NCBI GenBank assembly: GCA_030426085.1
Contig: JAUHYW010000025.1
Coordinates: forward strand, 1 to 64,000
Reading direction: 5' to 3'
Length of the DNA: 64,000 nucleotides
Source: a bacterium
Lineage (GTDB): Bacteria > Myxococcota_A > Bradymonadia > UBA7976 > UBA1532
Below the pieces are notes generated by a model. It was not told the DNA's origin. It saw only the letters and a list, made by a program, of their open reading frames with translations, and ran no database searches. A program made the position numbers and the translations under genes. This document shows positions 1 to 64,000 of the stretch, piece after piece. How positions within the stretch are numbered: the first letter of the stretch is position 1; each line of letters starts with the position of its first letter.

Positions 1-1196
1 GGCACCTCGGGGCAGTTGTCTTCGAGGCCGCACAGGCCGTCCTCGTCGATGTCGATGCAGATGCCGCCCAGCGAGCGCTCGAGGGTCAGCAGGGCGAAGC
101 CGTGGCTCGACTGCTGGGACCAGCCCCGGGGCGATCCGTTGGCCTGATTGCCCCAGGCCCCGTTGGGCTCCTGCCACTGCAACAGCGTGTAGGCGAAGTC
201 GAAGTAGTGGCTGGGCGGCTCCTCGGGGTAGCCGAGCGCCACCGGGTCGCGGTCACCGAAGGCGTCGGCGTAGAGCGCTCCGCCCTGCCCGTCGTCCTCG
301 GAGACCGTCAGCGCCTTCTCGGCGGCCCACAGGTAGTAGAACGTGCTGGTGGGGCTGAAGCCCCCGATCATGCTGTCGTAGGTGAAGTTCTGGCGCATCC
401 AGCCCAGGGCCTCCTGAGCCCGGGGGTCGCCGGCCGGCACCTGGGCCAGCCGGTAGCACCACAGCCCCGAGGCGGTCATCGACGAGCTCGACGCGCTGTT
501 GGGGTTGTACGACAGGCCGCCGTCGCCCTGCTGGTCGGCCATCAGGAAGTTGATCGTATTGCCGAGCACCGCGTCGGCCCCGTCGATGATGTTGGCCGCC
601 GCCGAGAGGCCGGCCACGGCGAACTGGGTCGTCGAGAGGTCGCCCGAGTTGTTGGGCACGCTGTAGTTCCAGCCGCCGACGTTGTTCGGGGCCGCGTTGC
701 CCTGGTTGTTCTGCAGCGCGACGACGTTGTTGGCGATGGCCTGGGTCACCGTGACCGGCGCCCCCACCTCGTCGGGCCCCCCGGTGGCGACGTAGGCCGA
801 GAACGCCATCAGGTTGCCCCCGGTGACGTAGGTGTAGGTCCGGCCGTTGGGGTTGATGGTCGGCGGGTCGCCGTTGATGGCGTTGAGCACCAGCCGGATC
901 ATCATCGCCTGATCGGCCGGGTCGCTGTTCTGGAAGCCGAGCCCCCGCCCGTTGAAGCCGACCCCCGTCCGCTTCTCGAGGAAGGAGAGCAGCGCCAGGA
1001 AGTTGTGCCGGGCGTTGCCGTTCTCGACATCACCCCGGCCCGCCTCCTGATTGCGGTAGGCCTGCAAGCCGAGGTCGATCGCCTCGTCGACGGCGCACGC
1101 GAAGGGGGTGCCCTCGCACTGGGCGCTGGCGGTCGAGGCCGACAGGCAGGCGAGCGCCAGGATGCCGGCCGAGAGGATCAGCTTCTTGAGTATCAT
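1..1196 (-). CDS. Secreted repeat protein with prenyltransferase-fold-like repeats, partial
   Basis: The gene is open from an ATG at 1196 to the left edge with no stop, so the 3' end lies outside the window. It begins with a clear signal peptide (MILKKLILSAGILALACLS, ending ASA-Q). The mature part has helical repeats spaced about 50-60 residues apart, with motifs such as QFAVAGLSAA, WMRQNFTYDS and HYFDFAYTLLQWQ, and ends in SSHGFALLTLERSLGG. These resemble the alpha-toroid repeats of squalene cyclase/prenyltransferase-like proteins of bacterial exteriors. The last visible residues (DIDEDGLCGLEDNCPEVP) form a calcium-binding thrombospondin type 3 repeat, so a TSP3 tail or anchor probably follows. 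It is likely exported and structural rather than a cyclase, because no DxDD motif is visible. Family assignment is tentative. Confidence 0.7.
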   Translation of the reverse strand, partial: MILKKLILSAGILALACLSASTASAQCEGTPFACAVDEAIDLGLQAYRNQEAGRGDVENGNARHNFLALLSFLEKRTGVGFNGRGLGFQNSDPADQAMMIRLVLNAINGDPPTINPNGRTYTYVTGGNLMAFSAYVATGGPDEVGAPVTVTQAIANNVVALQNNQGNAAPNNVGGWNYSVPNNSGDLSTTQFAVAGLSAAANIIDGADAVLGNTINFLMADQQGDGGLSYNPNSASSSSMTASGLWCYRLAQVPAGDPRAQEALGWMRQNFTYDSMIGGFSPTSTFYYLWAAEKALTVSEDDGQGGALYADAFGDRDPVALGYPEEPPSHYFDFAYTLLQWQEPNGAWGNQANGSPRGWSQQSSHGFALLTLERSLGGICIDIDEDGLCGLEDNCPEV

Positions 1197-1230
1197 ATCG
1201 GTCCGCCTGCACTTTTCGGGGGTGGAATGC

Positions 1231-1260
1231 ATCATCTCATCGGCCGGCGCAATGGGGCAA
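1231..1260 (-). promoter_or_regulatory. Possible promoter for the left-edge secreted protein
   Basis: On the minus strand TTGCCC (1260-1255) is followed after 18 bases by GATGAT (1236-1231). Each box matches the housekeeping consensus at four positions. The predicted transcript would start about 30 bases before the ATG at 1196. It is back to back with the methyltransferase promoter, which uses the same TTGCCC-N18 form. Confidence 0.3.
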
Positions 1261-1287
1261 GCACGGGCAGGCATCGGCGAGCCGGCG

Positions 1288-1317
1288 TTGCCCGACGACG
1301 TCGGGGGGCGGTATAGA
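1288..1317 (+). promoter_or_regulatory. Candidate sigma70-type promoter of the RNA methyltransferase
   Basis: TTGCCC at 1288-1293 and TATAGA at 1312-1317 are 18 bases apart. The predicted start near 1324 is followed by a GAGGAG ribosome site at about 1332-1337 and the ATG at 1342. The AT-containing -10 box stands out in this GC-rich sequence. Confidence 0.45.
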
Positions 1318-1341
1318 CGACAGCCCCTCGCGAGGAGTCCG

Positions 1342-2265
1342 ATGACCCCCACCGCCGGCCTCGATCACCTGCGCCGCTACGCCCCCATCGTCGATGACAT
1401 GCCCGCGTTCCTCGCTGCGGCCGGCGCCCCCCTGCCCCGGGTCGTGTGGAGCAACCCCCTGCACGGCCCCCTCGACCGGACCGACGCCCGCATCGTCGAG
1501 CTGTGCCCCGAGGCCCGCCCCGTCGGCTGGCGACCCCATACGTGGCGCCTGCCCCCCGAGACCCTGCCCGGACGCTGGCCGCTGCACACCATCGGCGGCA
1601 TCTACGGCCAGGAGGAGGCCGCCCTGTGGGCCGGCGATCTGGTCGGGGCCCGCCCCGGCGAGCGGGTCGTCGACCTGTGCGCCTCGCCGGGCGGCAAGAC
1701 GGCCCAGATGGCGATCTCGATGGCCGACCGGGGCACGCTGATGGCCAACGACCGCATGATGGGGCGCATCCCGGCGCTGCGGCGGACCCTCGACCGGCTG
1801 GGCATCACCTGCGCGGTCGTGACCCGGCTCGACGGGGTGCACTTCCCCCGGCCCGAGGGCGGCGCCGATCGGGTGCTCGTCGACGCGCCGTGCACCTGCG
1901 AGGGCACGACCCGCAAGTCGGCCGGCGGCCGGCGGGCGGCGCCCGGCGAGGGCTATCGCCACAGCATCGCCCAGGTGCAGCGCGCGCTCTTGCGGAGCGC
2001 GGTGCGCATCGCCCGCCCGGGGGCCACGATCGTCTACGCCACCTGCACCTATGCCCCCGAAGAGAACGAAGGCGCGCTCGACGCGCTCGACCCCTCCGAG
2101 GTCGCCATCGAGCCGCTCACCCCGCCGCCGGGCCTGAAGACCTGCCCCGGCGTCCCCGAGTGGGGCGGGGTCTACTTCCGCCCGGACGTGGTGCACGCCG
2201 CCCGCATCTGGCCCCATCACAACGACACCGGAGGCTTCTTCGTTGCCCGCCTGCGCCGACTTTGA
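1342..2265 (+). CDS. NOL1/NOP2/Sun-family RNA cytosine-C5 methyltransferase (RsmB/RsmF-like)
   Basis: Predicted SAM-dependent m5C methyltransferase of 307 residues acting on rRNA or tRNA. The SAM-binding loop is VVDLCASPGGKTAQMA. The two catalytic cysteines of the family are present: motif IV reads DAPCTCEGTTRK and motif VI reads YATCTYAPEEN. The ATG at 1342 is chosen over an upstream in-frame ATG at 1108 because GAGGAG precedes it by about five bases, it lies just downstream of the candidate promoter, and the extra N-terminus is unlike the family and overlaps the divergent gene. There is no N-terminal NusB-like domain as in RsmB and no C-terminal PUA domain as in RsmF. A PUA-like domain is instead encoded by the next, overlapping gene. 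The substrate cannot be determined from sequence. Confidence 0.88.
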   Translation: MTPTAGLDHLRRYAPIVDDMPAFLAAAGAPLPRVVWSNPLHGPLDRTDARIVELCPEARPVGWRPHTWRLPPETLPGRWPLHTIGGIYGQEEAALWAGDLVGARPGERVVDLCASPGGKTAQMAISMADRGTLMANDRMMGRIPALRRTLDRLGITCAVVTRLDGVHFPRPEGGADRVLVDAPCTCEGTTRKSAGGRRAAPGEGYRHSIAQVQRALLRSAVRIARPGATIVYATCTYAPEENEGALDALDPSEVAIEPLTPPPGLKTCPGVPEWGGVYFRPDVVHAARIWPHHNDTGGFFVARLRRL

Positions 2266-2704
2266 GCCGCTGCCCGACCAGGGGCTCGTGCCCCGCTACT
2301 GCGCCGAGCGGTTCGGCATCGACCCCGCCGTCTTCGCCGGGCACGTCTTCTGGCGCCGCGCCGGCAGCCGCCTGATCCGGATCGCCGACCGGGGCTGCCG
2401 GCCCCCGCCGGGGGTCGGGGTGGACTCCATCGGCATGCAGGTGATGCGCCGCCCGCCGCCCCGGGGCAAGCTCACCAGCGTCTTCTTGCAGCGCTTCGCC
2501 GCCGGCGCGACCCGCAACGTCTACCGGCTCGGGGACGCCGAGGCGCTCCGGTTCATGGCCCGGGAGACCGTGTCGATCACGCCCGTCGACGACGCCTCGG
2601 GTTACGCGGTGGTCATCGGCCCCGACGGGGTGCTCGGCTGCGGGCGGGTGGTCGGCGAGCAGCTCCACTCCGAGATCCCCCGGGCGTGGCTGCACGACGC
2701 CTGA
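2243..2704 (+). CDS. PUA-like RNA-binding companion of the m5C methyltransferase
   Basis: A 153-residue protein whose best start is TTG at 2243, preceded by GGAGG at about 2230 and overlapping the methyltransferase by 23 bases. The C-terminal part (RNVYRLGDAEALRFMARE through DGVLGCGRVVGEQLHSEIPR) looks like the compact C-terminal beta-rich/PUA-like domain of RsmF/NSUN-type methyltransferases, including the usual GxGxV strand near the end. The N-terminal FGIDPAVFAGHVFWRRAG segment is also seen in ribosome-biogenesis proteins related to Nop2/Fmu. The overlap predicts co-translation, so the two products probably form a split methyltransferase in which this subunit positions the RNA. No catalytic residues are present. 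The family is recognised only by pattern. Confidence 0.6.
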   Translation: MPACADFEPLPDQGLVPRYCAERFGIDPAVFAGHVFWRRAGSRLIRIADRGCRPPPGVGVDSIGMQVMRRPPPRGKLTSVFLQRFAAGATRNVYRLGDAEALRFMARETVSITPVDDASGYAVVIGPDGVLGCGRVVGEQLHSEIPRAWLHDA

Positions 2705-2739
2705 CCCCCGGCCCGACCGCGCCTCGGATCGGGCCTTCG

Positions 2740-2769
2740 AAAACAAAAACGCGCCCCGGAGGGCGCGTC
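2740..2769 (-). terminator. Rho-independent terminator
   Basis: A perfect 8-bp stem (ACGCGCCC at 2749-2756, GGGCGCGT at 2761-2768) with a 4-base loop. On the minus strand it is followed by a T-rich run (2749 down to 2741), so it mainly ends the lipoprotein gene at 2802-3236. Reads from the plus strand would have only a weak T run. Confidence 0.8.
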
Positions 2770-2801
2770 TTCGTGCGGTCGCCGCCGGAGCGGCGATCGG
2801 C

Positions 2802-3236
2802 TCACATGCGCTTGAGCACCAGGGTCTGGTTGCCCTGCTTCATGGTCAGCTTGTCGCCGTCCACGGTGAAGGTCATCTCTTCCTTCTTGGCCTTGTCGCC
2901 CTCGCCCTCGGTCATCTCGACGGTCAGGGTGTTGCCCTCGGTCTTGGTGACCTTGTAGGCGCTCTTCTCTTCCTTGTCGCCCATCTTGGCGATGGCCTGG
3001 CCGTCCTTGGTGAACTCGAACGACATGTTGCCGAGGAACGCCTTGGCCTGCTCCATGGCCTGCTTCTTGGCGTCTTCGGGCATGTCCTTCATCTTGGGGT
3101 CGGCGGCCATGGTGGCCTCGAGATCCATGCCCCACTTGCCCACGATCTTGTCCTCGGCCTTGCCGGAGCAGGCGACGAGGAACATGCCGAAGGTGAAGGC
3201 GATGACGGACAGGATGGCGATGCGGCGGTTGAACAT
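2802..3236 (-). CDS. Small lipoprotein of unknown function
   Basis: A 144-residue lipoprotein. The signal peptide MFNRRIAILSVIAFTFGM leads to the lipobox LVAC, with cysteine at about residue 23. The mature domain starts KIVGKWGMDLEATM and continues as alternating short strands (MSFEFTKDGQAIAKMG, YKVTKTEGNTLTVEM, EEMTFTVDGDKLTMKQGNQ). This is the pattern of the small lipocalin-like/calycin lipoproteins (KxxGxW start, then repeated TxxGxxL strands). The lysine-rich, low-arginine composition and A/T-containing codons differ slightly from its neighbours. A strong promoter lies 105-135 bases upstream and a terminator follows, so it is a single-gene unit and probably well expressed. No enzyme motif is seen. 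Confidence 0.85.
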   Translation of the reverse strand: MFNRRIAILSVIAFTFGMFLVACSGKAEDKIVGKWGMDLEATMAADPKMKDMPEDAKKQAMEQAKAFLGNMSFEFTKDGQAIAKMGDKEEKSAYKVTKTEGNTLTVEMTEGEGDKAKKEEMTFTVDGDKLTMKQGNQTLVLKRM

Positions 3237-3341
3237 GACGGTTCCCTCGAAATCAGGTGTCTCGAGCCGCCCAGGGCTCGGGGCGTTGGCGTCTCAATCG
3301 CGACCCCGCACCATACGAGGCCGTCCCAGCAACGAGCCGCG

Positions 3342-3370
3342 ACGCTAGTTTGCCGTCACCGGGCTGTCAA
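3342..3370 (-). promoter_or_regulatory. Strong sigma70-type promoter
   Basis: Minus strand TTGACA (3370-3365), 17-base spacer, TAGCGT (3347-3342). The -35 box is a perfect consensus. Transcription would start near 3335 and leave a leader of about 100 bases before the lipoprotein ATG at 3236. Confidence 0.7.
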
Positions 3371-3396
3371 GTCTCCCGTGCGTCCGGCCGGTCATT

Positions 3397-3819
3397 TCAT
3401 CGCCCCGGAGCGCCCTGGGCGCCCGATCCGACCCGCACGAGAGGCAGCGTGCGCGCGCCCCGCGTCATACCCATGCGATCACCATACGGACGCAGTCTGA
3501 TCCAGTCGACCGCGCCGTCGGGCGCCGTGGCCCGCAGCACCAGCGCCCCCCGCTCGACCCCCTCGGCGACGCAGCGGTGCACCCGCTCGCGCCCGGTGAT
3601 CCGCCGCACGCAGCGCCCCGGCTCGAAGACGAAGCGGGTCTCGCCGACCATGCCCCGGGCGATGGGGTCGAGCGCCGCCCGGGCCGATCCACCCACCCCG
3701 GCCAGATCGGGGTCGGCCAGCCACGCCGCCGGATCCACCGCCCAGACACCCCGCGCCTGCTCCTCGAGGGACGGGCTGCAGCCGAGCAGGGCCAGCGCCA
3801 CCAGCGAGGCGCGCCACAC
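3397..3819 (-). CDS. Small putative lipoprotein
   Basis: A 140-residue protein starting at GTG 3819 with MWRASLVALALLGCSPSLEE. LLGC forms a short lipobox (cysteine 14). The mature part (ARGVWAVDPAAW, FVFEPGRCVRRITGRERVHRCVAE, GALVLRATAPDGAVDWIRLRPYGD) follows the same GxW plus beta-strand plan as the lipoprotein at 2802, so the two may be distant paralogues. Two cysteines within RCVRRITGRERVHRC could form a disulphide. The gene lies four bases after the stop of the gene at 3824-4396 and has no obvious ribosome site, so translational coupling is likely. Function unknown. Confidence 0.7.
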   Translation of the reverse strand: MWRASLVALALLGCSPSLEEQARGVWAVDPAAWLADPDLAGVGGSARAALDPIARGMVGETRFVFEPGRCVRRITGRERVHRCVAEGVERGALVLRATAPDGAVDWIRLRPYGDRMGMTRGARTLPLVRVGSGAQGAPGR

Positions 3820-3823
3820 GCCG

Positions 3824-4396
3824 TCAGAACCCGTTGAGCAGCTCGGGCAGCTCCGCGGGGTCGACCGGATCGACCAGCGGCGCCCCCGGCACGACCGGAA
3901 CCAGCACCTCGAACAGGATCTCGCTGCGGTACCACAGCGTCAGCCGCAGTACGTAGGTCTGCCCATCGACCAGCCGCCCGGGGGGCACGTCCAGCGTGCG
4001 CCGCCGCCCGGGCAGCTCGCTGTGCACCAGGACCTGGGTGATCGGCGCCCCGTCCTCGGTCAGCCCCTCCGCCTCGCGCATGACGTCCTGCTCGGCGGCC
4101 AGCTCGGTCCGATCGGGGTGGAACAGCGCGTAGCGCCAGGTGATCGCGTCGACCCCCTCGGGATCGACGATGCCCAGCAGGTAGACGAAGAGGAACTCCA
4201 GCCGCCCGCTGCCGTCAGGGGCCCGCTCGAGGGCGGCGAAGGTCACCCGCCCCCGCATCTCGCGCACGCTCTCGCCGCTCTCGACCGCCTCGCCGAGCTC
4301 GTCCTTGATGATGTAGCGTTCGGCGTCGCAGCCGGACAGGGCGCCCGCGAGAAACGCGGCGACCAGGAGCGGCATCAGTGACGGGGCGCGCGGCAT
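3824..4396 (-). CDS. Putative lipoprotein of unknown function
   Basis: About 190 residues with signal peptide MPRAPSLMPLLVAAFLAGAL and lipobox LSGC. The mature domain appears to be a beta-sandwich (RLEFLFVYLLGIVDPEG, ITWRYALFHPDRTEL, TYVLRLTLWYRSEILFEVLVP). The ATG at 4396 is preferred to the in-frame ATG at 4414. A GGAGG sits six bases before 4396 and would fall inside the longer reading frame, and the predicted transcription start lies near 4410. It is first in a two-gene unit with the lipoprotein at 3397. No family recognised. Confidence 0.72.
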   Translation of the reverse strand: MPRAPSLMPLLVAAFLAGALSGCDAERYIIKDELGEAVESGESVREMRGRVTFAALERAPDGSGRLEFLFVYLLGIVDPEGVDAITWRYALFHPDRTELAAEQDVMREAEGLTEDGAPITQVLVHSELPGRRRTLDVPPGRLVDGQTYVLRLTLWYRSEILFEVLVPVVPGAPLVDPVDPAELPELLNGF

Positions 4397-4416
4397 CTTC
4401 GACCTCCGGGGCATCC

Positions 4417-4445
4417 AATGTATCCGGCGGGCGGCGCCGATCCAA
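4417..4445 (-). promoter_or_regulatory. Candidate promoter of the lipoprotein pair
   Basis: Minus strand TTGGAT (4445-4440), 17-base spacer, TACATT (4422-4417), each box four of six to consensus. The predicted start near 4410 supports the ATG at 4396 as the true start of the downstream gene. Confidence 0.5.
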
Positions 4446-4524
4446 TCGACCGGGCGCTCGGGCGTGGCAATTCGGCCCCCGAGCGGGTAGAACCGGTATT
4501 CCCCGTACGCGGAGGTGGCGTCCG

Positions 4525-4968
4525 ATGGCGACCCTGGCCGACATCCTGCTCACACCCGGGACCCGACCGGCGCTGGTCCGGGACTGCGAGACGCTCATCG
4601 AGCAGGAGGTGCGCGACAAGAAGGGGGTCTCCGGGCTGGCCATCAAGGCCGGCTTCAAGACCGTGCGCGCCTTCAAGCCGGGCATCATCCCCGACGTGGT
4701 CGACCTGCTGCTGCCGGAGTTCGTCGAGGCGCTCGAGCCGTTCCACGCCGAGTTCGAGGCGCAGGGCGGGGGCGACTTCGCCGCCCACTGCGTGGCCCAT
4801 GGCGACCGCATCGCCGAGGCCCTGCTCGGCATCACCGATCGACGCGCGGCGAAGAGCAAGCACCGCACGCTGGTCAAGGCCTACCACAAGCTGCGCCCCC
4901 GGGCCCACGACCAGGTCGTCGCGGCGATGCCCCGCCTCGGCGCGCTGCTGGTGAAACACGGGCTCTAG
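4525..4968 (+). CDS. DUF6918-like small helical protein
   Basis: A 147-residue soluble, mostly helical protein. Its pattern is a short N-terminal helix MATLADILLTPGTRPALVRD, then KKGVSGLAIKAGFKTVRAFKPG and IIPDVVDLLLPEFVEALEPF. This matches my memory of the uncharacterised DUF6918 family (a 'xLLxPxxRPxVVxD' start, then 'DKxGxSGxAIKxGYxxVK'), known mainly from high-GC bacteria. The ATG at 4525 has GGAGG at 4511-4515 and replaces a longer reading frame that begins inside the divergent lipoprotein gene. It ends 19 bases before tldD, so it is probably the first gene of a DUF6918-tldD-pmbA operon. No catalytic motif is visible and the function is unknown. Confidence 0.75.
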   Translation: MATLADILLTPGTRPALVRDCETLIEQEVRDKKGVSGLAIKAGFKTVRAFKPGIIPDVVDLLLPEFVEALEPFHAEFEAQGGGDFAAHCVAHGDRIAEALLGITDRRAAKSKHRTLVKAYHKLRPRAHDQVVAAMPRLGALLVKHGL

Positions 4969-4987
4969 GTCACCCGAGGAGCGATCG

Positions 4988-6474
<1,487 letters not shown>

Positions 6475-6478
<4 letters not shown>

Positions 6479-7797
6479 ACACGCTGATGGAGGCCGCCCG
6501 AGCGGCGGCGAAGCTGGCCGAGAAGTACGGGGCCGACGACTCGGCGATCGCGGTGTCCCGCTCGCGGGGCGTCGACATCGAGTGGCGCGACGGCAAGGTC
6601 GAGCGGGTGCAGGAGCGCACCCGGCGCAGCCTCGGGGCGAGCATCTACGTCGACGGACGCTACAGCGCGTCGAGCACCAACGACCTGCGGCCCTCGGCCC
6701 TCGACGCGTTCATCGCCGAGGCGGTGGCCAACACCCGCCTGCTCGAGCCCGACCCCCACCGGGGCCTGCCCGACCCCGAGCGCTACGCCGGCCGGGCCGA
6801 GGTGGACCTCGACCTCGCCGACCCCGAGTGGGCGAAGATGGACGGCGCCGGCCGCAGGGCGCTCGCCGAGCGGCTCGAAGCCCTCGCCCGGGACGGGGCC
6901 GACGATCTGCCGATCGTGTCGGTGGCCGCCTCGGTGGGCGACAACCACGGCCAGAGCGCGCGCATCCACAGCAACGGCTTCGAAGGCGAGCGGGAGGGCA
7001 CGAGCAGCGGCTACTCGGTGGCGATCACCGTCAAGGACGAAGACGGCCGCCGCCCGCTCGGCTGGGCCTACAGCTACCGCCGCCACCGGGCCGACCTCGA
7101 CCCGCCGGCGCAGATCGCGGCCCGGGCCCGGCAGAAGGCCGCCGCCCAGCTCGGCGCCGGGCGGGTCAAGACCGGGCGCTATCGGGTCGTCGTCGAGAAC
7201 CGGGCCATGCCTCGCCTGCTCGGGGCCTTCCTCGCCCCGCTCTCCGGCCCCGCCCTCCAGCAGCGGCGCAGCCTGTGGGAAGGCAAGCTCGGCGAGCAGA
7301 TCGCCAGCCCGGTGCTCACGCTGCACGACGACCCCCACCGGCCCCGGGGGCTCTCCTCGGCGCTGTGGGACGGCGACGGCTTCGCCACCCACCGCCGCCC
7401 GATCATCGAAGGCGGGGTGCTCGCGACCTACCTGATCGACCAGTACTACGCCCGCAAGATGGCGGTCGAGCCCACCGGCGGCAGCACCCACGGCCTCGAC
7501 TGGGCCTATGGCGACCGGGGCCTCGACGCGCTGATCGCCGACGTCGACGAGGGCGTGCTGATCGACCGGTTCCTCGGGGGCAACAGCAACCAGACCAGCG
7601 GCGAGTTCAGCTTCGGCTGCGCCGGCCGCATGATCCGGGGCGGGCAGCTCGCCGAGCCGGTGGCCGAGATCAACCTCGCCGGCAACCTCGCCACGCTGTT
7701 CACCCGGCTGATCGAGGTCGGCGACGACCCCGACCCCAACCGCAGCAGCCGCTGTCCGAGCGCCGTCTTCGACGGACTCCAGCTCGGCGGCGCCTGA
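6475..7797 (+). CDS. pmbA: PmbA/TldE-type partner subunit
   Basis: A 440-residue TldD/PmbA-family paralogue that lacks the HExxxH zinc motif, as expected for TldE/PmbA, the substrate-contacting partner of TldD. Recognisable blocks are DIEWRDGKVERVQERTRR near the N-terminus, VEPTGGSTHGLDW and GGNSNQTSGEFSFGCAG near the C-terminus. The ATG at 6475 overlaps the tldD stop (ATGA), which predicts coupled synthesis of the two subunits. A longer in-frame reading frame from 6388 is rejected because it starts within tldD and lacks homologous sequence. The pair is complete, so a functional peptidase is likely. No modified-peptide gene lies beside it; the nearest peptide-modification genes are at the far right end of the window. 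Confidence 0.9.
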
Positions 7798-7822
7798 CCG
7801 GACGCCGACCCTCACCGGCTGA

Positions 7823-7868
7823 TCTATCTCGAGCAGGCCGCCCGCTCTATCTCGAGCAGGCCGCCCGC
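7823..7868. repeat. Perfect 23-bp tandem duplication
   Basis: Two adjacent identical copies of a 23-base unit beginning TCTATCTCGAGC, at 7823-7845 and 7846-7868. Because 23 is not a multiple of three, the insertion changes the reading frame of the remnant gene. Confidence 0.95.
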
Positions 7869-7966
7869 GGCCTCGCCCGCTTCGGCCCCGCTGGCGCCGG
7901 TGCTCGGCTCGGTGACCCGCTACCTGGCCCGCACCGCGCTGGGCGCCGACGCCCGGCTGGACCCAC

Positions 7967-8008
7967 CGGCGTCTCGCTGCTCCAGTGCACGGCGTCTCGC
8001 TGCTCCAG
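7967..8008. repeat. Second 23-bp-period duplication
   Basis: The 19-base block CGGCGTCTCGCTGCTCCAG occurs at 7967-7985 and again at 7990-8008, a 23-base period, with a four-base spacer TGCA. It lies 121 bases after the first duplication and has the same period. Confidence 0.95.
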
Positions 8009-8282
8009 GCTGCGCTCGGTGCTTGCGACCGGGCGCGCAGCGAGGCCGAGCAGAGGTTCATCATCGACCGCGCCGCCCGCTGGCTGGCGACCCTGCGCCC
8101 CGCCAGCCCGGATGCCGGACCGGACGCCGCCGTGGCCGGCGCCCCGAAGCCGCCGCCGCGCTCGCCGCCTCGCGCCCGCTGCGGGTCCCCGACCCGTGGC
8201 CCGAGCGCCCCCGGGGCGAGGCGCTGATCCGCCACGCGCTCACCCGCCGCTGACCCATCTCGCGGCGGCAGCCACTTTTCTC

Positions 8283-8311
8283 TTGACGGGCATATCGGAC
8301 CGTGGCTACCA
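8283..8311 (+). promoter_or_regulatory. Possible promoter of a short transcript
   Basis: TTGACG at 8283-8288 and CTACCA at 8306-8311 are 17 bases apart. The -35 is good; the -10 is weak (a TACCAA register with 18 bases is equally possible). Together with the terminator at 8486 it would define a transcript of roughly 200 bases. Confidence 0.35.
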
Positions 8312-8360
8312 ATACCCCCGAGAGGCATGTGCCTCGATGACTCGCTGCACGGAAGCCACC

Positions 8361-8462
8361 ATGTCCCGCCCCGTCGCCCACTACAGCTCGAAGCCCGCGC
8401 GCGGATTGCAGCCGCGCGTGGCGCGCGATCTGCTCGAAGGCGGCCCCGGCGGGCCTCGGTAG
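8361..8462 (+). CDS. Candidate 33-residue small protein
   Basis: An ATG at 8361 with GGAA six to nine bases upstream opens a short frame beginning MSRPVAHYSSKPARGLQPRV and ending at TAG 8460-8462. An in-frame ATG at 8337 would give 41 residues. The product is basic with an acidic, Gly/Pro-rich tail, has no signal peptide or membrane segment, and is not recognised. It sits between a possible promoter and a good terminator. That makes either a small protein or a structured small RNA plausible; the perfect inverted repeat GAGGCATGTGCCTC just before it favours RNA structure in the leader. Low certainty. Confidence 0.3.
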   Translation: MSRPVAHYSSKPARGLQPRVARDLLEGGPGGPR

Positions 8463-8485
8463 CCATCTGCGCATGGCCGCCCGGA

Positions 8486-8523
8486 CGCCCGCCGCTCTCC
8501 CGAGCCGCGGGCGTTTTGCGTTT
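8486..8523 (+). terminator. Rho-independent terminator
   Basis: The stem CGCCCGC (8486-8493 region) pairs with GCGGGCG (8507-8513), extended by GCTC/GAGC after one mismatch, with loop TCCC. It is followed by TTTTGCGTTT. It ends a plus-strand transcript between the decayed gene and the HNH gene. Confidence 0.75.
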
Positions 8524-8577
8524 CAGGGGTCGGCGCGTCCGGCTCGCCCGAGAAATCCCACTCATGGCACCATGGGA

Positions 8578-8593
8578 TGGCACCGGTGTGCCA
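8578..8593. promoter_or_regulatory. Inverted repeat upstream of the HNH nuclease gene
   Basis: TGGCAC, four bases, GTGCCA. A further ATGGCACC copy lies just upstream at about 8564. The location 45-60 bases before the HNH start codon fits an operator or a leader hairpin. Which protein would bind is unknown. Confidence 0.35.
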
Positions 8594-8636
8594 CCTCCAT
8601 GACATATCAGAACCACTTCGCCGAAGGGAGGCACCG

Positions 8637-9182
8637 ATGGACGTGCTCGTCCTCACCCACGCCTGGCGCCCGCTGCGCCGCATCTCGTGGCAGCTCGCGT
8701 TCCAGTGGATCTTCGCCGGCCGGGCCGAGGTCATCGAGACCTACCCCGACCGCACCGTGAACTCGGCCCGCCGGGCGTGGCCGATGCCCTCGATCGTGCG
8801 CTTCCTGCGCCGGGTGAGACGCCGGCTCAGACCCCGGCGCATCACCTTCAACCGGCGCAACGTCTGGCTGCGCGACCGGGGTCGGTGCCAGTACTGCGAC
8901 CAGCGGGTGGCCTCCGACGCGTTCACCTACGACCACATCGTGCCCCGCAGCCGGGGCGGCGACACGTCGTGGGGCAACATCGTCGTCGCCTGCCTGCCAT
9001 GCAACCAGTACAAGGCCGACCTCACCCCCGAGGAGGCCGGCATGCGCCTGCGCCGGACCCCGGTCCGCCCCCGCGCTCTGCCCGACCGCGCGGCCACCGA
9101 CCTGCGCTGGCGGGCGGGCATGCCCACGTCGTGGCGGGACTACCTCGGCACCGTCGCCTGGTGGACCGACGCGCTGGAGTGA
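8637..9182 (+). CDS. HNH endonuclease
   Basis: A 181-residue protein. The N-terminal half (VLVLTHAWRPLRRISWQLAF, RAEVIETYPDRTV) is typical of a widespread HNH subfamily. The C-terminal half carries the zinc-ribbon HNH module: CQYCDQ, the catalytic-type DHIVPRSRGGD with H-N-x, WGNIVVACLPCN and the trailing KADLTPEEAGM. The residues expected for metal binding and catalysis are present, so it should be active. The ATG at 8637 has an AAGGGAGG ribosome site at 8624-8631. The larger open frame from 8577 lacks one. Proteins of this subfamily occur in both housekeeping and mobile contexts. Here it precedes a helicase-nuclease gene by 111 bases, so a shared role in handling foreign DNA is possible but unproven. 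Confidence 0.85.
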   Translation: MDVLVLTHAWRPLRRISWQLAFQWIFAGRAEVIETYPDRTVNSARRAWPMPSIVRFLRRVRRRLRPRRITFNRRNVWLRDRGRCQYCDQRVASDAFTYDHIVPRSRGGDTSWGNIVVACLPCNQYKADLTPEEAGMRLRRTPVRPRALPDRAATDLRWRAGMPTSWRDYLGTVAWWTDALE

Positions 9183-9211
9183 CCGCCCGCGGCCTGGGCC
9201 CACCCCGTAGC

Positions 9212-9237
9212 CCGCTGCCCGGATGGTCGGGCAGCGG
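9212..9237. terminator. Strong stem-loop between HNH and helicase genes
   Basis: A perfect 10-bp stem, CCGCTGCCCG and CGGGCAGCGG, with a six-base loop. It has no T-run, so it may be a transcription pause, an mRNA-stability element or a factor-dependent terminator rather than an intrinsic one. Confidence 0.45.
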
Positions 9238-9293
9238 CTCGATCTGCTGTACACTCTCCCGGCGAGTCCACCGGCGCGGGAGGGCACGGCAGG

Positions 9294-12200
9294 GTGAAGC
9301 TCGAACCCGGCTTGTACGAAGCGATCATCACCGAGGCCATGCACCGGGGGCTCGACGAGCGGGCCGAGCGTCGGTCGCTGACCGAGCACGACGGTCGGCG
9401 GCTGGCCGACCACCTCGCCCATCGACTCCGGGCGGCGCTCGACGCCCTTCCAGGGGGGCGGGATCCGACGCGCCAGGTCGCGCTGATCAACGAGTTGGTG
9501 GGCGTCATCGAGCGCCACGCCCGGGGCTTCCCCGCCGAGGACGACGCCGTACGTCCCGAGCTGCTGACCGCCATCCGCCCCGGCGAGGACCCGCCCCCGC
9601 CCCGGCCGCAGCTGCCGCTCTCCGAGTCGGGCCTCTACATTGGCGCCAACCGCGAGCGGCGCCTGGATCGGGCCCTCGATCTGGAGATCCGCTCGGCGGA
9701 CCGGGTCGACCTGATCTGTGCTTTCCTGTTCTGGAGCGGCTACCGCACTGTCCGCTCGGCCATCCGGGATCATCTCGCCGCCGGCAAGCCGATGCGGGTG
9801 CTGACGACGGTCTACGGCCGGGTGACCCAGTCCAAGGTGCTCGACGACCTGACCGCGCTGGGCGCCGACGTCCGGGTCTCCTACGAGACCGGGAGCACCC
9901 GCCTGCACGCCAAGGCGTGGCTGCTGCACCGCGACTCCACCTTCTCGACCGCCTTCGTCGGCAGCTCCAACCTCTCGCACACCGCGCTGACCTCGGGCCT
10001 CGAGTGGAACGTGCGCCTCTCGCAGGTCGAGAACGGGGGCGTGCTGCACGCGCTCGCCGGCGCCTTCGACAATCACTGGCACGATGAAGAATTCCGTCCC
10101 TATCAACCCCAGGAGTTCGCCGAGGCCATGGCCGCGCTGCGGGGCCCGCACCTGCGAGCGGTCTTCTCTCTTCGCGCCCGCCCGTATCAGTCGATCGTGC
10201 TCGAGCGCCTCGACGCCGAGCGCACGCTGCACGACCGACACCGCAACCTGGTCGTGGCGGCCACCGGCACCGGCAAGACGGTGGTCGCCGCCCTCGACTA
10301 TCGCCGGCTGTGCGCCAAGGCGGGGCGTCGCCTGCGGCTGCTCTTCGTGGCCCACCGGCGAGAGATCCTGCATCAGTCGCTGCACGTCTTCTGCCACGCG
10401 ATGTCCGACGGAGCGTTCGGCGAGGTGTGGGTCGACGGCCAGCGCCCGCACCGCAACGAGCACGTCTTCGCGTCGATCCAGTCGCTGCACCGGGCCGACG
10501 TCTCGTCGATGTTCGACCGCGAGCACTTCGAAGTCGTTGTCGTCGACGAGTTCCACCACGCGGCGGCTGACACCTACGACGCGCTTCTGCGCTGGATCCG
10601 GCCGGTGGAGTTGCTGGGCCTGACCGCAACGCCGGAGCGGGCCGACGGGCGCTCGGTGCTCGAGTGGTTCGACGGCCGGATCGCCAGCGAGCTGCGGCTG
10701 TGGGACGCCATCGATCGCGGCTTCCTGGTGCCCTTCCAATACCTCGCGGTGGCCGACGGCACCGACCTGCGCGGCGCGTGGGCCCGGGGTCGCGGCCGCT
10801 ACGACGTGCGCCGGCTGACGAACCTGTACACCGGGCACCACGCGCGGGCCCACCTGATCGTCGAGGCGGTGCGGGGCCACATCGCCGATCCCGTCAGCAT
10901 GCGGGCGCTCGGATTCTGCGTAGGTGTCGATCACGCCCGCTTCATGGCCGACGCCTTCCAGCGAGCGGGTATCCCATCGGCCGCCGTGCTCGGCGAGTCC
11001 TCACCCGCCGAGCGGGACACCGCCATCGGTGCGCTGCGGGACGGCGCGCTGGCGTGCATCTTTGCGGTCGACGTCTTCAACGAGGGGGTCGACATCCCGG
11101 AGGTGGACACGGTGCTCTTCCTGCGCCCCACCGAGAGCGCGACCATCTTCCTGCAACAACTCGGCCGCGGGCTCCGGAGGGCCGAAGGCAAGCGCTGCCT
11201 GACCGTGCTCGACTTCGTGGGCCAGCCCCACGAGGGCTTCCGCTACGCCGATCGCTTCCGAAGCCTGCTCGGCCGGGTGGGTCGCAGCGAGCTGAAGCGT
11301 CAGGTGCGAGCCGGCTTCCCCTATCTGCCAGCGGGCTGCTCGATCCAGCTCGACCGCCGCAGCCAGGAGATCGTGCTCGACAACATCAGCCGCAGCCTGC
11401 GCCTCGATCGGCGATCGCTGGGGCGCGAGCTGCGCGACTCGGGCGCGACGACCCTGGGCGGCTTCGTCGACGCCGCAGGGCTCGCGCTCGAGGATCTGTA
11501 TCGCGGCGGGCGCACGTTCTCCGACATCGCGCGGGCGGCGGGCCTGGCGGTGGCGCCGCCCGGGCCATCCGAGGCGCGCATCGGCCGGGGGCTCGGGCGC
11601 TTGATCCACGTCGACGACCCGCTGCGGCTCGAGGGATGGAGCCGCTGGCTCGACGATGCGCGGCGGCCCTGTCCACCCCGGCTCCGGTCCATGCTGTTGA
11701 CCACGATCTTCGGCGCGACGGCGGTGGCCGATCCGGACGCTGCCATGCGGACGCTGGCCGGGCATCCGGCGCTGATGACCGAGCTGCGGGCGCTGCTCGA
11801 GCTGATGACCGAGCGCACCGACCACCGCACCCTGGCCTGGATGAACCGAGCGAAGCTGCCGCTCCAGCTCCACGCGCGCTACCGGCTCAACGAGATCATG
11901 GCTGCGATGGGCGACGTGCGCGGCGGGCGGCTGTACCTGCCCCGAGAGGGGGTGCACTATGACGCGGCGTCCAACTGCAACCTGCTCTTCGTGACCGTCG
12001 ACAAGGACGCGGACGCGTTCTCGCCGTCGACGATGTACGCCGACTATGCCCTGGGCCCCTCCCGCTTCCACTGGCAGTCGCAATCGGGCACCCGCCCCTC
12101 CGATACCAAGGGGTTGCGCCATGTCGAGCACGTGGAGCGGGGCATCACGCCGCTGCTCTTCGTTCGCCCACGCAAGCAGGACGACCGCGGGGTGAGCATG

Positions 12201-12326
12201 CCCTACAGCTTCCTGGGGCCGGTGCGGATCGAATCGTGGTCTGGGGAGCGGCCGATGGACGTGGTGTGGTCACTCGCCCACCCCATGCCGGCCGACCTGC
12301 TCACAGCCGCCCGGGTCGTGGCGTGA
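9294..12326 (+). CDS. PLD-nuclease/SF2 helicase fusion with DUF3427-like C-terminus
   Basis: A 1010-residue protein starting at GTG 9294 (GGGAGGG nine bases upstream). Domain order: a short N-terminal domain; a phospholipase D-like nuclease module at about 110-270 with one HxK motif (LHAKAWLL, H205/K207, then GSSNLS); an SF2 DEAD/DEAH helicase at about 300-670 with Walker A TGTGKT (K328), DEFH box, LTATPER and QQLGRGLRR; a long C-terminal region of about 300 residues. The C-terminal end (GVHYDAASNCNLLFVTVDK, HWQSQSGTRPSDTKG) resembles DUF3427. Such fusions are found in defence islands and are presumed to process foreign DNA. Codons include more A/T-ending ones than its neighbours (for example at 10082-10110), a sign of transfer. 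No methyltransferase partner is present. Confidence 0.88.
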   Translation: MKLEPGLYEAIITEAMHRGLDERAERRSLTEHDGRRLADHLAHRLRAALDALPGGRDPTRQVALINELVGVIERHARGFPAEDDAVRPELLTAIRPGEDPPPPRPQLPLSESGLYIGANRERRLDRALDLEIRSADRVDLICAFLFWSGYRTVRSAIRDHLAAGKPMRVLTTVYGRVTQSKVLDDLTALGADVRVSYETGSTRLHAKAWLLHRDSTFSTAFVGSSNLSHTALTSGLEWNVRLSQVENGGVLHALAGAFDNHWHDEEFRPYQPQEFAEAMAALRGPHLRAVFSLRARPYQSIVLERLDAERTLHDRHRNLVVAATGTGKTVVAALDYRRLCAKAGRRLRLLFVAHRREILHQSLHVFCHAMSDGAFGEVWVDGQRPHRNEHVFASIQSLHRADVSSMFDREHFEVVVVDEFHHAAADTYDALLRWIRPVELLGLTATPERADGRSVLEWFDGRIASELRLWDAIDRGFLVPFQYLAVADGTDLRGAWARGRGRYDVRRLTNLYTGHHARAHLIVEAVRGHIADPVSMRALGFCVGVDHARFMADAFQRAGIPSAAVLGESSPAERDTAIGALRDGALACIFAVDVFNEGVDIPEVDTVLFLRPTESATIFLQQLGRGLRRAEGKRCLTVLDFVGQPHEGFRYADRFRSLLGRVGRSELKRQVRAGFPYLPAGCSIQLDRRSQEIVLDNISRSLRLDRRSLGRELRDSGATTLGGFVDAAGLALEDLYRGGRTFSDIARAAGLAVAPPGPSEARIGRGLGRLIHVDDPLRLEGWSRWLDDARRPCPPRLRSMLLTTIFGATAVADPDAAMRTLAGHPALMTELRALLELMTERTDHRTLAWMNRAKLPLQLHARYRLNEIMAAMGDVRGGRLYLPREGVHYDAASNCNLLFVTVDKDADAFSPSTMYADYALGPSRFHWQSQSGTRPSDTKGLRHVEHVERGITPLLFVRPRKQDDRGVSMPYSFLGPVRIESWSGERPMDVVWSLAHPMPADLLTAARVVA

Positions 12327-12336
12327 GGCGCCTCAC
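12323..12336. terminator. Palindrome between convergent genes
   Basis: GTGAGGCGCCTCAC is a perfect 14-base palindrome overlapping the helicase stop codon and lying 21 bases from the end of the SDR gene. No T-run on either strand, so a terminator role is only suggested by position. Confidence 0.3.
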
Positions 12337-12356
12337 CCCGACCGCCGGTCGCCCCC

Positions 12357-13175
12357 TCACCCCGCCCGCCCGAGCTGCTTGCGCATCGTCCGGGCCGTCA
12401 GCCGGTTGAACAGCCGCAGCACCGGGCGGGGCGTCACCCGGCCCAGGTTGATCATCAGCCACGCCATCGCCCCCGGGATCACCAGCGGCTTGCTGCGCTC
12501 CAGCCCTCGGATGCCGACCCGGGCGCAGCGGGCGGCGTCGATCTCGACGAAGGCCGGGGTCGACAAGCCGAACGGGTTCTCGGCGACCGCCTCGAACTCG
12601 GTGGCCACCGGCCCCGGGCAGAGCTGGGTCACCGAGATGCCCAGCCCGGCGACCTCGGCCCGCAGGGACTCGGTGAAGCCGTCGACGTAGTGCTTGGTGG
12701 CCACGTAGGCGGCGAACATCGGCATCGGGACCAGCCCGAAGCCGCTGCTCACGTTGAGGATCGCGCCCCGCTTGCGGGCGACCATCGCCGGCACGACCGC
12801 CCGGGCCATGGCGGTGAAGCCCAGCACGTTGACCCCCAGCATGCGGTCGACCTTGCCCGGATCGGCCGTCTCGAGCGGGCCGATGTCGCCCATGCCGGCG
12901 TTGTTGATGAGGACGTCGATGCGCCCGAAGCGGGTGACCACCTCGCTGACGAGGTTGCGGGCCCGCTCGCCGTCGGTCAGGTCGCAGGGGCAGACGGCGA
13001 CCGTCAGCGAGGGGCGGACCTCGCGCAGCTCGTCGGCGAGGGCGTCGAGGCGCTCTTTGCGCCGGGCGACGAGGATGAGCACCTCGGCCCGGGCGGCGAG
13101 CTGGCGAGCGAACTCGGCGCCGATGCCCGACGAGGCGCCGGTGACGATGACGATGCCTTCGATGGGGGCTCTCAT
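12357..13175 (-). CDS. Short-chain dehydrogenase/reductase
   Basis: A 272-residue classical SDR. The cofactor loop VTGASSGIG lies near the N-terminus, the NNAG motif (VLINNAGMGDIG) and the catalytic Ser-Tyr-Lys set (NVSSGFG, then YVATKHYVDGF) are all present, and PGPVATEF follows. An arginine-rich VARRKERLD after strand two favours NADP(H). The closest style is the YqjQ/DltE-like SDR group with an extended C-terminus (PLVIPGAMAWLMINLGRVTP) that may contact membrane or bind lipid-like substrates, as in 3-ketosphinganine or fatty-acyl reductases. It starts 44 bases after the metalloprotease stop on the same strand, so it may be the last gene of that operon. The substrate cannot be told. Confidence 0.9.
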   Translation of the reverse strand: MRAPIEGIVIVTGASSGIGAEFARQLAARAEVLILVARRKERLDALADELREVRPSLTVAVCPCDLTDGERARNLVSEVVTRFGRIDVLINNAGMGDIGPLETADPGKVDRMLGVNVLGFTAMARAVVPAMVARKRGAILNVSSGFGLVPMPMFAAYVATKHYVDGFTESLRAEVAGLGISVTQLCPGPVATEFEAVAENPFGLSTPAFVEIDAARCARVGIRGLERSKPLVIPGAMAWLMINLGRVTPRPVLRLFNRLTARTMRKQLGRAG

Positions 13176-13218
13176 GGGGCCGACGATACGGCATCCCGGC
13201 CCCCGGGGCGAGGGGGGA

Positions 13219-16200
13219 TCAGGGCGAGTAGGGGTCGCCGAAGTTCATCATCGGCGAGAGGTCGGCCATGATCTTGAGCAGCTCGAGGTGATCGTAGAGC
13301 CAGGCCCGGGCGGTGGCCCGCAGCGGCTCGGGGAACTCGGGGGTGCAGTCGTCGTCGACGCTGGTGCTCAGCCCGTCGGCGTCGCACAGGTCCGAGTTGC
13401 GGTAGAGCCGCTTGGCCCGCTCGATGACCCCCTGCCCGGCGCCCATGCGGTCGTCGTAGCGCAGCGCGGCGTAGACCATGCCGGTGCTGGGGTCGGTGAA
13501 GGTCACCATCCGGTCGTCATCGAGGTTGGGCGCCGCGCCGGTGCCCAGCACGAAGATGCGGGACTCGTCGCGGAAGCTCTGGTCGTAGTTCTCGAAGAAC
13601 CGGGCCTGCCCCAGCACCTGCCAGTAGAGCTGCACCGTGAAGGTGGCGTAGGGGTCCATCGGCCGGTCGTGGCTCTCGGTCAGCGGCCCGGCGTAGTTGG
13701 GCCACACCAGCTCGCCGTCCTCGAGGTGGGGGGCCACCTGGCGGAAGTCGCCGTTGGTCAGCGCGGCGCTGATCTTGGCGATCTGGTCGGGGAAGGTGCT
13801 GTAGAAGCTGACCTCCCACTCCCGCAGATCCTCGGGCGACGAGCGGGCGACGAAGTTGGTCTCGGAGTCGCTCAGGGCCTCGATGGCCATGATCTTGTCC
13901 AGATAGAAGCCGACGTGGTGCAGGCACTCGTGCCAGAAGTAGCCGCACTCCCGGTCGCCGGTCTGGAAGCTCCAGTCGGTCGAGAAGTAGCGCCCCATGG
14001 TCACGTCCACGTTCGGCTGGCCCAGGCTGCCCACCTTGGCCATCTGGGGGATGCCGTCGGGGGTGTAGCGGTTGAGGCCGTAGTTGCCGACGTCGGGCAT
14101 CAGCACCGTCTGGATCAGGTAGTTGAACGCGTTCTGCACACCCCAGGTCTTCATGCCCCAGCCGTCGACCGGGTCGGTGTAGAACCGCTGCATCTGCTCG
14201 GGGCTGTAGAACTGGGGCAGCAGCGCCGCATACAGGCCGTAGAGGTCGTGCCACTTCTTCATGCGGTTGTAGATCCGGCCGTACCACCGCGAGACGTAGT
14301 TCATGTGGGTGTTGCTGACGCTGCCCCGGGGGAAGCTGCGCTGGATGTACCAGGTGTTGAGGTCGTCGATGATGTTCTTCATCCGCTCGCCGGGGTCGGC
14401 CCCGAAGTCCCGGGTGAGGCACGAGTCGCTCAGGTTCGCCCGGCTGTGCGAGCAGTAGATGTAGGGCACCCGCACCTTCTCTTCACCGTCGACCGTCGCG
14501 GTGCTGAAGTCGGGGGAGAACGCCTCGACGTCCACCAGCCGGCGGTTGCTGTCGGCGTACATCAGCTCGCCCATCTGGTTGTAGAAGGTGGTGTAGTGCA
14601 CCGCCGTGGGGCCCGAGTTGGCGAAGCGGATGATCTCACCGTCCCGCTCGAACCACTCCCGGAAGTCGCTGACCGGCATCTCGCCGTGGTTGTCGAAGAC
14701 CTCGATCTTGCCGGCGTAGCCGAAGAGGATCGCCGCCCGGTCGTACTTGCCGATGCCCTGGCCGTCGATGGTGTAGCGGCCGGCGTAGTCCATCACCGAG
14801 CTGTAGGCGTGGTTGTAGAGCTTGGCGTCGATCTCCGCCTCGGTGATCGGATCGTGGCCCTCGGCCCGGGGCCCGACGTGGCCGTCGTCCCGGATGTGCC
14901 AGTACTCGTCGTGGTAGTTGATGGTGTCGTCCGACCCGCCGAAGTTGTGCATCAGGCCCAGGCTGTGGCCCACCTCGTGGGCCAGCACCGCGGTGTAGAT
15001 GGCGGTGCGGGCGGCCTCGTAGACCTCCTCGGGGCTCTTGCCCTTGAGGTCGCGGGCCAGCCCCATCAACGCGTCGTCGGCCATCTCGGGCAGGTACTTG
15101 TTGTAGCGGGCGGCCAGATCGGTCCGGATCTGCTCCCGCTGCTTCATGAGCTGGCCCAGGCCGCCGCGGGCGACGCTGACCTGATCGAGCACCTCGTCGG
15201 TCAGCGGCATGTGCGGGTCGTGGCCGGTGGCGGCGAGCAGCTCGTTGTCGATGAGCAGATCCTCGATGTAGGTGTCGCGGAGCTGAGCCAGCCGGCCGGC
15301 CGAGCTGTTGCGGGCGCCGCTCATCAGGCCGAGGCGGTGCATGTGCTCGAAGTGCGGCTCGAGGAAGGCGTCGACCCCGTTCTCCTCCATGAAGGCCTCG
15401 TCGGCGGGGGTGATCTGGTAGCGCTGACCGGCCCAGAACTGCGCCGCGGCGCCGGTGGTCATCTGCTCGACCATGTAGCCGGCGTCATCGAGCCCGAAGG
15501 TGGTCGACAGGGCGCTCGGATCGTCCTGCACCGCGTCCCGCCAGCCGCTGAGGTCGACCCCGTCGATGTACTCGGTCGGGTCGCGGTCGCCGTTGAGCAG
15601 CTCGAGCATCTCCTGGACCTGATAGGCGGCCAGGTTGTTGTGGTGGTAGACGTAGCCCATGCCGCTGATGATCTCGCCGGTCTCGGGGTCGTTGTTCGAC
15701 GGCCCGAGGCCCAGCAGGCCGTAGGTCATGTACTTGGGCACATACGCCATGAACGAGTAGCGGATGTCTCCCAGCCGGGGCGAGCTGCCGGGCAGGCCGC
15801 ACTCGGCGGGGTCGCCGGCCTTGACCGGGTTGTTCTCGCACAGAATGAACGCCCGACCCTCGGGGCGGTGGCCGAGCGCCTCGACGGCGTCGGTGAAGAC
15901 CCGGTTCCACTGGTCGGCCACGTCGCGGGCGATGGGCTTGAGGTCGGCGGGGAAGTCGCGGTTGACGTGGTACACCACCGGCCGCAGCTCGCGCTCGGCG
16001 TAGGGGATGGGCTCGCCGTCCGCGTCCCACCACTGCTTCCAGATGTTGTGCCGGTTGAGGAATCGCTTCTTGGTCTGCTGCCGGATGCCGGTCTGGGGGT
16101 CGTAGACCATGCGATCGGTGGTGAAGTAGCCGAACACCTCGGTCGACTTGCCCTTGTAGGGCAGCGGCTCGTACTGGTGGTCGGGGTCGATCTTCTTGAA

Positions 16201-16944
16201 GCTGTTGCGGATGGTGAACTCACCCGCGCCGCACTCATCGAACTCGTTGCCGAACAGCCAGCACACCGGGATGGTGCCGTAGCCCGGGTAGTCGAAGGTG
16301 CCCGCCTTGGCGAACAGCTTGTTGGTGATGTCGAAGTAGCTGCCGTCGGTGGCGAAGTGCGGCGCGTCGGGGTGCCGCTCGCCGGTGTCGGGGTCGATCT
16401 CCTGCACGTAGTACGGGACCGGCTCGACCGAGGCCGCCTCGAACGACATCGCGTAGTTGTGGACCTTGTTCTCCGACCAGTCGACGCGGATGTAGTCCCG
16501 CTCGTACCACGGCCGGTCGCGGGTGTTCTCCTCGCGGATGTTGAGCTGCTCGCCGGTGGTCGGGTTGTAGGCGTTCTGGATGTCGAAGTGGCTGAGGATG
16601 CGGTACGCGGCGACCACCTCGCCCTCGTAGTCCTCGCCCTCCTCGGCCTTGAGGTCGGCGCCCTCGATCAGCTCGGTGGTGCGGCGGGCGTACAGCCAGT
16701 TCTCCTGGATGTCCCACCGGATCTTGCGCATGCCACCGTGGTCGGTGTCGCCGACGTGGGTGAAGCCGTTGGCGGCGGGCACATCCACGACGGTGCGCAC
16801 GTAGTACCACTCGCCGGTGAACGTGGACTTCTCGAGCGCGTTGGGCTGCACCCGGTCGATCACCGGGCGATCCTCGGCGCAGCCGAAGGCGGTGAGGGCG
16901 AGCAGCAGCGCGCCGAGCACGCCGATCGGATAGCGGGGGGTCAT
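13219..16944 (-). CDS. Large zinc-dependent metalloprotease lipoprotein (metzincin-like)
   Basis: A 1241-residue exported protein. The signal peptide MTPRYPIGVLGALLLALT ends at the lipobox AFGC, so an outer-membrane lipoprotein is likely. The zinc site HEVGHSLGLMH (H656, H660, H666) followed by NFGGS matches the HExGHxxGLxHNF signature of the DUF4953/DUF5117-type extended zincins. A methionine further on (YSSVMDYAGR) fits a Met-turn. Other landmarks are YHVNRDFPADLKPIA just before the protease core, and a long C-terminal region with paired cysteines. The ATG at 16944 is chosen over the adjacent one at 16947 because AAGGAGGG would be too close to the latter and because TGATG couples it to the upstream barrel gene. 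Substrate unknown; degradation of extracellular protein is inferred. Confidence 0.87.
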   Translation of the reverse strand: MTPRYPIGVLGALLLALTAFGCAEDRPVIDRVQPNALEKSTFTGEWYYVRTVVDVPAANGFTHVGDTDHGGMRKIRWDIQENWLYARRTTELIEGADLKAEEGEDYEGEVVAAYRILSHFDIQNAYNPTTGEQLNIREENTRDRPWYERDYIRVDWSENKVHNYAMSFEAASVEPVPYYVQEIDPDTGERHPDAPHFATDGSYFDITNKLFAKAGTFDYPGYGTIPVCWLFGNEFDECGAGEFTIRNSFKKIDPDHQYEPLPYKGKSTEVFGYFTTDRMVYDPQTGIRQQTKKRFLNRHNIWKQWWDADGEPIPYAERELRPVVYHVNRDFPADLKPIARDVADQWNRVFTDAVEALGHRPEGRAFILCENNPVKAGDPAECGLPGSSPRLGDIRYSFMAYVPKYMTYGLLGLGPSNNDPETGEIISGMGYVYHHNNLAAYQVQEMLELLNGDRDPTEYIDGVDLSGWRDAVQDDPSALSTTFGLDDAGYMVEQMTTGAAAQFWAGQRYQITPADEAFMEENGVDAFLEPHFEHMHRLGLMSGARNSSAGRLAQLRDTYIEDLLIDNELLAATGHDPHMPLTDEVLDQVSVARGGLGQLMKQREQIRTDLAARYNKYLPEMADDALMGLARDLKGKSPEEVYEAARTAIYTAVLAHEVGHSLGLMHNFGGSDDTINYHDEYWHIRDDGHVGPRAEGHDPITEAEIDAKLYNHAYSSVMDYAGRYTIDGQGIGKYDRAAILFGYAGKIEVFDNHGEMPVSDFREWFERDGEIIRFANSGPTAVHYTTFYNQMGELMYADSNRRLVDVEAFSPDFSTATVDGEEKVRVPYIYCSHSRANLSDSCLTRDFGADPGERMKNIIDDLNTWYIQRSFPRGSVSNTHMNYVSRWYGRIYNRMKKWHDLYGLYAALLPQFYSPEQMQRFYTDPVDGWGMKTWGVQNAFNYLIQTVLMPDVGNYGLNRYTPDGIPQMAKVGSLGQPNVDVTMGRYFSTDWSFQTGDRECGYFWHECLHHVGFYLDKIMAIEALSDSETNFVARSSPEDLREWEVSFYSTFPDQIAKISAALTNGDFRQVAPHLEDGELVWPNYAGPLTESHDRPMDPYATFTVQLYWQVLGQARFFENYDQSFRDESRIFVLGTGAAPNLDDDRMVTFTDPSTGMVYAALRYDDRMGAGQGVIERAKRLYRNSDLCDADGLSTSVDDDCTPEFPEPLRATARAWLYDHLELLKIMADLSPMMNFGDPYSP

Positions 16945-17975
16945 CATCCCTCCTTGGCGGTGAACAGGCCGGCGACGTCGAGCCGAAGGTCGAGGTAGGC
17001 CTGGGTGTAGCGGTTGTAGAACGGGGCGTAGGCCGTCTGATCGGGCGCGAGCTGGGGGTGGAAGCTGGACATGCCCAGCCCCACCGAGAAGCCGCGGAAC
17101 GGCCCGAAGGTCAGCTCGGCGTCGGCGCTCTGGGCGTAGCGCTCGTGGGCCGGGTCGACGGTGGCCTCGCCGCTGGCGGGCTCGGCCAGATCGTACAGGT
17201 GGCTGACGTAGAGCCCGACCCCGCCGCCGATGGTGAGCCAGTCGAGGATGCCCAGCGACAGCCCGAGCCGATGCCCGTGCTGCCAGCGGGTATTGCGCAC
17301 CCCGGTGTGGCTCAGCTCGGCGCACTCGGCGCCGCGGCAGGTGGGGATCGAGGCGGTCTCGCGGGACGGCGTGGTGTACTCGTGCAGGTTGACCCGCAGC
17401 GAGCCGCTGTAGCTCAGCCCCAGCCCCTCGAGCAGCGGGAAGCGGTGGCTCACCGAGATCGAGGGCCGGATGCCGACGTGCAGCGTGGCCGCCTGCGACG
17501 GCTTGCTGGTCGGGAAGTAGACCGCCAGCGCCCCGCCGATCCGGGTGCCGATGCCGGGCAGGGTGACGCCGGGGGTCGACGCGCTGAGGCTCAGATCATC
17601 GAACCACCACTCGCCGGCGTCGGTCGTGGTGTCGCTCTCGGTGACCTCGCGGACCACCGAGAGCGCCGCGCCCACCGACAGATCGTCGAGCACCCGGAAG
17701 CGGGGCGCGATCCCGATCCCGACGGCGTAGTACGGGTTCCAGGTCAGCGAGTTGCCGCGATCCAGCTCCCAGACGTTGGCCTGATTGAGCAGGTTGAGCC
17801 GGCTGCCGGCCCAGCGGGACGGGCGATCGGCGGCCTCGGCGTCGAGCGCCACCTCGGCGGCGGTCTCCTCGACCGGATCGGCGTCCGGCGCGCCGGGTCC
17901 GTCCTGGGCCAGCGCCGGCGTCGCCAGCAGCGCCAGGGTGAGCGCCGCCGGCCATGGGCGATGCATGGGTCTCAT
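16944..17975 (-). CDS. Outer-membrane beta-barrel protein
   Basis: A 343-residue protein with signal peptide MRPMHRPWPAALTLALLATPALA-Q. After an acidic Ala/Asp/Glu linker the mature part alternates hydrophobic strands with Gly/Asp turns (PYYAVGIGIAPRFRVLDDLS, IGGALAVYFPTSKP, SVSHRFPLLEGLGLSYSGSL, YLDLRLDVAGLF at the end), as in 12- to 16-strand barrels of the phenol-degradation (MetA-like)/transporter type. Start ATG 17975 has GCGGAGG five bases upstream; a longer frame from 18080 is not supported. The stop overlaps the metalloprotease start (TGATG). The barrel may secrete, anchor or work with the protease. Two cysteines (IPTCRGAECAEL) likely form an external disulphide. Confidence 0.8.
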   Translation of the reverse strand: MRPMHRPWPAALTLALLATPALAQDGPGAPDADPVEETAAEVALDAEAADRPSRWAGSRLNLLNQANVWELDRGNSLTWNPYYAVGIGIAPRFRVLDDLSVGAALSVVREVTESDTTTDAGEWWFDDLSLSASTPGVTLPGIGTRIGGALAVYFPTSKPSQAATLHVGIRPSISVSHRFPLLEGLGLSYSGSLRVNLHEYTTPSRETASIPTCRGAECAELSHTGVRNTRWQHGHRLGLSLGILDWLTIGGGVGLYVSHLYDLAEPASGEATVDPAHERYAQSADAELTFGPFRGFSVGLGMSSFHPQLAPDQTAYAPFYNRYTQAYLDLRLDVAGLFTAKEG

Positions 17976-18052
17976 CAAGCCTCCGCTCTCTGCGATCGGG
18001 GGGCCGGTACGGGGCCGATCGGGCTCAGAGTCGAAAAGATCGGGAGGCGGAC

Positions 18053-18080
18053 CGTATAGAGCGGAAAATGTCAGGGGCAA
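18053..18080 (-). promoter_or_regulatory. Candidate promoter of the barrel-metalloprotease operon
   Basis: Minus strand TTGCCC (18080-18075), 16-base spacer, TATACG (18058-18053). Transcription would start near 18046, leaving a leader of about 70 bases before the ATG at 17975. Confidence 0.4.
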
Positions 18081-18262
18081 GGGCAGGTTGTTGCACCCGG
18101 CGCCCGGGTGGCAGCCCGGCGCCGGCTGACGTCCGTTCGCGCCCGCCCGCGCATCTCCGCGTGCGTACGCCCCCGACCGCGGTCGGCCCGTCGGGCCTGC
18201 TCTACACGGTCATCGCCCTGCTCGCCGCGGCGCTGATCGCGGCGCGGGTCTGATCGCGGGGC

Positions 18263-19336
18263 TCACCCCTCGGGGGGCGGCAGCGGCTTCAGGTCGGGCT
18301 CGACGAACTCGAGGCGGGCCTGGGGGCTCATCAGGCGCTCTTCGGAGTAGTGGGCCAGCAGCGGCCCGAGGGACGGCGGGCCGAGCAGCTCGGGGTGGGC
18401 CCGCAGGAAGGCCTCGCTGTGCAGCCACAGCGGGCCGTCGTGGGCCAGGCGCGCCAGCAGGCGGGCCCAGGCGACGGTGATCGTCTCGTGATACGCCCGG
18501 GGCTTGCCGTGGCGGGCGTTGAGCTGCTGGATGCCCCGGCGCAGGGCGCTCAGCCCCCGCTTGAAGCGCAGGCGGTTGACGTGGTGGAAGCCCACTCGCA
18601 GGTGGGTCCGGTGGGTCCACTCGGCCTCTGGGATGCGGGCGGCGGCGAAGTCGGCGGCGAGCCGCTCGTCGTCCTGCATGCCGGCGGCGTTGCCGGTGCC
18701 GTCGGCGAACACCAGCGTCGCCAGCCGGATGAGGGCGTCCCGATAAGGCACCTGGAGCTTGCCCCGCAGGCTGCTCTGGTGGCTGTCGGCGGTGCTCGAC
18801 GCGCAGCTCAACTGGTCGGCGATCTCGAGGGAGTTGTAGCCGAGGCCGACGAGCAGGAACGCCTCGAACTCCCGGGCGGTCAGCGCTCGGAAGCCGGTCT
18901 CGCTGTCGTCCGCCAGTCGGCGGAACTCCCGCTCTATCGCTAAAGAGCTGAAGGCCAGCCCGCCCCGCCAGACCTCGAGGATGGCCTGGCGCAGCGTGCT
19001 CGGCTCGGCGCTCTTCTCGACGTAGCCCATCGCCCCGGCCCGCACGGCCCACCCGCCGCAGACGTACTCCGGGTGCGCCGAGTAGATGATGGCCTTGACG
19101 TCGGGGTTCGATACCCGTATACGGCGCACGAGTTCGAAGCCGGTCCCGCCCGAAATACCGATATCGACCAGCGCGACATCGGCCGGGTGTGACGCCATGA
19201 AGTCCAGCGCATCATCCAGACCGTCGGCCGTGCCGACGACGGTGAGCGCCGCGTCGACCGCCAGCACATCGATCACCCCCCGCCGCACGATGGGGTGATC
19301 GTCGACGATGAGGACCCGGCACCGCTCGTGCTCCAT
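18263..19336 (-). CDS. NarL/FixJ-type response regulator fused to an uncharacterised C-terminal domain
   Basis: A 357-residue protein starting at ATG 19336 (GGGAGG seven bases upstream). Residues 1-120 form a receiver domain with the acidic pair D12-D13, phospho-acceptor D58 (VALVDIG) and VEKSAE near 107. Residues about 150-205 form a LuxR/GerE HTH (LTAREFEAFLLVGLGYNSLEIADQL), although the recognition helix segment is unusual (SSTADSHQSSLRGKLQV). Residues about 220-357 are an extra helical domain with AEWTHRTHLRVGFHHVNR, GIQQLNARHGKPRAYHETIT, LLAHYSEERLMSPQARLEFV. This resembles small stand-alone bacterial proteins of unknown function with conserved WTHxxHL and YHETIT motifs. The histidines suggest metal or ligand binding. 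It is divergent from the glutamine synthetase gene, 218 bases away, so it may regulate nitrogen genes. A matching NarX-like kinase lies at 24208. Confidence 0.85.
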   Translation of the reverse strand: MEHERCRVLIVDDHPIVRRGVIDVLAVDAALTVVGTADGLDDALDFMASHPADVALVDIGISGGTGFELVRRIRVSNPDVKAIIYSAHPEYVCGGWAVRAGAMGYVEKSAEPSTLRQAILEVWRGGLAFSSLAIEREFRRLADDSETGFRALTAREFEAFLLVGLGYNSLEIADQLSCASSTADSHQSSLRGKLQVPYRDALIRLATLVFADGTGNAAGMQDDERLAADFAAARIPEAEWTHRTHLRVGFHHVNRLRFKRGLSALRRGIQQLNARHGKPRAYHETITVAWARLLARLAHDGPLWLHSEAFLRAHPELLGPPSLGPLLAHYSEERLMSPQARLEFVEPDLKPLPPPEG

Positions 19337-19492
19337 CGCCCGACCTCCCGGCGCCCTGGCGCGCCGTCCGCCGGCCACACTGCCGGGATACCTCACGTTT
19401 GTCGACCCCCTCGGGCATTTCCTCCCGGCGTCGGGATCGTCGCGATAGCGGCTCGACCCCCACCCGTCCCAACATCCCGGCGACGACAACCA

Positions 19493-19512
19493 GGGAGCCG
19501 GTGAGGGCTCCC
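19493..19512 (+). promoter_or_regulatory. Hairpin in the glutamine synthetase leader
   Basis: GGGAGCC and GGCTCCC pair across a six-base loop, 42 bases before the glnII ATG. It could affect translation or mark an operator between the divergent regulator and glnII; nothing more specific is visible. Confidence 0.35.
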
Positions 19513-19554
19513 GGCGGCGCGGGCACGCTGCCGCACACCACCCCGGGAGAAACC

Positions 19555-20610
19555 ATGGCCATCTTCGCCGAGTACATCTGGATCGACGGCGTCAAGCCGA
19601 CCGCCGGCCTCCGCTCGAAGACGCGGGTGATCTACGAGAGCGACGTCCCCAAGTCGACCGACATCGAGGACGTCACCCAGATCGACATGAGCTGGTTCCC
19701 GGTCTGGGGGGCCGACGGCTCCTCGACCGAGCAGGCCGCCGGGGACGACTCCGACATCGTCCTCAAGCCGGTCTCGGCGGTGCGCGATCCCTTCCGCCCG
19801 GGGCATTACCTGGTGATGACCGAGGTCTTCGTCGGCGCCACCAACGAGCCCCACGACTCGAACACCCGGGCCGACGTCCGGGCCGTGCTCGACGCCGGCG
19901 CGGCCAAGGCCGACGCGCTGTTCGGCTTCGAGCAGGAGTACACCTTCGTGCACCCCGCCGGGCGCCCGCTCGGCTTCCCCGAGCGTGGCTTCCCCGCCGC
20001 CCAGGGGCCGTACTACTGCGGGGTCGGGGCCAACAAGATCGTGGGCCGCCCGGTCTACGAGCAGTTCATGGCCCGCTGCCTCGAGGCCGGGGTGCACATC
20101 TCGGGGGTCAACTGGGAGGTCATGCCCGGTCAGGCCGAGGTGCAGGTCGGGCCGCTCGGTCCGCTGATGGGCGGTGATCACATCTGGCTCGCCCGCTGGA
20201 TCCTGGAGCGCACCGGCGAGGATTACGACGTCGGGGTGTCGTTCGAGGCCAAGCCGGCCAAGGGCGACTGGAACGGCGCCGGCATGCACACCAACTTCTC
20301 GACCGCCGCGATGCGGGAAGAGGGCGGCATCGCCGCCATCGAGGAGGCCTGCGTCGCCATCGGCAAGAAGGTCGACGAGCACCTCGCCGTCTACGGCCAC
20401 GGCTATCAGGACCGGCTGACCGGGCACCACGAGACCGCCCGCTACGACCAGTTCAAGTACGGGGTCTCGGACCGCACCGCCTCGATCCGCATCCCGCGGC
20501 ACGTCGCCGAGAACGGGTGCGGCTACCTCGAGGATCGCCGGCCCAACGCCAACGCCGATCCCTACCAGATCGCCGCCCGCCTGCTGCGCACCGTCTGCGG
20601 CATCGACTGA
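19555..20610 (+). CDS. glnII: Glutamine synthetase, type II
   Basis: Catalyses ATP-dependent synthesis of glutamine from glutamate and ammonia in the cytosol. At 351 residues it is the short GSII (eukaryote-like) type rather than the roughly 470-residue GSI. Family landmarks are EYIWIDGVKPTAGLRSKTRV at the N-terminus, WGADGSSTEQAAGDDSDIVL, the metal and ammonia-site block FGFEQEYTF, GVNWEVMPGQAEVQVGP, and IPRHVAENGCGYLEDRRPNA near the end. The start at ATG 19555 follows GGGAG; the upstream frame is not homologous. The amtB gene follows after 71 bases and is probably co-transcribed. GSII enzymes are not adenylylated, so control is likely transcriptional, possibly by the divergent response regulator. 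Confidence 0.95.
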   Translation: MAIFAEYIWIDGVKPTAGLRSKTRVIYESDVPKSTDIEDVTQIDMSWFPVWGADGSSTEQAAGDDSDIVLKPVSAVRDPFRPGHYLVMTEVFVGATNEPHDSNTRADVRAVLDAGAAKADALFGFEQEYTFVHPAGRPLGFPERGFPAAQGPYYCGVGANKIVGRPVYEQFMARCLEAGVHISGVNWEVMPGQAEVQVGPLGPLMGGDHIWLARWILERTGEDYDVGVSFEAKPAKGDWNGAGMHTNFSTAAMREEGGIAAIEEACVAIGKKVDEHLAVYGHGYQDRLTGHHETARYDQFKYGVSDRTASIRIPRHVAENGCGYLEDRRPNANADPYQIAARLLRTVCGID

Positions 20611-20681
20611 CGACGCCCGCCCCGCCGTCGCCGGCGGGGCCCGCTCGCCCTCCCCCCTCGCCACCTCTCGGAGTCGCATTG

Positions 20682-22037
20682 ATGAAGCGCACCCGTTCAC
20701 CGTTCGCACTGGCCGCGGCCTCGCTGCTGCTGTCCGCCCCGGCCCTGGCCCAGGACGCCGCCGAGCCGGCCATCGACGGCGCCGACACCGCCTGGGTGAT
20801 GGTCTCGGCGGCCCTGGTGCTGCTGATGACCCCCGGCCTGGCCCTGTTCTACGGGGGTATGGTCCGGGCGAAGAACGTGCTGTCGACCCTGATGCACAGC
20901 TTCGTGTGCATCGGGCTCATCACGGTGCTGTGGGTCACCGTCGGCTACTCGCTGGCGTTCTCCGAGGGCAACCCGTTCATCGGCGGGCTGGCCCACGCCT
21001 TCCTGGTGGGCGTCGGGGGTGATCCGAGCGGCACCATCCCCCACGACATCTTCATGCTCTTCCAGCTCATGTTCGCCATCATCACCCCGGCGATCATCAG
21101 CGGGGCGTTCGCCGAGCGCATCAAGTTCCGGGGCTTCGTGATCTTCACCCTGGCGTGGTCGCTGCTGGTCTACACCCCCATCTGTCACTGGGTGTGGGGG
21201 CCGGGCGGCTGGCTGGGCGCGGGCAGCGAGTGGCACGCGCTGGACTTCGCCGGCGGCACGGTGGTGCACATCAGCTCGGGCGTGGCCGGGCTGGCGATGG
21301 CCCTGGTGCTCGGCAAGCGGGCCGGCAAGGGCGACACGGTGCACCAGCCGCACAACCTGCCGCTGACCCTGCTCGGGGCGGGCCTGCTGTGGTTCGGCTG
21401 GTTCGGCTTCAACGGCGGCAGCGCGCTGGCCTCGGGCTCGGGCGCGAGCCACGCCTTCGTGATGACCCACATCGCCGCCTCGTGCGCCGCCCTGTCGTGG
21501 ATGCTCGTCGAGCGGCTGCACGCCGGCCGGGTGACCCTGCTCGGCACCGCCTCGGGCGCCGTCGCCGGGCTGGTCGGCATCACCCCCGCCTGCGGCTTCG
21601 TGGGCCTGACCGGCGCGCTGTTCATCGGCTTCGGCGCCGGCGTGGTGTGCTACTTCGGCGTGCTGCTCAAGACGAAGCTGAAGGTGGACGACTCGCTCGA
21701 CGCCTTCGGCCTGCACGGCGTCGGCGGGGCCTTCGGCGCGCTGGCCACCGGCGTCTTCGCCCTGACGGCGGTCGGCGGGACCGCGGGCCTGATCGACGGC
21801 GGCGAGAGCCGGGTGCTGATCAACCAGCTCGTGGGCGTGGTCGTCGTGGCGGCCTACTCGTTCGGGGTGACCTTCATCATCGCCAAGATCCTCGACGGCG
21901 CGGGCCAGCTCCGCGTCTCCGAGGCCGAGGAGCAGCGCGGCCTCGACGAGCTGCACGGCGAGCGGGCCTACGCGATGGACGAGGGCGAGGACGGCGCCGA
22001 GCGCCGCGCGGCGCCGCAGCCGAGCGCCGCGATCTGA
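20682..22037 (+). CDS. amtB: Ammonium transporter of the Amt/MEP/Rh family
   Basis: A 451-residue inner-membrane channel for ammonium with a cleavable signal peptide (SLLLSAPALA-QDA) followed by about 11 transmembrane helices. Family motifs are LFYGGMVRAKNVLSTLMHSF in the second helix, FAERIKFRGF, DFAGGTVVHISSGVAGL with the first pore histidine, FNGGSALASG, and DAFGLHGVGG with the second pore histidine. The cytoplasmic tail is acidic (EAEEQRGLDELHGERAYAM). It follows glnII, forming an ammonium uptake and assimilation pair. No PII (glnK) gene, the usual partner of amtB, is present in the window. Confidence 0.95.
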   Translation: MKRTRSPFALAAASLLLSAPALAQDAAEPAIDGADTAWVMVSAALVLLMTPGLALFYGGMVRAKNVLSTLMHSFVCIGLITVLWVTVGYSLAFSEGNPFIGGLAHAFLVGVGGDPSGTIPHDIFMLFQLMFAIITPAIISGAFAERIKFRGFVIFTLAWSLLVYTPICHWVWGPGGWLGAGSEWHALDFAGGTVVHISSGVAGLAMALVLGKRAGKGDTVHQPHNLPLTLLGAGLLWFGWFGFNGGSALASGSGASHAFVMTHIAASCAALSWMLVERLHAGRVTLLGTASGAVAGLVGITPACGFVGLTGALFIGFGAGVVCYFGVLLKTKLKVDDSLDAFGLHGVGGAFGALATGVFALTAVGGTAGLIDGGESRVLINQLVGVVVVAAYSFGVTFIIAKILDGAGQLRVSEAEEQRGLDELHGERAYAMDEGEDGAERRAAPQPSAAI

Positions 22038-22152
22038 TTCGAAAACGAAACATCTCTGTCATGGTGAGGGCAGAGGTGATCATCCATGCTGAGCATGTGG
22101 CCCCGGCGGCGGTGAGGCCGGCGGGCGCCCCCATCCACCCCCGGAGATCCCC

Positions 22153-24183
22153 ATGACCCATCCGACGCTGGCCGATATGAGCCGCGAGCAGCGCATGTTC
22201 TTCGCCCTCGATGACGACGGCGACGGGCGCGTGCCCGAGCAGGACGTGCGTGATGCCCTGGAGGCCGCCGGCCTCCAGCCGGGCGACCCCCGATTGAGCA
22301 AGGTCTACACCCACCTCGACGCCAACGGGGGCAAGGACCTCGACAGCGCGGCCTTCGTCGACATGATCGGCACCGCCGGCCTGCTGGTCGACCGGGCCCT
22401 GCGCGGCGAGCTGGCGGTGCCCGACTTCGCCAACTTCCGGGAGCAGATGGAGGGGATGTTCGCCAAGGCGGCCGAGAACACCTCGGGCGACAAAGCGATG
22501 TACATCCCGCCGCTCGCCAAGGCCGAGGAGGAGCGCTTCGGGGTGGCCGTCGTCAGCATCGACGGGCAGACCTACACCCAGGGCGACGCCGACGACGACT
22601 TCTCGATCCAGTCGATGTGCAAGCCGTTCAACTACTGCTTCGCCGTCGAGGAGCTGGGGGCCGAGCGGGTGCACGAGCACGTCGGCAAGGAGCCGTCGGG
22701 GCGCAAGTTCAACAACCGCGACCTGATGGAGCGCATGCTCGACTCGTCGCAGAGCGCGGGCGGGGGCGGGGGCGGGGGCCACGGGGGGCCGGCCGACAAC
22801 ACCTACGAGATCCCCTACAACCCCATGATCAACGCGGGCGCGATCATGGCCGCGGCGCTCGTCAAGAGCAATGAGCCCTTCCCCGCCCGGCTGCGGCACG
22901 TCCGCGAGCAGTGGGCCCGGTTGGCCGGCAAGCCCGATACGTTGCCCCGGTTCAACAAGGAGATGGCCCGCCAGGAGAACTTCACCGGGTTCAACAACAT
23001 GGCCCTGGGCTACTTGCTCATGGCCACCGGCAAGCTGCCCAAGAGATCGACCGAGTTCCCCGGTGACACCTGCGCTGATCCGGACGACTTCGACTTCTTC
23101 TTCGATCCGGCGGTGGAGAACGCGCTGAAGCTGTACTTCAGCACCTGCTCGCTCGAGCTGACCGCCGCCGAGATGGCGGCGGTCGCGGCGACGCTGGCCA
23201 ACGGCGGGGTCTGCCCGACCACCCAGGAGCGGGTGCTCCAGCAGGAGACGGTGCGGAGCTGCCTGTCGCTGATGCAGATGTGCGGCATGTACGATGGCAG
23301 CGGCGACTTCTGCTACACCATCGGTCTGCCGGCCAAGAGCGGCGTCGGCGGCGGGGTCATCCTGGTCGTGCCCCGGTTGATGGGCATCTGCGTCTTCAGC
23401 CCCCGCCTCAACGCCGAGGGCAACAGCGCCCGGGGGGTCGAGATCGCCGAGCGCATGGTCGCCCGGTACCGGCTGCACCTCTACGACGGGGTGACCACCG
23501 GCGGCGACCGCATCGACCCCCGGCTGCCGCTGGCCCGCTGGCGGGCCTCGCAGACCGCCGACGCGCTGTGGGCCGCCGGCAAGGGCGACGTGCGCACGCT
23601 GCGCCGGCTGCACGAAGAGCAGGTCGATCTGGCCAAGGGCGACTACGACCTGCGGGCGCCGATTCACCTCGCCGCCGCCGAGGGTCACGTCGAGGCGCTG
23701 CGGTTCCTGCTCGAGGCGAAGGTCAGCCCCGACCTGAAGGATCGCTGGGGCGGGCGGCCGCTGAACGACGCGGTGTCCGCCGGTCACACCGAGGCCGCCG
23801 AGCTGCTGCGGGCCCACGGGGCTCAGGACGGCGAGCCGGTCCACATCGTGGACGATCGCAACCCGGCCCACGACAAGGCCGCGGACCACGGCGACGATCT
23901 GGCGGTGGTCGAGCTGCTGTGGGCCGCCCACGACGACAACATCGCCGGGCTGCGTCGGCTCGCAGCTCAGGGCGTGCCGATGGAGGCCCAGGACTACGAC
24001 AAGCGCACGGCGCTGCACCTCGCCGCCTCCGAAGGCAAGCTCGAAGCGGTGAAGTATCTGCGGCATCACGGGCACCCACTCAACGTGCGCGATCGGTGGA
24101 ACGCCACTCCGCTCGACGAGGCGCGGCGCGAGAAGCGGGCCGAGGTCGTGGCCTACCTCGAGGCGTGGGGCCGCAGCCTCTGA
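22153..24183 (+). CDS. glsA: Glutaminase with EF-hand N-terminus and ankyrin C-terminus
   Basis: A 676-residue protein whose layout matches animal kidney-type glutaminase. Residues about 1-75 hold EF-hand-like helices with a DDDGDGRVPEQD calcium-type loop and a second, weaker loop (DANGGKDLDSAA). Residues about 105-445 form the serine-dependent glutaminase domain (beta-lactamase-like fold) with the S-x-x-K motif QSMCKPF (S154, K157) and IPYNPMINAGAIM. Two ankyrin blocks follow (PIHLAAAEGHVEALRFLLEA; TALHLAASEGKLEAVKYLRH). A Gly-rich insertion (SAGGGGGGGHGG) interrupts the catalytic domain. It hydrolyses glutamine to glutamate and ammonia, opposing glnII two genes upstream. The start at ATG 22153 suits the EF-hand. 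A promoter may lie in the 115-base gap after amtB. Confidence 0.92.
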   Translation: MTHPTLADMSREQRMFFALDDDGDGRVPEQDVRDALEAAGLQPGDPRLSKVYTHLDANGGKDLDSAAFVDMIGTAGLLVDRALRGELAVPDFANFREQMEGMFAKAAENTSGDKAMYIPPLAKAEEERFGVAVVSIDGQTYTQGDADDDFSIQSMCKPFNYCFAVEELGAERVHEHVGKEPSGRKFNNRDLMERMLDSSQSAGGGGGGGHGGPADNTYEIPYNPMINAGAIMAAALVKSNEPFPARLRHVREQWARLAGKPDTLPRFNKEMARQENFTGFNNMALGYLLMATGKLPKRSTEFPGDTCADPDDFDFFFDPAVENALKLYFSTCSLELTAAEMAAVAATLANGGVCPTTQERVLQQETVRSCLSLMQMCGMYDGSGDFCYTIGLPAKSGVGGGVILVVPRLMGICVFSPRLNAEGNSARGVEIAERMVARYRLHLYDGVTTGGDRIDPRLPLARWRASQTADALWAAGKGDVRTLRRLHEEQVDLAKGDYDLRAPIHLAAAEGHVEALRFLLEAKVSPDLKDRWGGRPLNDAVSAGHTEAAELLRAHGAQDGEPVHIVDDRNPAHDKAADHGDDLAVVELLWAAHDDNIAGLRRLAAQGVPMEAQDYDKRTALHLAASEGKLEAVKYLRHHGHPLNVRDRWNATPLDEARREKRAEVVAYLEAWGRSL

Positions 24184-24207
24184 GCGCGTCCGTGGCTCGC
24201 CCACCCC

Positions 24208-26406
24208 CTACGCCTCCGCGCCGTCCACCTCGCCCACCAGCGCCGCGACGAGCCGGCTCGGATCGTCGCTCTTGTCGACCACCGCCGCCGCGCCGACCCG
24301 CTTCATGGCGGCCCGGGCCTCGTCCGGGGCGCAGGTGTAGCCCACGACCCGCACCCCGGGCTGCTCGGCGAGCACCCAGCGGGTGACCTCGGCGCCGTCC
24401 AAGTCGGGCATCGCGTAGTCGACCACCATCGCGTCCGGTCGCAGGGCGAGGGCCGCGCTGACCGCCTGGAGGCCCGAGGTCACGACCCCGATGACCTCGA
24501 AGCGGCCGTCGTTGCTCAGCATCCGCAGCGTATTCTGGCCCATCGCCCGGTGATCGTCGGCGATCAAGACCCGCAGAACGCCGCCGCGCGGGGCCGGGGC
24601 CCGCGGCAGGGGGCTGGTCGACGGGCGGCGGGCGGCGGTGGCGTCGGGCACGGTCAGGGTCACCCGGGTGCCCGCGCCGCGCGCGCTGTCGATCTCGAGC
24701 CGGGCGCCGATCGCGCCCGCCCGCCGGCGCAGCTCGAGCAGGCCGGTGCCGGTCGAGGCGGCCGCCGGATCGATGCCCCGCCCCGAGTCGGCGACCTCCA
24801 GGCGCAGCGTATCGCCGTCCAGCTCGACGTCGAGCCGGGCCCGGCGCACCTGCGCGTGCTTGCCGACGTTGAGCAGCAGCTCCCGAGCGACCCGCCAGGC
24901 GAGCTCCTGCACATCCAGCCGCAGGCGGGTCAGGGCGGCGGACGTCGGCTTCAAGGACACCTCGACGTCCAGCGCCGAGCGCAGCACCACGTCGTCGAGG
25001 GCCGGGCCGAGCCCGACCTCCTCCAGCGGCGGCCGGCGCAGGGCCCGGTTCAGGTTGCGCGCGCTGGTGATCGATTGCTCGATGCTGCCGATGGCCTTGA
25101 CGAGGGCGTCGATCGCGTCGGCCACCCGGGGCGAGTCGGCCGTCAGCGCCTCGCGGGCCAGGGCGACGTACATCCGCGCGACGACGAGATCCTGCTGCAA
25201 GCCGTCGTGCACCTGCCGACCCAGGCGGGAGCGCTCCTGCTGTTCAGACCGCAGCAGCTCGCGCAGCAGCATCGCGTTCTCGCTCTTGCGGTTGCGGGCC
25301 AGCTCGGCGCTGGCCTCGGCCCGGCCTTCGAGCCGCGCCTTGTCCCGCTGGCTGCGGGTGTCGTCCCGCACGAGCCCGAACAGCGCCCGGCGACCGCCCC
25401 GCTGGCCGGGGCGCCACGAGATGTCGATCCAGGCTTCCCGGCCGTCGAGCGGTAGGGGCATGCCCGGGGGGCGGGCCCGGACCTCGCCGGCCAGGGTCTC
25501 GGCGAGCTGCGCGCTCAGGGTCTCCCGGATGGGCGGGGGCAGCCCGGCGAGCAGCTCGGCGGTGGTGCGCGGCGGGTCGATGCCCAGGAGCTGCGCGCAG
25601 CGGGGCGACGCCTCGACCGCGCCGTCGGCGAACACGGTGAAGACCCCCAGCCGGGCCGCCTCGACCGCGTCGCCCAGCGCGAGGCGGGCCCGCTCGGCCT
25701 CACGGCGGCTGGCGGTGACCCGTCGGCGCCAGCCGAGCAGCGCCCACAGGGCCCAGGCCCAGGCGAGCGGCAGCGCGAGGCCGATGGCCACCGCCCCGCC
25801 CCAGGCCCGGGACGCGACCGTCTTCTGGGCCGAGGCGGCGTCGACGAAGCGCCCCCGGAGGCCCCGCAAGACAGCCCCGATCCCGGCCGAGTACAGCGAC
25901 TTCTGGCGCTTGTACAGCTGCCCGTCGAGCACGTTGCGGGCGATCAGCAGCGCTTCGAGGCCCCGGGCGTCGCGGGCCGCCAGCTCGTACTCCACGAGCT
26001 TCTGGTTGGCCTCGATGGTGCGGACGAGCTGTCCGTGGAGCGAGGGGGAGAACATCACGACCGAACCCACCAACAGCAGGTGGAAGTCGAGCTGGACCTC
26101 GTACTCGGCGTAGCGATTCCAGTACCAGGCCGCCTGGGTGGCTGCGCGCGCGCCGACCGTCCCCCCCTGCAACGCGAAGATCCGCTCGGCGACCCCCTGG
26201 CGGGCCGACATCGTGAGCACCTCGTCGCACAGGACGATCTCCCGCTGCTGGTCGACGATCCACGCGTGCATGGTCTCGGCCTGCACCAGCCGATCGGCGG
26301 CCCGCACCGCGATCGAGGCGATGACCAGCACCCCGATCACGCTGGCGAGCACCACCGCCGACAAGATGACGTACGGAAAGCGCGGCCCGGGGGGCGTCTC
26401 GGCCAT
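24208..26406 (-). CDS. NarX-like membrane histidine kinase with C-terminal receiver domain
   Basis: A 732-residue hybrid sensor. Two transmembrane helices (about 11-33 and 205-228) bracket a periplasmic region of about 170 residues. A PAS-like segment follows at about 240-370. Then comes a HisKA_3 dimerisation helix with RLGRQVHDGLQQDLV (H400) and a HATPase with LLLNVGKHAQ and DSGRGIDP. From about 610 there is a receiver domain with LIADDH and phospho-acceptor D663 (MVVDYAMPDLDG). HisKA_3 kinases pair with NarL-type regulators, and the only such regulator here is at 18263, across the nitrogen genes. The fused receiver suggests phosphorelay or self-tuning. It is third in an operon after the SRPBCC-like protein (18-base gap). 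The ATG at 26406 has GAGAGG upstream. Confidence 0.9.
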   Translation of the reverse strand: MAETPPGPRFPYVILSAVVLASVIGVLVIASIAVRAADRLVQAETMHAWIVDQQREIVLCDEVLTMSARQGVAERIFALQGGTVGARAATQAAWYWNRYAEYEVQLDFHLLLVGSVVMFSPSLHGQLVRTIEANQKLVEYELAARDARGLEALLIARNVLDGQLYKRQKSLYSAGIGAVLRGLRGRFVDAASAQKTVASRAWGGAVAIGLALPLAWAWALWALLGWRRRVTASRREAERARLALGDAVEAARLGVFTVFADGAVEASPRCAQLLGIDPPRTTAELLAGLPPPIRETLSAQLAETLAGEVRARPPGMPLPLDGREAWIDISWRPGQRGGRRALFGLVRDDTRSQRDKARLEGRAEASAELARNRKSENAMLLRELLRSEQQERSRLGRQVHDGLQQDLVVARMYVALAREALTADSPRVADAIDALVKAIGSIEQSITSARNLNRALRRPPLEEVGLGPALDDVVLRSALDVEVSLKPTSAALTRLRLDVQELAWRVARELLLNVGKHAQVRRARLDVELDGDTLRLEVADSGRGIDPAAASTGTGLLELRRRAGAIGARLEIDSARGAGTRVTLTVPDATAARRPSTSPLPRAPAPRGGVLRVLIADDHRAMGQNTLRMLSNDGRFEVIGVVTSGLQAVSAALALRPDAMVVDYAMPDLDGAEVTRWVLAEQPGVRVVGYTCAPDEARAAMKRVGAAAVVDKSDDPSRLVAALVGEVDGAEA

Positions 26407-26424
26407 GGTGCACCTCTCGTCGGC

Positions 26425-27051
26425 TCAGGGGCTGCCCTGCACATGGGCTTGCAGGTTCTGGATGACCTTGCCGATGCGCCACTCGACGTTGCGCCGATAC
26501 ACCGACATCGAGAAGAACGTGTCGACGATGCCCACGAACCGGGTCTCGCTCTTGAAGCGCACCACCGACCCCTTCGCGTCACCGCTGGCCCACAGGGCGA
26601 GGTCGAAGCGCTCGATGAGCGCGCTGTCGCCGCCGAGCTGCACCGCCAGCCGCTGCACCGCGTCGGGCGCCCCAGGTACCCGCCGCACCTCGGCGACGGC
26701 GAAGCGGATGATGTCGCCCTCGCTGCCGAACGGCCAGACCAGGTCGACGTCGTAGACCAGGTCGAAGGCGCCCCGGCCGCCGGCGCCGCCGGGCAGGTAG
26801 CGCACGTCGTGGAACTGGGTGATGAACGGCTTGCCGCTCGGCCGGCGGTTGATGTCGACGAGGGCCCAGGCCCGGTAGCGGTCGAAGGCGCCGGCGACCC
26901 GGGCGACGGTCTCGAACGGCACGTCGAGGGTCACCTCGCCGGTGGTCACGAACATCTCCCGGTCGTCGTCGTAGACGGTCCGGGTGACCACCCGCTCGGC
27001 GGCGGCCGGGGTGGCGAGCAGGGCGAAGAGGGCGAATGCCAGGCGGATCAT
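26425..27051 (-). CDS. Secreted START/SRPBCC-like protein
   Basis: A 208-residue protein with signal peptide [19 protein letters not shown]. The mature part ([71 protein letters not shown]) has the strand-helix plan of the SRPBCC/START ligand-binding superfamily: two starting helices, a beta-sheet and a long C-terminal helix ([19 protein letters not shown]). Such periplasmic members usually bind a hydrophobic ligand. Its gene sits directly before the membrane sensor kinase, so it could deliver a ligand or act as an accessory sensor, though this is inference. Only 31 bases separate it from the phosphoesterase gene upstream. Confidence 0.7.
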
Positions 27052-27082
27052 GCCGGGGGCATATAGCAGATCGCGGGCGATG

Positions 27083-27685
27083 TCAGGGGCCTTTCGGCGG
27101 GCGCCAGCGGGCGCCGGTCTCGCAGTCGACGTGGTACAGGTCGACCCCCCGGGGGCCCGCCTCGAGCACCCCGAAGACGATGGGCAGCGCGAAGCGGCGG
27201 GGGCCGATGGAGCCCGGGTTGAACACCACGAAGCCGGCGTCGCGGGCGACGAGCGGGACGTGGCTGTGGCCGCAGATCACGAGATCGGCGGCGAAGCCCT
27301 CGGCCAGCCGGCGGGCGTCGGCCCGCAGCCGGGGGCCGCGCACCGCGATGTGGGTCAGCAGGATGCGCAGCGCGGAGTCGCCCCGCTCGAGGGTCAGCTC
27401 GACGACGTCCGGCGGCCCCTCGCGGCCGTCGATGTTGCCCCGCACCGCGATGACCGGCGCGACCTCGCCCAGCGCGGTCAGGACCGAGAGGTCGCCGATG
27501 TCGCCCCCGTGCACGATGGCCGCCGGCCCGAGGTCGCGCAGCAGCGGCAGCGCCCGGGGGTGGGGGTGGCTGTGGGTGTCGGCGACGACGGCGACCCGGC
27601 CGCCCTCGGGGGGCAGCGTCAGGGTGCGCTGCGCGGTGCGGGGCGGGGTCTGGGGGGTGAAGCGGTTGCGGGCGCGGCGGGGCAT
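27083..27685 (-). CDS. YfcE/MJ0936-type metallophosphoesterase
   Basis: A 200-residue calcineurin-like phosphoesterase with all metal-binding motifs: [27 protein letters not shown] and GHSHVPLVA, ending in [10 protein letters not shown]. This compact family hydrolyses phosphodiesters in vitro, with physiological substrates mostly unknown. It is the first gene of a minus-strand unit running to the hybrid kinase. The start at ATG 27685 has no clear ribosome site. A TATACT box ends eight bases before it, so the mRNA may be leaderless. The N-terminal 30 residues are basic and probably disordered. Confidence 0.88.
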
Positions 27686-27692
27686 GGCGCGC

Positions 27693-27698
27693 AGTATA
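27693..27698 (-). promoter_or_regulatory. -10 box immediately upstream of the phosphoesterase start
   Basis: Minus strand TATACT, five of six to consensus and one of very few such boxes in this GC-rich interval, seven bases before the ATG at 27685. It has no convincing -35 hexamer. If used, transcription starts at or beside the start codon. Confidence 0.4.
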
Positions 27699-27792
27699 CA
27701 GCAGCCACGGCGGGGGGCGGGCGCCCGTCTTCGGGTGCCTCGATCGGCCGCGAGACGGTAGATTCGGCCCCCCGAGACCCCGGAGACCCGTC

Positions 27793-29604
27793 ATGCGCGC
27801 TGCCTTCGTGCTCGCCCTCTCCCTCGCGCTCGCCGCCTGCGGCGAGGAGACCCCCGAACCGATCGACGCCGCCGACGCGGCGCCCGAGCCAGCGCCCGAT
27901 CCGGAGCCGCAGCCCGACCCCGAGCCGCCGGCCTGCGACGGCCTCGACGCCGACGGCGACGGGATCTGCGACCGGGAGCGGGCCGACTGGAGCCGCGCCG
28001 CCACCGTCGAGCCGGGGACCCACCGGGGCGACATCTATCGGCTCGGCGAGGCCCTGCCCGCCGTCGAGGCCGAGGGGCTGGCCCACGCCCAGGTGTGGCC
28101 GGTGACCGTCTCGGGCATCCTGATGCCCTACGCCGCGATGAACCGGGCGCTCGACCCCGAGGCCGACGACCCCCGGCTGCTCACCCTGCGGGGCAACGCC
28201 GCCGAGACGGTGGGCTTCGAGACGACCGAGGGCTTCTACCGCTGGCTGGGGCTGCCGGCCTACGACCCGCCGGGCGAGGGCCCGTTCGCCGGGCTGCCCT
28301 ACGCCGCTCCCCGCCCGCCGGGCGCGCCCGACGACGCGCCGATGGGGGTCGGGGTCATCGCCACCGACAGCGTCGAGGCGCTGACCTTCTCGTGCAGCGC
28401 GTGCCACGCCGGGCGGCTGCTGGGGCGCACGGTGATGGGGCTGGCCAACCGGCAGGCGCGGGCCAACAGCTTCTTCCACATCGCCAAGAGCCTGCTGCCG
28501 GTCATCTCGAGCCCGCTGCTGCTCGATCTGATCGAGGTGACCGACGACGAGATGCGGCTGATCGAGCGCACGCTGGGCCACGTCGCGAACGTCGACGCCC
28601 GCCGCCCGGTGGCGCTGGGGCTGGACACCTCGCTGGCCCAGGTGGCGCTGAGCCTCGCCCGGCGGGGCGACGACCCCTACGCCGAGCCCAGCGTCGACCG
28701 GCAGCTCCGGCCGCTGCCCAACGGGCTGGACGAGGCCGTCGCCGACAGCAAGCCGATGCCGTGGTGGACCCTCAAGTACAAGACCCGCTGGCTGGCCGAC
28801 GGCTCGATCGTCTCGGGCAACCCGGTGCTGACCAACTTCCTGTGGAACGAGATCGGGCGGGGCACCGACCTGCGGGAGCTGGAGGCCTGGATGCAGGCCA
28901 ATCCCCGGGCCGTCGACGCCCTGACGGTGGCCGTCTTCGCCAGCCGGCCGCCGCGGTGGACCGACTACTTCGACGCCGACTCCATCGACCTCGACGCCGC
29001 CCGCCGGGGTCAGGCCGCCTTCGCGACGCGCTGCGCCCGGTGCCACGGGACCTACGAGAAGGGGTGGGACGCCGACGAGCCGCTCGATCCCGTCGAGCGG
29101 CTGCGCACGACCCGGGTGGTCTATCACCCGACGACGCCGGTGTTCGACGTGGGCACCGACCCCGGCCGGGCGCAGGGTATGGCCCACTTCGCCGATCGGC
29201 TCAACGCGCTGGCGATCTCGCAGTGGATGCAGACGACCGTCGAGGTCCAGTCGGGCTACGTGCCGCCGCCGCTGGACGGCGTCTGGGCCCGGTATCCATA
29301 CCTGCACAACAACAGCGTGCCGACGCTGTGCGACCTGCTGACGCCGCCCGGCGACCGGCCGACGGAGTTCTACCAGGGGCCGTCGGAGGACGCCGAGACC
29401 GACTTCGACGCCGACTGCGTGGGCTACCCGGTCGGCGAGGCGGTGCCCCCGGCGTGGCTCGAGATCGAGGACGGGCTGATCGACACGACGCAGCCCGGGC
29501 TGTCGAACCAGGGGCACGACGAGATGCTCGACGGGCGCGACGGCAACCCCCCGATCTCCGCCGAGGAGCGGGCGGATCTGGTGATGTTCCTCAAGACGCT
29601 GTGA
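27793..29604 (+). CDS. Dihaem c-type cytochrome lipoprotein (cytochrome c peroxidase/RoxA-like), copy 1
   Basis: A 603-residue exported protein. MRAAFVLALSLALAACGEE is a lipoprotein signal, followed by an acidic Pro/Asp-rich linker and DADGDGICDRERADW, a calcium-type loop. Two CxxCH haem sites are visible: CSACHAGRLLG near residue 200 and CARCHGTYEKGWD near 415. The C-terminal block YPYLHNNSVPTLCDLLTPPG resembles cytochrome c peroxidase, MauG and rubber-oxygenase RoxA proteins, which share a dihaem core. The protein probably sits in the outer membrane or periplasm and does redox chemistry on peroxide or an organic substrate. It is followed within eight bases by a paralogue. Which substrate is used cannot be told. 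Confidence 0.87.
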   Translation: MRAAFVLALSLALAACGEETPEPIDAADAAPEPAPDPEPQPDPEPPACDGLDADGDGICDRERADWSRAATVEPGTHRGDIYRLGEALPAVEAEGLAHAQVWPVTVSGILMPYAAMNRALDPEADDPRLLTLRGNAAETVGFETTEGFYRWLGLPAYDPPGEGPFAGLPYAAPRPPGAPDDAPMGVGVIATDSVEALTFSCSACHAGRLLGRTVMGLANRQARANSFFHIAKSLLPVISSPLLLDLIEVTDDEMRLIERTLGHVANVDARRPVALGLDTSLAQVALSLARRGDDPYAEPSVDRQLRPLPNGLDEAVADSKPMPWWTLKYKTRWLADGSIVSGNPVLTNFLWNEIGRGTDLRELEAWMQANPRAVDALTVAVFASRPPRWTDYFDADSIDLDAARRGQAAFATRCARCHGTYEKGWDADEPLDPVERLRTTRVVYHPTTPVFDVGTDPGRAQGMAHFADRLNALAISQWMQTTVEVQSGYVPPPLDGVWARYPYLHNNSVPTLCDLLTPPGDRPTEFYQGPSEDAETDFDADCVGYPVGEAVPPAWLEIEDGLIDTTQPGLSNQGHDEMLDGRDGNPPISAEERADLVMFLKTL

Positions 29605-29612
29605 GGGGGCCC

Positions 29613-31367
29613 ATGCTGCGCCGACTGCTCGCGCCTCTGCTCCTGCTCGCCTGCGGCCCGGTGGACGAGCAGCCCGACGCCGCCGACGGCGCCCCGCCCG
29701 ACGCTGCGCCCGCCGCCCGCTGCGCTTCGGGCTTCGATCTGGACGACGACGGCGTCTGCGACCGGGCGCAGATCGACTGGCGGGCGCCCATCCCGCCGGG
29801 GGCCGATCGGCGGGACATCTTCGGCCTCGGCCCGCGCCTGCCGGACGTCGTCGAGCGGGGGCTGGGCCACCTCGACACCTGGCCGGTGGCCGAGACCGGC
29901 GCGCTGTTGCCCTGGCGGCTGACCCGGCTCGCGCTCGACCCCGACGTCGAGGACCCGCTGCTGCGCCGGCTGCGGGCGGGCGCGCTGCCCACGTTCGGCT
30001 TCGATACGCTGCCCGGCTTCTTCGAGTGGCTGGGGCTGCCCCCGCGGCCCGCCGGGTGGACCGCCTCGCCGACGCCCGCCGACCACGATGACCCGTGGCC
30101 CCTCGGCGCCGGGCTGGTCGACACCCCCGCCGGCCCGGCGCTGTCGTTCGGCTGCACCACCTGCCACGCCGGGCGCCTGCTCGGCCGCACGATCGTCGGC
30201 CTGCCCAACCGGGCCAGCCGGGCCAACGCCTTCTTCGACGTGAGCCGGCAGCTCCTGCCGCTGCTGTCGTCGGACTTCGTGCTCGACACGCTCGGCGCCG
30301 ACGACGCCGAGCGCGATCTGGCCCTGCGCAGCGCCGCGGCGGCGCTCAGCGTGGGCAGCCGCCGCCCGCAGGCGCTGGGGCTCGACAGCTCGGTGGCCCA
30401 CATGAGCCTCAGCCTCGCCCGCCGGGGCGCCGATCCGTGGGCCGAGCCCGATCCGGGCCGGCAGCTCGCGCCCGAAGAGACCCCGCTCGACCGGCTGGTG
30501 GCCGACAGCAAGCCCCGCCCGTGGTGGACCTCGAAGTACAAGACCCGGTGGACCGCCGACGGCTCGAACCAGGGCGATCCGATCGTGATCAACCTGCTGT
30601 GGAACGAGATCGGGCGGGGCACCGACCTGCGGGCGTTCGGGGCGTGGCTCGACGCCAACGGGGACGTGGTCGATGCGATGACCGCAGCCGTCTTCGCCAA
30701 CCCGGCGCCCCGGTGGACCGACTTCTTCCCGCCCGAGAGCGTCGACCTCGCCGCCGCCCGCCGGGGGCAGGCCGAGTTCGCCCGGCGGTGCGTGACGTGC
30801 CACGGGACCTACGAGAAGGCGTGGGACGACGCCGGCGCCGAGGCCCTCGACCCCGCCGCGCGGCTGCGCACGACCCGGGTGCTGTATCACCCCGACACCC
30901 CGGTGCTCGACGTGGGCACCGACCCCCAGCGGGCGCAGGCCATCGAGACGTTCGCCCGGCAGGTGGGGCGGCTGGCGCTGCTCGAGCGGCACGGCATCAC
31001 CACCGCGCCCACCGGGGGCTACGTGCCGCCGCCGCTGGAGGGCATCTGGGCCCGCTACCCCTACCTGCACAACAGCAGCGTGCCGACGCTGTGCGCGCTG
31101 CTGTCCCCGCCCGAGGAGCGCCCGGTCGAGTTCCGCCAGGGGCCGTCGGAGGATCCGGCGACCGACTTCGACGCCGACTGCGTGGGCTATCCCATCGGCG
31201 ACGCCATCCCCGAGGCGTGGCACGCCATCGAAGACAGCCTGGTCGACACGACCACCCCCGGCTTGTCGAACGGGGGGCACCACACCATGCTGGACGGCAG
31301 CGACGGCAACCCGCCGCTCGACGCCGACACCCGGCGCGATCTGGTGATGTTCCTCAAGACGCTGTGA
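29613..31367 (+). CDS. Dihaem c-type cytochrome lipoprotein (cytochrome c peroxidase/RoxA-like), copy 2
   Basis: A 584-residue paralogue of the preceding gene, co-linear over its length. The lipobox is in LLAPLLLLACGPV. Haem motifs are CTTCHAGRLLG and CVTCHGTYEKAWD. YPYLHNSSVPTLCALLSPP matches the same C-terminal block as copy 1, and the last residues, DLVMFLKTL, are the same in both genes. The start at ATG 29613 lies eight bases after the previous stop with a GAGGGGG ribosome site. An open frame running back to 28095 is an artefact of reading through copy 1. The two products may form a heterodimer, or one may be a specialised duplicate. The stop region itself is duplicated. Confidence 0.87.
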   Translation: MLRRLLAPLLLLACGPVDEQPDAADGAPPDAAPAARCASGFDLDDDGVCDRAQIDWRAPIPPGADRRDIFGLGPRLPDVVERGLGHLDTWPVAETGALLPWRLTRLALDPDVEDPLLRRLRAGALPTFGFDTLPGFFEWLGLPPRPAGWTASPTPADHDDPWPLGAGLVDTPAGPALSFGCTTCHAGRLLGRTIVGLPNRASRANAFFDVSRQLLPLLSSDFVLDTLGADDAERDLALRSAAAALSVGSRRPQALGLDSSVAHMSLSLARRGADPWAEPDPGRQLAPEETPLDRLVADSKPRPWWTSKYKTRWTADGSNQGDPIVINLLWNEIGRGTDLRAFGAWLDANGDVVDAMTAAVFANPAPRWTDFFPPESVDLAAARRGQAEFARRCVTCHGTYEKAWDDAGAEALDPAARLRTTRVLYHPDTPVLDVGTDPQRAQAIETFARQVGRLALLERHGITTAPTGGYVPPPLEGIWARYPYLHNSSVPTLCALLSPPEERPVEFRQGPSEDPATDFDADCVGYPIGDAIPEAWHAIEDSLVDTTTPGLSNGGHHTMLDGSDGNPPLDADTRRDLVMFLKTL

Positions 31368-31381
31368 CCAAGACGCTGTGA
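31355..31381 (+). repeat. Duplicated stop-codon segment
   Basis: CAAGACGCTGTGA occurs at 31355-31367 and again at 31369-31381, a 14-base period, so the cytochrome gene's last codons and stop are repeated just after its stop. It is a recent slip or an annealing scar. The copy is also identical to the end of copy 1 of the cytochrome gene near 29592-29604. Confidence 0.9.
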
Positions 31382-31388
31382 GGCCGGC

Positions 31389-31907
31389 ATGAGCCCCGAC
31401 ATCCGCATCGAGTCCTTCGACCACCGGCTCGCGCCGCCCCACGCGCCGCTGATCCGCCGCGTCGAAGCGGCCCGGTCCGCCGCCGAGCGGGCGCTGCCCA
31501 ACGGCCTGCAACGCCCGCCCGCGGCGGTCGCGGGCATCCTGGTGGAGCGCTCGAAGTGGCTGGCGCAGTTCGCCCGCGTCGGCGAGGGCCCCGACGCGCC
31601 GGTCGTCGGCTTCAAGCTGGGCTACGCCGAGCGCTCGACCCGCTTCTACAGCTGGCTGGGCGGGGTCGACCCCGACTTCCGCCGGCGGGGCATCGCCCGC
31701 CAGCTCATGGTCGACCAGCACCGGTGGTGCACCGCTGAGGGCTTCGAGCTGATCGAGACGTCGACCACCAACCGCTTCCGGGCGATGCTGCTGCTCAACC
31801 TGCGGATGGGGTTCGACGTGGTCGGCACCCGCGCGGGCGAGCACGCCCTGAACATCCTGCTGGCCAAGTCGCTCAAGCCGCGCCCCGGGATCACGGGCGT
31901 CCTGTGA
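31389..31907 (+). CDS. GNAT-family N-acetyltransferase
   Basis: A 172-residue acyl-CoA-dependent acetyltransferase. The acetyl-CoA pyrophosphate loop reads DPDFRRRGIARQLM (the R/Q-x-x-G-x-G/A form), preceded by the strand STRFYSWLGGV and followed by EGFELIETSTTNRFRAMLLLN, a typical GNAT motif B. It lies 21 bases after the second cytochrome gene, so it is probably in the same transcript. Its 3' end overlaps the convergent CHAT gene by 17 bases. The acceptor could be a small molecule or a protein terminus; nothing here decides it. Confidence 0.85.
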   Translation: MSPDIRIESFDHRLAPPHAPLIRRVEAARSAAERALPNGLQRPPAAVAGILVERSKWLAQFARVGEGPDAPVVGFKLGYAERSTRFYSWLGGVDPDFRRRGIARQLMVDQHRWCTAEGFELIETSTTNRFRAMLLLNLRMGFDVVGTRAGEHALNILLAKSLKPRPGITGVL

Positions 31908-34515
31908 GCCGCCAGCCGCGCCAGCCGGGGTCGCCGGCGGCGAGGCTGTCGGCCACCGCCCGGCGGAAGGCGGACCCCGGGGCCTCGGCGCCGCCCGCCG
32001 CGTAGAAGCGCTGCACGAACCGGCGGGCGGCGGCGTCGTCGAGCACGGTGTCGGCCGCCAGCACCGCCCGGGCGCCGAGCGCGACGAGCACCTCGGGCAG
32101 CGCCCACGCCTCCTCTCGGCTCAGCGCGCCCCGGCGGGCGGTCTCGCACCCGCTGAGCACCGCCACCCGGGGCGCGGCCCGGGCCAGCAGGACCTCGGCC
32201 GCCGTCAGCCGGACCCCGTCGGCCAGCTTCAGGTGCGCGCCCCACGGCCCGTGGGCGCCGGGGGCGCCGTGCCCCGCGAAGTGCAGCCAGCGGGCGTCGT
32301 CCATCGCAGCCAGCGCCGCCGACGCCGTCGCCGCCCCGCCGAGCAGCAGCCGGGCCCCGGACGCGGCGACGGCCCGCCCCTCGACCCGGGCGTGGGGCAG
32401 ATCGCCGGTGGGATCGGCGATGACGACCGGCGGGCGGGCGCCCGCTCGGGGCGGGGTCGCGAGCAGCCGGGCGGCGGGCAGCCAGGTCACCGGCAGGCGC
32501 GCGGTCCACGGGCGACCGTCGGGGGCCGGCGGCAGATCCCGGGCCGCGGCGAGGCCGCCGTCGACGATGATCAGCCCCGCGGCCCCGGTCAGCCGGTCGC
32601 GCCACGGCCCGAGCGGATCGGCCGGGTCGACCGGGTGGACCTCGAGCCTCCCGGTCGACAGCCAGAAGCCGCGCCGCGCGCCGTCGAACGCGACCAGGAC
32701 CTCACCCGGGGCCAGCGCCGCCCGCACGTCGTCGAGGGTCACCCCGATCTCCGGCCCCCCGTCGCCCAGCGCCGCCTCGGCCGCGTCGAAGAGCCGCCGC
32801 AGCCGCCGCCGCCCCTCCGCGCGCCCGGCGCGCCAGCGGGCCTGCTCTTCGGGGGGCAGCCCGTCGCCGGCGAAGCGCTCCCCGTCGAACGCGGCCCGAG
32901 CCCGGCGCCACGCCGACAGCGCCTCGGCCCACCGGGCGGCGGCGGCGTCGTCCAGCGCGTCCAGCCGGGCCCGGGCGGTCAGCTCGCTCAGCACCCGGCC
33001 CCGGGCCTCGTCGGCGACGGCGAACGCCGCCCCGGGATCGCCCTCGGCCAGCCGCAGCTCGACCAGCGCGTCCACCAGCGCCTGCCGATCGGCGTAGAAG
33101 GCCGAGCGCCCCTGCGCCGCGCCGACCCCGGCCGCCTGCTCGCGGATGAGGTCGAGCCCCGCCCGCCACGCCGCGCCGGCCCCCTCGAGATCGCCCAGCA
33201 TCCGCCGGGCCCGGCCCTCCAGCAGCGCCCGCCGCCAGCGCAGGTGCGCCGCCCCGGCCGCGATCGTTTCGGCCGCAGCCGCCGCCCGATCGAGCGCGGC
33301 CCGGGGGTCGCCCTCGGCCAGCGCCAGCTCGATCTCCAGGAGCGCCACGAACGCCGCCGAGAACCCGCCCGCGTCGGGATCGGCGGCCCGCGCTCGGGCC
33401 AGCGCCGACCGGGCCCCGTCGAGGTCGTCGGCCAGCAGCGCCGCCCGGGCGCGGTTGGCGGCGGCGTTGGCCCGGCGGGGGCCCGGGGGCAGCTCGATGG
33501 CGGCGAAGTGGCGCACCAGCCCCGGGTAGTCGGGGGACAGCGCGCCGGCCTGCATCGCCCGCAGGCGGATCCAGCCCGCGTCGACGGCGAAGTGTGGCCG
33601 CAGCGCCGCGCCCCGGGGCCCGAGGCGGTCCAGCGTGGCCCGGCTGCGGTCGAGGGCGGCCAGCGCGGCGGCGTGCTCGCCCCGGTCTTGCAGCAGGCTG
33701 GCCCGGGCCAGCGCGAAGCCCACCGCGTCCACATCGCGCCCGGCGGCCTCGACCCCGGCGATGGCGTGGCTCAAGTGCTCGGCGGCCGCCCGGAAGCGAC
33801 CGATCTGCTGATCGACGAGCCCCTGGTAGTAGCGGGCGAGGGCCACGCCCGCCGGCAGCCCCGCCGCCGCGGCCGCGACCCGGGCCTCGCGGGCCAGGGC
33901 GGCGGCCTCGACGTAGCGCTGGGCCCACAGCAGGCGATGAGCCCCGAGGCGCAGCGCGCGGGCGGCGTCGACCGGGCGGTGGGCGGCGGCGGCGGCGGCG
34001 GCGCGGGAGGCGGCGGCGGCCTCGGCGGGCGGGGCGACGCGGGCCGCTTCGAGGGCGAACCGCCACCCCTCGCCCGGCGGCGGATCGGCGAGCAGGCGCC
34101 GGGCCTCGTCGACGCGGCCGGCGCGGCGGGCGGCCTCGATCGCCCGGAGCGCGGGCGGAGGCGCGGGCGCGAACCGGGCCGGGATCCGGGCCACCGGGTG
34201 GCCGGCGCGCACGATCCGGATCTCGCCGGCCACGCCGGGCGGCCCGTCGGCGCAGACCCGGACGAGGCCTCGGGCATCGGGCGCCGGCAGGGGCGTCGGC
34301 GGGCGGCCATCGGGGCAGCGGACCGCGAGCCCGGCGGCGGCGGGCGGCGCCCGCAGCGTGGCCCCCGCGGGCCCGATCTCGGGGCGCCAGAACCCCCGGT
34401 GCAGCGCGAGGCCGGCGGGGTCGATCAGCGCGACGGACAGGGGCGGCGGCGGCTCGGCGCAGGCCAGCAGCGCCCACCCGATCAGCCCCAGCGCGGCGGG
34501 CGACGGGCGGCTCAC
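31891..34515 (-). CDS. TPR-like helical repeat and CHAT protease
   Basis: An 874-residue protein starting at GTG 34515, whose start overlaps the S8 gene stop (GTGA). A hydrophobic N-terminus with LLAC suggests a lipoprotein or membrane anchor (LIGWALLACAEPP). Then comes a beta-rich segment of about 100 residues. Residues about 130-520 are Ala-rich helical repeats of TPR type (for example ARYYQGLVDQQIGRFRAAAE). The C-terminal CHAT domain, a caspase-like clan CD protease, has the histidine in HFAGHG (H749) and the cysteine in VLSGCETA (C790), so it should be active. CHAT proteases often act in regulated cleavage, including separase-like, CRISPR type III-E (Csx29) and gasdermin-activating systems. 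Here it is the last gene of a sigma/anti-sigma operon. Confidence 0.9.
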   Translation of the reverse strand: MSRPSPAALGLIGWALLACAEPPPPLSVALIDPAGLALHRGFWRPEIGPAGATLRAPPAAAGLAVRCPDGRPPTPLPAPDARGLVRVCADGPPGVAGEIRIVRAGHPVARIPARFAPAPPPALRAIEAARRAGRVDEARRLLADPPPGEGWRFALEAARVAPPAEAAAASRAAAAAAAHRPVDAARALRLGAHRLLWAQRYVEAAALAREARVAAAAAGLPAGVALARYYQGLVDQQIGRFRAAAEHLSHAIAGVEAAGRDVDAVGFALARASLLQDRGEHAAALAALDRSRATLDRLGPRGAALRPHFAVDAGWIRLRAMQAGALSPDYPGLVRHFAAIELPPGPRRANAAANRARAALLADDLDGARSALARARAADPDAGGFSAAFVALLEIELALAEGDPRAALDRAAAAAETIAAGAAHLRWRRALLEGRARRMLGDLEGAGAAWRAGLDLIREQAAGVGAAQGRSAFYADRQALVDALVELRLAEGDPGAAFAVADEARGRVLSELTARARLDALDDAAAARWAEALSAWRRARAAFDGERFAGDGLPPEEQARWRAGRAEGRRRLRRLFDAAEAALGDGGPEIGVTLDDVRAALAPGEVLVAFDGARRGFWLSTGRLEVHPVDPADPLGPWRDRLTGAAGLIIVDGGLAAARDLPPAPDGRPWTARLPVTWLPAARLLATPPRAGARPPVVIADPTGDLPHARVEGRAVAASGARLLLGGAATASAALAAMDDARWLHFAGHGAPGAHGPWGAHLKLADGVRLTAAEVLLARAAPRVAVLSGCETARRGALSREEAWALPEVLVALGARAVLAADTVLDDAAARRFVQRFYAAGGAEAPGSAFRRAVADSLAAGDPGWRGWRLTGRP

Positions 34516-37022
34516 CGCACGACGACCCTCAGCGGCGAGACGTCCCGCACGATGGTCTTGCCGTCCGGCTGCTGCACGTACAGCAGCAGCCGGGCCGACA
34601 GCTTGCTCCACAGCACCGGCGCCCCGGGCACGCTCAGCTTGAGGTCGGCGAGGGTGAAGCCGGCCCCCGGCTTCCAGTAGTCGCGGGGCACGTAGTCGGT
34701 CAGGTTGACGTACACCCGCTCGCCGGTCTCGGTCTGCACCTCGAGGATGGGGCCGACGATCAGCGTGTCGGCCGGCGCCGCGGGGTTGAGCGCGATGTCG
34801 AGCGTCGCCTGCGAGGGGTCGCCCGCCGGCACCCGCTCGATCGTGAAGCGGCAGTCGGGGCACCACGGATCCTGGGGCTGGGGGCCGAGGCCGCCCACCG
34901 AGTAGCGGTCGGGGGCCAGCCCCTCGAACGGGCAGGCGCCGGCGGCGCACGCCCGGCTCAGGTCGGGCGCCGCCGGATCGGCCGGGCGCAGCGGGCCGCA
35001 CTCGGCGTCGTTCCAATCGGGCGTCGGCGGCGGATCGGCGTCGCAGTCCTCGAGCGGCTCCAGCTCGACCGCGCAGGCAGCGAGCGCAGCCTCGCACGCG
35101 GCGAGGGTGTCACTGACCGCCAGCGGGCGATCGTCGTCCTCGGCGTCGAGGCAGTCGAGCACCGCCGGCAAGGCCGCGCAGTCCGCCAGCCGGGCCAGCC
35201 CCGGCCAGCCGATCCGGCGGTAGTTCAGGTCGCCGAAGACCCGGGGCCCGGCGCAGACCGGGGTCGCGGTGGCCCGCAGCGCCAGCTCGATCTGGCGGGG
35301 CGAGATCGCCGCCGGGTCGACGTCCGCCCGCCCGGCCAGCGCGCCCAGCCAGCGCGCGACGAGCCCGCTGGTGAGCGCCGCCGCCACCGACGTGCCGCTG
35401 AGCGTCGCCGGCAGCCGGACCCCATCTTGCGCGGCCGCCGGGGGCGGGGTGTCGCCGTCCACGCACACCGAGCGGGCCCGACGGCGGGCCGGCCCGTCGA
35501 CCACGACGTGCTGCCCGGGGGCCATCAGCGTGGCGTAGGTGAAGGGCGTCGTCAGCCCCGCCGCCCGGTCGCGGGCGTCGTGGGCCGCCACCGGCAGCGC
35601 CAGCCGGCGGCCGTCGAGCGGATCCTCACCGTCGGCGCAGCTCCGCTCGAGGCCCCACTGCGCCGGGTAGAACAGCGGCGCCGGCTGGGCGCGGATCTCG
35701 GCCCGCCAGTCAGCGGCGCAGCGGTCGCGGGCGTCCTCGTCGCTCGGCACCCGGGCGTCGAGCCACACCGCGTCGGCCCGGTTGCCGCCGGCGGCGATCA
35801 CCATCACCCCGGCCTCGGCCGCCCGCATCAGCGCCCAGCGGACCGGGGCCCCGGTGGGATCCTCGGTCGTCTCGCACTGCTGCCCGTCGCGCCCGTCGAG
35901 GATGGGGCCCACCAACCCCGTGCGCCGGTTCAGCTCGGGGGGCCAGCCCAGGCTGAGGTTGATGATCCGGGGGGCGTCGGCCGGCAGCGCGCTCAGCGCA
36001 CGGGCGATGGACCGGGCCACGTCGCCCACCGGGCCGGTGTGGTCGGGGGTCAAGGCGGGGAAGACCGCGATCTGCGCGCCGGGCGCCACCTGCCGGACGA
36101 GGGCCGCCATCGCCGTGCCGTGCAGCGCCGGCGCGGGCCCCGGGCGCACCGTCACCCCCAGCGCCGCGGCCACCGCCGGGTCGGGCGCGGTGTCGACGAG
36201 CGCGACGTGAGCCGCCGCCCGGGGCGGGTCGGCGTCATCGGGCAGGCCCAGGTGATCGAGGTGCCACCGGCGCATCGCCTCGGTGGGCGCCGCCGGGGAT
36301 TGGGCCACCGCGTCGCACGCCCGGGCCACGTAGGCGTCGTCCAGCGCGCCGTGCGCGGCGACCGCCGCCCGCAGCGCCGAGACGATGTCGCATTGCGCGG
36401 CGTCGCGGGCGGTGAGCCGGGCCCCGTCGACCTCGAACCAGAAGCGGTGGAACCGGCCGGCGCCCGCGGGTCCGACGTCAGCCGCGTCGAGCAGCGCTTC
36501 GACTCCGACCTCGACCCGATCGGCGCCGTCGCACGGCCCGCCGGGGGCGCAGAACCACGGCGCGAAGTCCCGCCGGGCCCGCGCGCGCAGCGCAGCGGCG
36601 ACCGGCGCCGGGTCGACCAGCGGCGCGGGGCGCTCGGGGGCGGCGTCGACCACATACAGATCACCCCGGCACGGCCGGCCGATGGCGTCGTACAGGATCG
36701 CGTCGTCGGGCAGCCCCACCGGCGAGGGCTCGGCGGGCAGCGGCGCGTCCAGCGGCGTGGTCGGGGTGGGCCCGGCGAGCGTGTCGGGCATGCTGTCGGG
36801 GGCCGCGTCGGGCATGCCATCGGGGGCCGCGTCGGGCATGCCATCGGGCATGGCATCCGGCGCGCGGTCGGGCAGGGCGTCCGGCGAGCCGTGCGGCATG
36901 CCATCGAGCATGGCATCCGGCGTGGCGTGCCCCGAGACCGCGTCGTCGCAGCCCGACACACCCGGGCAGAGCGCGCCCAGGCAGACCAGCCCGAGCGCCG
37001 CGCGCAGTGACATCCGGCTCAT
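34512..37022 (-). CDS. Lipoprotein with S8 (subtilisin-like) serine protease domain
   Basis: An 836-residue exported protein. The signal peptide has lipobox VSGC. Next comes a run of Met-Pro-Asp repeats (about residues 30-85) forming a flexible stalk. The subtilisin triad is intact by motif: D277 (VALVDTAPD), H301 (ALHGTAMAAL), S545 (LSGTSVAAAL), with the oxyanion-region AAGGNRAD. Beyond about residue 600 there are paired cysteines and a C-terminal beta domain (TLIVGPILEVQTETGERVYV). The start at ATG 37022 has GGAGG five bases upstream and overlaps the anti-sigma stop (ATGA). Its own stop overlaps the CHAT start. It may be the site-1-like protease that cleaves the anti-sigma factor from outside. 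Confidence 0.9.
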   Translation of the reverse strand: MSRMSLRAALGLVCLGALCPGVSGCDDAVSGHATPDAMLDGMPHGSPDALPDRAPDAMPDGMPDAAPDGMPDAAPDSMPDTLAGPTPTTPLDAPLPAEPSPVGLPDDAILYDAIGRPCRGDLYVVDAAPERPAPLVDPAPVAAALRARARRDFAPWFCAPGGPCDGADRVEVGVEALLDAADVGPAGAGRFHRFWFEVDGARLTARDAAQCDIVSALRAAVAAHGALDDAYVARACDAVAQSPAAPTEAMRRWHLDHLGLPDDADPPRAAAHVALVDTAPDPAVAAALGVTVRPGPAPALHGTAMAALVRQVAPGAQIAVFPALTPDHTGPVGDVARSIARALSALPADAPRIINLSLGWPPELNRRTGLVGPILDGRDGQQCETTEDPTGAPVRWALMRAAEAGVMVIAAGGNRADAVWLDARVPSDEDARDRCAADWRAEIRAQPAPLFYPAQWGLERSCADGEDPLDGRRLALPVAAHDARDRAAGLTTPFTYATLMAPGQHVVVDGPARRRARSVCVDGDTPPPAAAQDGVRLPATLSGTSVAAALTSGLVARWLGALAGRADVDPAAISPRQIELALRATATPVCAGPRVFGDLNYRRIGWPGLARLADCAALPAVLDCLDAEDDDRPLAVSDTLAACEAALAACAVELEPLEDCDADPPPTPDWNDAECGPLRPADPAAPDLSRACAAGACPFEGLAPDRYSVGGLGPQPQDPWCPDCRFTIERVPAGDPSQATLDIALNPAAPADTLIVGPILEVQTETGERVYVNLTDYVPRDYWKPGAGFTLADLKLSVPGAPVLWSKLSARLLLYVQQPDGKTIVRDVSPLRVVVR

Positions 37023-37780
37023 GGCGCCCTCCGATAGTGCACGTCGAGCCGCACCCAGCGCACGCCGTCGGCGCCGAGCGCGTCGGCCGGGGACTGCCCG
37101 GCGAGATCGGCCAACGGCGCGGGCCCCTCGGCCAGCGCGAGGTACACCGCGCACCGGGCGGGGGGCGCCCCGAACAGCGCGCGGGCCGGCGCGACCAGGG
37201 TCCAGACGCCGCCGTCTCCCGGCGTCAGGCGGGCGTCGGGCACGGCCGTCAGCGGCCCGCCGTCCCGGGAGACGAAGGCCCGCGCCGCCGGGGCCGGCCC
37301 GTCCAGCGCGGCCTCGGGGCGCACCGTCAACCGCAGGGTGCCCGCCGGCACGAAGACCACCGGCCCGGCGGGCGCCGGCTGCGCCTCGGCCCGAGACGCC
37401 TGCACCCCGCCCCGCACCGCGCCGATGGTGTAGGCCGGCGGCGGCGGGGGCCCGGCCCGCAGGACCGCCAGCGCGATCCCGGCGGCCAGCGCCAGCCCGG
37501 CCCCGACCCAGGCCGCCGCGCGCCGCCGACCGGACGGCGCGGCGCTGGCCATGCGGTCGAGCAGCGCGTCGCTCACCGGCGCCGACAGGTCGCCCAGCGT
37601 CGCCCGATCGGCCGCCGAGCGGGCCAGCACCCGCTCGACCTCGGCCGCCGCCTCGGGATCGAGCCGGCCGGCTCGCCACGCGTGCAGGTCGCCGGGGTCG
37701 AGCTCGGGCTCTCCAGGGCTCACCGCCGGGGCCTCGGCCCGCAGCAGCGCGTCGATCGCCTCGTCGCTGCGCTCGCTCAT
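37019..37780 (-). CDS. Single-pass anti-sigma factor
   Basis: A 253-residue protein. The N-terminal cytoplasmic part (GDLHAWRAGRLDPEAAAEVE) is the helical anti-sigma form found next to ECF sigma genes. It lacks a zinc-binding HxxxCxxC. A transmembrane helix follows (about residues 101-120, AAAWVGAGLALAAGIALAVL). The exterior part is a beta-rich domain of about 130 residues (PVVFVPAGTLRLTVRPEA, ALDGPAPAARAFVSRDGG). It overlaps the sigma gene by four bases and the S8 gene by four bases. Its role is probably to hold the sigma factor at the membrane until an external signal triggers cleavage. The exterior sensor domain is not recognised. Confidence 0.78.
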   Translation of the reverse strand: MSERSDEAIDALLRAEAPAVSPGEPELDPGDLHAWRAGRLDPEAAAEVERVLARSAADRATLGDLSAPVSDALLDRMASAAPSGRRRAAAWVGAGLALAAGIALAVLRAGPPPPPAYTIGAVRGGVQASRAEAQPAPAGPVVFVPAGTLRLTVRPEAALDGPAPAARAFVSRDGGPLTAVPDARLTPGDGGVWTLVAPARALFGAPPARCAVYLALAEGPAPLADLAGQSPADALGADGVRWVRLDVHYRRAP

Positions 37781-38409
37781 GCCGCCGCCATCCAGGCCCG
37801 GGTCAAGCCCCGGATCTTGTGCTGCCAGTTGTAGACCACCTGCTTGCGCACGCCCATGCGATCGGCCGCCTCGTCCACCGACAGCCCGTCGGTGTAGACC
37901 AGCGCCAGCACCGCCTGCCCCCGCTCCGAGAGCTGCCCCTCGAGGTGGCGCCACAGCGCGCCGTGCAGGTCGCGGCCGGCGGCGATCTGCTCCGGATCGG
38001 CGATCGCGTCGGCGACGTGCTGCGCCTCGGTCAGCTCGCCCTCGCCGCCCGGGGCCCGGCGCTTGGCGGCGGCGTGCTTCTCGGCCATCGTCGCGACGAG
38101 CTGGCCGGCGACCATGCTGACGTAGCCTTCGAAGGTCTTGCCCCGCTCGGGGTCGTAGCCCCGCAGCCGGCGCCCGTCGTCGTCGAGCAGGCGGCACCAG
38201 ACCTCGTGGATCAGATCGTCGGTGTCGAGCCCGCCCGGGCCCCGCCGCCCGCGGGTCATGCGCAACACCCGGGCCCGGATGACCGGGGCCACCCGCTCGG
38301 CGAGGCGGCGGGCGGCGCGGCGGTCGCCGGCCAGCGCGCGGCGGATGGTGGCGGGCACGTCGTCCGGGCGCCGCAGACCCAGGACCGCCCCGAGCACAGC
38401 GAACGGCAC
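37777..38409 (-). CDS. ECF-like sigma70-family factor
   Basis: A 210-residue factor with region 2 (IRARVLRMTRG, DTDDLIHEVWCRLL, GKTFEGYVSMVAGQL) and region 4 (LSERGQAVLALVYTDGLSVD, EAADRMGVRKQVVYNWQHKI) separated by a linker. The starting GTG at 38409 has GGAGGGAGGAG upstream. The region-4 helix uses QVVYNWQHKIRG rather than the usual ARVRLHRAR, a variant seen in ECF factors from myxobacteria. It is upstream of, and overlaps, its anti-sigma gene. It should control its own operon and others when freed. Confidence 0.88.
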   Translation of the reverse strand: MPFAVLGAVLGLRRPDDVPATIRRALAGDRRAARRLAERVAPVIRARVLRMTRGRRGPGGLDTDDLIHEVWCRLLDDDGRRLRGYDPERGKTFEGYVSMVAGQLVATMAEKHAAAKRRAPGGEGELTEAQHVADAIADPEQIAAGRDLHGALWRHLEGQLSERGQAVLALVYTDGLSVDEAADRMGVRKQVVYNWQHKIRGLTRAWMAAA

Positions 38410-38775
38410 GGGCTCCTCCCTCCGCGTCGAACGTGGCACAGCCCCCCGGGCGGCGCAACGGCCCGCGCGACGGCGCGCGTCGGGGTCGTGGGGCTCGGCG
38501 AGCTCGATCCGGGCGGGGCGTACACGGGGGGTGTGTCGTGCGTGATGCATGGCATGGCTCCGGTGGGTGTTCGCCCGGAGGTACCGGGATCGGGTCGGCG
38601 CCTTTTTCCCGGGGGCCGGTTTTCCGTCGCCGCGAGAAAAAACACCCCGCCGGAAAAAACGCGCGGCCGGCTTCGGGTACATCCCCTCGCATCGCATCGA
38701 GACGACGCATCCACCGGACCCGAGTGGTGCCATCGATGGCATCCGCCGGTCCCCTCGTCCCATTGGAGAGACACC
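38410..38775. promoter_or_regulatory. Divergent regulatory region between the sigma operon and the beta-propeller gene
   Basis: A 366-base gene-free stretch. It holds two GAAAAAAC octamers 17 bases apart (38636-38643 and 38653-38660). Two further A- or T-rich tracts lie at 38602-38626. A perfect 14-base palindrome TGCCATCGATGGCA is at 38728-38741. GCATCC(A/G)CCGG occurs twice, 32 bases or three helical turns apart, at 38707-38717 and 38739-38749. A-tracts are rare in this window. The set looks like an operator/enhancer array, but no clear ECF -35/-10 pair can be fixed by eye. Confidence 0.55.
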
Positions 38776-39738
38776 ATGAACCCCGTGTATGCCATCGCCG
38801 CCGCCCTCGCCCTGCCGGTCGCCGCGCAGGCTCAGATCGCCCCGCCGGCCGGCTTCGTCGTCGACGAGGTCGCCCCGGGCCACTTCGATCACATCAGCGG
38901 GCTCGCCGTGCGCGACGACGGCGCGGTCTACGTCAGCGACCTCGGCGGGGCCGACCCCCGCCTGGCCCGGGTCGACCTCGCCGGCGCGGTCGACGTGCTG
39001 ATCGAGGGCCTGCCGCTCGGCGCGCCGGGGCGCATGCTCTTCGGCGACGGCCGGCCGGCGCTGGAGGCCGATCTCATCCTCGCCGACTGGAACGGCACCG
39101 GCCACTCGGGCTGCTGCGCGGGGCAGGTGCTGCGGATCGACCCCGAGACCGGCGCGGTGAACGAGACGCTCTCGGCCGGAAGCCCCGGGGTGGCGACCGG
39201 CGACCCCTTCGGCCTCGCCCTCGGCGTGGCCGGCGCGTGGCCCGCGAGCCTGTACGTGATGGACTTCCAGGGGGCCTCGCCCGACCGGCCCTTCCTCTTC
39301 TCGGCCGGCGACGGCGCGCCGACCCGGGTGTACGAGAGCGGCAACCTGTGGACCACCGATCGCAAGCCGGGCCCGATGGTGATGGGCCGCGGCGCCTACG
39401 GGGCGAGCCTGTACATCGTCGACGGGGCCAACCCGCCCCGGGTGTGGCGCCTCGCACCGGGCGGCGGCCTGTCGACCTTCGCCACGGGGAGCCCGCTGAT
39501 CACGCCGGTGGCCATCGCCCAGGCCCCGGCCGGGCCGTTCGAGGGGCGCCTCTACGTGCTCGACTCGGCGGCCCACGCCATCTTCGAGCTGGCGCCCGAC
39601 GGCGGCCTCTCGGTCTTCGCCACCGGCGTCGTCGCCACCCCGTTCAGCGACCTGAGCTTCGCGCCCGACGGGCAGAGCCTCTACGTCGGCGCCGGGGACC
39701 GGCTGCTGCGCATCTCGCCGGCGCCGGCCTGCCCCTGA
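38776..39738 (+). CDS. Secreted beta-propeller (NHL/SMP-30-like) protein
   Basis: A 320-residue exported protein with signal peptide MNPVYAIAAALALPVAAQAQ. Six or so repeated blades are visible, such as ISGLAVRDDGAVYVSDLGG, GRLYVLDSAAHAIFELAPDG and LSFAPDGQSLYVGAGDRLLR, the pattern of NHL/six-bladed propeller proteins. A CC pair lies in GTGHSGCCAGQ. The ATG at 38776 has GGAGAG upstream. It is divergent from the sigma operon and might be one of its targets, because the shared intergenic region holds the palindrome and repeats. It ends four bases from the convergent cysteine-rich gene. No catalytic residues recognised; ligand binding or sugar-lactone chemistry are both possible. Confidence 0.82.
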   Translation: MNPVYAIAAALALPVAAQAQIAPPAGFVVDEVAPGHFDHISGLAVRDDGAVYVSDLGGADPRLARVDLAGAVDVLIEGLPLGAPGRMLFGDGRPALEADLILADWNGTGHSGCCAGQVLRIDPETGAVNETLSAGSPGVATGDPFGLALGVAGAWPASLYVMDFQGASPDRPFLFSAGDGAPTRVYESGNLWTTDRKPGPMVMGRGAYGASLYIVDGANPPRVWRLAPGGGLSTFATGSPLITPVAIAQAPAGPFEGRLYVLDSAAHAIFELAPDGGLSVFATGVVATPFSDLSFAPDGQSLYVGAGDRLLRISPAPACP

Positions 39739-39742
39739 GCCG

Positions 39743-42700
39743 TCAGGGCCCCTCCGGCTCGGGCGGCGGGGGCGCCCCGCAGGCGTTCGCCCGGCACACC
39801 CGCCGCCCGACGCAGTCGGCGTCCTCGTCGCAGATGTCGGGCTCCACGCACCGCCCGTCGACGCACGCCTGGTCGCCGTCGCAGCCCTCGTCGGGCGCGC
39901 AGGGTGGCAGGCAGCCGTCGGCGGTGCACACCGTGTCGGCGTCGCACTCGCCGTCGTCGACGCAGGCCGTGGGCACCGCGGCGAAGCGCACGTCGAACGG
40001 CTCGAGGCGCTCGTAGCGCACCACCGCCAGCCAGTCCCCGGCGGGCAGCAGCCCGTAGCCCCCGGCGAAGACGCACGCCGCCTCGGCGACCTGATCGGCG
40101 TCACAGTCCGGCCGCAGCGAGACGGTCAGATCGGGCCGGCCCGAGAGGCGGACCCGGGACTCTTCCTGCAACGAGAAGCGGATGACGGCGTCGGCCTGCG
40201 CAGCGACCCCACAGACGCTGGCGAAGCGCAGCCCGGGGCCGAACGGCTCGACGCGGGTCGACTCGCCCGGTTCGAGGGTCGGCGCCGCGTCGCACGCCGG
40301 CCGGGGGCCACCCGCGGCCGGGCCCACCTCGAGGCTCAATTCGAAGTCGACCCCCGCGACCGGGGCGTCGGGGGCCCGAGCCGCGATGACGTAGCGCCCG
40401 TCCTGCGGGGTGTCGGCGGCGACCGCGGCCGCCGGGCCGGCCAGCGCGGCGCCGGACGGGTCGAGGACGGTGAGTTGGGGGTCGGCCCCGGCCAGCGCGG
40501 CGGCGGCGGCCGAGATCCGGAGGCCGGCGGGCAGCGCGACCGCGAAGTGATCCACATCCCCCGGGCAGAGGCGGGCCAGCGCCGCGTCGGCGATGGGCGT
40601 CGCGGTGTCGGGGGTGTCGTTGCCCAGCGGCCCCTCGGCGCCGTCCGGCGGGCAGGTATCGCCCGGCAGCCGGTCGAGCAGGAGCGTGTAGGGCGCCGAG
40701 CGGCCCGGCGGGCCGTCGATCACCACCGTCACCCGCCGCGGGGCGGCGCTGGGGCCCAGGCCCACCGTCTCGACCCGGCCCGGGCCGTCGGCGGTCGGGC
40801 GGCCGACGTCGGGGGACTCGAGGCTCACCCGCAGCCCGGCGCCGTCGGGGTCGAGCACCGTCGCCTGCAAGCCCTCGCCGGGGGCCAGATCGACCGGGAA
40901 GCGGTCGGCCGCCCCGTCGCAGCGCACCAGATCGGGGTAGCCCCGGGCGGCGATCACCCCCGGAGGCAGGGCGTCGAAGGCGTCGCCGGCGCAGACATCG
41001 GCGACGCAGCGGTTCTCGCCGCACGCGCGGGTCCCGGGGCAGTCGCCGTCGGCGACGCAGAACGCGGCCAGCGCGCAGCGGCCAGCGTCGCAGAAGTGGG
41101 CCGCCGCCGGGCAGTCCCCGTCGACCCGGCACTGCACGCAAGCCCCCAGGGCGGCGTCGCACACGCCCCGCTCGGCGCCGCACGAGCCGTCGTCGGCGCA
41201 CAGCCCGTCCGGCAGGCAGGCCCCGCCGGCGCAGATCGTGGCCCCGGCGCAGGCCGGGCAGTCGAGCGTCGGCCGGGGCATGCAGCGCCCGTCGATGCAC
41301 GCCTCGGGGCACTCGGCGCTCTCGACGCAGAACGGCTCGACGCACAGTTCGAAGTCGCAGATGAGGCCCGCGGGGCAGTCCCCGTCGGCCGCGCAGCCCT
41401 CGGCGGCCACGCACTGGCCGTCGGCGCACAGCTCGCCCGCCGGGCAGTCCCGGTTGTCCTCACAGCCGCCGACGCAGGCCCCGAAGTCGCACTGCCGCCC
41501 CGGATCGCAGTCCTCGGGCACGATGCAGAACGCCGCCTCGGGGCAGCGCCCGCTCGCCACGTCGCACACCCGGGTGCCGGGGCAGTCGGCGTCCTCCACG
41601 CAGCGCTCGCCGCAGACCCCGGCGAGGCAGACCCGGTCGCCGAGGCAGTCGATGTCGTCGGCGCAGGCCGGGCCTTCGGCGCATTGCCCGGTGGCGGCGT
41701 CGCAGAGCTGGGCCCCGGGGCAGGGCCGCTCGGGCCCGCAAGCGTCGACGCAGGCCCCGCGGACGCAGGCCCGACCCACGTCGCAGTCCGCCGGCCCCAG
41801 GCACGGGTCGGCCTCGGGGCAACGCCCGCTCGCCGCGTCGCACCGCCGGCTGCCGGGGCAGGCGGCGTCCTCCACGCAGGGGGCGGCGCAGGTCCCGCCG
41901 ACGCAGACCCGATCGTCGAGGCAGTCGAGGTCGGCGACGCAGGCGCCGGGCTCGGCGCAGCGCCCGTCGACCCCGCAGATCTGGGCGCCGAGGCACGGGC
42001 TCTCCGGGCCGCAGGGGTCTCCGCAGGCGTCGTCGAGGCACAGCCGGCCCGGGTCGCAGTCGGCGTCGCCGAAGCACACCGGCGGCTCGGCGCACTGGCG
42101 GTCGACGCACACCCGGGCCGCCGGGCAGTCGGCGTCCATCAGGCATGGGGCCTCGCAGCGCCCGGCCACGCAGCGGCGGTCGCCGCGGCAGTCGACGTCG
42201 TCGGCGCACATCGGCGGCTCGGCGCACAGGCCGCTGTCGGCGTCGCAGATCTGATCCCCGGGGCAGGGCGCGGCCGGGCAGCGGTCGACGCAGCGGTTGC
42301 CGTCGCACAGCCGGTCGCCGTCGCAGTCGGCGGGGTCGAAGCAGGGGTCGGCCTCGGCGCAGGCGCCGGTCTCGACGTCGCACGAGCGGGTGCCGGGGCA
42401 GTCGGCGTCCTCCACGCAGCGCTCGACGCAGGCCCCGTCGGCGCAGCGGCGGTCGCCGAGGCAGTCGACGTCGGCGGCGCACACGTCGGGCTCGACGCAG
42501 GCCCCCATACCGTCGCAGCGCTGGCGCCCGGGGCAGTCCTCATCACCCACGCAGCCGGGGGTCTCGCAGGCGCTCGGCAGGCGCGGCGGGCAGCCGGGGG
42601 CGTCGCAGCAGGCCACCGGGGCGACGCAGACCCGGTCGATCGGATCACAGCCCCGGGGCTCGCCCTCGGGCCCGTCGGGGCACGGCTCGTCGAGGCGGCA

Positions 42701-43135
42701 GCCCTCGGCGCAGGCCCCTTCGGCGCAGTAGCCGGCCGGCGGGCACTCGCCGTCGTCGGCGCAGGCGATCGGCGCGCAGGCCCCTTCGACGCAGGCCTCG
42801 ACCGGCCCGCACTCGGCGGCCTCGCGGCACCCGGGCACGCACTCAGCGGTCTCGACCCGGCAGACCGTCTCCGCGGGGCAGTCGGCGTCGACGACGCAGC
42901 CCCCGGCGTCGGCCGCGCCGTCCTCGGGGGCGGCGTCCGGCAGCGATCCGTCGACCGGCCCGTCGGCCTCGCCCCCGTCCATCACGGCGGCGCCCGTGTC
43001 GGGGCCGACCTGCGGCTCACTGTCGTCACATCCGAAGAGCGCGGCGCAGATCAGCGCCAACCACACCCGAGCGGAGCCGGTCCGGCGCGCTCGCTTCAAC
43101 CGGGCCCTCGACGGGCCACCCTTTGATCGCTGCAT
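39743..43135 (-). CDS. Giant cysteine-rich repeat lipoprotein
   Basis: A 1130-residue exported protein. A long basic n-region (KRARRTGSARVW) leads to LALICAALFGC, a lipobox, then an acidic Asp/Gly linker. From about residue 75 to 700 there are about 20 units of the form Cys-x-x-Asp-x-Asp-Cys-x(5)-C-x(4-6)-C (for example CVEDADCPGTRVCD, CADDIDCLGDRVCL), like the Dickkopf-N/EB-type cysteine-rich modules of myxobacterial surface proteins. The C-terminal part (about 740-1080) has two all-beta domains of pre-peptidase C-terminal type. It probably forms a stiff disulphide-bonded stalk at the cell surface. The gene starts at ATG 43135, where a predicted transcript would be leaderless. Confidence 0.85.
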   Translation of the reverse strand: MQRSKGGPSRARLKRARRTGSARVWLALICAALFGCDDSEPQVGPDTGAAVMDGGEADGPVDGSLPDAAPEDGAADAGGCVVDADCPAETVCRVETAECVPGCREAAECGPVEACVEGACAPIACADDGECPPAGYCAEGACAEGCRLDEPCPDGPEGEPRGCDPIDRVCVAPVACCDAPGCPPRLPSACETPGCVGDEDCPGRQRCDGMGACVEPDVCAADVDCLGDRRCADGACVERCVEDADCPGTRSCDVETGACAEADPCFDPADCDGDRLCDGNRCVDRCPAAPCPGDQICDADSGLCAEPPMCADDVDCRGDRRCVAGRCEAPCLMDADCPAARVCVDRQCAEPPVCFGDADCDPGRLCLDDACGDPCGPESPCLGAQICGVDGRCAEPGACVADLDCLDDRVCVGGTCAAPCVEDAACPGSRRCDAASGRCPEADPCLGPADCDVGRACVRGACVDACGPERPCPGAQLCDAATGQCAEGPACADDIDCLGDRVCLAGVCGERCVEDADCPGTRVCDVASGRCPEAAFCIVPEDCDPGRQCDFGACVGGCEDNRDCPAGELCADGQCVAAEGCAADGDCPAGLICDFELCVEPFCVESAECPEACIDGRCMPRPTLDCPACAGATICAGGACLPDGLCADDGSCGAERGVCDAALGACVQCRVDGDCPAAAHFCDAGRCALAAFCVADGDCPGTRACGENRCVADVCAGDAFDALPPGVIAARGYPDLVRCDGAADRFPVDLAPGEGLQATVLDPDGAGLRVSLESPDVGRPTADGPGRVETVGLGPSAAPRRVTVVIDGPPGRSAPYTLLLDRLPGDTCPPDGAEGPLGNDTPDTATPIADAALARLCPGDVDHFAVALPAGLRISAAAAALAGADPQLTVLDPSGAALAGPAAAVAADTPQDGRYVIAARAPDAPVAGVDFELSLEVGPAAGGPRPACDAAPTLEPGESTRVEPFGPGLRFASVCGVAAQADAVIRFSLQEESRVRLSGRPDLTVSLRPDCDADQVAEAACVFAGGYGLLPAGDWLAVVRYERLEPFDVRFAAVPTACVDDGECDADTVCTADGCLPPCAPDEGCDGDQACVDGRCVEPDICDEDADCVGRRVCRANACGAPPPPEPEGP

Positions 43136-43151
43136 GGGATGATTTTATTAT
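43123..43151 (+). promoter_or_regulatory. Promoter of the collagen-like gene
   Basis: TTGATC (43123-43128), 17-base spacer, TATTAT (43146-43151). The -35 matches at four positions and the -10 at five. Transcription would begin near 43158, giving a leader of about 58 bases to the ATG at 43216. Confidence 0.65.
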
Positions 43152-43171
43152 TGATGAAATTTTTCAATCAA
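43142..43171 (-). promoter_or_regulatory. Promoter of the cysteine-rich lipoprotein gene
   Basis: Minus strand TTGATT (43171-43166), 18-base spacer, TAAAAT (43147-43142). Its -10 overlaps the plus-strand -10 by two bases. The expected start is at 43135 or 43136, the start codon itself, which implies a leaderless mRNA. Confidence 0.55.
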
Positions 43172-43215
43172 GGTGGCGAGGCATGCCGCGCCCCGCCCCG
43201 CTTCGAGGAGGGCCC

Positions 43216-45378
43216 ATGCGTCGTCACTCACCCGGTCGCCCGCTGGCGCTCATCGCGCTGTTGGCGGTGCTCGCGCCCTCGATCACCGCCGCGCTGCCGC
43301 TGGAGTTCGCCCAGGAGGGGCTCGTGCTCGACGACGCCCAGCGCCCGGTGGAGGGCGTGCATCGGGTCCGCATCCGGCTGTTCGCCGACGCCCGGGGCGG
43401 CGCGGCGCTCTTCGACGAGATCCACCCGGCGGTCGAGTTCTTCCAGGGCTACTACTTCGTGCCGGTGGGCAGCATCGAGCCGCTCGCTCCGGCGCTGTTC
43501 ACCCGGCCGAGCCTCCACATGGGGATCATCATCGACGACGGCGACGAGCTTCAGCCGCGCACCCCACTGCGGCTGGTGCCCGGCGCGTTCTTCGCCCACA
43601 CCGCGGCCAACGTGGTCGGCGACATCACCCCCAGCTCGGTGAGCATCGACGGGGTCGGGGTGGTGATCGACGGGGCCGGGCGCTGGGTGGGTGATCCCAC
43701 CGGCCTGCGCGGTCCGGCGGGGCCGGCGGGGCCCGAGGGGCCGGTCGGTCCCCAGGGCCCGGCGGGGGCGGCGGGGGGCGACGGGTCCCCCGATACGCCG
43801 CAGCAGGTGCGGGACAAGCTGCGCCAGGTCGACGGGGCCGGATCGGGGGTCGACGCCGATCTGCTCGATGGCCGCCAGGCGAGCGCCTTCGTCCGCACCG
43901 CGGCCGACGTGCTCGACCGGCTGCGCACGGTGGACGGCGCGGGTTCGGGGCTCGACGCCGATCGCCTCGACGGCCTCGACAGCGACGATCTCATCCTGAC
44001 GCCCCAGGAGCTCCTGGCCCGCCTGCGCACGGTGGACGGGCGCAACTCGGGGCTGGACGCCGACCGCCTCGACGGCCTCGACAGCAGCCAGATCGTGGTG
44101 AACGGGCAGCAGATCCTCGAGCGGCTGGCCCCGATCGACGGGCAGGGTTCGGGGCTCGACGCCGATCGCATCGACGGGCTCGACAGCAGCCAGCTCATCG
44201 CCGACGCGGCGACGATCCTCCAGCGGCTGAGCGGGGTCGACGGGCGGGGGTCGGGGCTCGACGCCGACCGCCTCGACGGCCTCGACTCGTCGGTCTTCCT
44301 CCAGGCGGACGACCCCACGCTGCCCGACCGGGCGGTGGACTGGGTCAGCCAGGCCGACGGGACCGGCTCGGGGCTCGACGCCGACCGGCTCGATGGGCTC
44401 GACTCCACCCGCTTCATGCGGGTCGACCGGGACACCGGGACCGCGGGCTCGCTGACGGTCGGCGGGCCCATCAACGCGGCGGCGGGGGTGTCGGTGCGGG
44501 CCGGGGCCCGGGTCGGCATCGGCGTGGAGGACCCCCAGGCCGAGCTGCACGTCGACGGCACCATCATCGCCGACGAGGTGCACACCCGGGTGCTCCAGGT
44601 CGACGTGCTGCGGCTCAACCCGCTCGACCGGGCGCCGGCCCCGGCCTCGGCGGGCATGCTGTACTTCGACAGCGGCACCGGCGGCCTGCGCTACCACGAC
44701 GGCCGCCGGTGGCAGAACGTGGCCGCCGAGGGGCCCCGGACGTCGTGCCTGGAGGTGCTCGAGAGCGGGCGCTCCATCGGGAACGGGGACTACGTCATCG
44801 ACTTCGACGGCCCCGAGGGCCCGATGCCGCCCCAGGAGGTCTTCTGCGACATGGAGACCGACGGCGGCGGCTGGACCCGCATCGATCAGTGCCTCGCGTT
44901 GCAGGTGCTCGGCGGGCGCATGGTGGCCGAGGAGGTCGCCAACACCGCCGCCATCGACGGCAACTGCCGGCCCTACACCCGGGACAGCGGCAACCAGGAG
45001 CACAGCTACCACTACACCTTCGCCTTCCCGGCGGGCTTCAGCGCGTTCTACCTCGACGACTACGTGGTGCGGGCCAACGCCAGCAACACCTCGGACCTCG
45101 ACCCGGGGCAGTTCGTGCAGGGGAGTTGGAGCCAGGCCAACGGCGGCAGCAAGGGCGACATCTCGTTCGGCACCGCCGGACAGAACGGCCCGGTGACCAG
45201 CTACGCCCGCTACGTCGACGCCCAGAACTGCCAGTCGTGCCAGATCGCCTTCCCCCGCAACGGTCGGGTCTTCGCGCTGGGCGGGACCTACGACACCTTC
45301 CGCATGGGCTGGGGCGAGCGGGGCAGCCAGAGCGAGGGCTGGTACCCGTGGTGGTCGGGGTCCATCATGCTGCGCTGA
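43216..45378 (+). CDS. Collagen-like/LDADRLDGL-repeat protein with fibrinogen-like C-terminus
   Basis: A 720-residue secreted protein with signal peptide LIALLAVLAPSITAALPLEF. An N-terminal beta domain of about 150 residues is followed by a short collagen G-x-y stretch (GLRGPAGPAGPEGPVGPQGP). Then come five or six copies of a unit around DGxGSGLDADRLDGLDS with variable helical spacers (about residues 208-400), a pattern known from phage and bacterial fibres. A trimeric connector region (VGIGVEDPQAELHVDG) is next. The last 220 residues resemble the fibrinogen-related domain: SCLEVLESG, then CDMETDGGGWTRID, a close match to the fibrinogen consensus. A trimeric surface fibre ending in a recognition head is likely. 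The ATG at 43216 has GAGGAGGG upstream. Confidence 0.85.
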   Translation: MRRHSPGRPLALIALLAVLAPSITAALPLEFAQEGLVLDDAQRPVEGVHRVRIRLFADARGGAALFDEIHPAVEFFQGYYFVPVGSIEPLAPALFTRPSLHMGIIIDDGDELQPRTPLRLVPGAFFAHTAANVVGDITPSSVSIDGVGVVIDGAGRWVGDPTGLRGPAGPAGPEGPVGPQGPAGAAGGDGSPDTPQQVRDKLRQVDGAGSGVDADLLDGRQASAFVRTAADVLDRLRTVDGAGSGLDADRLDGLDSDDLILTPQELLARLRTVDGRNSGLDADRLDGLDSSQIVVNGQQILERLAPIDGQGSGLDADRIDGLDSSQLIADAATILQRLSGVDGRGSGLDADRLDGLDSSVFLQADDPTLPDRAVDWVSQADGTGSGLDADRLDGLDSTRFMRVDRDTGTAGSLTVGGPINAAAGVSVRAGARVGIGVEDPQAELHVDGTIIADEVHTRVLQVDVLRLNPLDRAPAPASAGMLYFDSGTGGLRYHDGRRWQNVAAEGPRTSCLEVLESGRSIGNGDYVIDFDGPEGPMPPQEVFCDMETDGGGWTRIDQCLALQVLGGRMVAEEVANTAAIDGNCRPYTRDSGNQEHSYHYTFAFPAGFSAFYLDDYVVRANASNTSDLDPGQFVQGSWSQANGGSKGDISFGTAGQNGPVTSYARYVDAQNCQSCQIAFPRNGRVFALGGTYDTFRMGWGERGSQSEGWYPWWSGSIMLR

Positions 45379-45655
45379 GGGCGCGGGATCGGGCGCCGAT
45401 GAGACGGCTGGGCGCGGGGGCGCCAGGCGAGGGTGAGACACCACCCCGGGAGGCCCCGCCGAGCTGTGCGTGGGTGGGTCACGAGGGTGTCTTTGCCTGA
45501 CGCTGCGGGCCACTCCACGGCGACGGCCAGCCCGCTGTATGCCATCGGGCGGTGGGGCATGGCCCCCTGACCTGCGATGATCGCCCGGTCGCTCGTCGGA
45601 GAGCCGTCGACTCTCGACTTGGCCGGCCGCCCGGGGTTCAGTAGAGTCGAACTCC
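45379..45655. other. Intergenic region before the hybrid kinase
   Basis: A 277-base gap. Apart from the candidate promoter at 45619 and nearby GTCGA-rich inverted repeats around 45600-45655, I see no gene, strong hairpin with T-run or repeat. Confidence 0.6.
45619..45647 (+). promoter_or_regulatory. Candidate promoter of the hybrid histidine kinase
   Basis: TTGGCC (45619-45624), 17-base spacer, TAGAGT (45642-45647), each four of six to consensus. The predicted start is about 45654, next to the ATG at 45656, another possible leaderless start; there is no ribosome site before the ATG. Confidence 0.4.
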
Positions 45656-47491
45656 ATGCCGTTGTACGCCTGCACCACCGATGACGAGCTGCGCCTGAGC
45701 GCCGTCGACCCGCGCCTGTACGACTGGCTGAGCCTCGGCCCCGACGACCTGCTCGGGAAGCGCTGGCTGGTCCTGATCGCCCCCGAGTCCCACACCGACG
45801 CGGTGCGCTACGAGGACGCGGTCCGGGCCGACGAGTTGGTCTTCCCCCTGTCGTGCTCGCTGCTGCATGCGGACGGCGGACGGCAGCCGTTCGAGGTGCT
45901 GATACAGGCGGCGCCCTCGGGCTTTCGCGTCGCCCTGCGCCCGGCGAGCCATCAGGACGGCGACTCGACCCTGGCCGAGGCTCGAGCCCGGCGGGCCCGC
46001 GCCGAGCGGTTCCTCAGCAACATCATCGAGTCGGTGGCCGATCCGATCTTCGTCAAGGACGAGCGGCACCGCTGGATCCTCCTCAACGAGCCGATGTGCG
46101 CCTTCATGGGCCGCCCGCGAGGCGAGCTGATCGGCAAGACCGACTACGACTTCTTCCCAAAGGCCGAGGCCGACATCTTCTGGGCCAAGGACGACGAGGT
46201 CTTCAGCCGGGGCGGCGTGTCGGTGAATCAGGAGAGCCTCAGCGACGCAGCCGGCGTGACCCACACCATCTCGACCAAGAAGACCGTCTTCACCGACGAC
46301 GTCGGCCGGAAGGTGCTCGTCGGCGTCATCCGCGACATGACCGCCGAGGTGGAGGCCCTCGAGAGCGCCACCGCGGCCACCCGCGCCAAGTCCGCGTTCG
46401 TGGCGATGATGAGCCACGAGATCCGCACCCCGCTCAATGGGGTCATCGGGCTGGCCGATCTGCTTCTCGGGACCGAGCTCGACGCCGCGCAGTCCGAATA
46501 CGCCCGGTTGATCAAGAGCTCGGGCGAGACGCTGACTGCGCTGGTCAGCGATGTGCTCGATCTGGCCCGCATCGAAGCGGGGCACCTCGACCTGGAGCGC
46601 AGCGCCTTCGAACTGGAGGTCTTCGGGCGGGACACGGCCGAGCTCTTCCGCTTCGACGCCCAGCGCAAGGGGCTGGACCTCGACGTGCACATCGAAGAGG
46701 GGCTGGGCTGGGTCGAGGGGGACGCCGCCCGGATGGGTCAGGTGCTGATCAATCTGCTGGGGAACGCGATCAAGTTCACCGCCGAGGGGCAGGTGCGGCT
46801 GAGCATGGCCCGGGCCGACGACGCGGTCACCATCGCGGTGAGCGACACCGGGATCGGCATCGAGCCGGAGATCGTCGGCCGGCTGTGCGAGCCCTTCATG
46901 CAGGGGGAGGCGTCCATCCGACGGCGCTTCGGCGGCACTGGCCTGGGGTTGAGCATCTGCTGCCAGCTCCTGGCGGTGATGGACAGCGCGCTGGAGATCG
47001 AGAGCACGCCCGGTGAGGGCTCGACCTTCGCCTTCACGGTGCGCATGCCGTCGATCGAGCCGCCGACCGATCGGCGACGGCAGACCGGTCCGCTGACGCC
47101 GGTGCGCTCGGCCCGGGTGCTGCTCGTCGAGGACAACCCGGTCAATCAGCGGGTCGCCCGGTTGATGCTGGAGAAGCTGGGCCAGCGGGTGGTGGTCGCG
47201 GAGAACGGCCCGGCGGCCCTCGGCGCGCTGCGCCAGAGCCGGTTCGATGCGGTGCTGCTCGATTGCCACATGCCGGGGCTCGATGGCTTCGAGGTGGCCC
47301 GGCGGCTCCGGGCGTCGGAGGGTGAGAACCGGGCGGTGCCGGTGATCGCGCTGACGGCCGATGTGGCGCTGGAGACCCGCGAGCGGTGCCGGGAGGCGGG
47401 GATGGACGACTTTCTGAGCAAGCCCATCTCCCAGCGGCGGCTGGCCAAGGCGCTGGGCCGGTGGCTGTCGCCGAGGCGCGACGTCGGCTGA
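45656..47491 (+). CDS. PAS hybrid histidine kinase
   Basis: A 611-residue soluble sensor kinase. Order: PAS-like domain about 5-95; second PAS domain about 120-235 ([40 protein letters not shown]); HisKA with [10 protein letters not shown] (H254); HATPase with [19 protein letters not shown] and [10 protein letters not shown]; then a receiver domain from about 480 ([11 protein letters not shown]) with D536 in [11 protein letters not shown] and LSKPI. It has no transmembrane helix. The upstream region lacks a ribosome site and a promoter lies just before the ATG, so the mRNA may be leaderless. Its partner regulator is not adjacent; the receiver may pass phosphate to a histidine phosphotransfer protein elsewhere. 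Confidence 0.93.
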
Positions 47492-47500
47492 ATCGGACGC

Positions 47501-47583
47501 GGCCACCATGTGCCAAGCGCACGGGCCACCATGGGAGACCACCATGTGCCAAGCACACGGGAAGGGGCGAACTCGAGTGCCAA
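47501..47583. repeat. Direct repeats containing GTGCCAAGC
   Basis: A 25-base block GGCCACCATGTGCCAAGCG... at 47501-47525 recurs at 47537-47561 with two mismatches, a period of 36. GTGCCAAGC occurs a third time at about 47577-47585. The second copy contains TGTGCCAAGCACA, a small hairpin (TGTGC/GCACA, three-base loop). Located between the hybrid kinase and the RAYT. Confidence 0.75.
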
Positions 47584-47629
47584 GCATATGAGATAGGACG
47601 AGGAGCGAGACGGCGCCAGGAAGGCGTTC

Positions 47630-47691
47630 GGTACCCGGATACGACCCATCGGAAGCACCCGCCGACCAGCCATGTCCCACATTCGGGTACC
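47630..47691. repeat. Inverted repeat with GGTACCCG arms downstream of the RAYT
   Basis: GGTACCCGGAT at 47630-47640 is matched in inverse by ATTCGGGTACC at 47681-47691, with one mismatch in 11. The arms enclose about 40 bases. Since GGTACC is self-complementary, each arm is also a partial palindrome. It may be part of a REP-like element mobilised by the neighbouring transposase. Confidence 0.55.
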
Positions 47692-47812
47692 AGCTCCCTC
47701 CCTTCAAAGCAGCCGCGTGCCCTCGCCCCATCGAGAGCACGCACCTCCCCCATCGCGCCCTCCGACGCCCCGACACCTCCATCTCGACCGGACCGGCCGG
47801 CCACACCGACCA

Positions 47813-48751
47813 CTACCCGCTCGGGGCCGCCCCCCTGCAGACCGGCCGACACCCCTCCGCCGGGAACCCGCACCCCTCGATCCCCGCTCGCAGCGCCTTC
47901 ATCGCCCGCCTGTAAGCCGACTCGAACGCCCGATACGCCGCCCACCACATCGACAGCGCCCGACCCCGCGCGTGCACCGCCGGCGCCGGGCTGCGCTTGC
48001 TCTTCACCGGCCGATCGTGGGGCTCCACCCGCAGAACACCCGCCGCGCCCAGGACCCGCGGCGGCGCCGGAAACCGCGCCTCGGCGACCTCCACCAACGC
48101 CCGCCACTTCGCCCGCAGCTCGGCCTCGCCCACCTCGGCCCACATCGGCGGGGGCGACAGCGCGACGAAGCGCACCTCGGCCACATCCGCCAGCGTGGGA
48201 TACCGACCCCGGCGGCTCGCCGGCCGCGCCCCCCACGCCTGACGCATCCGGTAGAGCCTCGTCCGGTCGTACCACACCCCCACCAGCCGCCGGCCCTCGG
48301 TCACCGCCGGGATCCACCCCACCCCCGGCCAATCCGCCGCCCGGCGCACCAGCCCGGCCCGCGTCGCCTGCCCCGCGACGTAGACCAGCCGGTCGTACAA
48401 CGCCGAGTCGTCGACGATGTGGATGTCGCTCGACCGCTGCTCCCAATGGGCGCCGGGCCAGCCGTAGAGATCGCCGAGCTCCTTCGAGAGATTCGCCCGG
48501 ACGTGGCAGGTCCAGGCCGCCTTGACCTCCGCATCCCGAAACGCCGCGACGATGTGAATGTGATTGCAGGTGCCCCCGGCGAAGAAGATCCGCACATCGT
48601 CCCCGTGCAACCGCATCGCCTGCCCGATGACCCCGACGATGCGCCGATTCGCCTCCGGACCCGGCCGCAGAAGAAACCGACGCTGGGCGCACCTCCACGT
48701 CAGCTCCACCGGTTCGAACTCACGGGTCTGGAACCTCAACCGCCGACTCAT
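47813..48751 (-). CDS. REP-associated tyrosine transposase (IS200-like Y1 family)
   Basis: A 312-residue protein. The Y1/HUH nuclease core is recognisable: the HUH motif in NHIHIVAAF (H64, H66) and the tyrosine region YDRLVYVAGQATRAGLV (Y124), which corresponds to YxxxNPVRAGLV in the family. The N-terminus MSRRLRFQTREFEPVELTW is also typical. A C-terminal extension of about 170 residues is basic. RAYTs are domesticated or semi-domesticated enzymes that act on repetitive extragenic palindromes, so the repeats downstream are relevant. The ATG at 48751 has GGAGG at a proper spacing, which sits in a small TCCGA/TCGGA hairpin that could limit translation. Single-copy status elsewhere is unknown. 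Confidence 0.82.
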   Translation of the reverse strand: MSRRLRFQTREFEPVELTWRCAQRRFLLRPGPEANRRIVGVIGQAMRLHGDDVRIFFAGGTCNHIHIVAAFRDAEVKAAWTCHVRANLSKELGDLYGWPGAHWEQRSSDIHIVDDSALYDRLVYVAGQATRAGLVRRAADWPGVGWIPAVTEGRRLVGVWYDRTRLYRMRQAWGARPASRRGRYPTLADVAEVRFVALSPPPMWAEVGEAELRAKWRALVEVAEARFPAPPRVLGAAGVLRVEPHDRPVKSKRSPAPAVHARGRALSMWWAAYRAFESAYRRAMKALRAGIEGCGFPAEGCRPVCRGAAPSG

Positions 48752-48874
48752 CGCGAACCTCCGATGTCTTCGGAAGATCCATCGATCAGCCGCAGCGATT
48801 GTTGCGCAGTTTCTGTACCTCGGCCCTGGTCGAGGGGCTGCGCCGGCAGAGGACGACCGCCCCCACGGGAGCGA

Positions 48875-49810
48875 TCAGGCGCTGACCGGCGTGCGCCAAG
48901 CCGGACGCACCGGGATATCCACCCGCTCGCACTCCCGGCCCACCGCCTCGGCCCGATAAGGCAGGCGCACGAACTCCACCGTGTCGGCGCCGGGGTCGTA
49001 GACCGCGTAGAACGCGCGGGGATCACCCTTGACCCGGCTCTCGCCCACCGAGCCGGGGTTGATCCAGGCGTCGCGCCCGTCGAGCGCGATCACGCCCGCC
49101 TCGGCGCCCGCGTCGTACCAGCCATCGTCGCCCTTGATGAAGCACACCGGGCGGTGGGTGTGCCCCCGCAGCACGATCAGCCGACCCTCGGGCACCTCGG
49201 CGTAGGCCCGCATCGCCTGGTGCTCCTGGCGACCGAGGATGTGGTTCTCGACCAGATCACTGCCCGGATAGATCGGCAGCGAGGCGTCCTTGGGGTGCAC
49301 CAGCAGCACGTCGTCCCGGGGCATGGCCGTCTTGGGCAAGCCCTCGAGGAAGACCACGATGCGCTCGAGCTCCTCGGCGTCGAGCATCTCCATCTGCCGG
49401 CGGATGGCCGCCCGCGCGTTACGGCTGGCCTTGAGGTCGTCCACCTCCGCCTCGCCCCGATGCACCCGCACGATGTAGTCGTCGTGGTTGCCGGCGACGT
49501 GGGTCCACCGGCTGCGGTTGCGCAGGATGACGCTCATCACCGCCGAGACATGCGGGCCGTAGCCCACCAGATCACCCAGGCACCACACCTCGCGGATCCT
49601 GCGCTTGCGCATGTCCCGCTGCACGGCGAGCAGCGCCGCGGCGTTGGCGTGCAGGTCGGACACGATGCCGATGGGGCGGGCCGGGGCCGCGGTCGGCGGG
49701 CTCTCGTTCGCTTCCGGTGTGCTGGACTCGGAAGCCGCAGCGGAGTGTCCGGCGCTCTCGGCCCCCTCGGGGCCGGCGGCGCCGTTCGACTCGCCGTTGC
49801 CGTCGGTCAT
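48875..49810 (-). CDS. Metallophosphoesterase/protein-phosphatase-like enzyme
   Basis: A 311-residue calcineurin-like phosphoesterase. A disordered Ser/Glu-rich N-terminus of about 45 residues precedes GIVSDLHANAAALLAV, CLGDLVGYGP, VAGNHDDYIV, VLLVHPKDAS and RGHTHRP, giving the full dimetal site, and NPGSVGESR. This form (GDLVGYGP) is shared by PP1-like and Ap4A-type phosphatases. Its ATG overlaps the coiled-coil gene stop (ATGA), and it is the last gene of a four-gene operon that also encodes a protein-kinase-like protein. A role in reversing phosphorylation of the operon's proteins is an attractive inference, not shown by sequence alone. Confidence 0.88.
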   Translation of the reverse strand: MTDGNGESNGAAGPEGAESAGHSAAASESSTPEANESPPTAAPARPIGIVSDLHANAAALLAVQRDMRKRRIREVWCLGDLVGYGPHVSAVMSVILRNRSRWTHVAGNHDDYIVRVHRGEAEVDDLKASRNARAAIRRQMEMLDAEELERIVVFLEGLPKTAMPRDDVLLVHPKDASLPIYPGSDLVENHILGRQEHQAMRAYAEVPEGRLIVLRGHTHRPVCFIKGDDGWYDAGAEAGVIALDGRDAWINPGSVGESRVKGDPRAFYAVYDPGADTVEFVRLPYRAEAVGRECERVDIPVRPAWRTPVSA

Positions 49811-52800
49811 GCGTCGGCGCCCGCCTTCGCCTGGATCGCCCGAGCCCAGACCTCGATGCGGCCGGCGCCCTTCCACCGCTTGGTGATGCCCTTCACCTCG
49901 TCCCACCGGCCGCGGATGCTCGACGGGTCGAGCCGATAGACCGCCTGGAGCGTGCTGAAGTCGTTCTCGAGGTTGCGCCGCTCGGTGCGCAGCTGATCGT
50001 CGAGGTGGCTCGCGTCCAGCCGCCGGGCGCGGGCGAGCTGCTTCTTGAGCCGCTCGAGCAGCTCCGGGCTGCGCAGCTTGTCCCGCAGGCTCGACGCCTT
50101 GGCCTCGAGGTCGCTGATCAGATCGGTGAGGATGCGGGCGTCGTCGACGAGCGCCTCGGGGTCCTTCTCGTCGATGCGCACCTCGCGGATCAGCGCGCCG
50201 ACCCGCTTCTCGGCCTGCTCGACCTGCCGCTCGAAGGCCTCGAGGTCGTCGCCGATGCGGGCCTCTTCGTCTTCGAGGTCGTGCCGCAGGCTGTCGAGCT
50301 GCAGCCGCACCGCCGAGGCGCCGGGCCCCAGCTTGCCCAGGCGGCGGTCCTCGATCTCGAGCGTGTCCGGGTGGGGGATCGAGACCCGGGTCCGCAGCTC
50401 TTCGAGGGCGTCGAGCTTGTCGTCGGCGGTGTCGAAGTCCCCGCTGGCCAGCGCCGCTTCGAGTTGACGCACGAGCCGGTCGGCCTCGTGCCAGCCGTCG
50501 AGCAGCGCCTTGATCTCGACCACGTCGCCCCCGAGCTGGGTCTGCATGCGCAGCGCCTTCTCCAGCTTGGACAGCTCGCGGGTCTGAAGCGCCTCTTCGA
50601 CCAGCGCGGCGACCTCGCTCTCCTCGTCGCTGGTGCGCTGGGCCGCCGCCTGCCGATCGCGCAGCGGGCGGATGAACTCCTGGGCCGCCGCCCGATCCTC
50701 GGGGTCGTCCTGGTGCTTGGCGGCGAGGTTCAGCCGGCGGATGGTGCGGTCGACGACCTCCCGGTCGGGGCGGGTGCCCTTGGCCAGCTCGCGGGCGAGG
50801 TTGCACAGCGCGTCGAAGTCGGCGGCCTGCTCGGTGTGCACCGTCTCGACGAGCCCCTCGAGCTCGGCGCCGTCCTCCCACGGGGCGCGGGCCTCGACGT
50901 CGCGCACGATGTGCTCGATCTGCTCGAAGGTGTAGCCCGGCTGGGCCTCGCTGCGCAGCGCCTCGCAGGCGGCGAGCACCGCGCCGATGCGCTGCTGGCG
51001 CACCCGCTCGAGGAACTCCCGCAGGTACTCCGGCGGATCCTCGCCGTGGCGGGCGTAGACCAGCGCGTAGGCCTGACGCCACGCCTCGAGCGCGTCGCCC
51101 TTCTCCAGGATGCGGAAGACGCCCCGGGCGTCGGAGACCAGCTTGCGGGCCTCGACCACCTCGGCCGCCGCGCCCAGCTCGCTCTCCCGGACGAGCTGCT
51201 CGGCCCGGTCGATGTCGAGGGTCGAGAACGCGGTGTCGAAGTCGATGGTGAACCGGCGGACCCGGGCCTCGTTGATGAAGCCGGCCACGTCGGCCTCCGA
51301 GCCCATGCCCATCAGCCCCCGGGCGGTCTCGATGGCGGTCTCGACGTCGCCGGTCTCGAGGTGCTCCCGGGCCACGGCCATCGCCCGGGCGAAGTCGAAG
51401 CGCTCGACGATCACCTCGTTGTCGGGCACCGACGGCGACCACCGGCGCAGGAACTCGACCGCCGCCCGCACCTTCTCCAGCCGCTTGCGGGCGCCAGGGC
51501 CGTCGCTCTCGGCGATGGCCCGCTCCACCTCGGCCCGCCGCTCGGTCGACAGCGCGTTGACCGCCTGCCGCCGGATCAGATCGGCCTCGGCCTGCTCCTT
51601 GCGGGCCAGCGCGAGGCCGTCGAGCAGGTCGATGGCGCTCTGGTAGTCGCCCTCCTCGAGGGCCGCCTTGGCCCGGGGGAGCTGATCCCGGGCCAGCTCC
51701 ATCTGATCCCGCACGGCGGTGTAGTGCTCGACGATGGCCTCGAACTCGCCCCGCTCGTCGCCGTCGAGGCGGTCGACGAGGCTCTTGGCCACCCGCACGA
51801 CGCCCTCGTAGTCCTGACGGGACTCCAGCGCCTCGATCTCGTCCAGCGCCCGCCGCCGCTCGGCGAGCAGCGCCATCTCGGCGAACTCCGGGTCGTGGGC
51901 GGCGTAGGGCTCGCACAGCTTCAGCGCCCGCTTGGGGTCGCTGGCGATGAGCGTGCGGGCCAGCGCCAGGGCCTCGTCCCGCTGGATGTCGAACTGGTGG
52001 TCCTGCTTGCTCGCCGCGATCTCGGCCCGCCGCTCGGGCACCTCGGCGGCCAGCGTATCGAGCAGCGTCTTGACCTCGTCCAGTCGACCCTGCTTGGCCA
52101 GCCGGGCGGCCCGGGTCAGCTCCCGATCGGCGCGCTCCAGGCGGGCCTCGAGGCCGTTGGCCTTCTCGGCGAGGTCGGCCGCCTCGATGCGCAGATCGGT
52201 GATGCCCGGCGGGGTGCCGGTCACCTCGGCCATCTCTTCTTCGAGGATCTCGATCGACTGCCGGATGGCGCCCACCCGCTCCAGCCGGGGGCGCACGTCG
52301 CCCAGGCGGGTCGAGAGCAGGTCGACCTTGGCCCGGAACGGCGACAGCCAGCGCTGCAAGACCGTCGACCGCAGGCGCTCGAGCGTCTCGGCGCTCGGGC
52401 CCTGCCCGGCGATGCCCAGGTCCAGCTCGTTGAGCGCCTGCTCGAAGCGGCCCTCGTCGAGGAGCTGCCGGATGCGGTCGGTGAGCGCCGCCTCGCGGGC
52501 CCGCTTCTCGACCTCCTCGGTCAGCTCGGCGAAGCGCTCCTCGAGCTGCTCGGCGAAGTCGGACTCGAGCAGGTGCCACCAGTCGCGCCGCTGGCCGAGG
52601 CGCTTGAGGGCCGCCTCGACGTTGCTGTGCTGGCTGACGAGGCGCTCGGTGTCGGTCAGGTGCTTGCTGACCACCGCCCGGATCTTGGGCCGCACCCGCA
52701 CCGTCAGGGTGTGGATCGCCTGGTCGATGGGCACGAGGTCGGGGCCGTCGAAGCGCACCATGCGCTCCCCGCGGGCCCGGCGGGACTCGTAGTCCTCCAG

Positions 52801-53733
52801 GGCGCGCAGGTTGGGGCCCAGCTCGTCGAGGGCGCCCATCGTCGAGATCTCGTCCTGGGCCCGCTCCTCGGTCTGGATGCGGCGGTCGATGAGGTCGCGC
52901 TCTTTGCGCAGCTCGTCGATGTCGATCAGATCCTGGAAGTGCGGCGCGTCGTCGAGCAGCGCGTCGAAGATCGAGCGCGCGTCGCGCAGGGACTCGAGGA
53001 AGGCCCCCGGCTTGATCAGCTCCCGGGCCTCGCGCAGCCGGTCGCGGAAGCGCTCCCGCTCCTCGTGGCGGCGCTTGGCCGAGGCCAGATCGGCGTCGCA
53101 CAGCGCCAGCCGCTGGGGGTCGTGCTTGGCCCGGCTGAGCTTGTGCAGCGTCTGCTCGGCGGCCTCGAAGTCGTTGACCTGCAACGCACCTTCGAATTGC
53201 CGCAGAAGCTGGGGGAACCGCATCTCCTGCCGCTCGAGCACCGCGTTGTGCAGCAGGCCGAGGATGGGCTCGTCCATGCCCTTGAGCTCGAGGCTCAGGC
53301 TGTCGATGACCTCTTGATAGCGCTCGTCGTTGAGCGGGGCGACGTAGTCGGTGCCCACGAGGCGGCTGGCCTCCTGGGCCAGCTCGATGAGCGGGTTGTC
53401 CGAGCGGCGGCCGAGCAGGGCCTGCACCACCGCCGAGAAGTTGCCCTTCATGCCGCCCGCCGACGAGCCCTCGCCCACCGCCGGGGACTCGCCGGTGCGC
53501 CGGCTCTCGATGCGGAAGTTGCCGGTGGCCCCCGGCGTGCCCATGCCGCCGACGATCGACTTGCGGGCTCGGGGGATGGCCGGCCGCCCGCCGGGACGGG
53601 CCAGCGAGCCGCGGTCCTTCAGCGAGGCGCCGCGCTTGGGTGACGGCTTGTCGTCGCCCTTGTCGTCGCTCGTGCCGCCGCGCCGGTAGTTCTGAAACAG
53701 CCGGGCGCGGCTGGTCTGGTTGTCGTCCACCAT
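49807..53733 (-). CDS. 1308-residue coiled-coil/helical repeat scaffold protein
   Basis: A very long soluble protein. The N-terminal 95 residues are disordered and basic (RRGGTSDDKGDDKPSPKRG, GSLARPGGRPAIPRARKSIV). The remainder is almost wholly helical and rich in charged residues, with repeated segments like LASGDFDTADDKLDALEEL, LEEGDYQSAIDLLDGLAL and LLDEGRFEQALNELDLGI. These resemble TPR-like pairs scattered along coiled coils. No catalytic motif or transmembrane segment is visible. It lies between the kinase-like gene (58-base gap) and the phosphatase gene (4-base overlap). It may be a scaffold or the phosphorylated target. I do not recognise a named family. Confidence 0.85.
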   Translation of the reverse strand: MVDDNQTSRARLFQNYRRGGTSDDKGDDKPSPKRGASLKDRGSLARPGGRPAIPRARKSIVGGMGTPGATGNFRIESRRTGESPAVGEGSSAGGMKGNFSAVVQALLGRRSDNPLIELAQEASRLVGTDYVAPLNDERYQEVIDSLSLELKGMDEPILGLLHNAVLERQEMRFPQLLRQFEGALQVNDFEAAEQTLHKLSRAKHDPQRLALCDADLASAKRRHEERERFRDRLREARELIKPGAFLESLRDARSIFDALLDDAPHFQDLIDIDELRKERDLIDRRIQTEERAQDEISTMGALDELGPNLRALEDYESRRARGERMVRFDGPDLVPIDQAIHTLTVRVRPKIRAVVSKHLTDTERLVSQHSNVEAALKRLGQRRDWWHLLESDFAEQLEERFAELTEEVEKRAREAALTDRIRQLLDEGRFEQALNELDLGIAGQGPSAETLERLRSTVLQRWLSPFRAKVDLLSTRLGDVRPRLERVGAIRQSIEILEEEMAEVTGTPPGITDLRIEAADLAEKANGLEARLERADRELTRAARLAKQGRLDEVKTLLDTLAAEVPERRAEIAASKQDHQFDIQRDEALALARTLIASDPKRALKLCEPYAAHDPEFAEMALLAERRRALDEIEALESRQDYEGVVRVAKSLVDRLDGDERGEFEAIVEHYTAVRDQMELARDQLPRAKAALEEGDYQSAIDLLDGLALARKEQAEADLIRRQAVNALSTERRAEVERAIAESDGPGARKRLEKVRAAVEFLRRWSPSVPDNEVIVERFDFARAMAVAREHLETGDVETAIETARGLMGMGSEADVAGFINEARVRRFTIDFDTAFSTLDIDRAEQLVRESELGAAAEVVEARKLVSDARGVFRILEKGDALEAWRQAYALVYARHGEDPPEYLREFLERVRQQRIGAVLAACEALRSEAQPGYTFEQIEHIVRDVEARAPWEDGAELEGLVETVHTEQAADFDALCNLARELAKGTRPDREVVDRTIRRLNLAAKHQDDPEDRAAAQEFIRPLRDRQAAAQRTSDEESEVAALVEEALQTRELSKLEKALRMQTQLGGDVVEIKALLDGWHEADRLVRQLEAALASGDFDTADDKLDALEELRTRVSIPHPDTLEIEDRRLGKLGPGASAVRLQLDSLRHDLEDEEARIGDDLEAFERQVEQAEKRVGALIREVRIDEKDPEALVDDARILTDLISDLEAKASSLRDKLRSPELLERLKKQLARARRLDASHLDDQLRTERRNLENDFSTLQAVYRLDPSSIRGRWDEVKGITKRWKGAGRIEVWARAIQAKAGADA

Positions 53734-53791
53734 TCGGGTGTCCTCGCGCGTGGCCCGGAGGGCCTCATCGGGAGCGGCAGCGCCGCGTCGC

Positions 53792-56734
53792 CTACCAGTC
53801 GTCGGTCAGATAGGCCGGCTTGCTGCCGCCTTCTTTGGTCTCGGGCGGCTTGGGGGTCGGCGCCTTCGGCTTCTCCTTGTCGGGCGCCTTGGTGCCGGCC
53901 CCGTCCGGCTTGCGCCGGCTGTCGGGCGAGGCCGCTTTCTCCCGCGCCGCCTTCTCCCGCTCGATCTGCTCGCGCAGCTTCTCGGCCCGCTCGCGCATGA
54001 GCCGGCGGGCGCGCTGATCTTCGGTCTCGCGGGGGCGGGTGCGCCGGGTGCGCGACCGGCGGGCCTTGCGGGCCTGCGCGGCGGCTGCGGCGGCGGCCTC
54101 TTCTTCCTGCCGCTTCTTCTCGGCGGCCTCCTCTTCGAGGCGCTTCTTCTCGGCCTCGGCCGCCAGCCGCTTCTGCTCGGCTTCGGCTTCGAGCCGCTTC
54201 TTCTCGGCCTCGGCTTCGAGCCGCTTCTTCTCGGCCTCGGCTTCGAGCCGCTTCTTCTCGGCCGCGGGGTCGGGCGTCGCCGCCGCGCCCTTCTCGGCGC
54301 CGGTCACCGTCTTCTCGGGGGTCGGCTTCTCCGGGTCGCGGGGTTCGGGCGGGGGTCGCAGCAGCACGATGGCGGCGATGACCGCCACCACCACCAGCGC
54401 CGACAGGGCGATCCAGACCGTCTTCTGGTCCTGCTGCCGGGGCGGCGGGGCCGCCGGGCGCGGGGTGCGGGTCCGCTCGGGCGGGGGCGTGGTGCGCCGC
54501 TCGGGCGGGCTCATCATCGAGGCCGGCAGCCGGTTGGGCAGGGTGCGGGCGTCCGAGATGGCCGCCCCGCTGGGGATCGCCGCCGCAGCCGGGGCCGACA
54601 GCGGGTCGAGCACCCGCCGGGCCGCCTGCACGTCGGGGTCGCCGGCCCGCCGCTGCTCGGCCTCGTCGAGCTCGACCCGCAGGTCGCTCATCAGCCGCTT
54701 GACGGTGTCGTCCTCCGGCCGCCGCCGCTGGAGACGGGTCAGCAGCTCGGCCCGGCCGGCCAGCCCGGCTTCGTTGCCCAGCTTGTCCAGCCCGCGCACG
54801 TAGAGCGACAGCGTCTGGTGGGCCTCCGAGGCCCGCTCCGAGCGCTCGCGGAAGCGCCGACGCCAGGTCTTGAGCGCGTCGAGGGCCTCGGTGCTCCAGC
54901 CCCGGTCGAGGTCGGTGTCCCGCAGCGCGTCGGAGACCGCCCGGCACGCCTCGCCGAGCCCGTCGGCGTCGGTCCGCACCCGATCGGTGGCCTCCCGGTC
55001 GACGGTGCGCAGCCGCAGATCCATGTTCTCGAGGACCCGGTCGAACAGCTTCTCGGCCCGGTTGAGCGGGAAGCAGCCCCGCTGCCCGGCCGACAGCTTC
55101 ATCGCCGAGACGATCGCCGGCACGACCTCGGCCGGGTGGGGCGGGGTCTCGGCCCCGGGGGTGTCGGTCTCGTCCCACGCCCGCTGCAGCGCTTGCAGCT
55201 CGCGCACCCCGGGGGCGTCGGCGTACTGCTCGAAGCCCTCCAGCGAGACCCGGCCCTGGCGGGCGAAGCGCCGCCGGGCGGCCTGCACCGCCAGCTCGCT
55301 CTGGTCGACCTCGGTCTTGCGGGCCGCGGGGGCCGGCAGCGCGGTGAACTGCTCCCGCAGCATGGGGAAGCGCTCGTACAGCGCGTCGTGGTAGCGCACC
55401 TTGCTCAGCGAGGCGAGCCCGTCGGCGATGAGCGCCCGGGCCTTCTCCTTGTCGCCGGCGTCGAGCAGGGCCAGCCCCGCCCGGCCGTCGCGCAGGCCCT
55501 TGGCCTCGTGCTCGAGGTCGCCGAGCAGCGAGCTGACCGAGGGGTGGTCGGCCAGCCGGGTGCGCAGGCCGGTGATCTGCTTCGCCGCCTCGGACCAGTC
55601 GAGGTTGGCCATCGCCGTGGCGATGCCGTGCGCCTCGCGGGCGTAGCCCGGCGCCCGGCGGGAGACCGCGGCGAGCGCCCGCAGGTGGTAGCTCTCGAGC
55701 GACTTGCCGATGTCGAAGCCGCCCGCCTCATCGGCGCTCTTCACCGCGGCCCACAGCCGGGTGATGAGCTGCCCGTCGGGGCCGGCGATCTCCTCGGCCT
55801 GAGCCAGCAGCGCCCGGCCGTCCATCTGCAGGGCCTGATCGCGGGCGGCCAGCGCGATCTCGGCCGCGGCGGCCGCCTGCTCCGAGAGGCCCACCCGATC
55901 GTCGTCGCTGGCCTCGCGGGCGTCGAGCAGGCACGCCTTGACGAAGCCGAGCAGGTTCTCCGGGCGGTCGCCGAGCATCGCCTCGACCGCCATCAACGTC
56001 GAGAGGAACTCGTCGAGCGAGGCCCCCTCGGGGTGGCGCACGAGGTCTTCGAGCAGCAGGCGCACCGCGCGGTAGTAGCGGCTCCAGCGGCCCGGCGGGT
56101 CGTAGATGCGCCCGCTCCACTCGCTGACCGTCTCGCCCCCGGCGAGCAGCGCGTCGAGGTAGCTGGCGGTGGTGCGCAGGTCGGCCGGCAGCCAGCCGGT
56201 CTCCGGGGCGCGGCTGTCGGCGACCACGTTCCAGTCGAGGATGACCACCCGCCCCGAGACGTGATCCCAGAAGATGGCGTCCGACTTGAGGTCCTGGGCC
56301 CGCAGGCCCAGCGAGGTGGCCGTCGTCAGCGCCTCGCCGATGCGGATGGTGATGCCCACCGCCTGCTCGGGGCGCACGATCTGGCGGTTGGAGAAGAGCC
56401 GGGCCAGAGGCCGCCCGGGGGCCACCTCCATCACGAAGAAGCGCTCGTCGGGGTCCCGGTCGAGCACCTTGGGGAAGCCCGACTGGCTGTCGGGGCGGTC
56501 GGGGAACAGCTCCCGCTCCTGCCGGCGCAGGGCCTGGAGCCGGTCGGCCTCCTGCATGAACGCCCGGGGCGAGAGGCTGATGTCGTCCTTCATCGCCTTG
56601 ATGGCGACCTGATCCCCGGCGGGGTCGGTGGCCAGCAGCACCCGGGCGGTGTGCCCCTCGCCCAGCACCCGGACCGGGGCGTAGCGGCGATCGTCGGCGT
56701 AGAGGACGCGGAGCCCGTCGGCGCTGTTGCTCAT
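53792..56734 (-). CDS. Divergent Hanks-type protein kinase with transmembrane segment and KKRLEAE repeats
   Basis: A 980-residue protein. Residues about 20-300 are kinase-like: glycine loop LGEGHTARVLLA, VAIK lysine (K46), catalytic-loop QDLKSDAIF (D148, K150) and, in place of DFG, LDWNV (D167). The DxxxxN set and APE motif are not standard, so activity is uncertain; a kinase/APH-like mixture is possible. Residues 300-700 are helical, with several paired basic and acidic segments. A transmembrane helix lies at about 770-792 (TVWIALSALVVVAVIAAIVL), then four or five KKRLEAEAE-type repeats and a basic tail. ATG 56734 overlaps the small membrane protein gene (ATGA). Second gene of the operon. 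Confidence 0.85.
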   Translation of the reverse strand: MSNSADGLRVLYADDRRYAPVRVLGEGHTARVLLATDPAGDQVAIKAMKDDISLSPRAFMQEADRLQALRRQERELFPDRPDSQSGFPKVLDRDPDERFFVMEVAPGRPLARLFSNRQIVRPEQAVGITIRIGEALTTATSLGLRAQDLKSDAIFWDHVSGRVVILDWNVVADSRAPETGWLPADLRTTASYLDALLAGGETVSEWSGRIYDPPGRWSRYYRAVRLLLEDLVRHPEGASLDEFLSTLMAVEAMLGDRPENLLGFVKACLLDAREASDDDRVGLSEQAAAAAEIALAARDQALQMDGRALLAQAEEIAGPDGQLITRLWAAVKSADEAGGFDIGKSLESYHLRALAAVSRRAPGYAREAHGIATAMANLDWSEAAKQITGLRTRLADHPSVSSLLGDLEHEAKGLRDGRAGLALLDAGDKEKARALIADGLASLSKVRYHDALYERFPMLREQFTALPAPAARKTEVDQSELAVQAARRRFARQGRVSLEGFEQYADAPGVRELQALQRAWDETDTPGAETPPHPAEVVPAIVSAMKLSAGQRGCFPLNRAEKLFDRVLENMDLRLRTVDREATDRVRTDADGLGEACRAVSDALRDTDLDRGWSTEALDALKTWRRRFRERSERASEAHQTLSLYVRGLDKLGNEAGLAGRAELLTRLQRRRPEDDTVKRLMSDLRVELDEAEQRRAGDPDVQAARRVLDPLSAPAAAAIPSGAAISDARTLPNRLPASMMSPPERRTTPPPERTRTPRPAAPPPRQQDQKTVWIALSALVVVAVIAAIVLLRPPPEPRDPEKPTPEKTVTGAEKGAAATPDPAAEKKRLEAEAEKKRLEAEAEKKRLEAEAEQKRLAAEAEKKRLEEEAAEKKRQEEEAAAAAAAQARKARRSRTRRTRPRETEDQRARRLMRERAEKLREQIEREKAAREKAASPDSRRKPDGAGTKAPDKEKPKAPTPKPPETKEGGSKPAYLTDDW

Positions 56735-57210
56735 CGTCCGCCCGCCGATCCCGAGCCGCGCCCGTCTTCGTAATCGATGATCAGATCGCCCACCCGCTCC
56801 TGCTGCCCGGGGGCGAGGCGCCCGGCGACGACCTCCCGGGTCGCGCCGTCCTTGTCGAAGCGCAGGGTCACCTCGACGTCCCGCCCCAGCCCGCGCTTGA
56901 TGTCGAGGGCCACCAGCAGCCCGTCCCGGGCGGGGATGGCGTCGAGGTCGCTGCGGGCGCTCCACCCGCGGGCCGCCGAGAGGCTGGTCGAGGCGAACTC
57001 GCTGGGGCCGAAGGCGTCGCGCACCACCAGGCGCCCGGTCAGGGTGCGCAGCCGGGGCATGAAGGCCAGCCCCAGGCCGATGAGCACCACCGCCGCCCCG
57101 CCCACGATGATCCCGATCGGCGGGCCGCCGCTCCCGTCCTGGGCGAGGGCCGACAGGGGCACGAGCCAGCCGGCGAGGCCGATCGCCGCCGTCGTTCGCA
57201 TCCCGCGCAC
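56731..57210 (-). CDS. Small secreted or single-pass membrane protein
   Basis: A 159-residue protein. GTG at 57210 is favoured as start because GGAGG lies five bases upstream; an ATG at 57201 is the alternative. The N-terminus (RTTAAIGLAGWLVPLSALA-Q) is a signal peptide, followed after about 12 residues by a transmembrane helix (IGIIVGGAAVVLIGLGLAFM). The remaining 100 residues are a beta domain (GRLVVRDAFGPSEFASTSLS, ARDGLLVALDIKRGLGRDVE, ATREVVAGRLAPG). It is the first gene of the kinase-coiled-coil-phosphatase operon, so it may be the outward-facing sensor or inward partner. Family unknown. Confidence 0.72.
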   Translation of the reverse strand: MRGMRTTAAIGLAGWLVPLSALAQDGSGGPPIGIIVGGAAVVLIGLGLAFMPRLRTLTGRLVVRDAFGPSEFASTSLSAARGWSARSDLDAIPARDGLLVALDIKRGLGRDVEVTLRFDKDGATREVVAGRLAPGQQERVGDLIIDYEDGRGSGSAGGR

Positions 57211-57261
57211 ACGCTCCTCCAACGCTCTGGACCGGGCCGGTGTGGCCGGACTCCAGTGGGC

Positions 57262-57290
57262 ATGACACGGGAGATCACGGTCATTGTCAA
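57262..57290 (-). promoter_or_regulatory. Strong sigma70-type promoter of the kinase operon
   Basis: Minus strand TTGACA (57290-57285), 17-base spacer, TGTCAT (57267-57262). A perfect -35 and four of six -10. Transcription would start near 57255, with a leader of about 45 bases before the GTG at 57210. Confidence 0.7.
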
Positions 57291-57388
57291 ATTGGAGATT
57301 CGGGAGGAACGCCGCGTCGGGAGTCCGTCGCGGGCCGCCGCGGCGGACGGCTTGCCCGGATGGCGCCCGCCGGGGCACCATCCGGCCC

Positions 57389-58330
57389 ATGCAGTCATCG
57401 ATCACATCCGCCGCGCGCCGCCCGGCGCACCGCCGGGAACAGCGGGCGGCCTTCGCCTCGTGGTTCATCCTCGCCTCGCTCGCCGCCGCGTCCGGCGGCT
57501 GTGGTGGGTCCGACTCCCGATCGGTACGCCCCGATCGGCCCCCGTCGTCCGATCGGACGCCGCCCGCCGACAAGCCGTCCGGCGGCGCGCTGTCGGTGCA
57601 GCTCGCCCGCACCCTGCCCGGGGGCGGGGGGCCGGCGGCGGTGGTCACCTTCGCGGTCTTCCGCCCGGCGCCGCTCGACGACGCCGATGGGGTGACCGAG
57701 GCCGCCGAGGCCCGGATGGCGAAGGGCTTCGCCGAGCCGCCGCCCGCGCTGGGCGACTTCGCCGAGGGGCAGCCGCCGAAGCCGACCCTCATCGCCGCGC
57801 CGGTGGACGGCGCGCTGCCCCTCGACCTCGCCGCCCTCGCCGCCGGCGCCGGGGAGGCGGCCCCGGCCATCACCGGCGCCCGCTCGGTGATCTTCGTGCG
57901 CTACGCCGGGCCCGTCGTCGAGGCCCACGAACACCTCGAAGGGGCCGCGCTGGGGGCCGCGCTGGTCGCCGGCGCCGCCGACGCGGTGGTCGACCTCGGC
58001 ACCCGCCGGGCGTGGACCGCCGCCGGCTTCGCGCAGTGGATGGCGTCCGAGGGCTGGCTGGCCGATCAGGTCACCGTCGACGCCGAGCAGGCCGAGGACG
58101 GCACGGTGACCTTCTTCACCCGGGGCATGGCCCGCTTCGGGCAGCCCGACCTGGAGGCCGCCGGGGTGCCGCCGGCCGAGGCCCGCGACCGTTTCGCGGC
58201 CTTCCAGGCGCTGCTGACGGCCTTGCGGGCCCACGGGGCGGCGAAGCCGGGCGACACGGTGGACGGGGTGGCGCTCGGTCGCTGCGCGCGGCCGCCGGAG
58301 GCGATCGAGCGCACGTGCGTCGCCATGTGA
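57389..58330 (+). CDS. Putative lipoprotein coupled to the Omp85 gene
   Basis: A 313-residue protein. The N-terminal segment AFASWFILASLAAASGGCGG contains a lipobox-like SGGC after an unusually long basic lead (about 25 residues). The mature domain begins with a Pro/Ser-rich stretch and then ALSVQLARTLPGGGGPAAVV, followed by ARSVIFVRYAGPVVEAHEHL and DGTVTFFTRGMARFGQPDLE. No family recognised. ATG 57389 is preferred over the longer open frame from 57284, which overlaps the divergent promoter. Its stop overlaps the Omp85 start (GTGA), so the two are likely co-translated and it may be an accessory lipoprotein of that barrel, as BamD-type lipoproteins are for BamA. Confidence 0.68.
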   Translation: MQSSITSAARRPAHRREQRAAFASWFILASLAAASGGCGGSDSRSVRPDRPPSSDRTPPADKPSGGALSVQLARTLPGGGGPAAVVTFAVFRPAPLDDADGVTEAAEARMAKGFAEPPPALGDFAEGQPPKPTLIAAPVDGALPLDLAALAAGAGEAAPAITGARSVIFVRYAGPVVEAHEHLEGAALGAALVAGAADAVVDLGTRRAWTAAGFAQWMASEGWLADQVTVDAEQAEDGTVTFFTRGMARFGQPDLEAAGVPPAEARDRFAAFQALLTALRAHGAAKPGDTVDGVALGRCARPPEAIERTCVAM

Positions 58331-60759
58331 GGCCGCCGTTCGAGGGGCCGGCGCTGCTGGGGCTGCTGCTGGGGCTGCTGGCCCGGCCGGGCCCGGTCGA
58401 GGCCCAGCCGCCGACGTCCGTCGACATCCCCGACATGACCCGGGTCATGGAGGCCGCCGAGCCGCCCGGCCCCGACGCGCCGCCCGACCCCGACGCCCCC
58501 TCCGCCGCGCCCGAGACCTCGGCCGCGCCCCCCGCGTGGAGGGCCCACCTCGGTGATCTGGTCCCGGCCGCCGCCGGCCCCCCGCCCCGGGTGCGGGCGG
58601 TGCGCTTCGCCGACAGCCGCCCGCCGACCCCCGAGGCCCGGGTGGCGCTCGACGCGCTCGTGGGCCAGCGGGCGACCCCCGAGGCCCTCGATGATCTGGT
58701 GCGGGCCCTGGCCGACCCCGACGCGCCGGGCCTCGATCTGCGGCAGGAGCCCACCGACGACCCGGGCGTGATCGACGTGATGGTCATCGGCGAAGCCCGC
58801 CTGCGCCGGGTCGGCCGGATGCGGCCCACCACCGCCCCCATCGGCGCGCCCGACCCCGAGGGCGCCCGGCGGCTCATGCGGCGCATCGAGGGCATCGTCT
58901 CCCCGTTTGCGCTCGAAGAGGGGCAGGTCTTCCACCCGTGGTTCGAGCGGCGGGACACCGCCCGCATCCGGCGCTACTTCATCGAGCAGGGCCACCCCTT
59001 CGCCCGGGTCGTCGCCCGCCGCTTCGAGACCCCCGGGGTCGTCGACATCACCTGGCGGGTCACCCCCGGGCCGGCGCTGGCCGTCGGCGAGGTGAGCCTC
59101 GCCGGCCTGCCCGACCTCGCCGCGGCCCCGGCCCTGCGCACCGCCGCCGGCCAGCCGGCCCGGCCGTGGGTCATCGCCGAGGACATCGAGCGCCTGCGGG
59201 GCCACGTCTGCCGGGCCGGCTTCCCCGAGGCCCGGGTCTCGGTCGAGGCGGCGCTCGGCCGGCGGGCGCTGGGCATCGAGTTCGTCGTCGAGCCGGGCCC
59301 CGCGCGCCGCATCCGGTCGCTGGCGGTCGAGGCCCCGAGCTTGCCGGCGGCCATCCTGACCGACCTGCCGGTGGCCGACGGCGGCCCGTGGTGCCCCGAC
59401 CGGGCCGCCGCCGCCGCCGCCGCGATCCGGGACCGCCTCGAGGCCGCCGGGCGCCCCGACGCCGACGTGCAGTGGACCGCCGAGCCCGCCGACGGGGGCA
59501 TCGCCCTGACCCTGCGCATCGCCGACGCCCGCGCGGTCCGCATCGGCCGGGTGTGGTTCGCCGGCAACCGGGTCACCCGGGTCGACCTGCTGCGGGAGCT
59601 GATCACGGTGCGCCCCGGCGACCTCTACGACCCCGAGGCCATCGAGGACAGCGTGCAGGCGCTGCGCCGCACCGCGCTCTTCCGCCGGGTCGAGGCCCGC
59701 ACCGTGCCCGGCCCCCACCCCGGCGTGCGGCACCTCGTCTTCACCCTGCTCGAGCGGGAGCCGTTCTCCATCGACCTCAGCCGGCAGTCGCTGACGCTGC
59801 ACAACCTCGACCTCGCGGACACCACCACCGACGTGCGCGCGCTGCGGGCGGGGGCCGCGCTGCGGGGGGCCGGGCAGCGGCTGGTGCTCTACGCCCAGCC
59901 CGACTGGCAGGGGCTGCACCTGTTCGACCCCTACGTGCTGCCGATCCTGGGGGTCGAGGGCCGCCTCGACCGGCGGACGCGCACCTTCGGGGCCGACGTC
60001 GAGGAGACGTGGTACGCGCTCCAGGGCGAGGCCGGGCTGCGGCTGCTCGACGACCGCCTGATCATCCTGCCGGGGCTGATGGGGGAGCTGACCTTCCCCG
60101 AGGGCGTCTCGTCGAGCGCCGGGCTGCCGGTGGCCGACGACACCACCGCGCTCGTCGCCGCCGGCCTGCGCATGCGGGCCCGGTTCGAGCGGCTCGACGA
60201 CGAGCGGGTGCCGTACCTCGGGCTCCGGGTCGAGGGTCACATCTGGCGGGCCCTGCCGTGGCTGGGCAGCGACCTCGACCTGACCCGCTGGCGGGCGGCG
60301 CTCGACCTGCGGCTGCCGCTCGCCCGATTCGAAGGCGACCGCCACCTCGTGCTCGGGCTGAGCGTCGGCGGAGGCGACATCACCCGCCACAACGACCGGG
60401 CGCTGGCCGCCCACCACCGGCTGACGCCCAAGATCCGGGGCTACGAGAGCCTGCGGTTCCGCCATCCGGTCGGCGAAGAGCTGCTCGAGATCGGCGGCCA
60501 GAGCGCGCTGACCGCGGCGGTGGAGCTGCGGGTGCCCATGCCCTATGCCCGGCGGCACGCGCTGGTGCCCTTCGTCGACGGCGCCGCCCTCGGCGACCGG
60601 GGCGTGCCGCTGTTCGACGAGCTGTTCGGCGCGCCGGGGCTGACCTACGTCTACAGCTTCTTCGACGAGCGGCTGGAGGGCTACCTGCGGGTGGCCTTCC
60701 CCCTGCGGACCGACGTCGACCTGGAGTACGTGGGCTTCGGGATGGACGGCAGCTTCTGA
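58327..60759 (+). CDS. Omp85-superfamily (BamA/TamA-like) outer-membrane protein
   Basis: An 810-residue protein starting at GTG 58327 with signal sequence ALLGLLLGLLARPGPVEA-Q. A Pro/Ala/Asp-rich linker follows. Residues about 110-440 hold three or four POTRA domains (PGVVDITWRVTPGPALAVGE, RIGRVWFAGNRVTRVDLLRE, EDSVQALRRTALFRRVEART). The C-terminal roughly 350 residues form the 16-strand barrel (VLYAQPDWQGLHLFDPYVLP, PKIRGYESLRFRHPVGEELL, FVDGAALGD, VDLEYVGFGMDGSF), including the RGY/LRGF-like motif in IRGYESLR and a final phenylalanine. The family inserts or secretes proteins at the outer membrane. Housekeeping BamA is normally elsewhere in the genome, so this is probably a dedicated paralogue. 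Confidence 0.9.
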   Translation: MRPPFEGPALLGLLLGLLARPGPVEAQPPTSVDIPDMTRVMEAAEPPGPDAPPDPDAPSAAPETSAAPPAWRAHLGDLVPAAAGPPPRVRAVRFADSRPPTPEARVALDALVGQRATPEALDDLVRALADPDAPGLDLRQEPTDDPGVIDVMVIGEARLRRVGRMRPTTAPIGAPDPEGARRLMRRIEGIVSPFALEEGQVFHPWFERRDTARIRRYFIEQGHPFARVVARRFETPGVVDITWRVTPGPALAVGEVSLAGLPDLAAAPALRTAAGQPARPWVIAEDIERLRGHVCRAGFPEARVSVEAALGRRALGIEFVVEPGPARRIRSLAVEAPSLPAAILTDLPVADGGPWCPDRAAAAAAAIRDRLEAAGRPDADVQWTAEPADGGIALTLRIADARAVRIGRVWFAGNRVTRVDLLRELITVRPGDLYDPEAIEDSVQALRRTALFRRVEARTVPGPHPGVRHLVFTLLEREPFSIDLSRQSLTLHNLDLADTTTDVRALRAGAALRGAGQRLVLYAQPDWQGLHLFDPYVLPILGVEGRLDRRTRTFGADVEETWYALQGEAGLRLLDDRLIILPGLMGELTFPEGVSSSAGLPVADDTTALVAAGLRMRARFERLDDERVPYLGLRVEGHIWRALPWLGSDLDLTRWRAALDLRLPLARFEGDRHLVLGLSVGGGDITRHNDRALAAHHRLTPKIRGYESLRFRHPVGEELLEIGGQSALTAAVELRVPMPYARRHALVPFVDGAALGDRGVPLFDELFGAPGLTYVYSFFDERLEGYLRVAFPLRTDVDLEYVGFGMDGSF

Positions 60760-60883
60760 CCGAAGCCGGCCGCGGTGGGATGGGGATGCCGGGGGTGGGG
60801 CGCCGGGGTCAGCCGAGGACGGCTGGGCTCACCGGCGCCGGCGGTCGGTCGACCGCGAGAGGCAGGAGGCTCGGAGGCCGAGC
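60760..60883. other. Intergenic segment between convergent genes
   Basis: A 124-base gap with three GC-rich hairpins (CAGCCG/CGGCTG, GCGGTC/GACCGC and CTCGG/CCGAG), none followed by a T-run. Confidence 0.5.
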
Positions 60884-62293
<1,410 letters not shown>

Positions 62294-62490
62294 TCAGGAC
62301 TCCCCAGTCGTCGTGAGCCGCCGACCATCAACCACGGGCCGGCGACCATCCAGTGCAAAAAGCTGCCCCCGATACGGGGCGACGGCACCGCTCCGTCGGA
62401 CCCATCGTGGGCGAGAGGCGGATCGTCACCGCTGTGTCGGGTTCGAATCAAGTTCGGGGACGAAAAGCCCGTCGTTCGGTGTAGCGAACT

Positions 62491-63315
62491 TCAGCCGGAT
62501 GTCAGGAGACCATCGCCAATCAGCCCCGCAGCCACCGCCTCGACCTCGTCCGGCTCGGCCCCCAGCTCACCCAGCGCAGCCGCCGTCGACGGCCAGTCGT
62601 GGGGGATCTCGAGCCGGGTCAGCAGGGCCCCCAGAGCAGCCGGCGCGCCGCCGACCGCGACGTCATCCGGACCGGCCCCCACCCGCTCTCCGACGATGCC
62701 CTCGGCGCCACCCGCGTCGAGCGGAGGCGCCCGGCGCACGTCGACCGCGCCAGCGAGCAGCGCCGCCAGCGGGCCCTCGGGGTGGGCCGCCAGGCGCTCC
62801 CGGAGCGCGGTCCACCGATCGAGGGCGCCGACGGGCAGCGCGACGCCGAAGGCCCACGGCGCCGTCGCCCACCCGGCAGGGCTCGGCGGCGCCTCCCCCG
62901 GCGGCGGGGCCCGGCGCACCCGGTCGATGCCCCGCTCGATGAGGGCTGCGGCCCGCACCTCGGCCGACCCCAGCCCGGACAGCCAGCCGCCGAACGCCTG
63001 GGCCAGCACGCCCCGGCTCTGCACGCAGTCGTGGAAGGCCCGGGCCGAGAAGAACCGGTCCAGCCGCTTCAGCCCGAAGCGGGCCGCCGCCTCGGCGCCG
63101 GCCACCGGGAAGGCCTCGAGCAGCGCCTGCAAGCCCCGGGTGCGCCGCAGCGGATCGACCGCCCACCGTCGGCGGTCGGGGGCCCGCAGCCACGCCCGCT
63201 CGGCCGGGGTCAGCTCGACGTCGGCCAGCGCCGCCTCGCCGGCGTAGATCGCGTCCACCAGCGCCGGGTCGTAGAGCATGCGCACGACCACCCGCTGCAA
63301 GGCCCGGGCGCTCAT
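62491..63315 (-). CDS. Partner protein of the DUF692-type iron oxidase
   Basis: A 274-residue soluble protein. ATG 63315 overlaps the stop of the DUF692-type gene (ATGA), so they are made together. The N-terminal region (LQRVVVRMLYDPALVDAIYA, LTPAERAWLRAPDRRRWAVD) resembles the small helical domain found in partners of MNIO/DUF692 enzymes such as TglI, MbnC and HvfC-like proteins. The C-terminal half (about 150-274) is Ala/Gly-rich with no recognised motif. In characterised systems the partner binds the leader of the substrate peptide. The same role here is inferred. Confidence 0.68.
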   Translation of the reverse strand: MSARALQRVVVRMLYDPALVDAIYAGEAALADVELTPAERAWLRAPDRRRWAVDPLRRTRGLQALLEAFPVAGAEAAARFGLKRLDRFFSARAFHDCVQSRGVLAQAFGGWLSGLGSAEVRAAALIERGIDRVRRAPPPGEAPPSPAGWATAPWAFGVALPVGALDRWTALRERLAAHPEGPLAALLAGAVDVRRAPPLDAGGAEGIVGERVGAGPDDVAVGGAPAALGALLTRLEIPHDWPSTAAALGELGAEPDEVEAVAAGLIGDGLLTSG

Positions 63316-64000
63316 CGGGCCCCCCGCCCGGCCCGGCGGGCGCCGAACGGCGACTCCTCCAGCGCCCGGGCGATGCGGGCGAATCCGGGCAGGCACGCCG
63401 CGAGCGGGTTGCGCTCGCATTCGAAGACCACCGCCCGCAGCTCGACCGCCTTCGGCCCCAGCGCCCCGAGGATGCGCCACGTATCGGGCAGCACCGCCGG
63501 GGTGTGATCGTCCTCGACCACCACCAACCCGTCGACCACCCGCTGCGAAGCCCCGGCCACGTGCACCTCGACCACCCGCTCGATCGGGAAGCCGTCCAGC
63601 CCGGTCAGCGGCCCGTGCCCGCACACCCGCTGGTAGATGGCGAGGTGGGCCGCGTCGAGCAGCAGCCCGGTGTCGGCGTAGTCGGCCAGCCGGGCGTAGA
63701 AGTCGAGCAGGTGCAGGTCGCCCAGGTACACCGCGCCGGGCGGGTTCTCGGGCAGCACCTCGAGCCCGGTCGCCTCGCGCAGCGCCACGATGCCCTCGGC
63801 CATCTGCTTCGCCGACTCGTCGCTCAATATCGGCGGCAGCAGCAGCATGTGCCCCCGGGCCCGGGGGCCGAAGTGCCACAGGCCGGCGTCACCGCACATC
63901 CACGCCGGATCCATCTCAGCGGCCAGCGCCTTCACCCGGCCCAGCCAGCGGGGGTCCAGATCTTCCGGCTCGTCGAGGTTCACGTCGAGGAAGTGATACG
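63312..64000 (-). CDS. DUF692-family multinuclear non-haem iron oxidase (MNIO), partial
   Basis: The gene enters from the right edge (5' end outside) and ends at 63312. Visible family motifs in order: HFGPRARGHMLLLPPILSDE, VLPENPPG, GLLLDAAHLAIYQ, VVEVHVAGASQ, VEDDHTPAVLPDTW and FECERN near the end. The aspartate, histidine and glutamate residues that bind two or three iron ions in MbnB, TglH and ChrH are in the expected order. Such enzymes use O2 to rebuild cysteine (or other) side chains in ribosomally made peptides. The downstream partner gene overlaps by four bases. A precursor peptide would usually be upstream, so it may be just outside the window. Confidence 0.82.
   Translation of the reverse strand, partial: YHFLDVNLDEPEDLDPRWLGRVKALAAEMDPAWMCGDAGLWHFGPRARGHMLLLPPILSDESAKQMAEGIVALREATGLEVLPENPPGAVYLGDLHLLDFYARLADYADTGLLLDAAHLAIYQRVCGHGPLTGLDGFPIERVVEVHVAGASQRVVDGLVVVEDDHTPAVLPDTWRILGALGPKAVELRAVVFECERNPLAACLPGFARIARALEESPFGARRAGRGAR

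Follow-up and report, generated by a model that had tools for sequence, protein, structure and literature searches.

The nearest known system to the locus studied here is DdvA/DdvS of Myxococcus xanthus, a transmembrane anti-sigma factor fused to a periplasmic TPR-CHAT protein, together with an ECF sigma factor. Proteolytic release was reportedly proposed for DdvA in a Sci Adv study of 2024. In actinobacterial ECF54, subtilase and CHAT-domain genes belong to the genomic context and proteolytic control was proposed for a sigma factor without an anti-sigma factor (PMC8999054); thus, the ECF-subtilase-CHAT association has already been noticed. Inactivation of DdvA renders DdvS active; as of 2015, the signal behind this inactivation was not known (PMC4374960). 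In M. xanthus, DdvS further controls a CBASS-CRISPR island (PMC12288465). In Craspase/CASP of type III-E CRISPR (Csx29, Csx30, CASP-sigma), a TPR-CHAT protease, a sigma inhibitor and an ECF sigma factor are co-encoded, and in DegS-RseA-RseP-RpoE a periplasmic first cut frees an ECF sigma factor. Apart from the ECF54 remark and DdvA, our literature search found no published description of the four-gene module containing an anti-sigma factor that is analysed in this study.

Results

Four overlapping genes encode a sigma/anti-sigma pair and two proteases

The window, i.e., the whole stretch of 64,000 nucleotides that was analysed, derives from a 10.1 Mb genome of the Myxococcota and carries the following features:

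37777..38409, minus strand, ECF-type sigma factor (210 aa, GTG start; Pfam/family match)
38374..38406, minus strand, short hydrophobic leader at the N-terminus of the sigma factor (residues 2-12, PFAVLGAVLGL)
37019..37780, minus strand, single-pass anti-sigma factor (253 aa; RslA match, structure model)
37460..37522, minus strand, transmembrane helix of the anti-sigma factor (residues 87-107)
37391..37393, minus strand, Arg130 codon of the anti-sigma factor, candidate site of a putative protease cut (conservation and model)
34512..37022, minus strand, S8 (subtilase) protease, predicted lipoprotein (836 aa; lipobox Cys25; D277, H301, S545)
31891..34515, minus strand, TPR-CHAT protease, predicted lipoprotein (874 aa; lipobox Cys19; H749, C790)
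31987..32529, minus strand, CHAT domain proper (residues 663-843, Pfam)

All four reading frames are open throughout, and exactly these four genes were returned by a codon-usage gene call, which was trained on them in round 1 and on all long genes of the loci in later rounds. The overlap is exactly 4 nt at each of the three steps. Translation and gene call therefore confirm the gene positions and overlaps of the first-pass annotation. On the plus strand, a gene for a GNAT acetyltransferase shares 17 nt with the 3' end of the CHAT gene, and 366 nt upstream of the sigma gene lies a divergent gene for an NHL/WD40-like protein, so that the unit is bounded on both sides.

In Pfam, the window proteins matched Sigma70_ECF (2e-7), Peptidase_S8 (2.5e-10) and CHAT (7e-20), placing them in the families Sigma70_ECF/TIGR02937, Peptidase_S8 and PF12770, respectively. 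The sigma gene is preceded by a strong Shine-Dalgarno sequence (GGAGGGAGGAG, 38413-38423), and its ortholog in the sister species is 79% identical. Promoter footprints upstream of ortholog pairs were a weak lead. A strongly hydrophobic sigma N-terminus is present in about 20 relatives, nearly all from the family of the window genome, and is absent from the other ECF sigma factors of this genome.

The anti-sigma factor had no match in a Pfam search; its family profile matched the anti-sigma factor RslA within the anti-sigma domain (3hug_B, E 0.003). The protein comprises a cytoplasmic helical anti-sigma domain (ASD), a transmembrane segment at about residues 85-107 and a periplasmic Ig-like domain, and the structure model (pLDDT 87) contains the ASD helices, one transmembrane helix and the Ig-like domain, with weak fold matches. 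Zinc-binding Cys residues are missing from the ASD of the window protein. An ECF sigma factor next to a protein with an ASD and a transmembrane helix constitutes an ECF sigma/membrane anti-sigma pair, and this pairing is kept in about 40 loci. A domain common to the C-terminus of the anti-sigma factor and the N-terminus of the CHAT protein was considered and not accepted (hhalign E 0.008, probability 5%).

Sequence data predict two active, exported proteases

The CHAT protein is built from an N-terminal beta domain, a TPR array and a separase/caspase-like CHAT domain. The PDB was searched by phmmer with this protein without a match; matches came only via profiles and folds. The catalytic His and Cys are kept in all 42 aligned family members and all 35 distant ones, and the Asp, His and Ser of the S8 protease in 29/29 and 23/23, respectively. 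As had been read from the motifs, the active sites (D277/H301/S545 and H749/C790) are intact, since they align with residues invariant across the aligned homologues. Motif, alignment and fold identify a CHAT (clan CD) protease with a His-Cys dyad in the CHAT fold, and an Asp-His-Ser triad in a subtilase fold identifies an S8 subtilase; judged from sequence, both enzymes are predicted to be active. The S8 protease has a conserved C-terminal motif, GPQPxxxxCPxC (C721, C724), whose Cys pair is invariant in the distant set.

Like the S8 protease, the CHAT protein of the window is a predicted lipoprotein (LLAC, Cys19), a detail overlooked in the first-pass annotation. A signal peptide was found on nearly all CHAT and S8 members with a well-placed start, and most of them have a lipobox. 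Export was assigned by sequence pattern, and with signal peptides or lipoboxes on both enzymes all proteolysis is predicted to be periplasmic.

The gene set recurs with shuffled order

The window genome harbors 23 CHAT domains. When 13 genomes of the same family were searched with the CHAT protein, up to 13 homologues per genome were detected, and the sigma search gave a matching set. Within 4.5 kb of 43 family CHAT homologues, a sigma gene was present at 33, an anti-sigma gene at 32 and an S8 gene at 27, with all three at 22. About 10% of the homologues would be expected to lie near a sigma gene from the ECF density (binomial about 7e-25). The linkage of the proteases to sigma/anti-sigma genes therefore holds for most CHAT homologues, but not for the 10/43 with no sigma gene nearby. 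S8 genes are missing within 4.5 kb at 16/43 CHAT loci, some of them at contig ends; thus, not every locus can depend on S8. In addition, some loci (e.g., L077, L099 and L079) carry sigma/anti-sigma pairs of this family without CHAT or S8.

In the rest of the phylum, the anti-sigma profile matched 131 of 379 genomes, many of them weakly. The 40 loci examined from the strongest matches mostly contain sigma, anti-sigma and CHAT genes, often with S8. A close-match scan of genome contigs with CHAT alone returned nothing, and the sigma profile was used in its place for the wider contig scan. Gene calls came from a simple local caller and some loci are truncated in draft genomes. Overall, 37 complete four-gene loci were identified, spread over several Myxococcota families and extending into Acidobacteriota. 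Named matches include Sandaracinus sp. and Plesiocystis pacifica, both with complete loci (L172 in P. pacifica SIR-1, the genome that also contains L197), and in Plesiocystis three anti-sigma and three CHAT matches share the same three contigs. The MAGs of Acidobacteriota (Holophagales and others) have the order sigma, anti-sigma, CHAT, S8.

This recurrence, in the family and beyond, supports the earlier proposal that the four genes form one system. The gene set is kept, but the gene order is not: the family locus maps show the same four gene types shuffled in order and orientation, and the commonest arrangement among homologous loci is an overlap or close linkage from sigma to anti-sigma. As order and strand vary, the overlaps are not the conserved feature. 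Homologous sets are often gapped and sometimes on opposite strands, and the unbroken overlap chain of the window is atypical of them. Therefore, the argument that translational coupling fixes the ratios of the four proteins is not supported.

The four genes diverge as two pairs

In the co-divergence analysis (PARTNERSHIPS), between-locus distances correlated most for CHAT and S8 (0.75) and for sigma and anti-sigma (0.57). The same pairs stood out among paralogues within single genomes (CHAT-S8, 0.88 and 0.68; sigma-anti-sigma, 0.74 and 0.59). Cross-pair correlations were weak in the window genome (-0.05 to 0.27) and moderate in the sister species (0.36 to 0.50). These distances suggest two matched pairs, a protease pair (CHAT-S8) and a switch pair (sigma-anti-sigma).

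A natural fusion joins the anti-sigma factor to the CHAT protease

In three genomes of one distant genus of the Myxococcota (L147, L149 and L150), a single protein of 1051-1111 aa has a full anti-sigma factor (E about 1e-35) in front of TPR-CHAT (E about 1e-140). Only in these three loci are the anti-sigma domain, transmembrane helix and TPR-CHAT on one polypeptide as in DdvA; in the window they are separate. The sigma gene ends 4 nt inside the fusion gene, and the S8 gene is still nearby, downstream. The fusion model (pLDDT 85, pTM 0.75) consists of ASD, transmembrane helix, Ig-like domain, a second beta domain, TPR and CHAT. Its best PDB fold matches were DdvA, then separase and Csx29, and phmmer of the fusion against the PDB found no match, DdvA included. 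This fusion ties the CHAT protease functionally to the anti-sigma factor and, by its predicted topology, puts CHAT outside the inner membrane.

Arg130 is a candidate cut site

Among 89 aligned anti-sigma sequences, a few of which are the same gene fetched twice, Arg130 is near-invariant (Arg in 84/89, Lys in 2), and no other charged residue immediately beyond the membrane is strongly conserved. Arg130 lies between the first periplasmic strands, and the loop after it varies in length and was modelled with low confidence. A strongly conserved acidic partner was not seen in the periplasmic domain of the 89 sequences. Separase and several other clan CD enzymes usually have Arg at P1. It is tempting to propose that the loop at Arg130 is cut by a protease, although Arg130 could instead have a structural role.

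Discussion

Taken together, we favor, with a probability of roughly 0.55, a switch from the envelope to transcription in which the anti-sigma factor is first cut in the periplasm by the CHAT protease, together with S8, and the sigma factor is then freed by RseP-type and Clp proteases. The anti-sigma factor would span the inner membrane with the ECF sigma factor bound on the inside, and the TPR-CHAT and S8 lipoproteins would form a matched protease pair on the periplasmic side. CHAT would be activated by a signal that its TPR/beta domains perceive, possibly via S8, and would then cut the part of the anti-sigma factor that lies outside the membrane, with the Arg130 loop as the most likely position. 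An RseP-type protease would subsequently cut within the membrane, and Clp-type proteases would finish the degradation and free the sigma factor. Homologues of the RseP family are present in the window genome. In this scheme, the identity of the cutting protease, the cut position, the sequence of steps, the signal and the regulated genes are inferred. Staged proteolysis, as suggested in the first-pass annotation, is still the best model, with cleavage being putative, and CHAT is favored as the responsible protease because of the natural fusions and the DdvA precedent. More tentatively, the two lipoproteins might form a mutually activating periplasmic relay that cuts the anti-sigma factor at the conserved Arg, with around ten copies per genome serving as insulated sensors and the sigma factor of one clade touching the membrane via its hydrophobic leader. 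We regard this extended scheme as speculative; if true, a two-protease relay would be a previously undescribed class of envelope signalling.

It is possible, if rather unlikely, that the proteases are outputs, i.e., that a sigma/anti-sigma pair activated in another way drives two secreted proteases for predation, nutrition or envelope turnover. S8 sometimes forms a separate transcription unit or lies on the opposite strand, several S8 genes have an ECF-promoter-like GGAAA...TGTCAGA upstream, and GTCAGA occurs in 8/52 S8 upstream regions versus 21/1160 others (p about 1e-5, for a motif chosen after looking). The sigma/anti-sigma pairs without proteases would also fit. However, the fusion and the DdvA precedent put CHAT on the sensing side, and the known examples of TPR-CHAT folds are proteases with regulatory roles. 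Slightly less probable again is a mixed role, with CHAT as the signal-activated anti-sigma protease and S8 only an activator, processing enzyme or feedback brake. The co-divergence of CHAT and S8, strongest of all pairs, is consistent with this, as are the fusion of the anti-sigma factor to CHAT, not to S8, and some complete sigma/anti-sigma/CHAT sets without S8 nearby, but S8 subtilases could themselves be site-1 proteases.

A role in defence or cell death appears improbable. The module would then respond to phage or envelope attack by inducing defence genes, or its proteases would kill the cell. Such a role was raised as an alternative in the first-pass annotation, and it has precedents in the defence island controlled by DdvS (PMC12288465) and in CHAT proteases that act in immunity (Craspase, PMC10028731). 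However, the neighbouring genes do not support it: PADLOC had no match for the four proteins and three tested neighbours, and among 92 flanking genes (PADLOC and Pfam) no recurring partner or defence type was found and no family had more than three members. Furthermore, the two species of the genus have many copies of the module in common, in contrast to defence islands, which are labile, and the proteases are predicted to face the periplasm.

With its numerous occurrences in myxobacteria and its presence in some Acidobacteria, the module looks like a widespread, largely undescribed route from an outside signal to gene expression, with many copies in each large myxobacterial genome and further copies in another phylum. 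The candidate cut site, Plesiocystis pacifica SIR-1 and the natural fusion make the way in which such anti-sigma factors are released directly testable.

Compared with DegS-RseA-RseP-RpoE, the proposed switch would rely on a CHAT/S8 pair of its own, encoded in the same locus, in place of a shared DegS, for which the locus has no gene. The logic of TPR-CHAT protease, inhibitor and sigma factor is shared with Craspase, and the fusion form is structurally similar to Csx29. However, Csx29 is cytoplasmic and RNA-activated, whereas CHAT here is predicted to be exported and is paired with S8. No Cas7-11 or CRISPR gene was found at the locus, and the window proteins tested had no defence-family match. 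Because of the predicted export, the Craspase analogy of the first-pass annotation is less apt than that with DdvA/DdvS. ECF54 resembles the module in having subtilase and CHAT genes near an ECF sigma gene. In contrast, it was described with a carboxypeptidase and without an anti-sigma factor, whereas the sigma gene of the module usually adjoins its cognate anti-sigma gene, as in the window. With DdvA/DdvS, the module shares an ECF sigma factor held by a single-pass anti-sigma factor, a TPR-CHAT protein on the periplasmic side, as predicted from signal peptide or lipobox and fusion topology, and the His and Cys at aligned CHAT positions. Unlike in DdvA, anti-sigma factor and CHAT are usually encoded by separate genes, CHAT is a predicted lipoprotein, the anti-sigma factor has an extra Ig-like domain (and, in the window, no zinc-ligand Cys), and a co-diverging S8 protease is present. 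DdvA thus appears to be one case of a much broader pattern of sigma factors coupled to a caspase/separase-like protease and a subtilase.

Sigma factor N-terminus and S8 protease

Features of the sigma and S8 genes:
window 38374-38406 (minus strand): hydrophobic sigma N-terminus (Kyte-Doolittle); also in homologous loci L052, L053, L077, L079, L101, L102, L103 and others
window 34851-34862 (minus strand) and homologues: GPQPxxxxCPxC motif, S8 C-terminus (alignment)

In the window's clade, some 20 sigma factors open with a strongly hydrophobic stretch whose Kyte-Doolittle mean over 12 residues is about 2 or higher, and for several of them a 4-nt overlap fixes the start codon. In the comparison set, 30 other sigma-70-family genes of the window's genome, this mean was at most 1.52. 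It is possible that the sigma factors with the hydrophobic N-terminus are membrane-tethered or made as pro-sigma factors.

The GPQPxxxxCPxC motif is invariant within the S8 C-terminal domain, and both cysteines are kept in all aligned S8 members, including distant ones. Upstream of S8, a GGAAA-type box followed by TGTCAGATC was observed in L093, L096, L097, L066, L051 and L069, resembling an ECF promoter. GTCAGA, a pattern picked after the fact, was enriched 5' of S8 (8/52 S8 upstream regions vs 21/1160 others).

Neighbouring genes and CHAT variants

Features beside the module and at homologous loci:
window 27793-31367: two lipoproteins in tandem, bearing RoxA-like cytochrome c domains
L091:5686-8846; L107:5339-8484: CHAT homologue beside an Rrf2-like regulator gene
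L109:5413-11539; L111:263-6721: ~1330-aa CHAT protein, no signal peptide
L090:5902-10553; L106:5694-10291: CHAT homologue without sigma, caspase-like lipoprotein partner

In L091 and L107 the regulator adjoining CHAT, in place of sigma/anti-sigma, has 145 aa. The large CHAT protein of L109 and L111, adjoined by a transmembrane protein and an ECF sigma factor, is possibly a cytoplasmic variant. In L090 and L106, CHAT is preceded by two lipoproteins, one small and the other caspase-like (C14-type), the genes overlapping or lying close; CHAT and the C14-type lipoprotein are predicted to be a different periplasmic protease pair.
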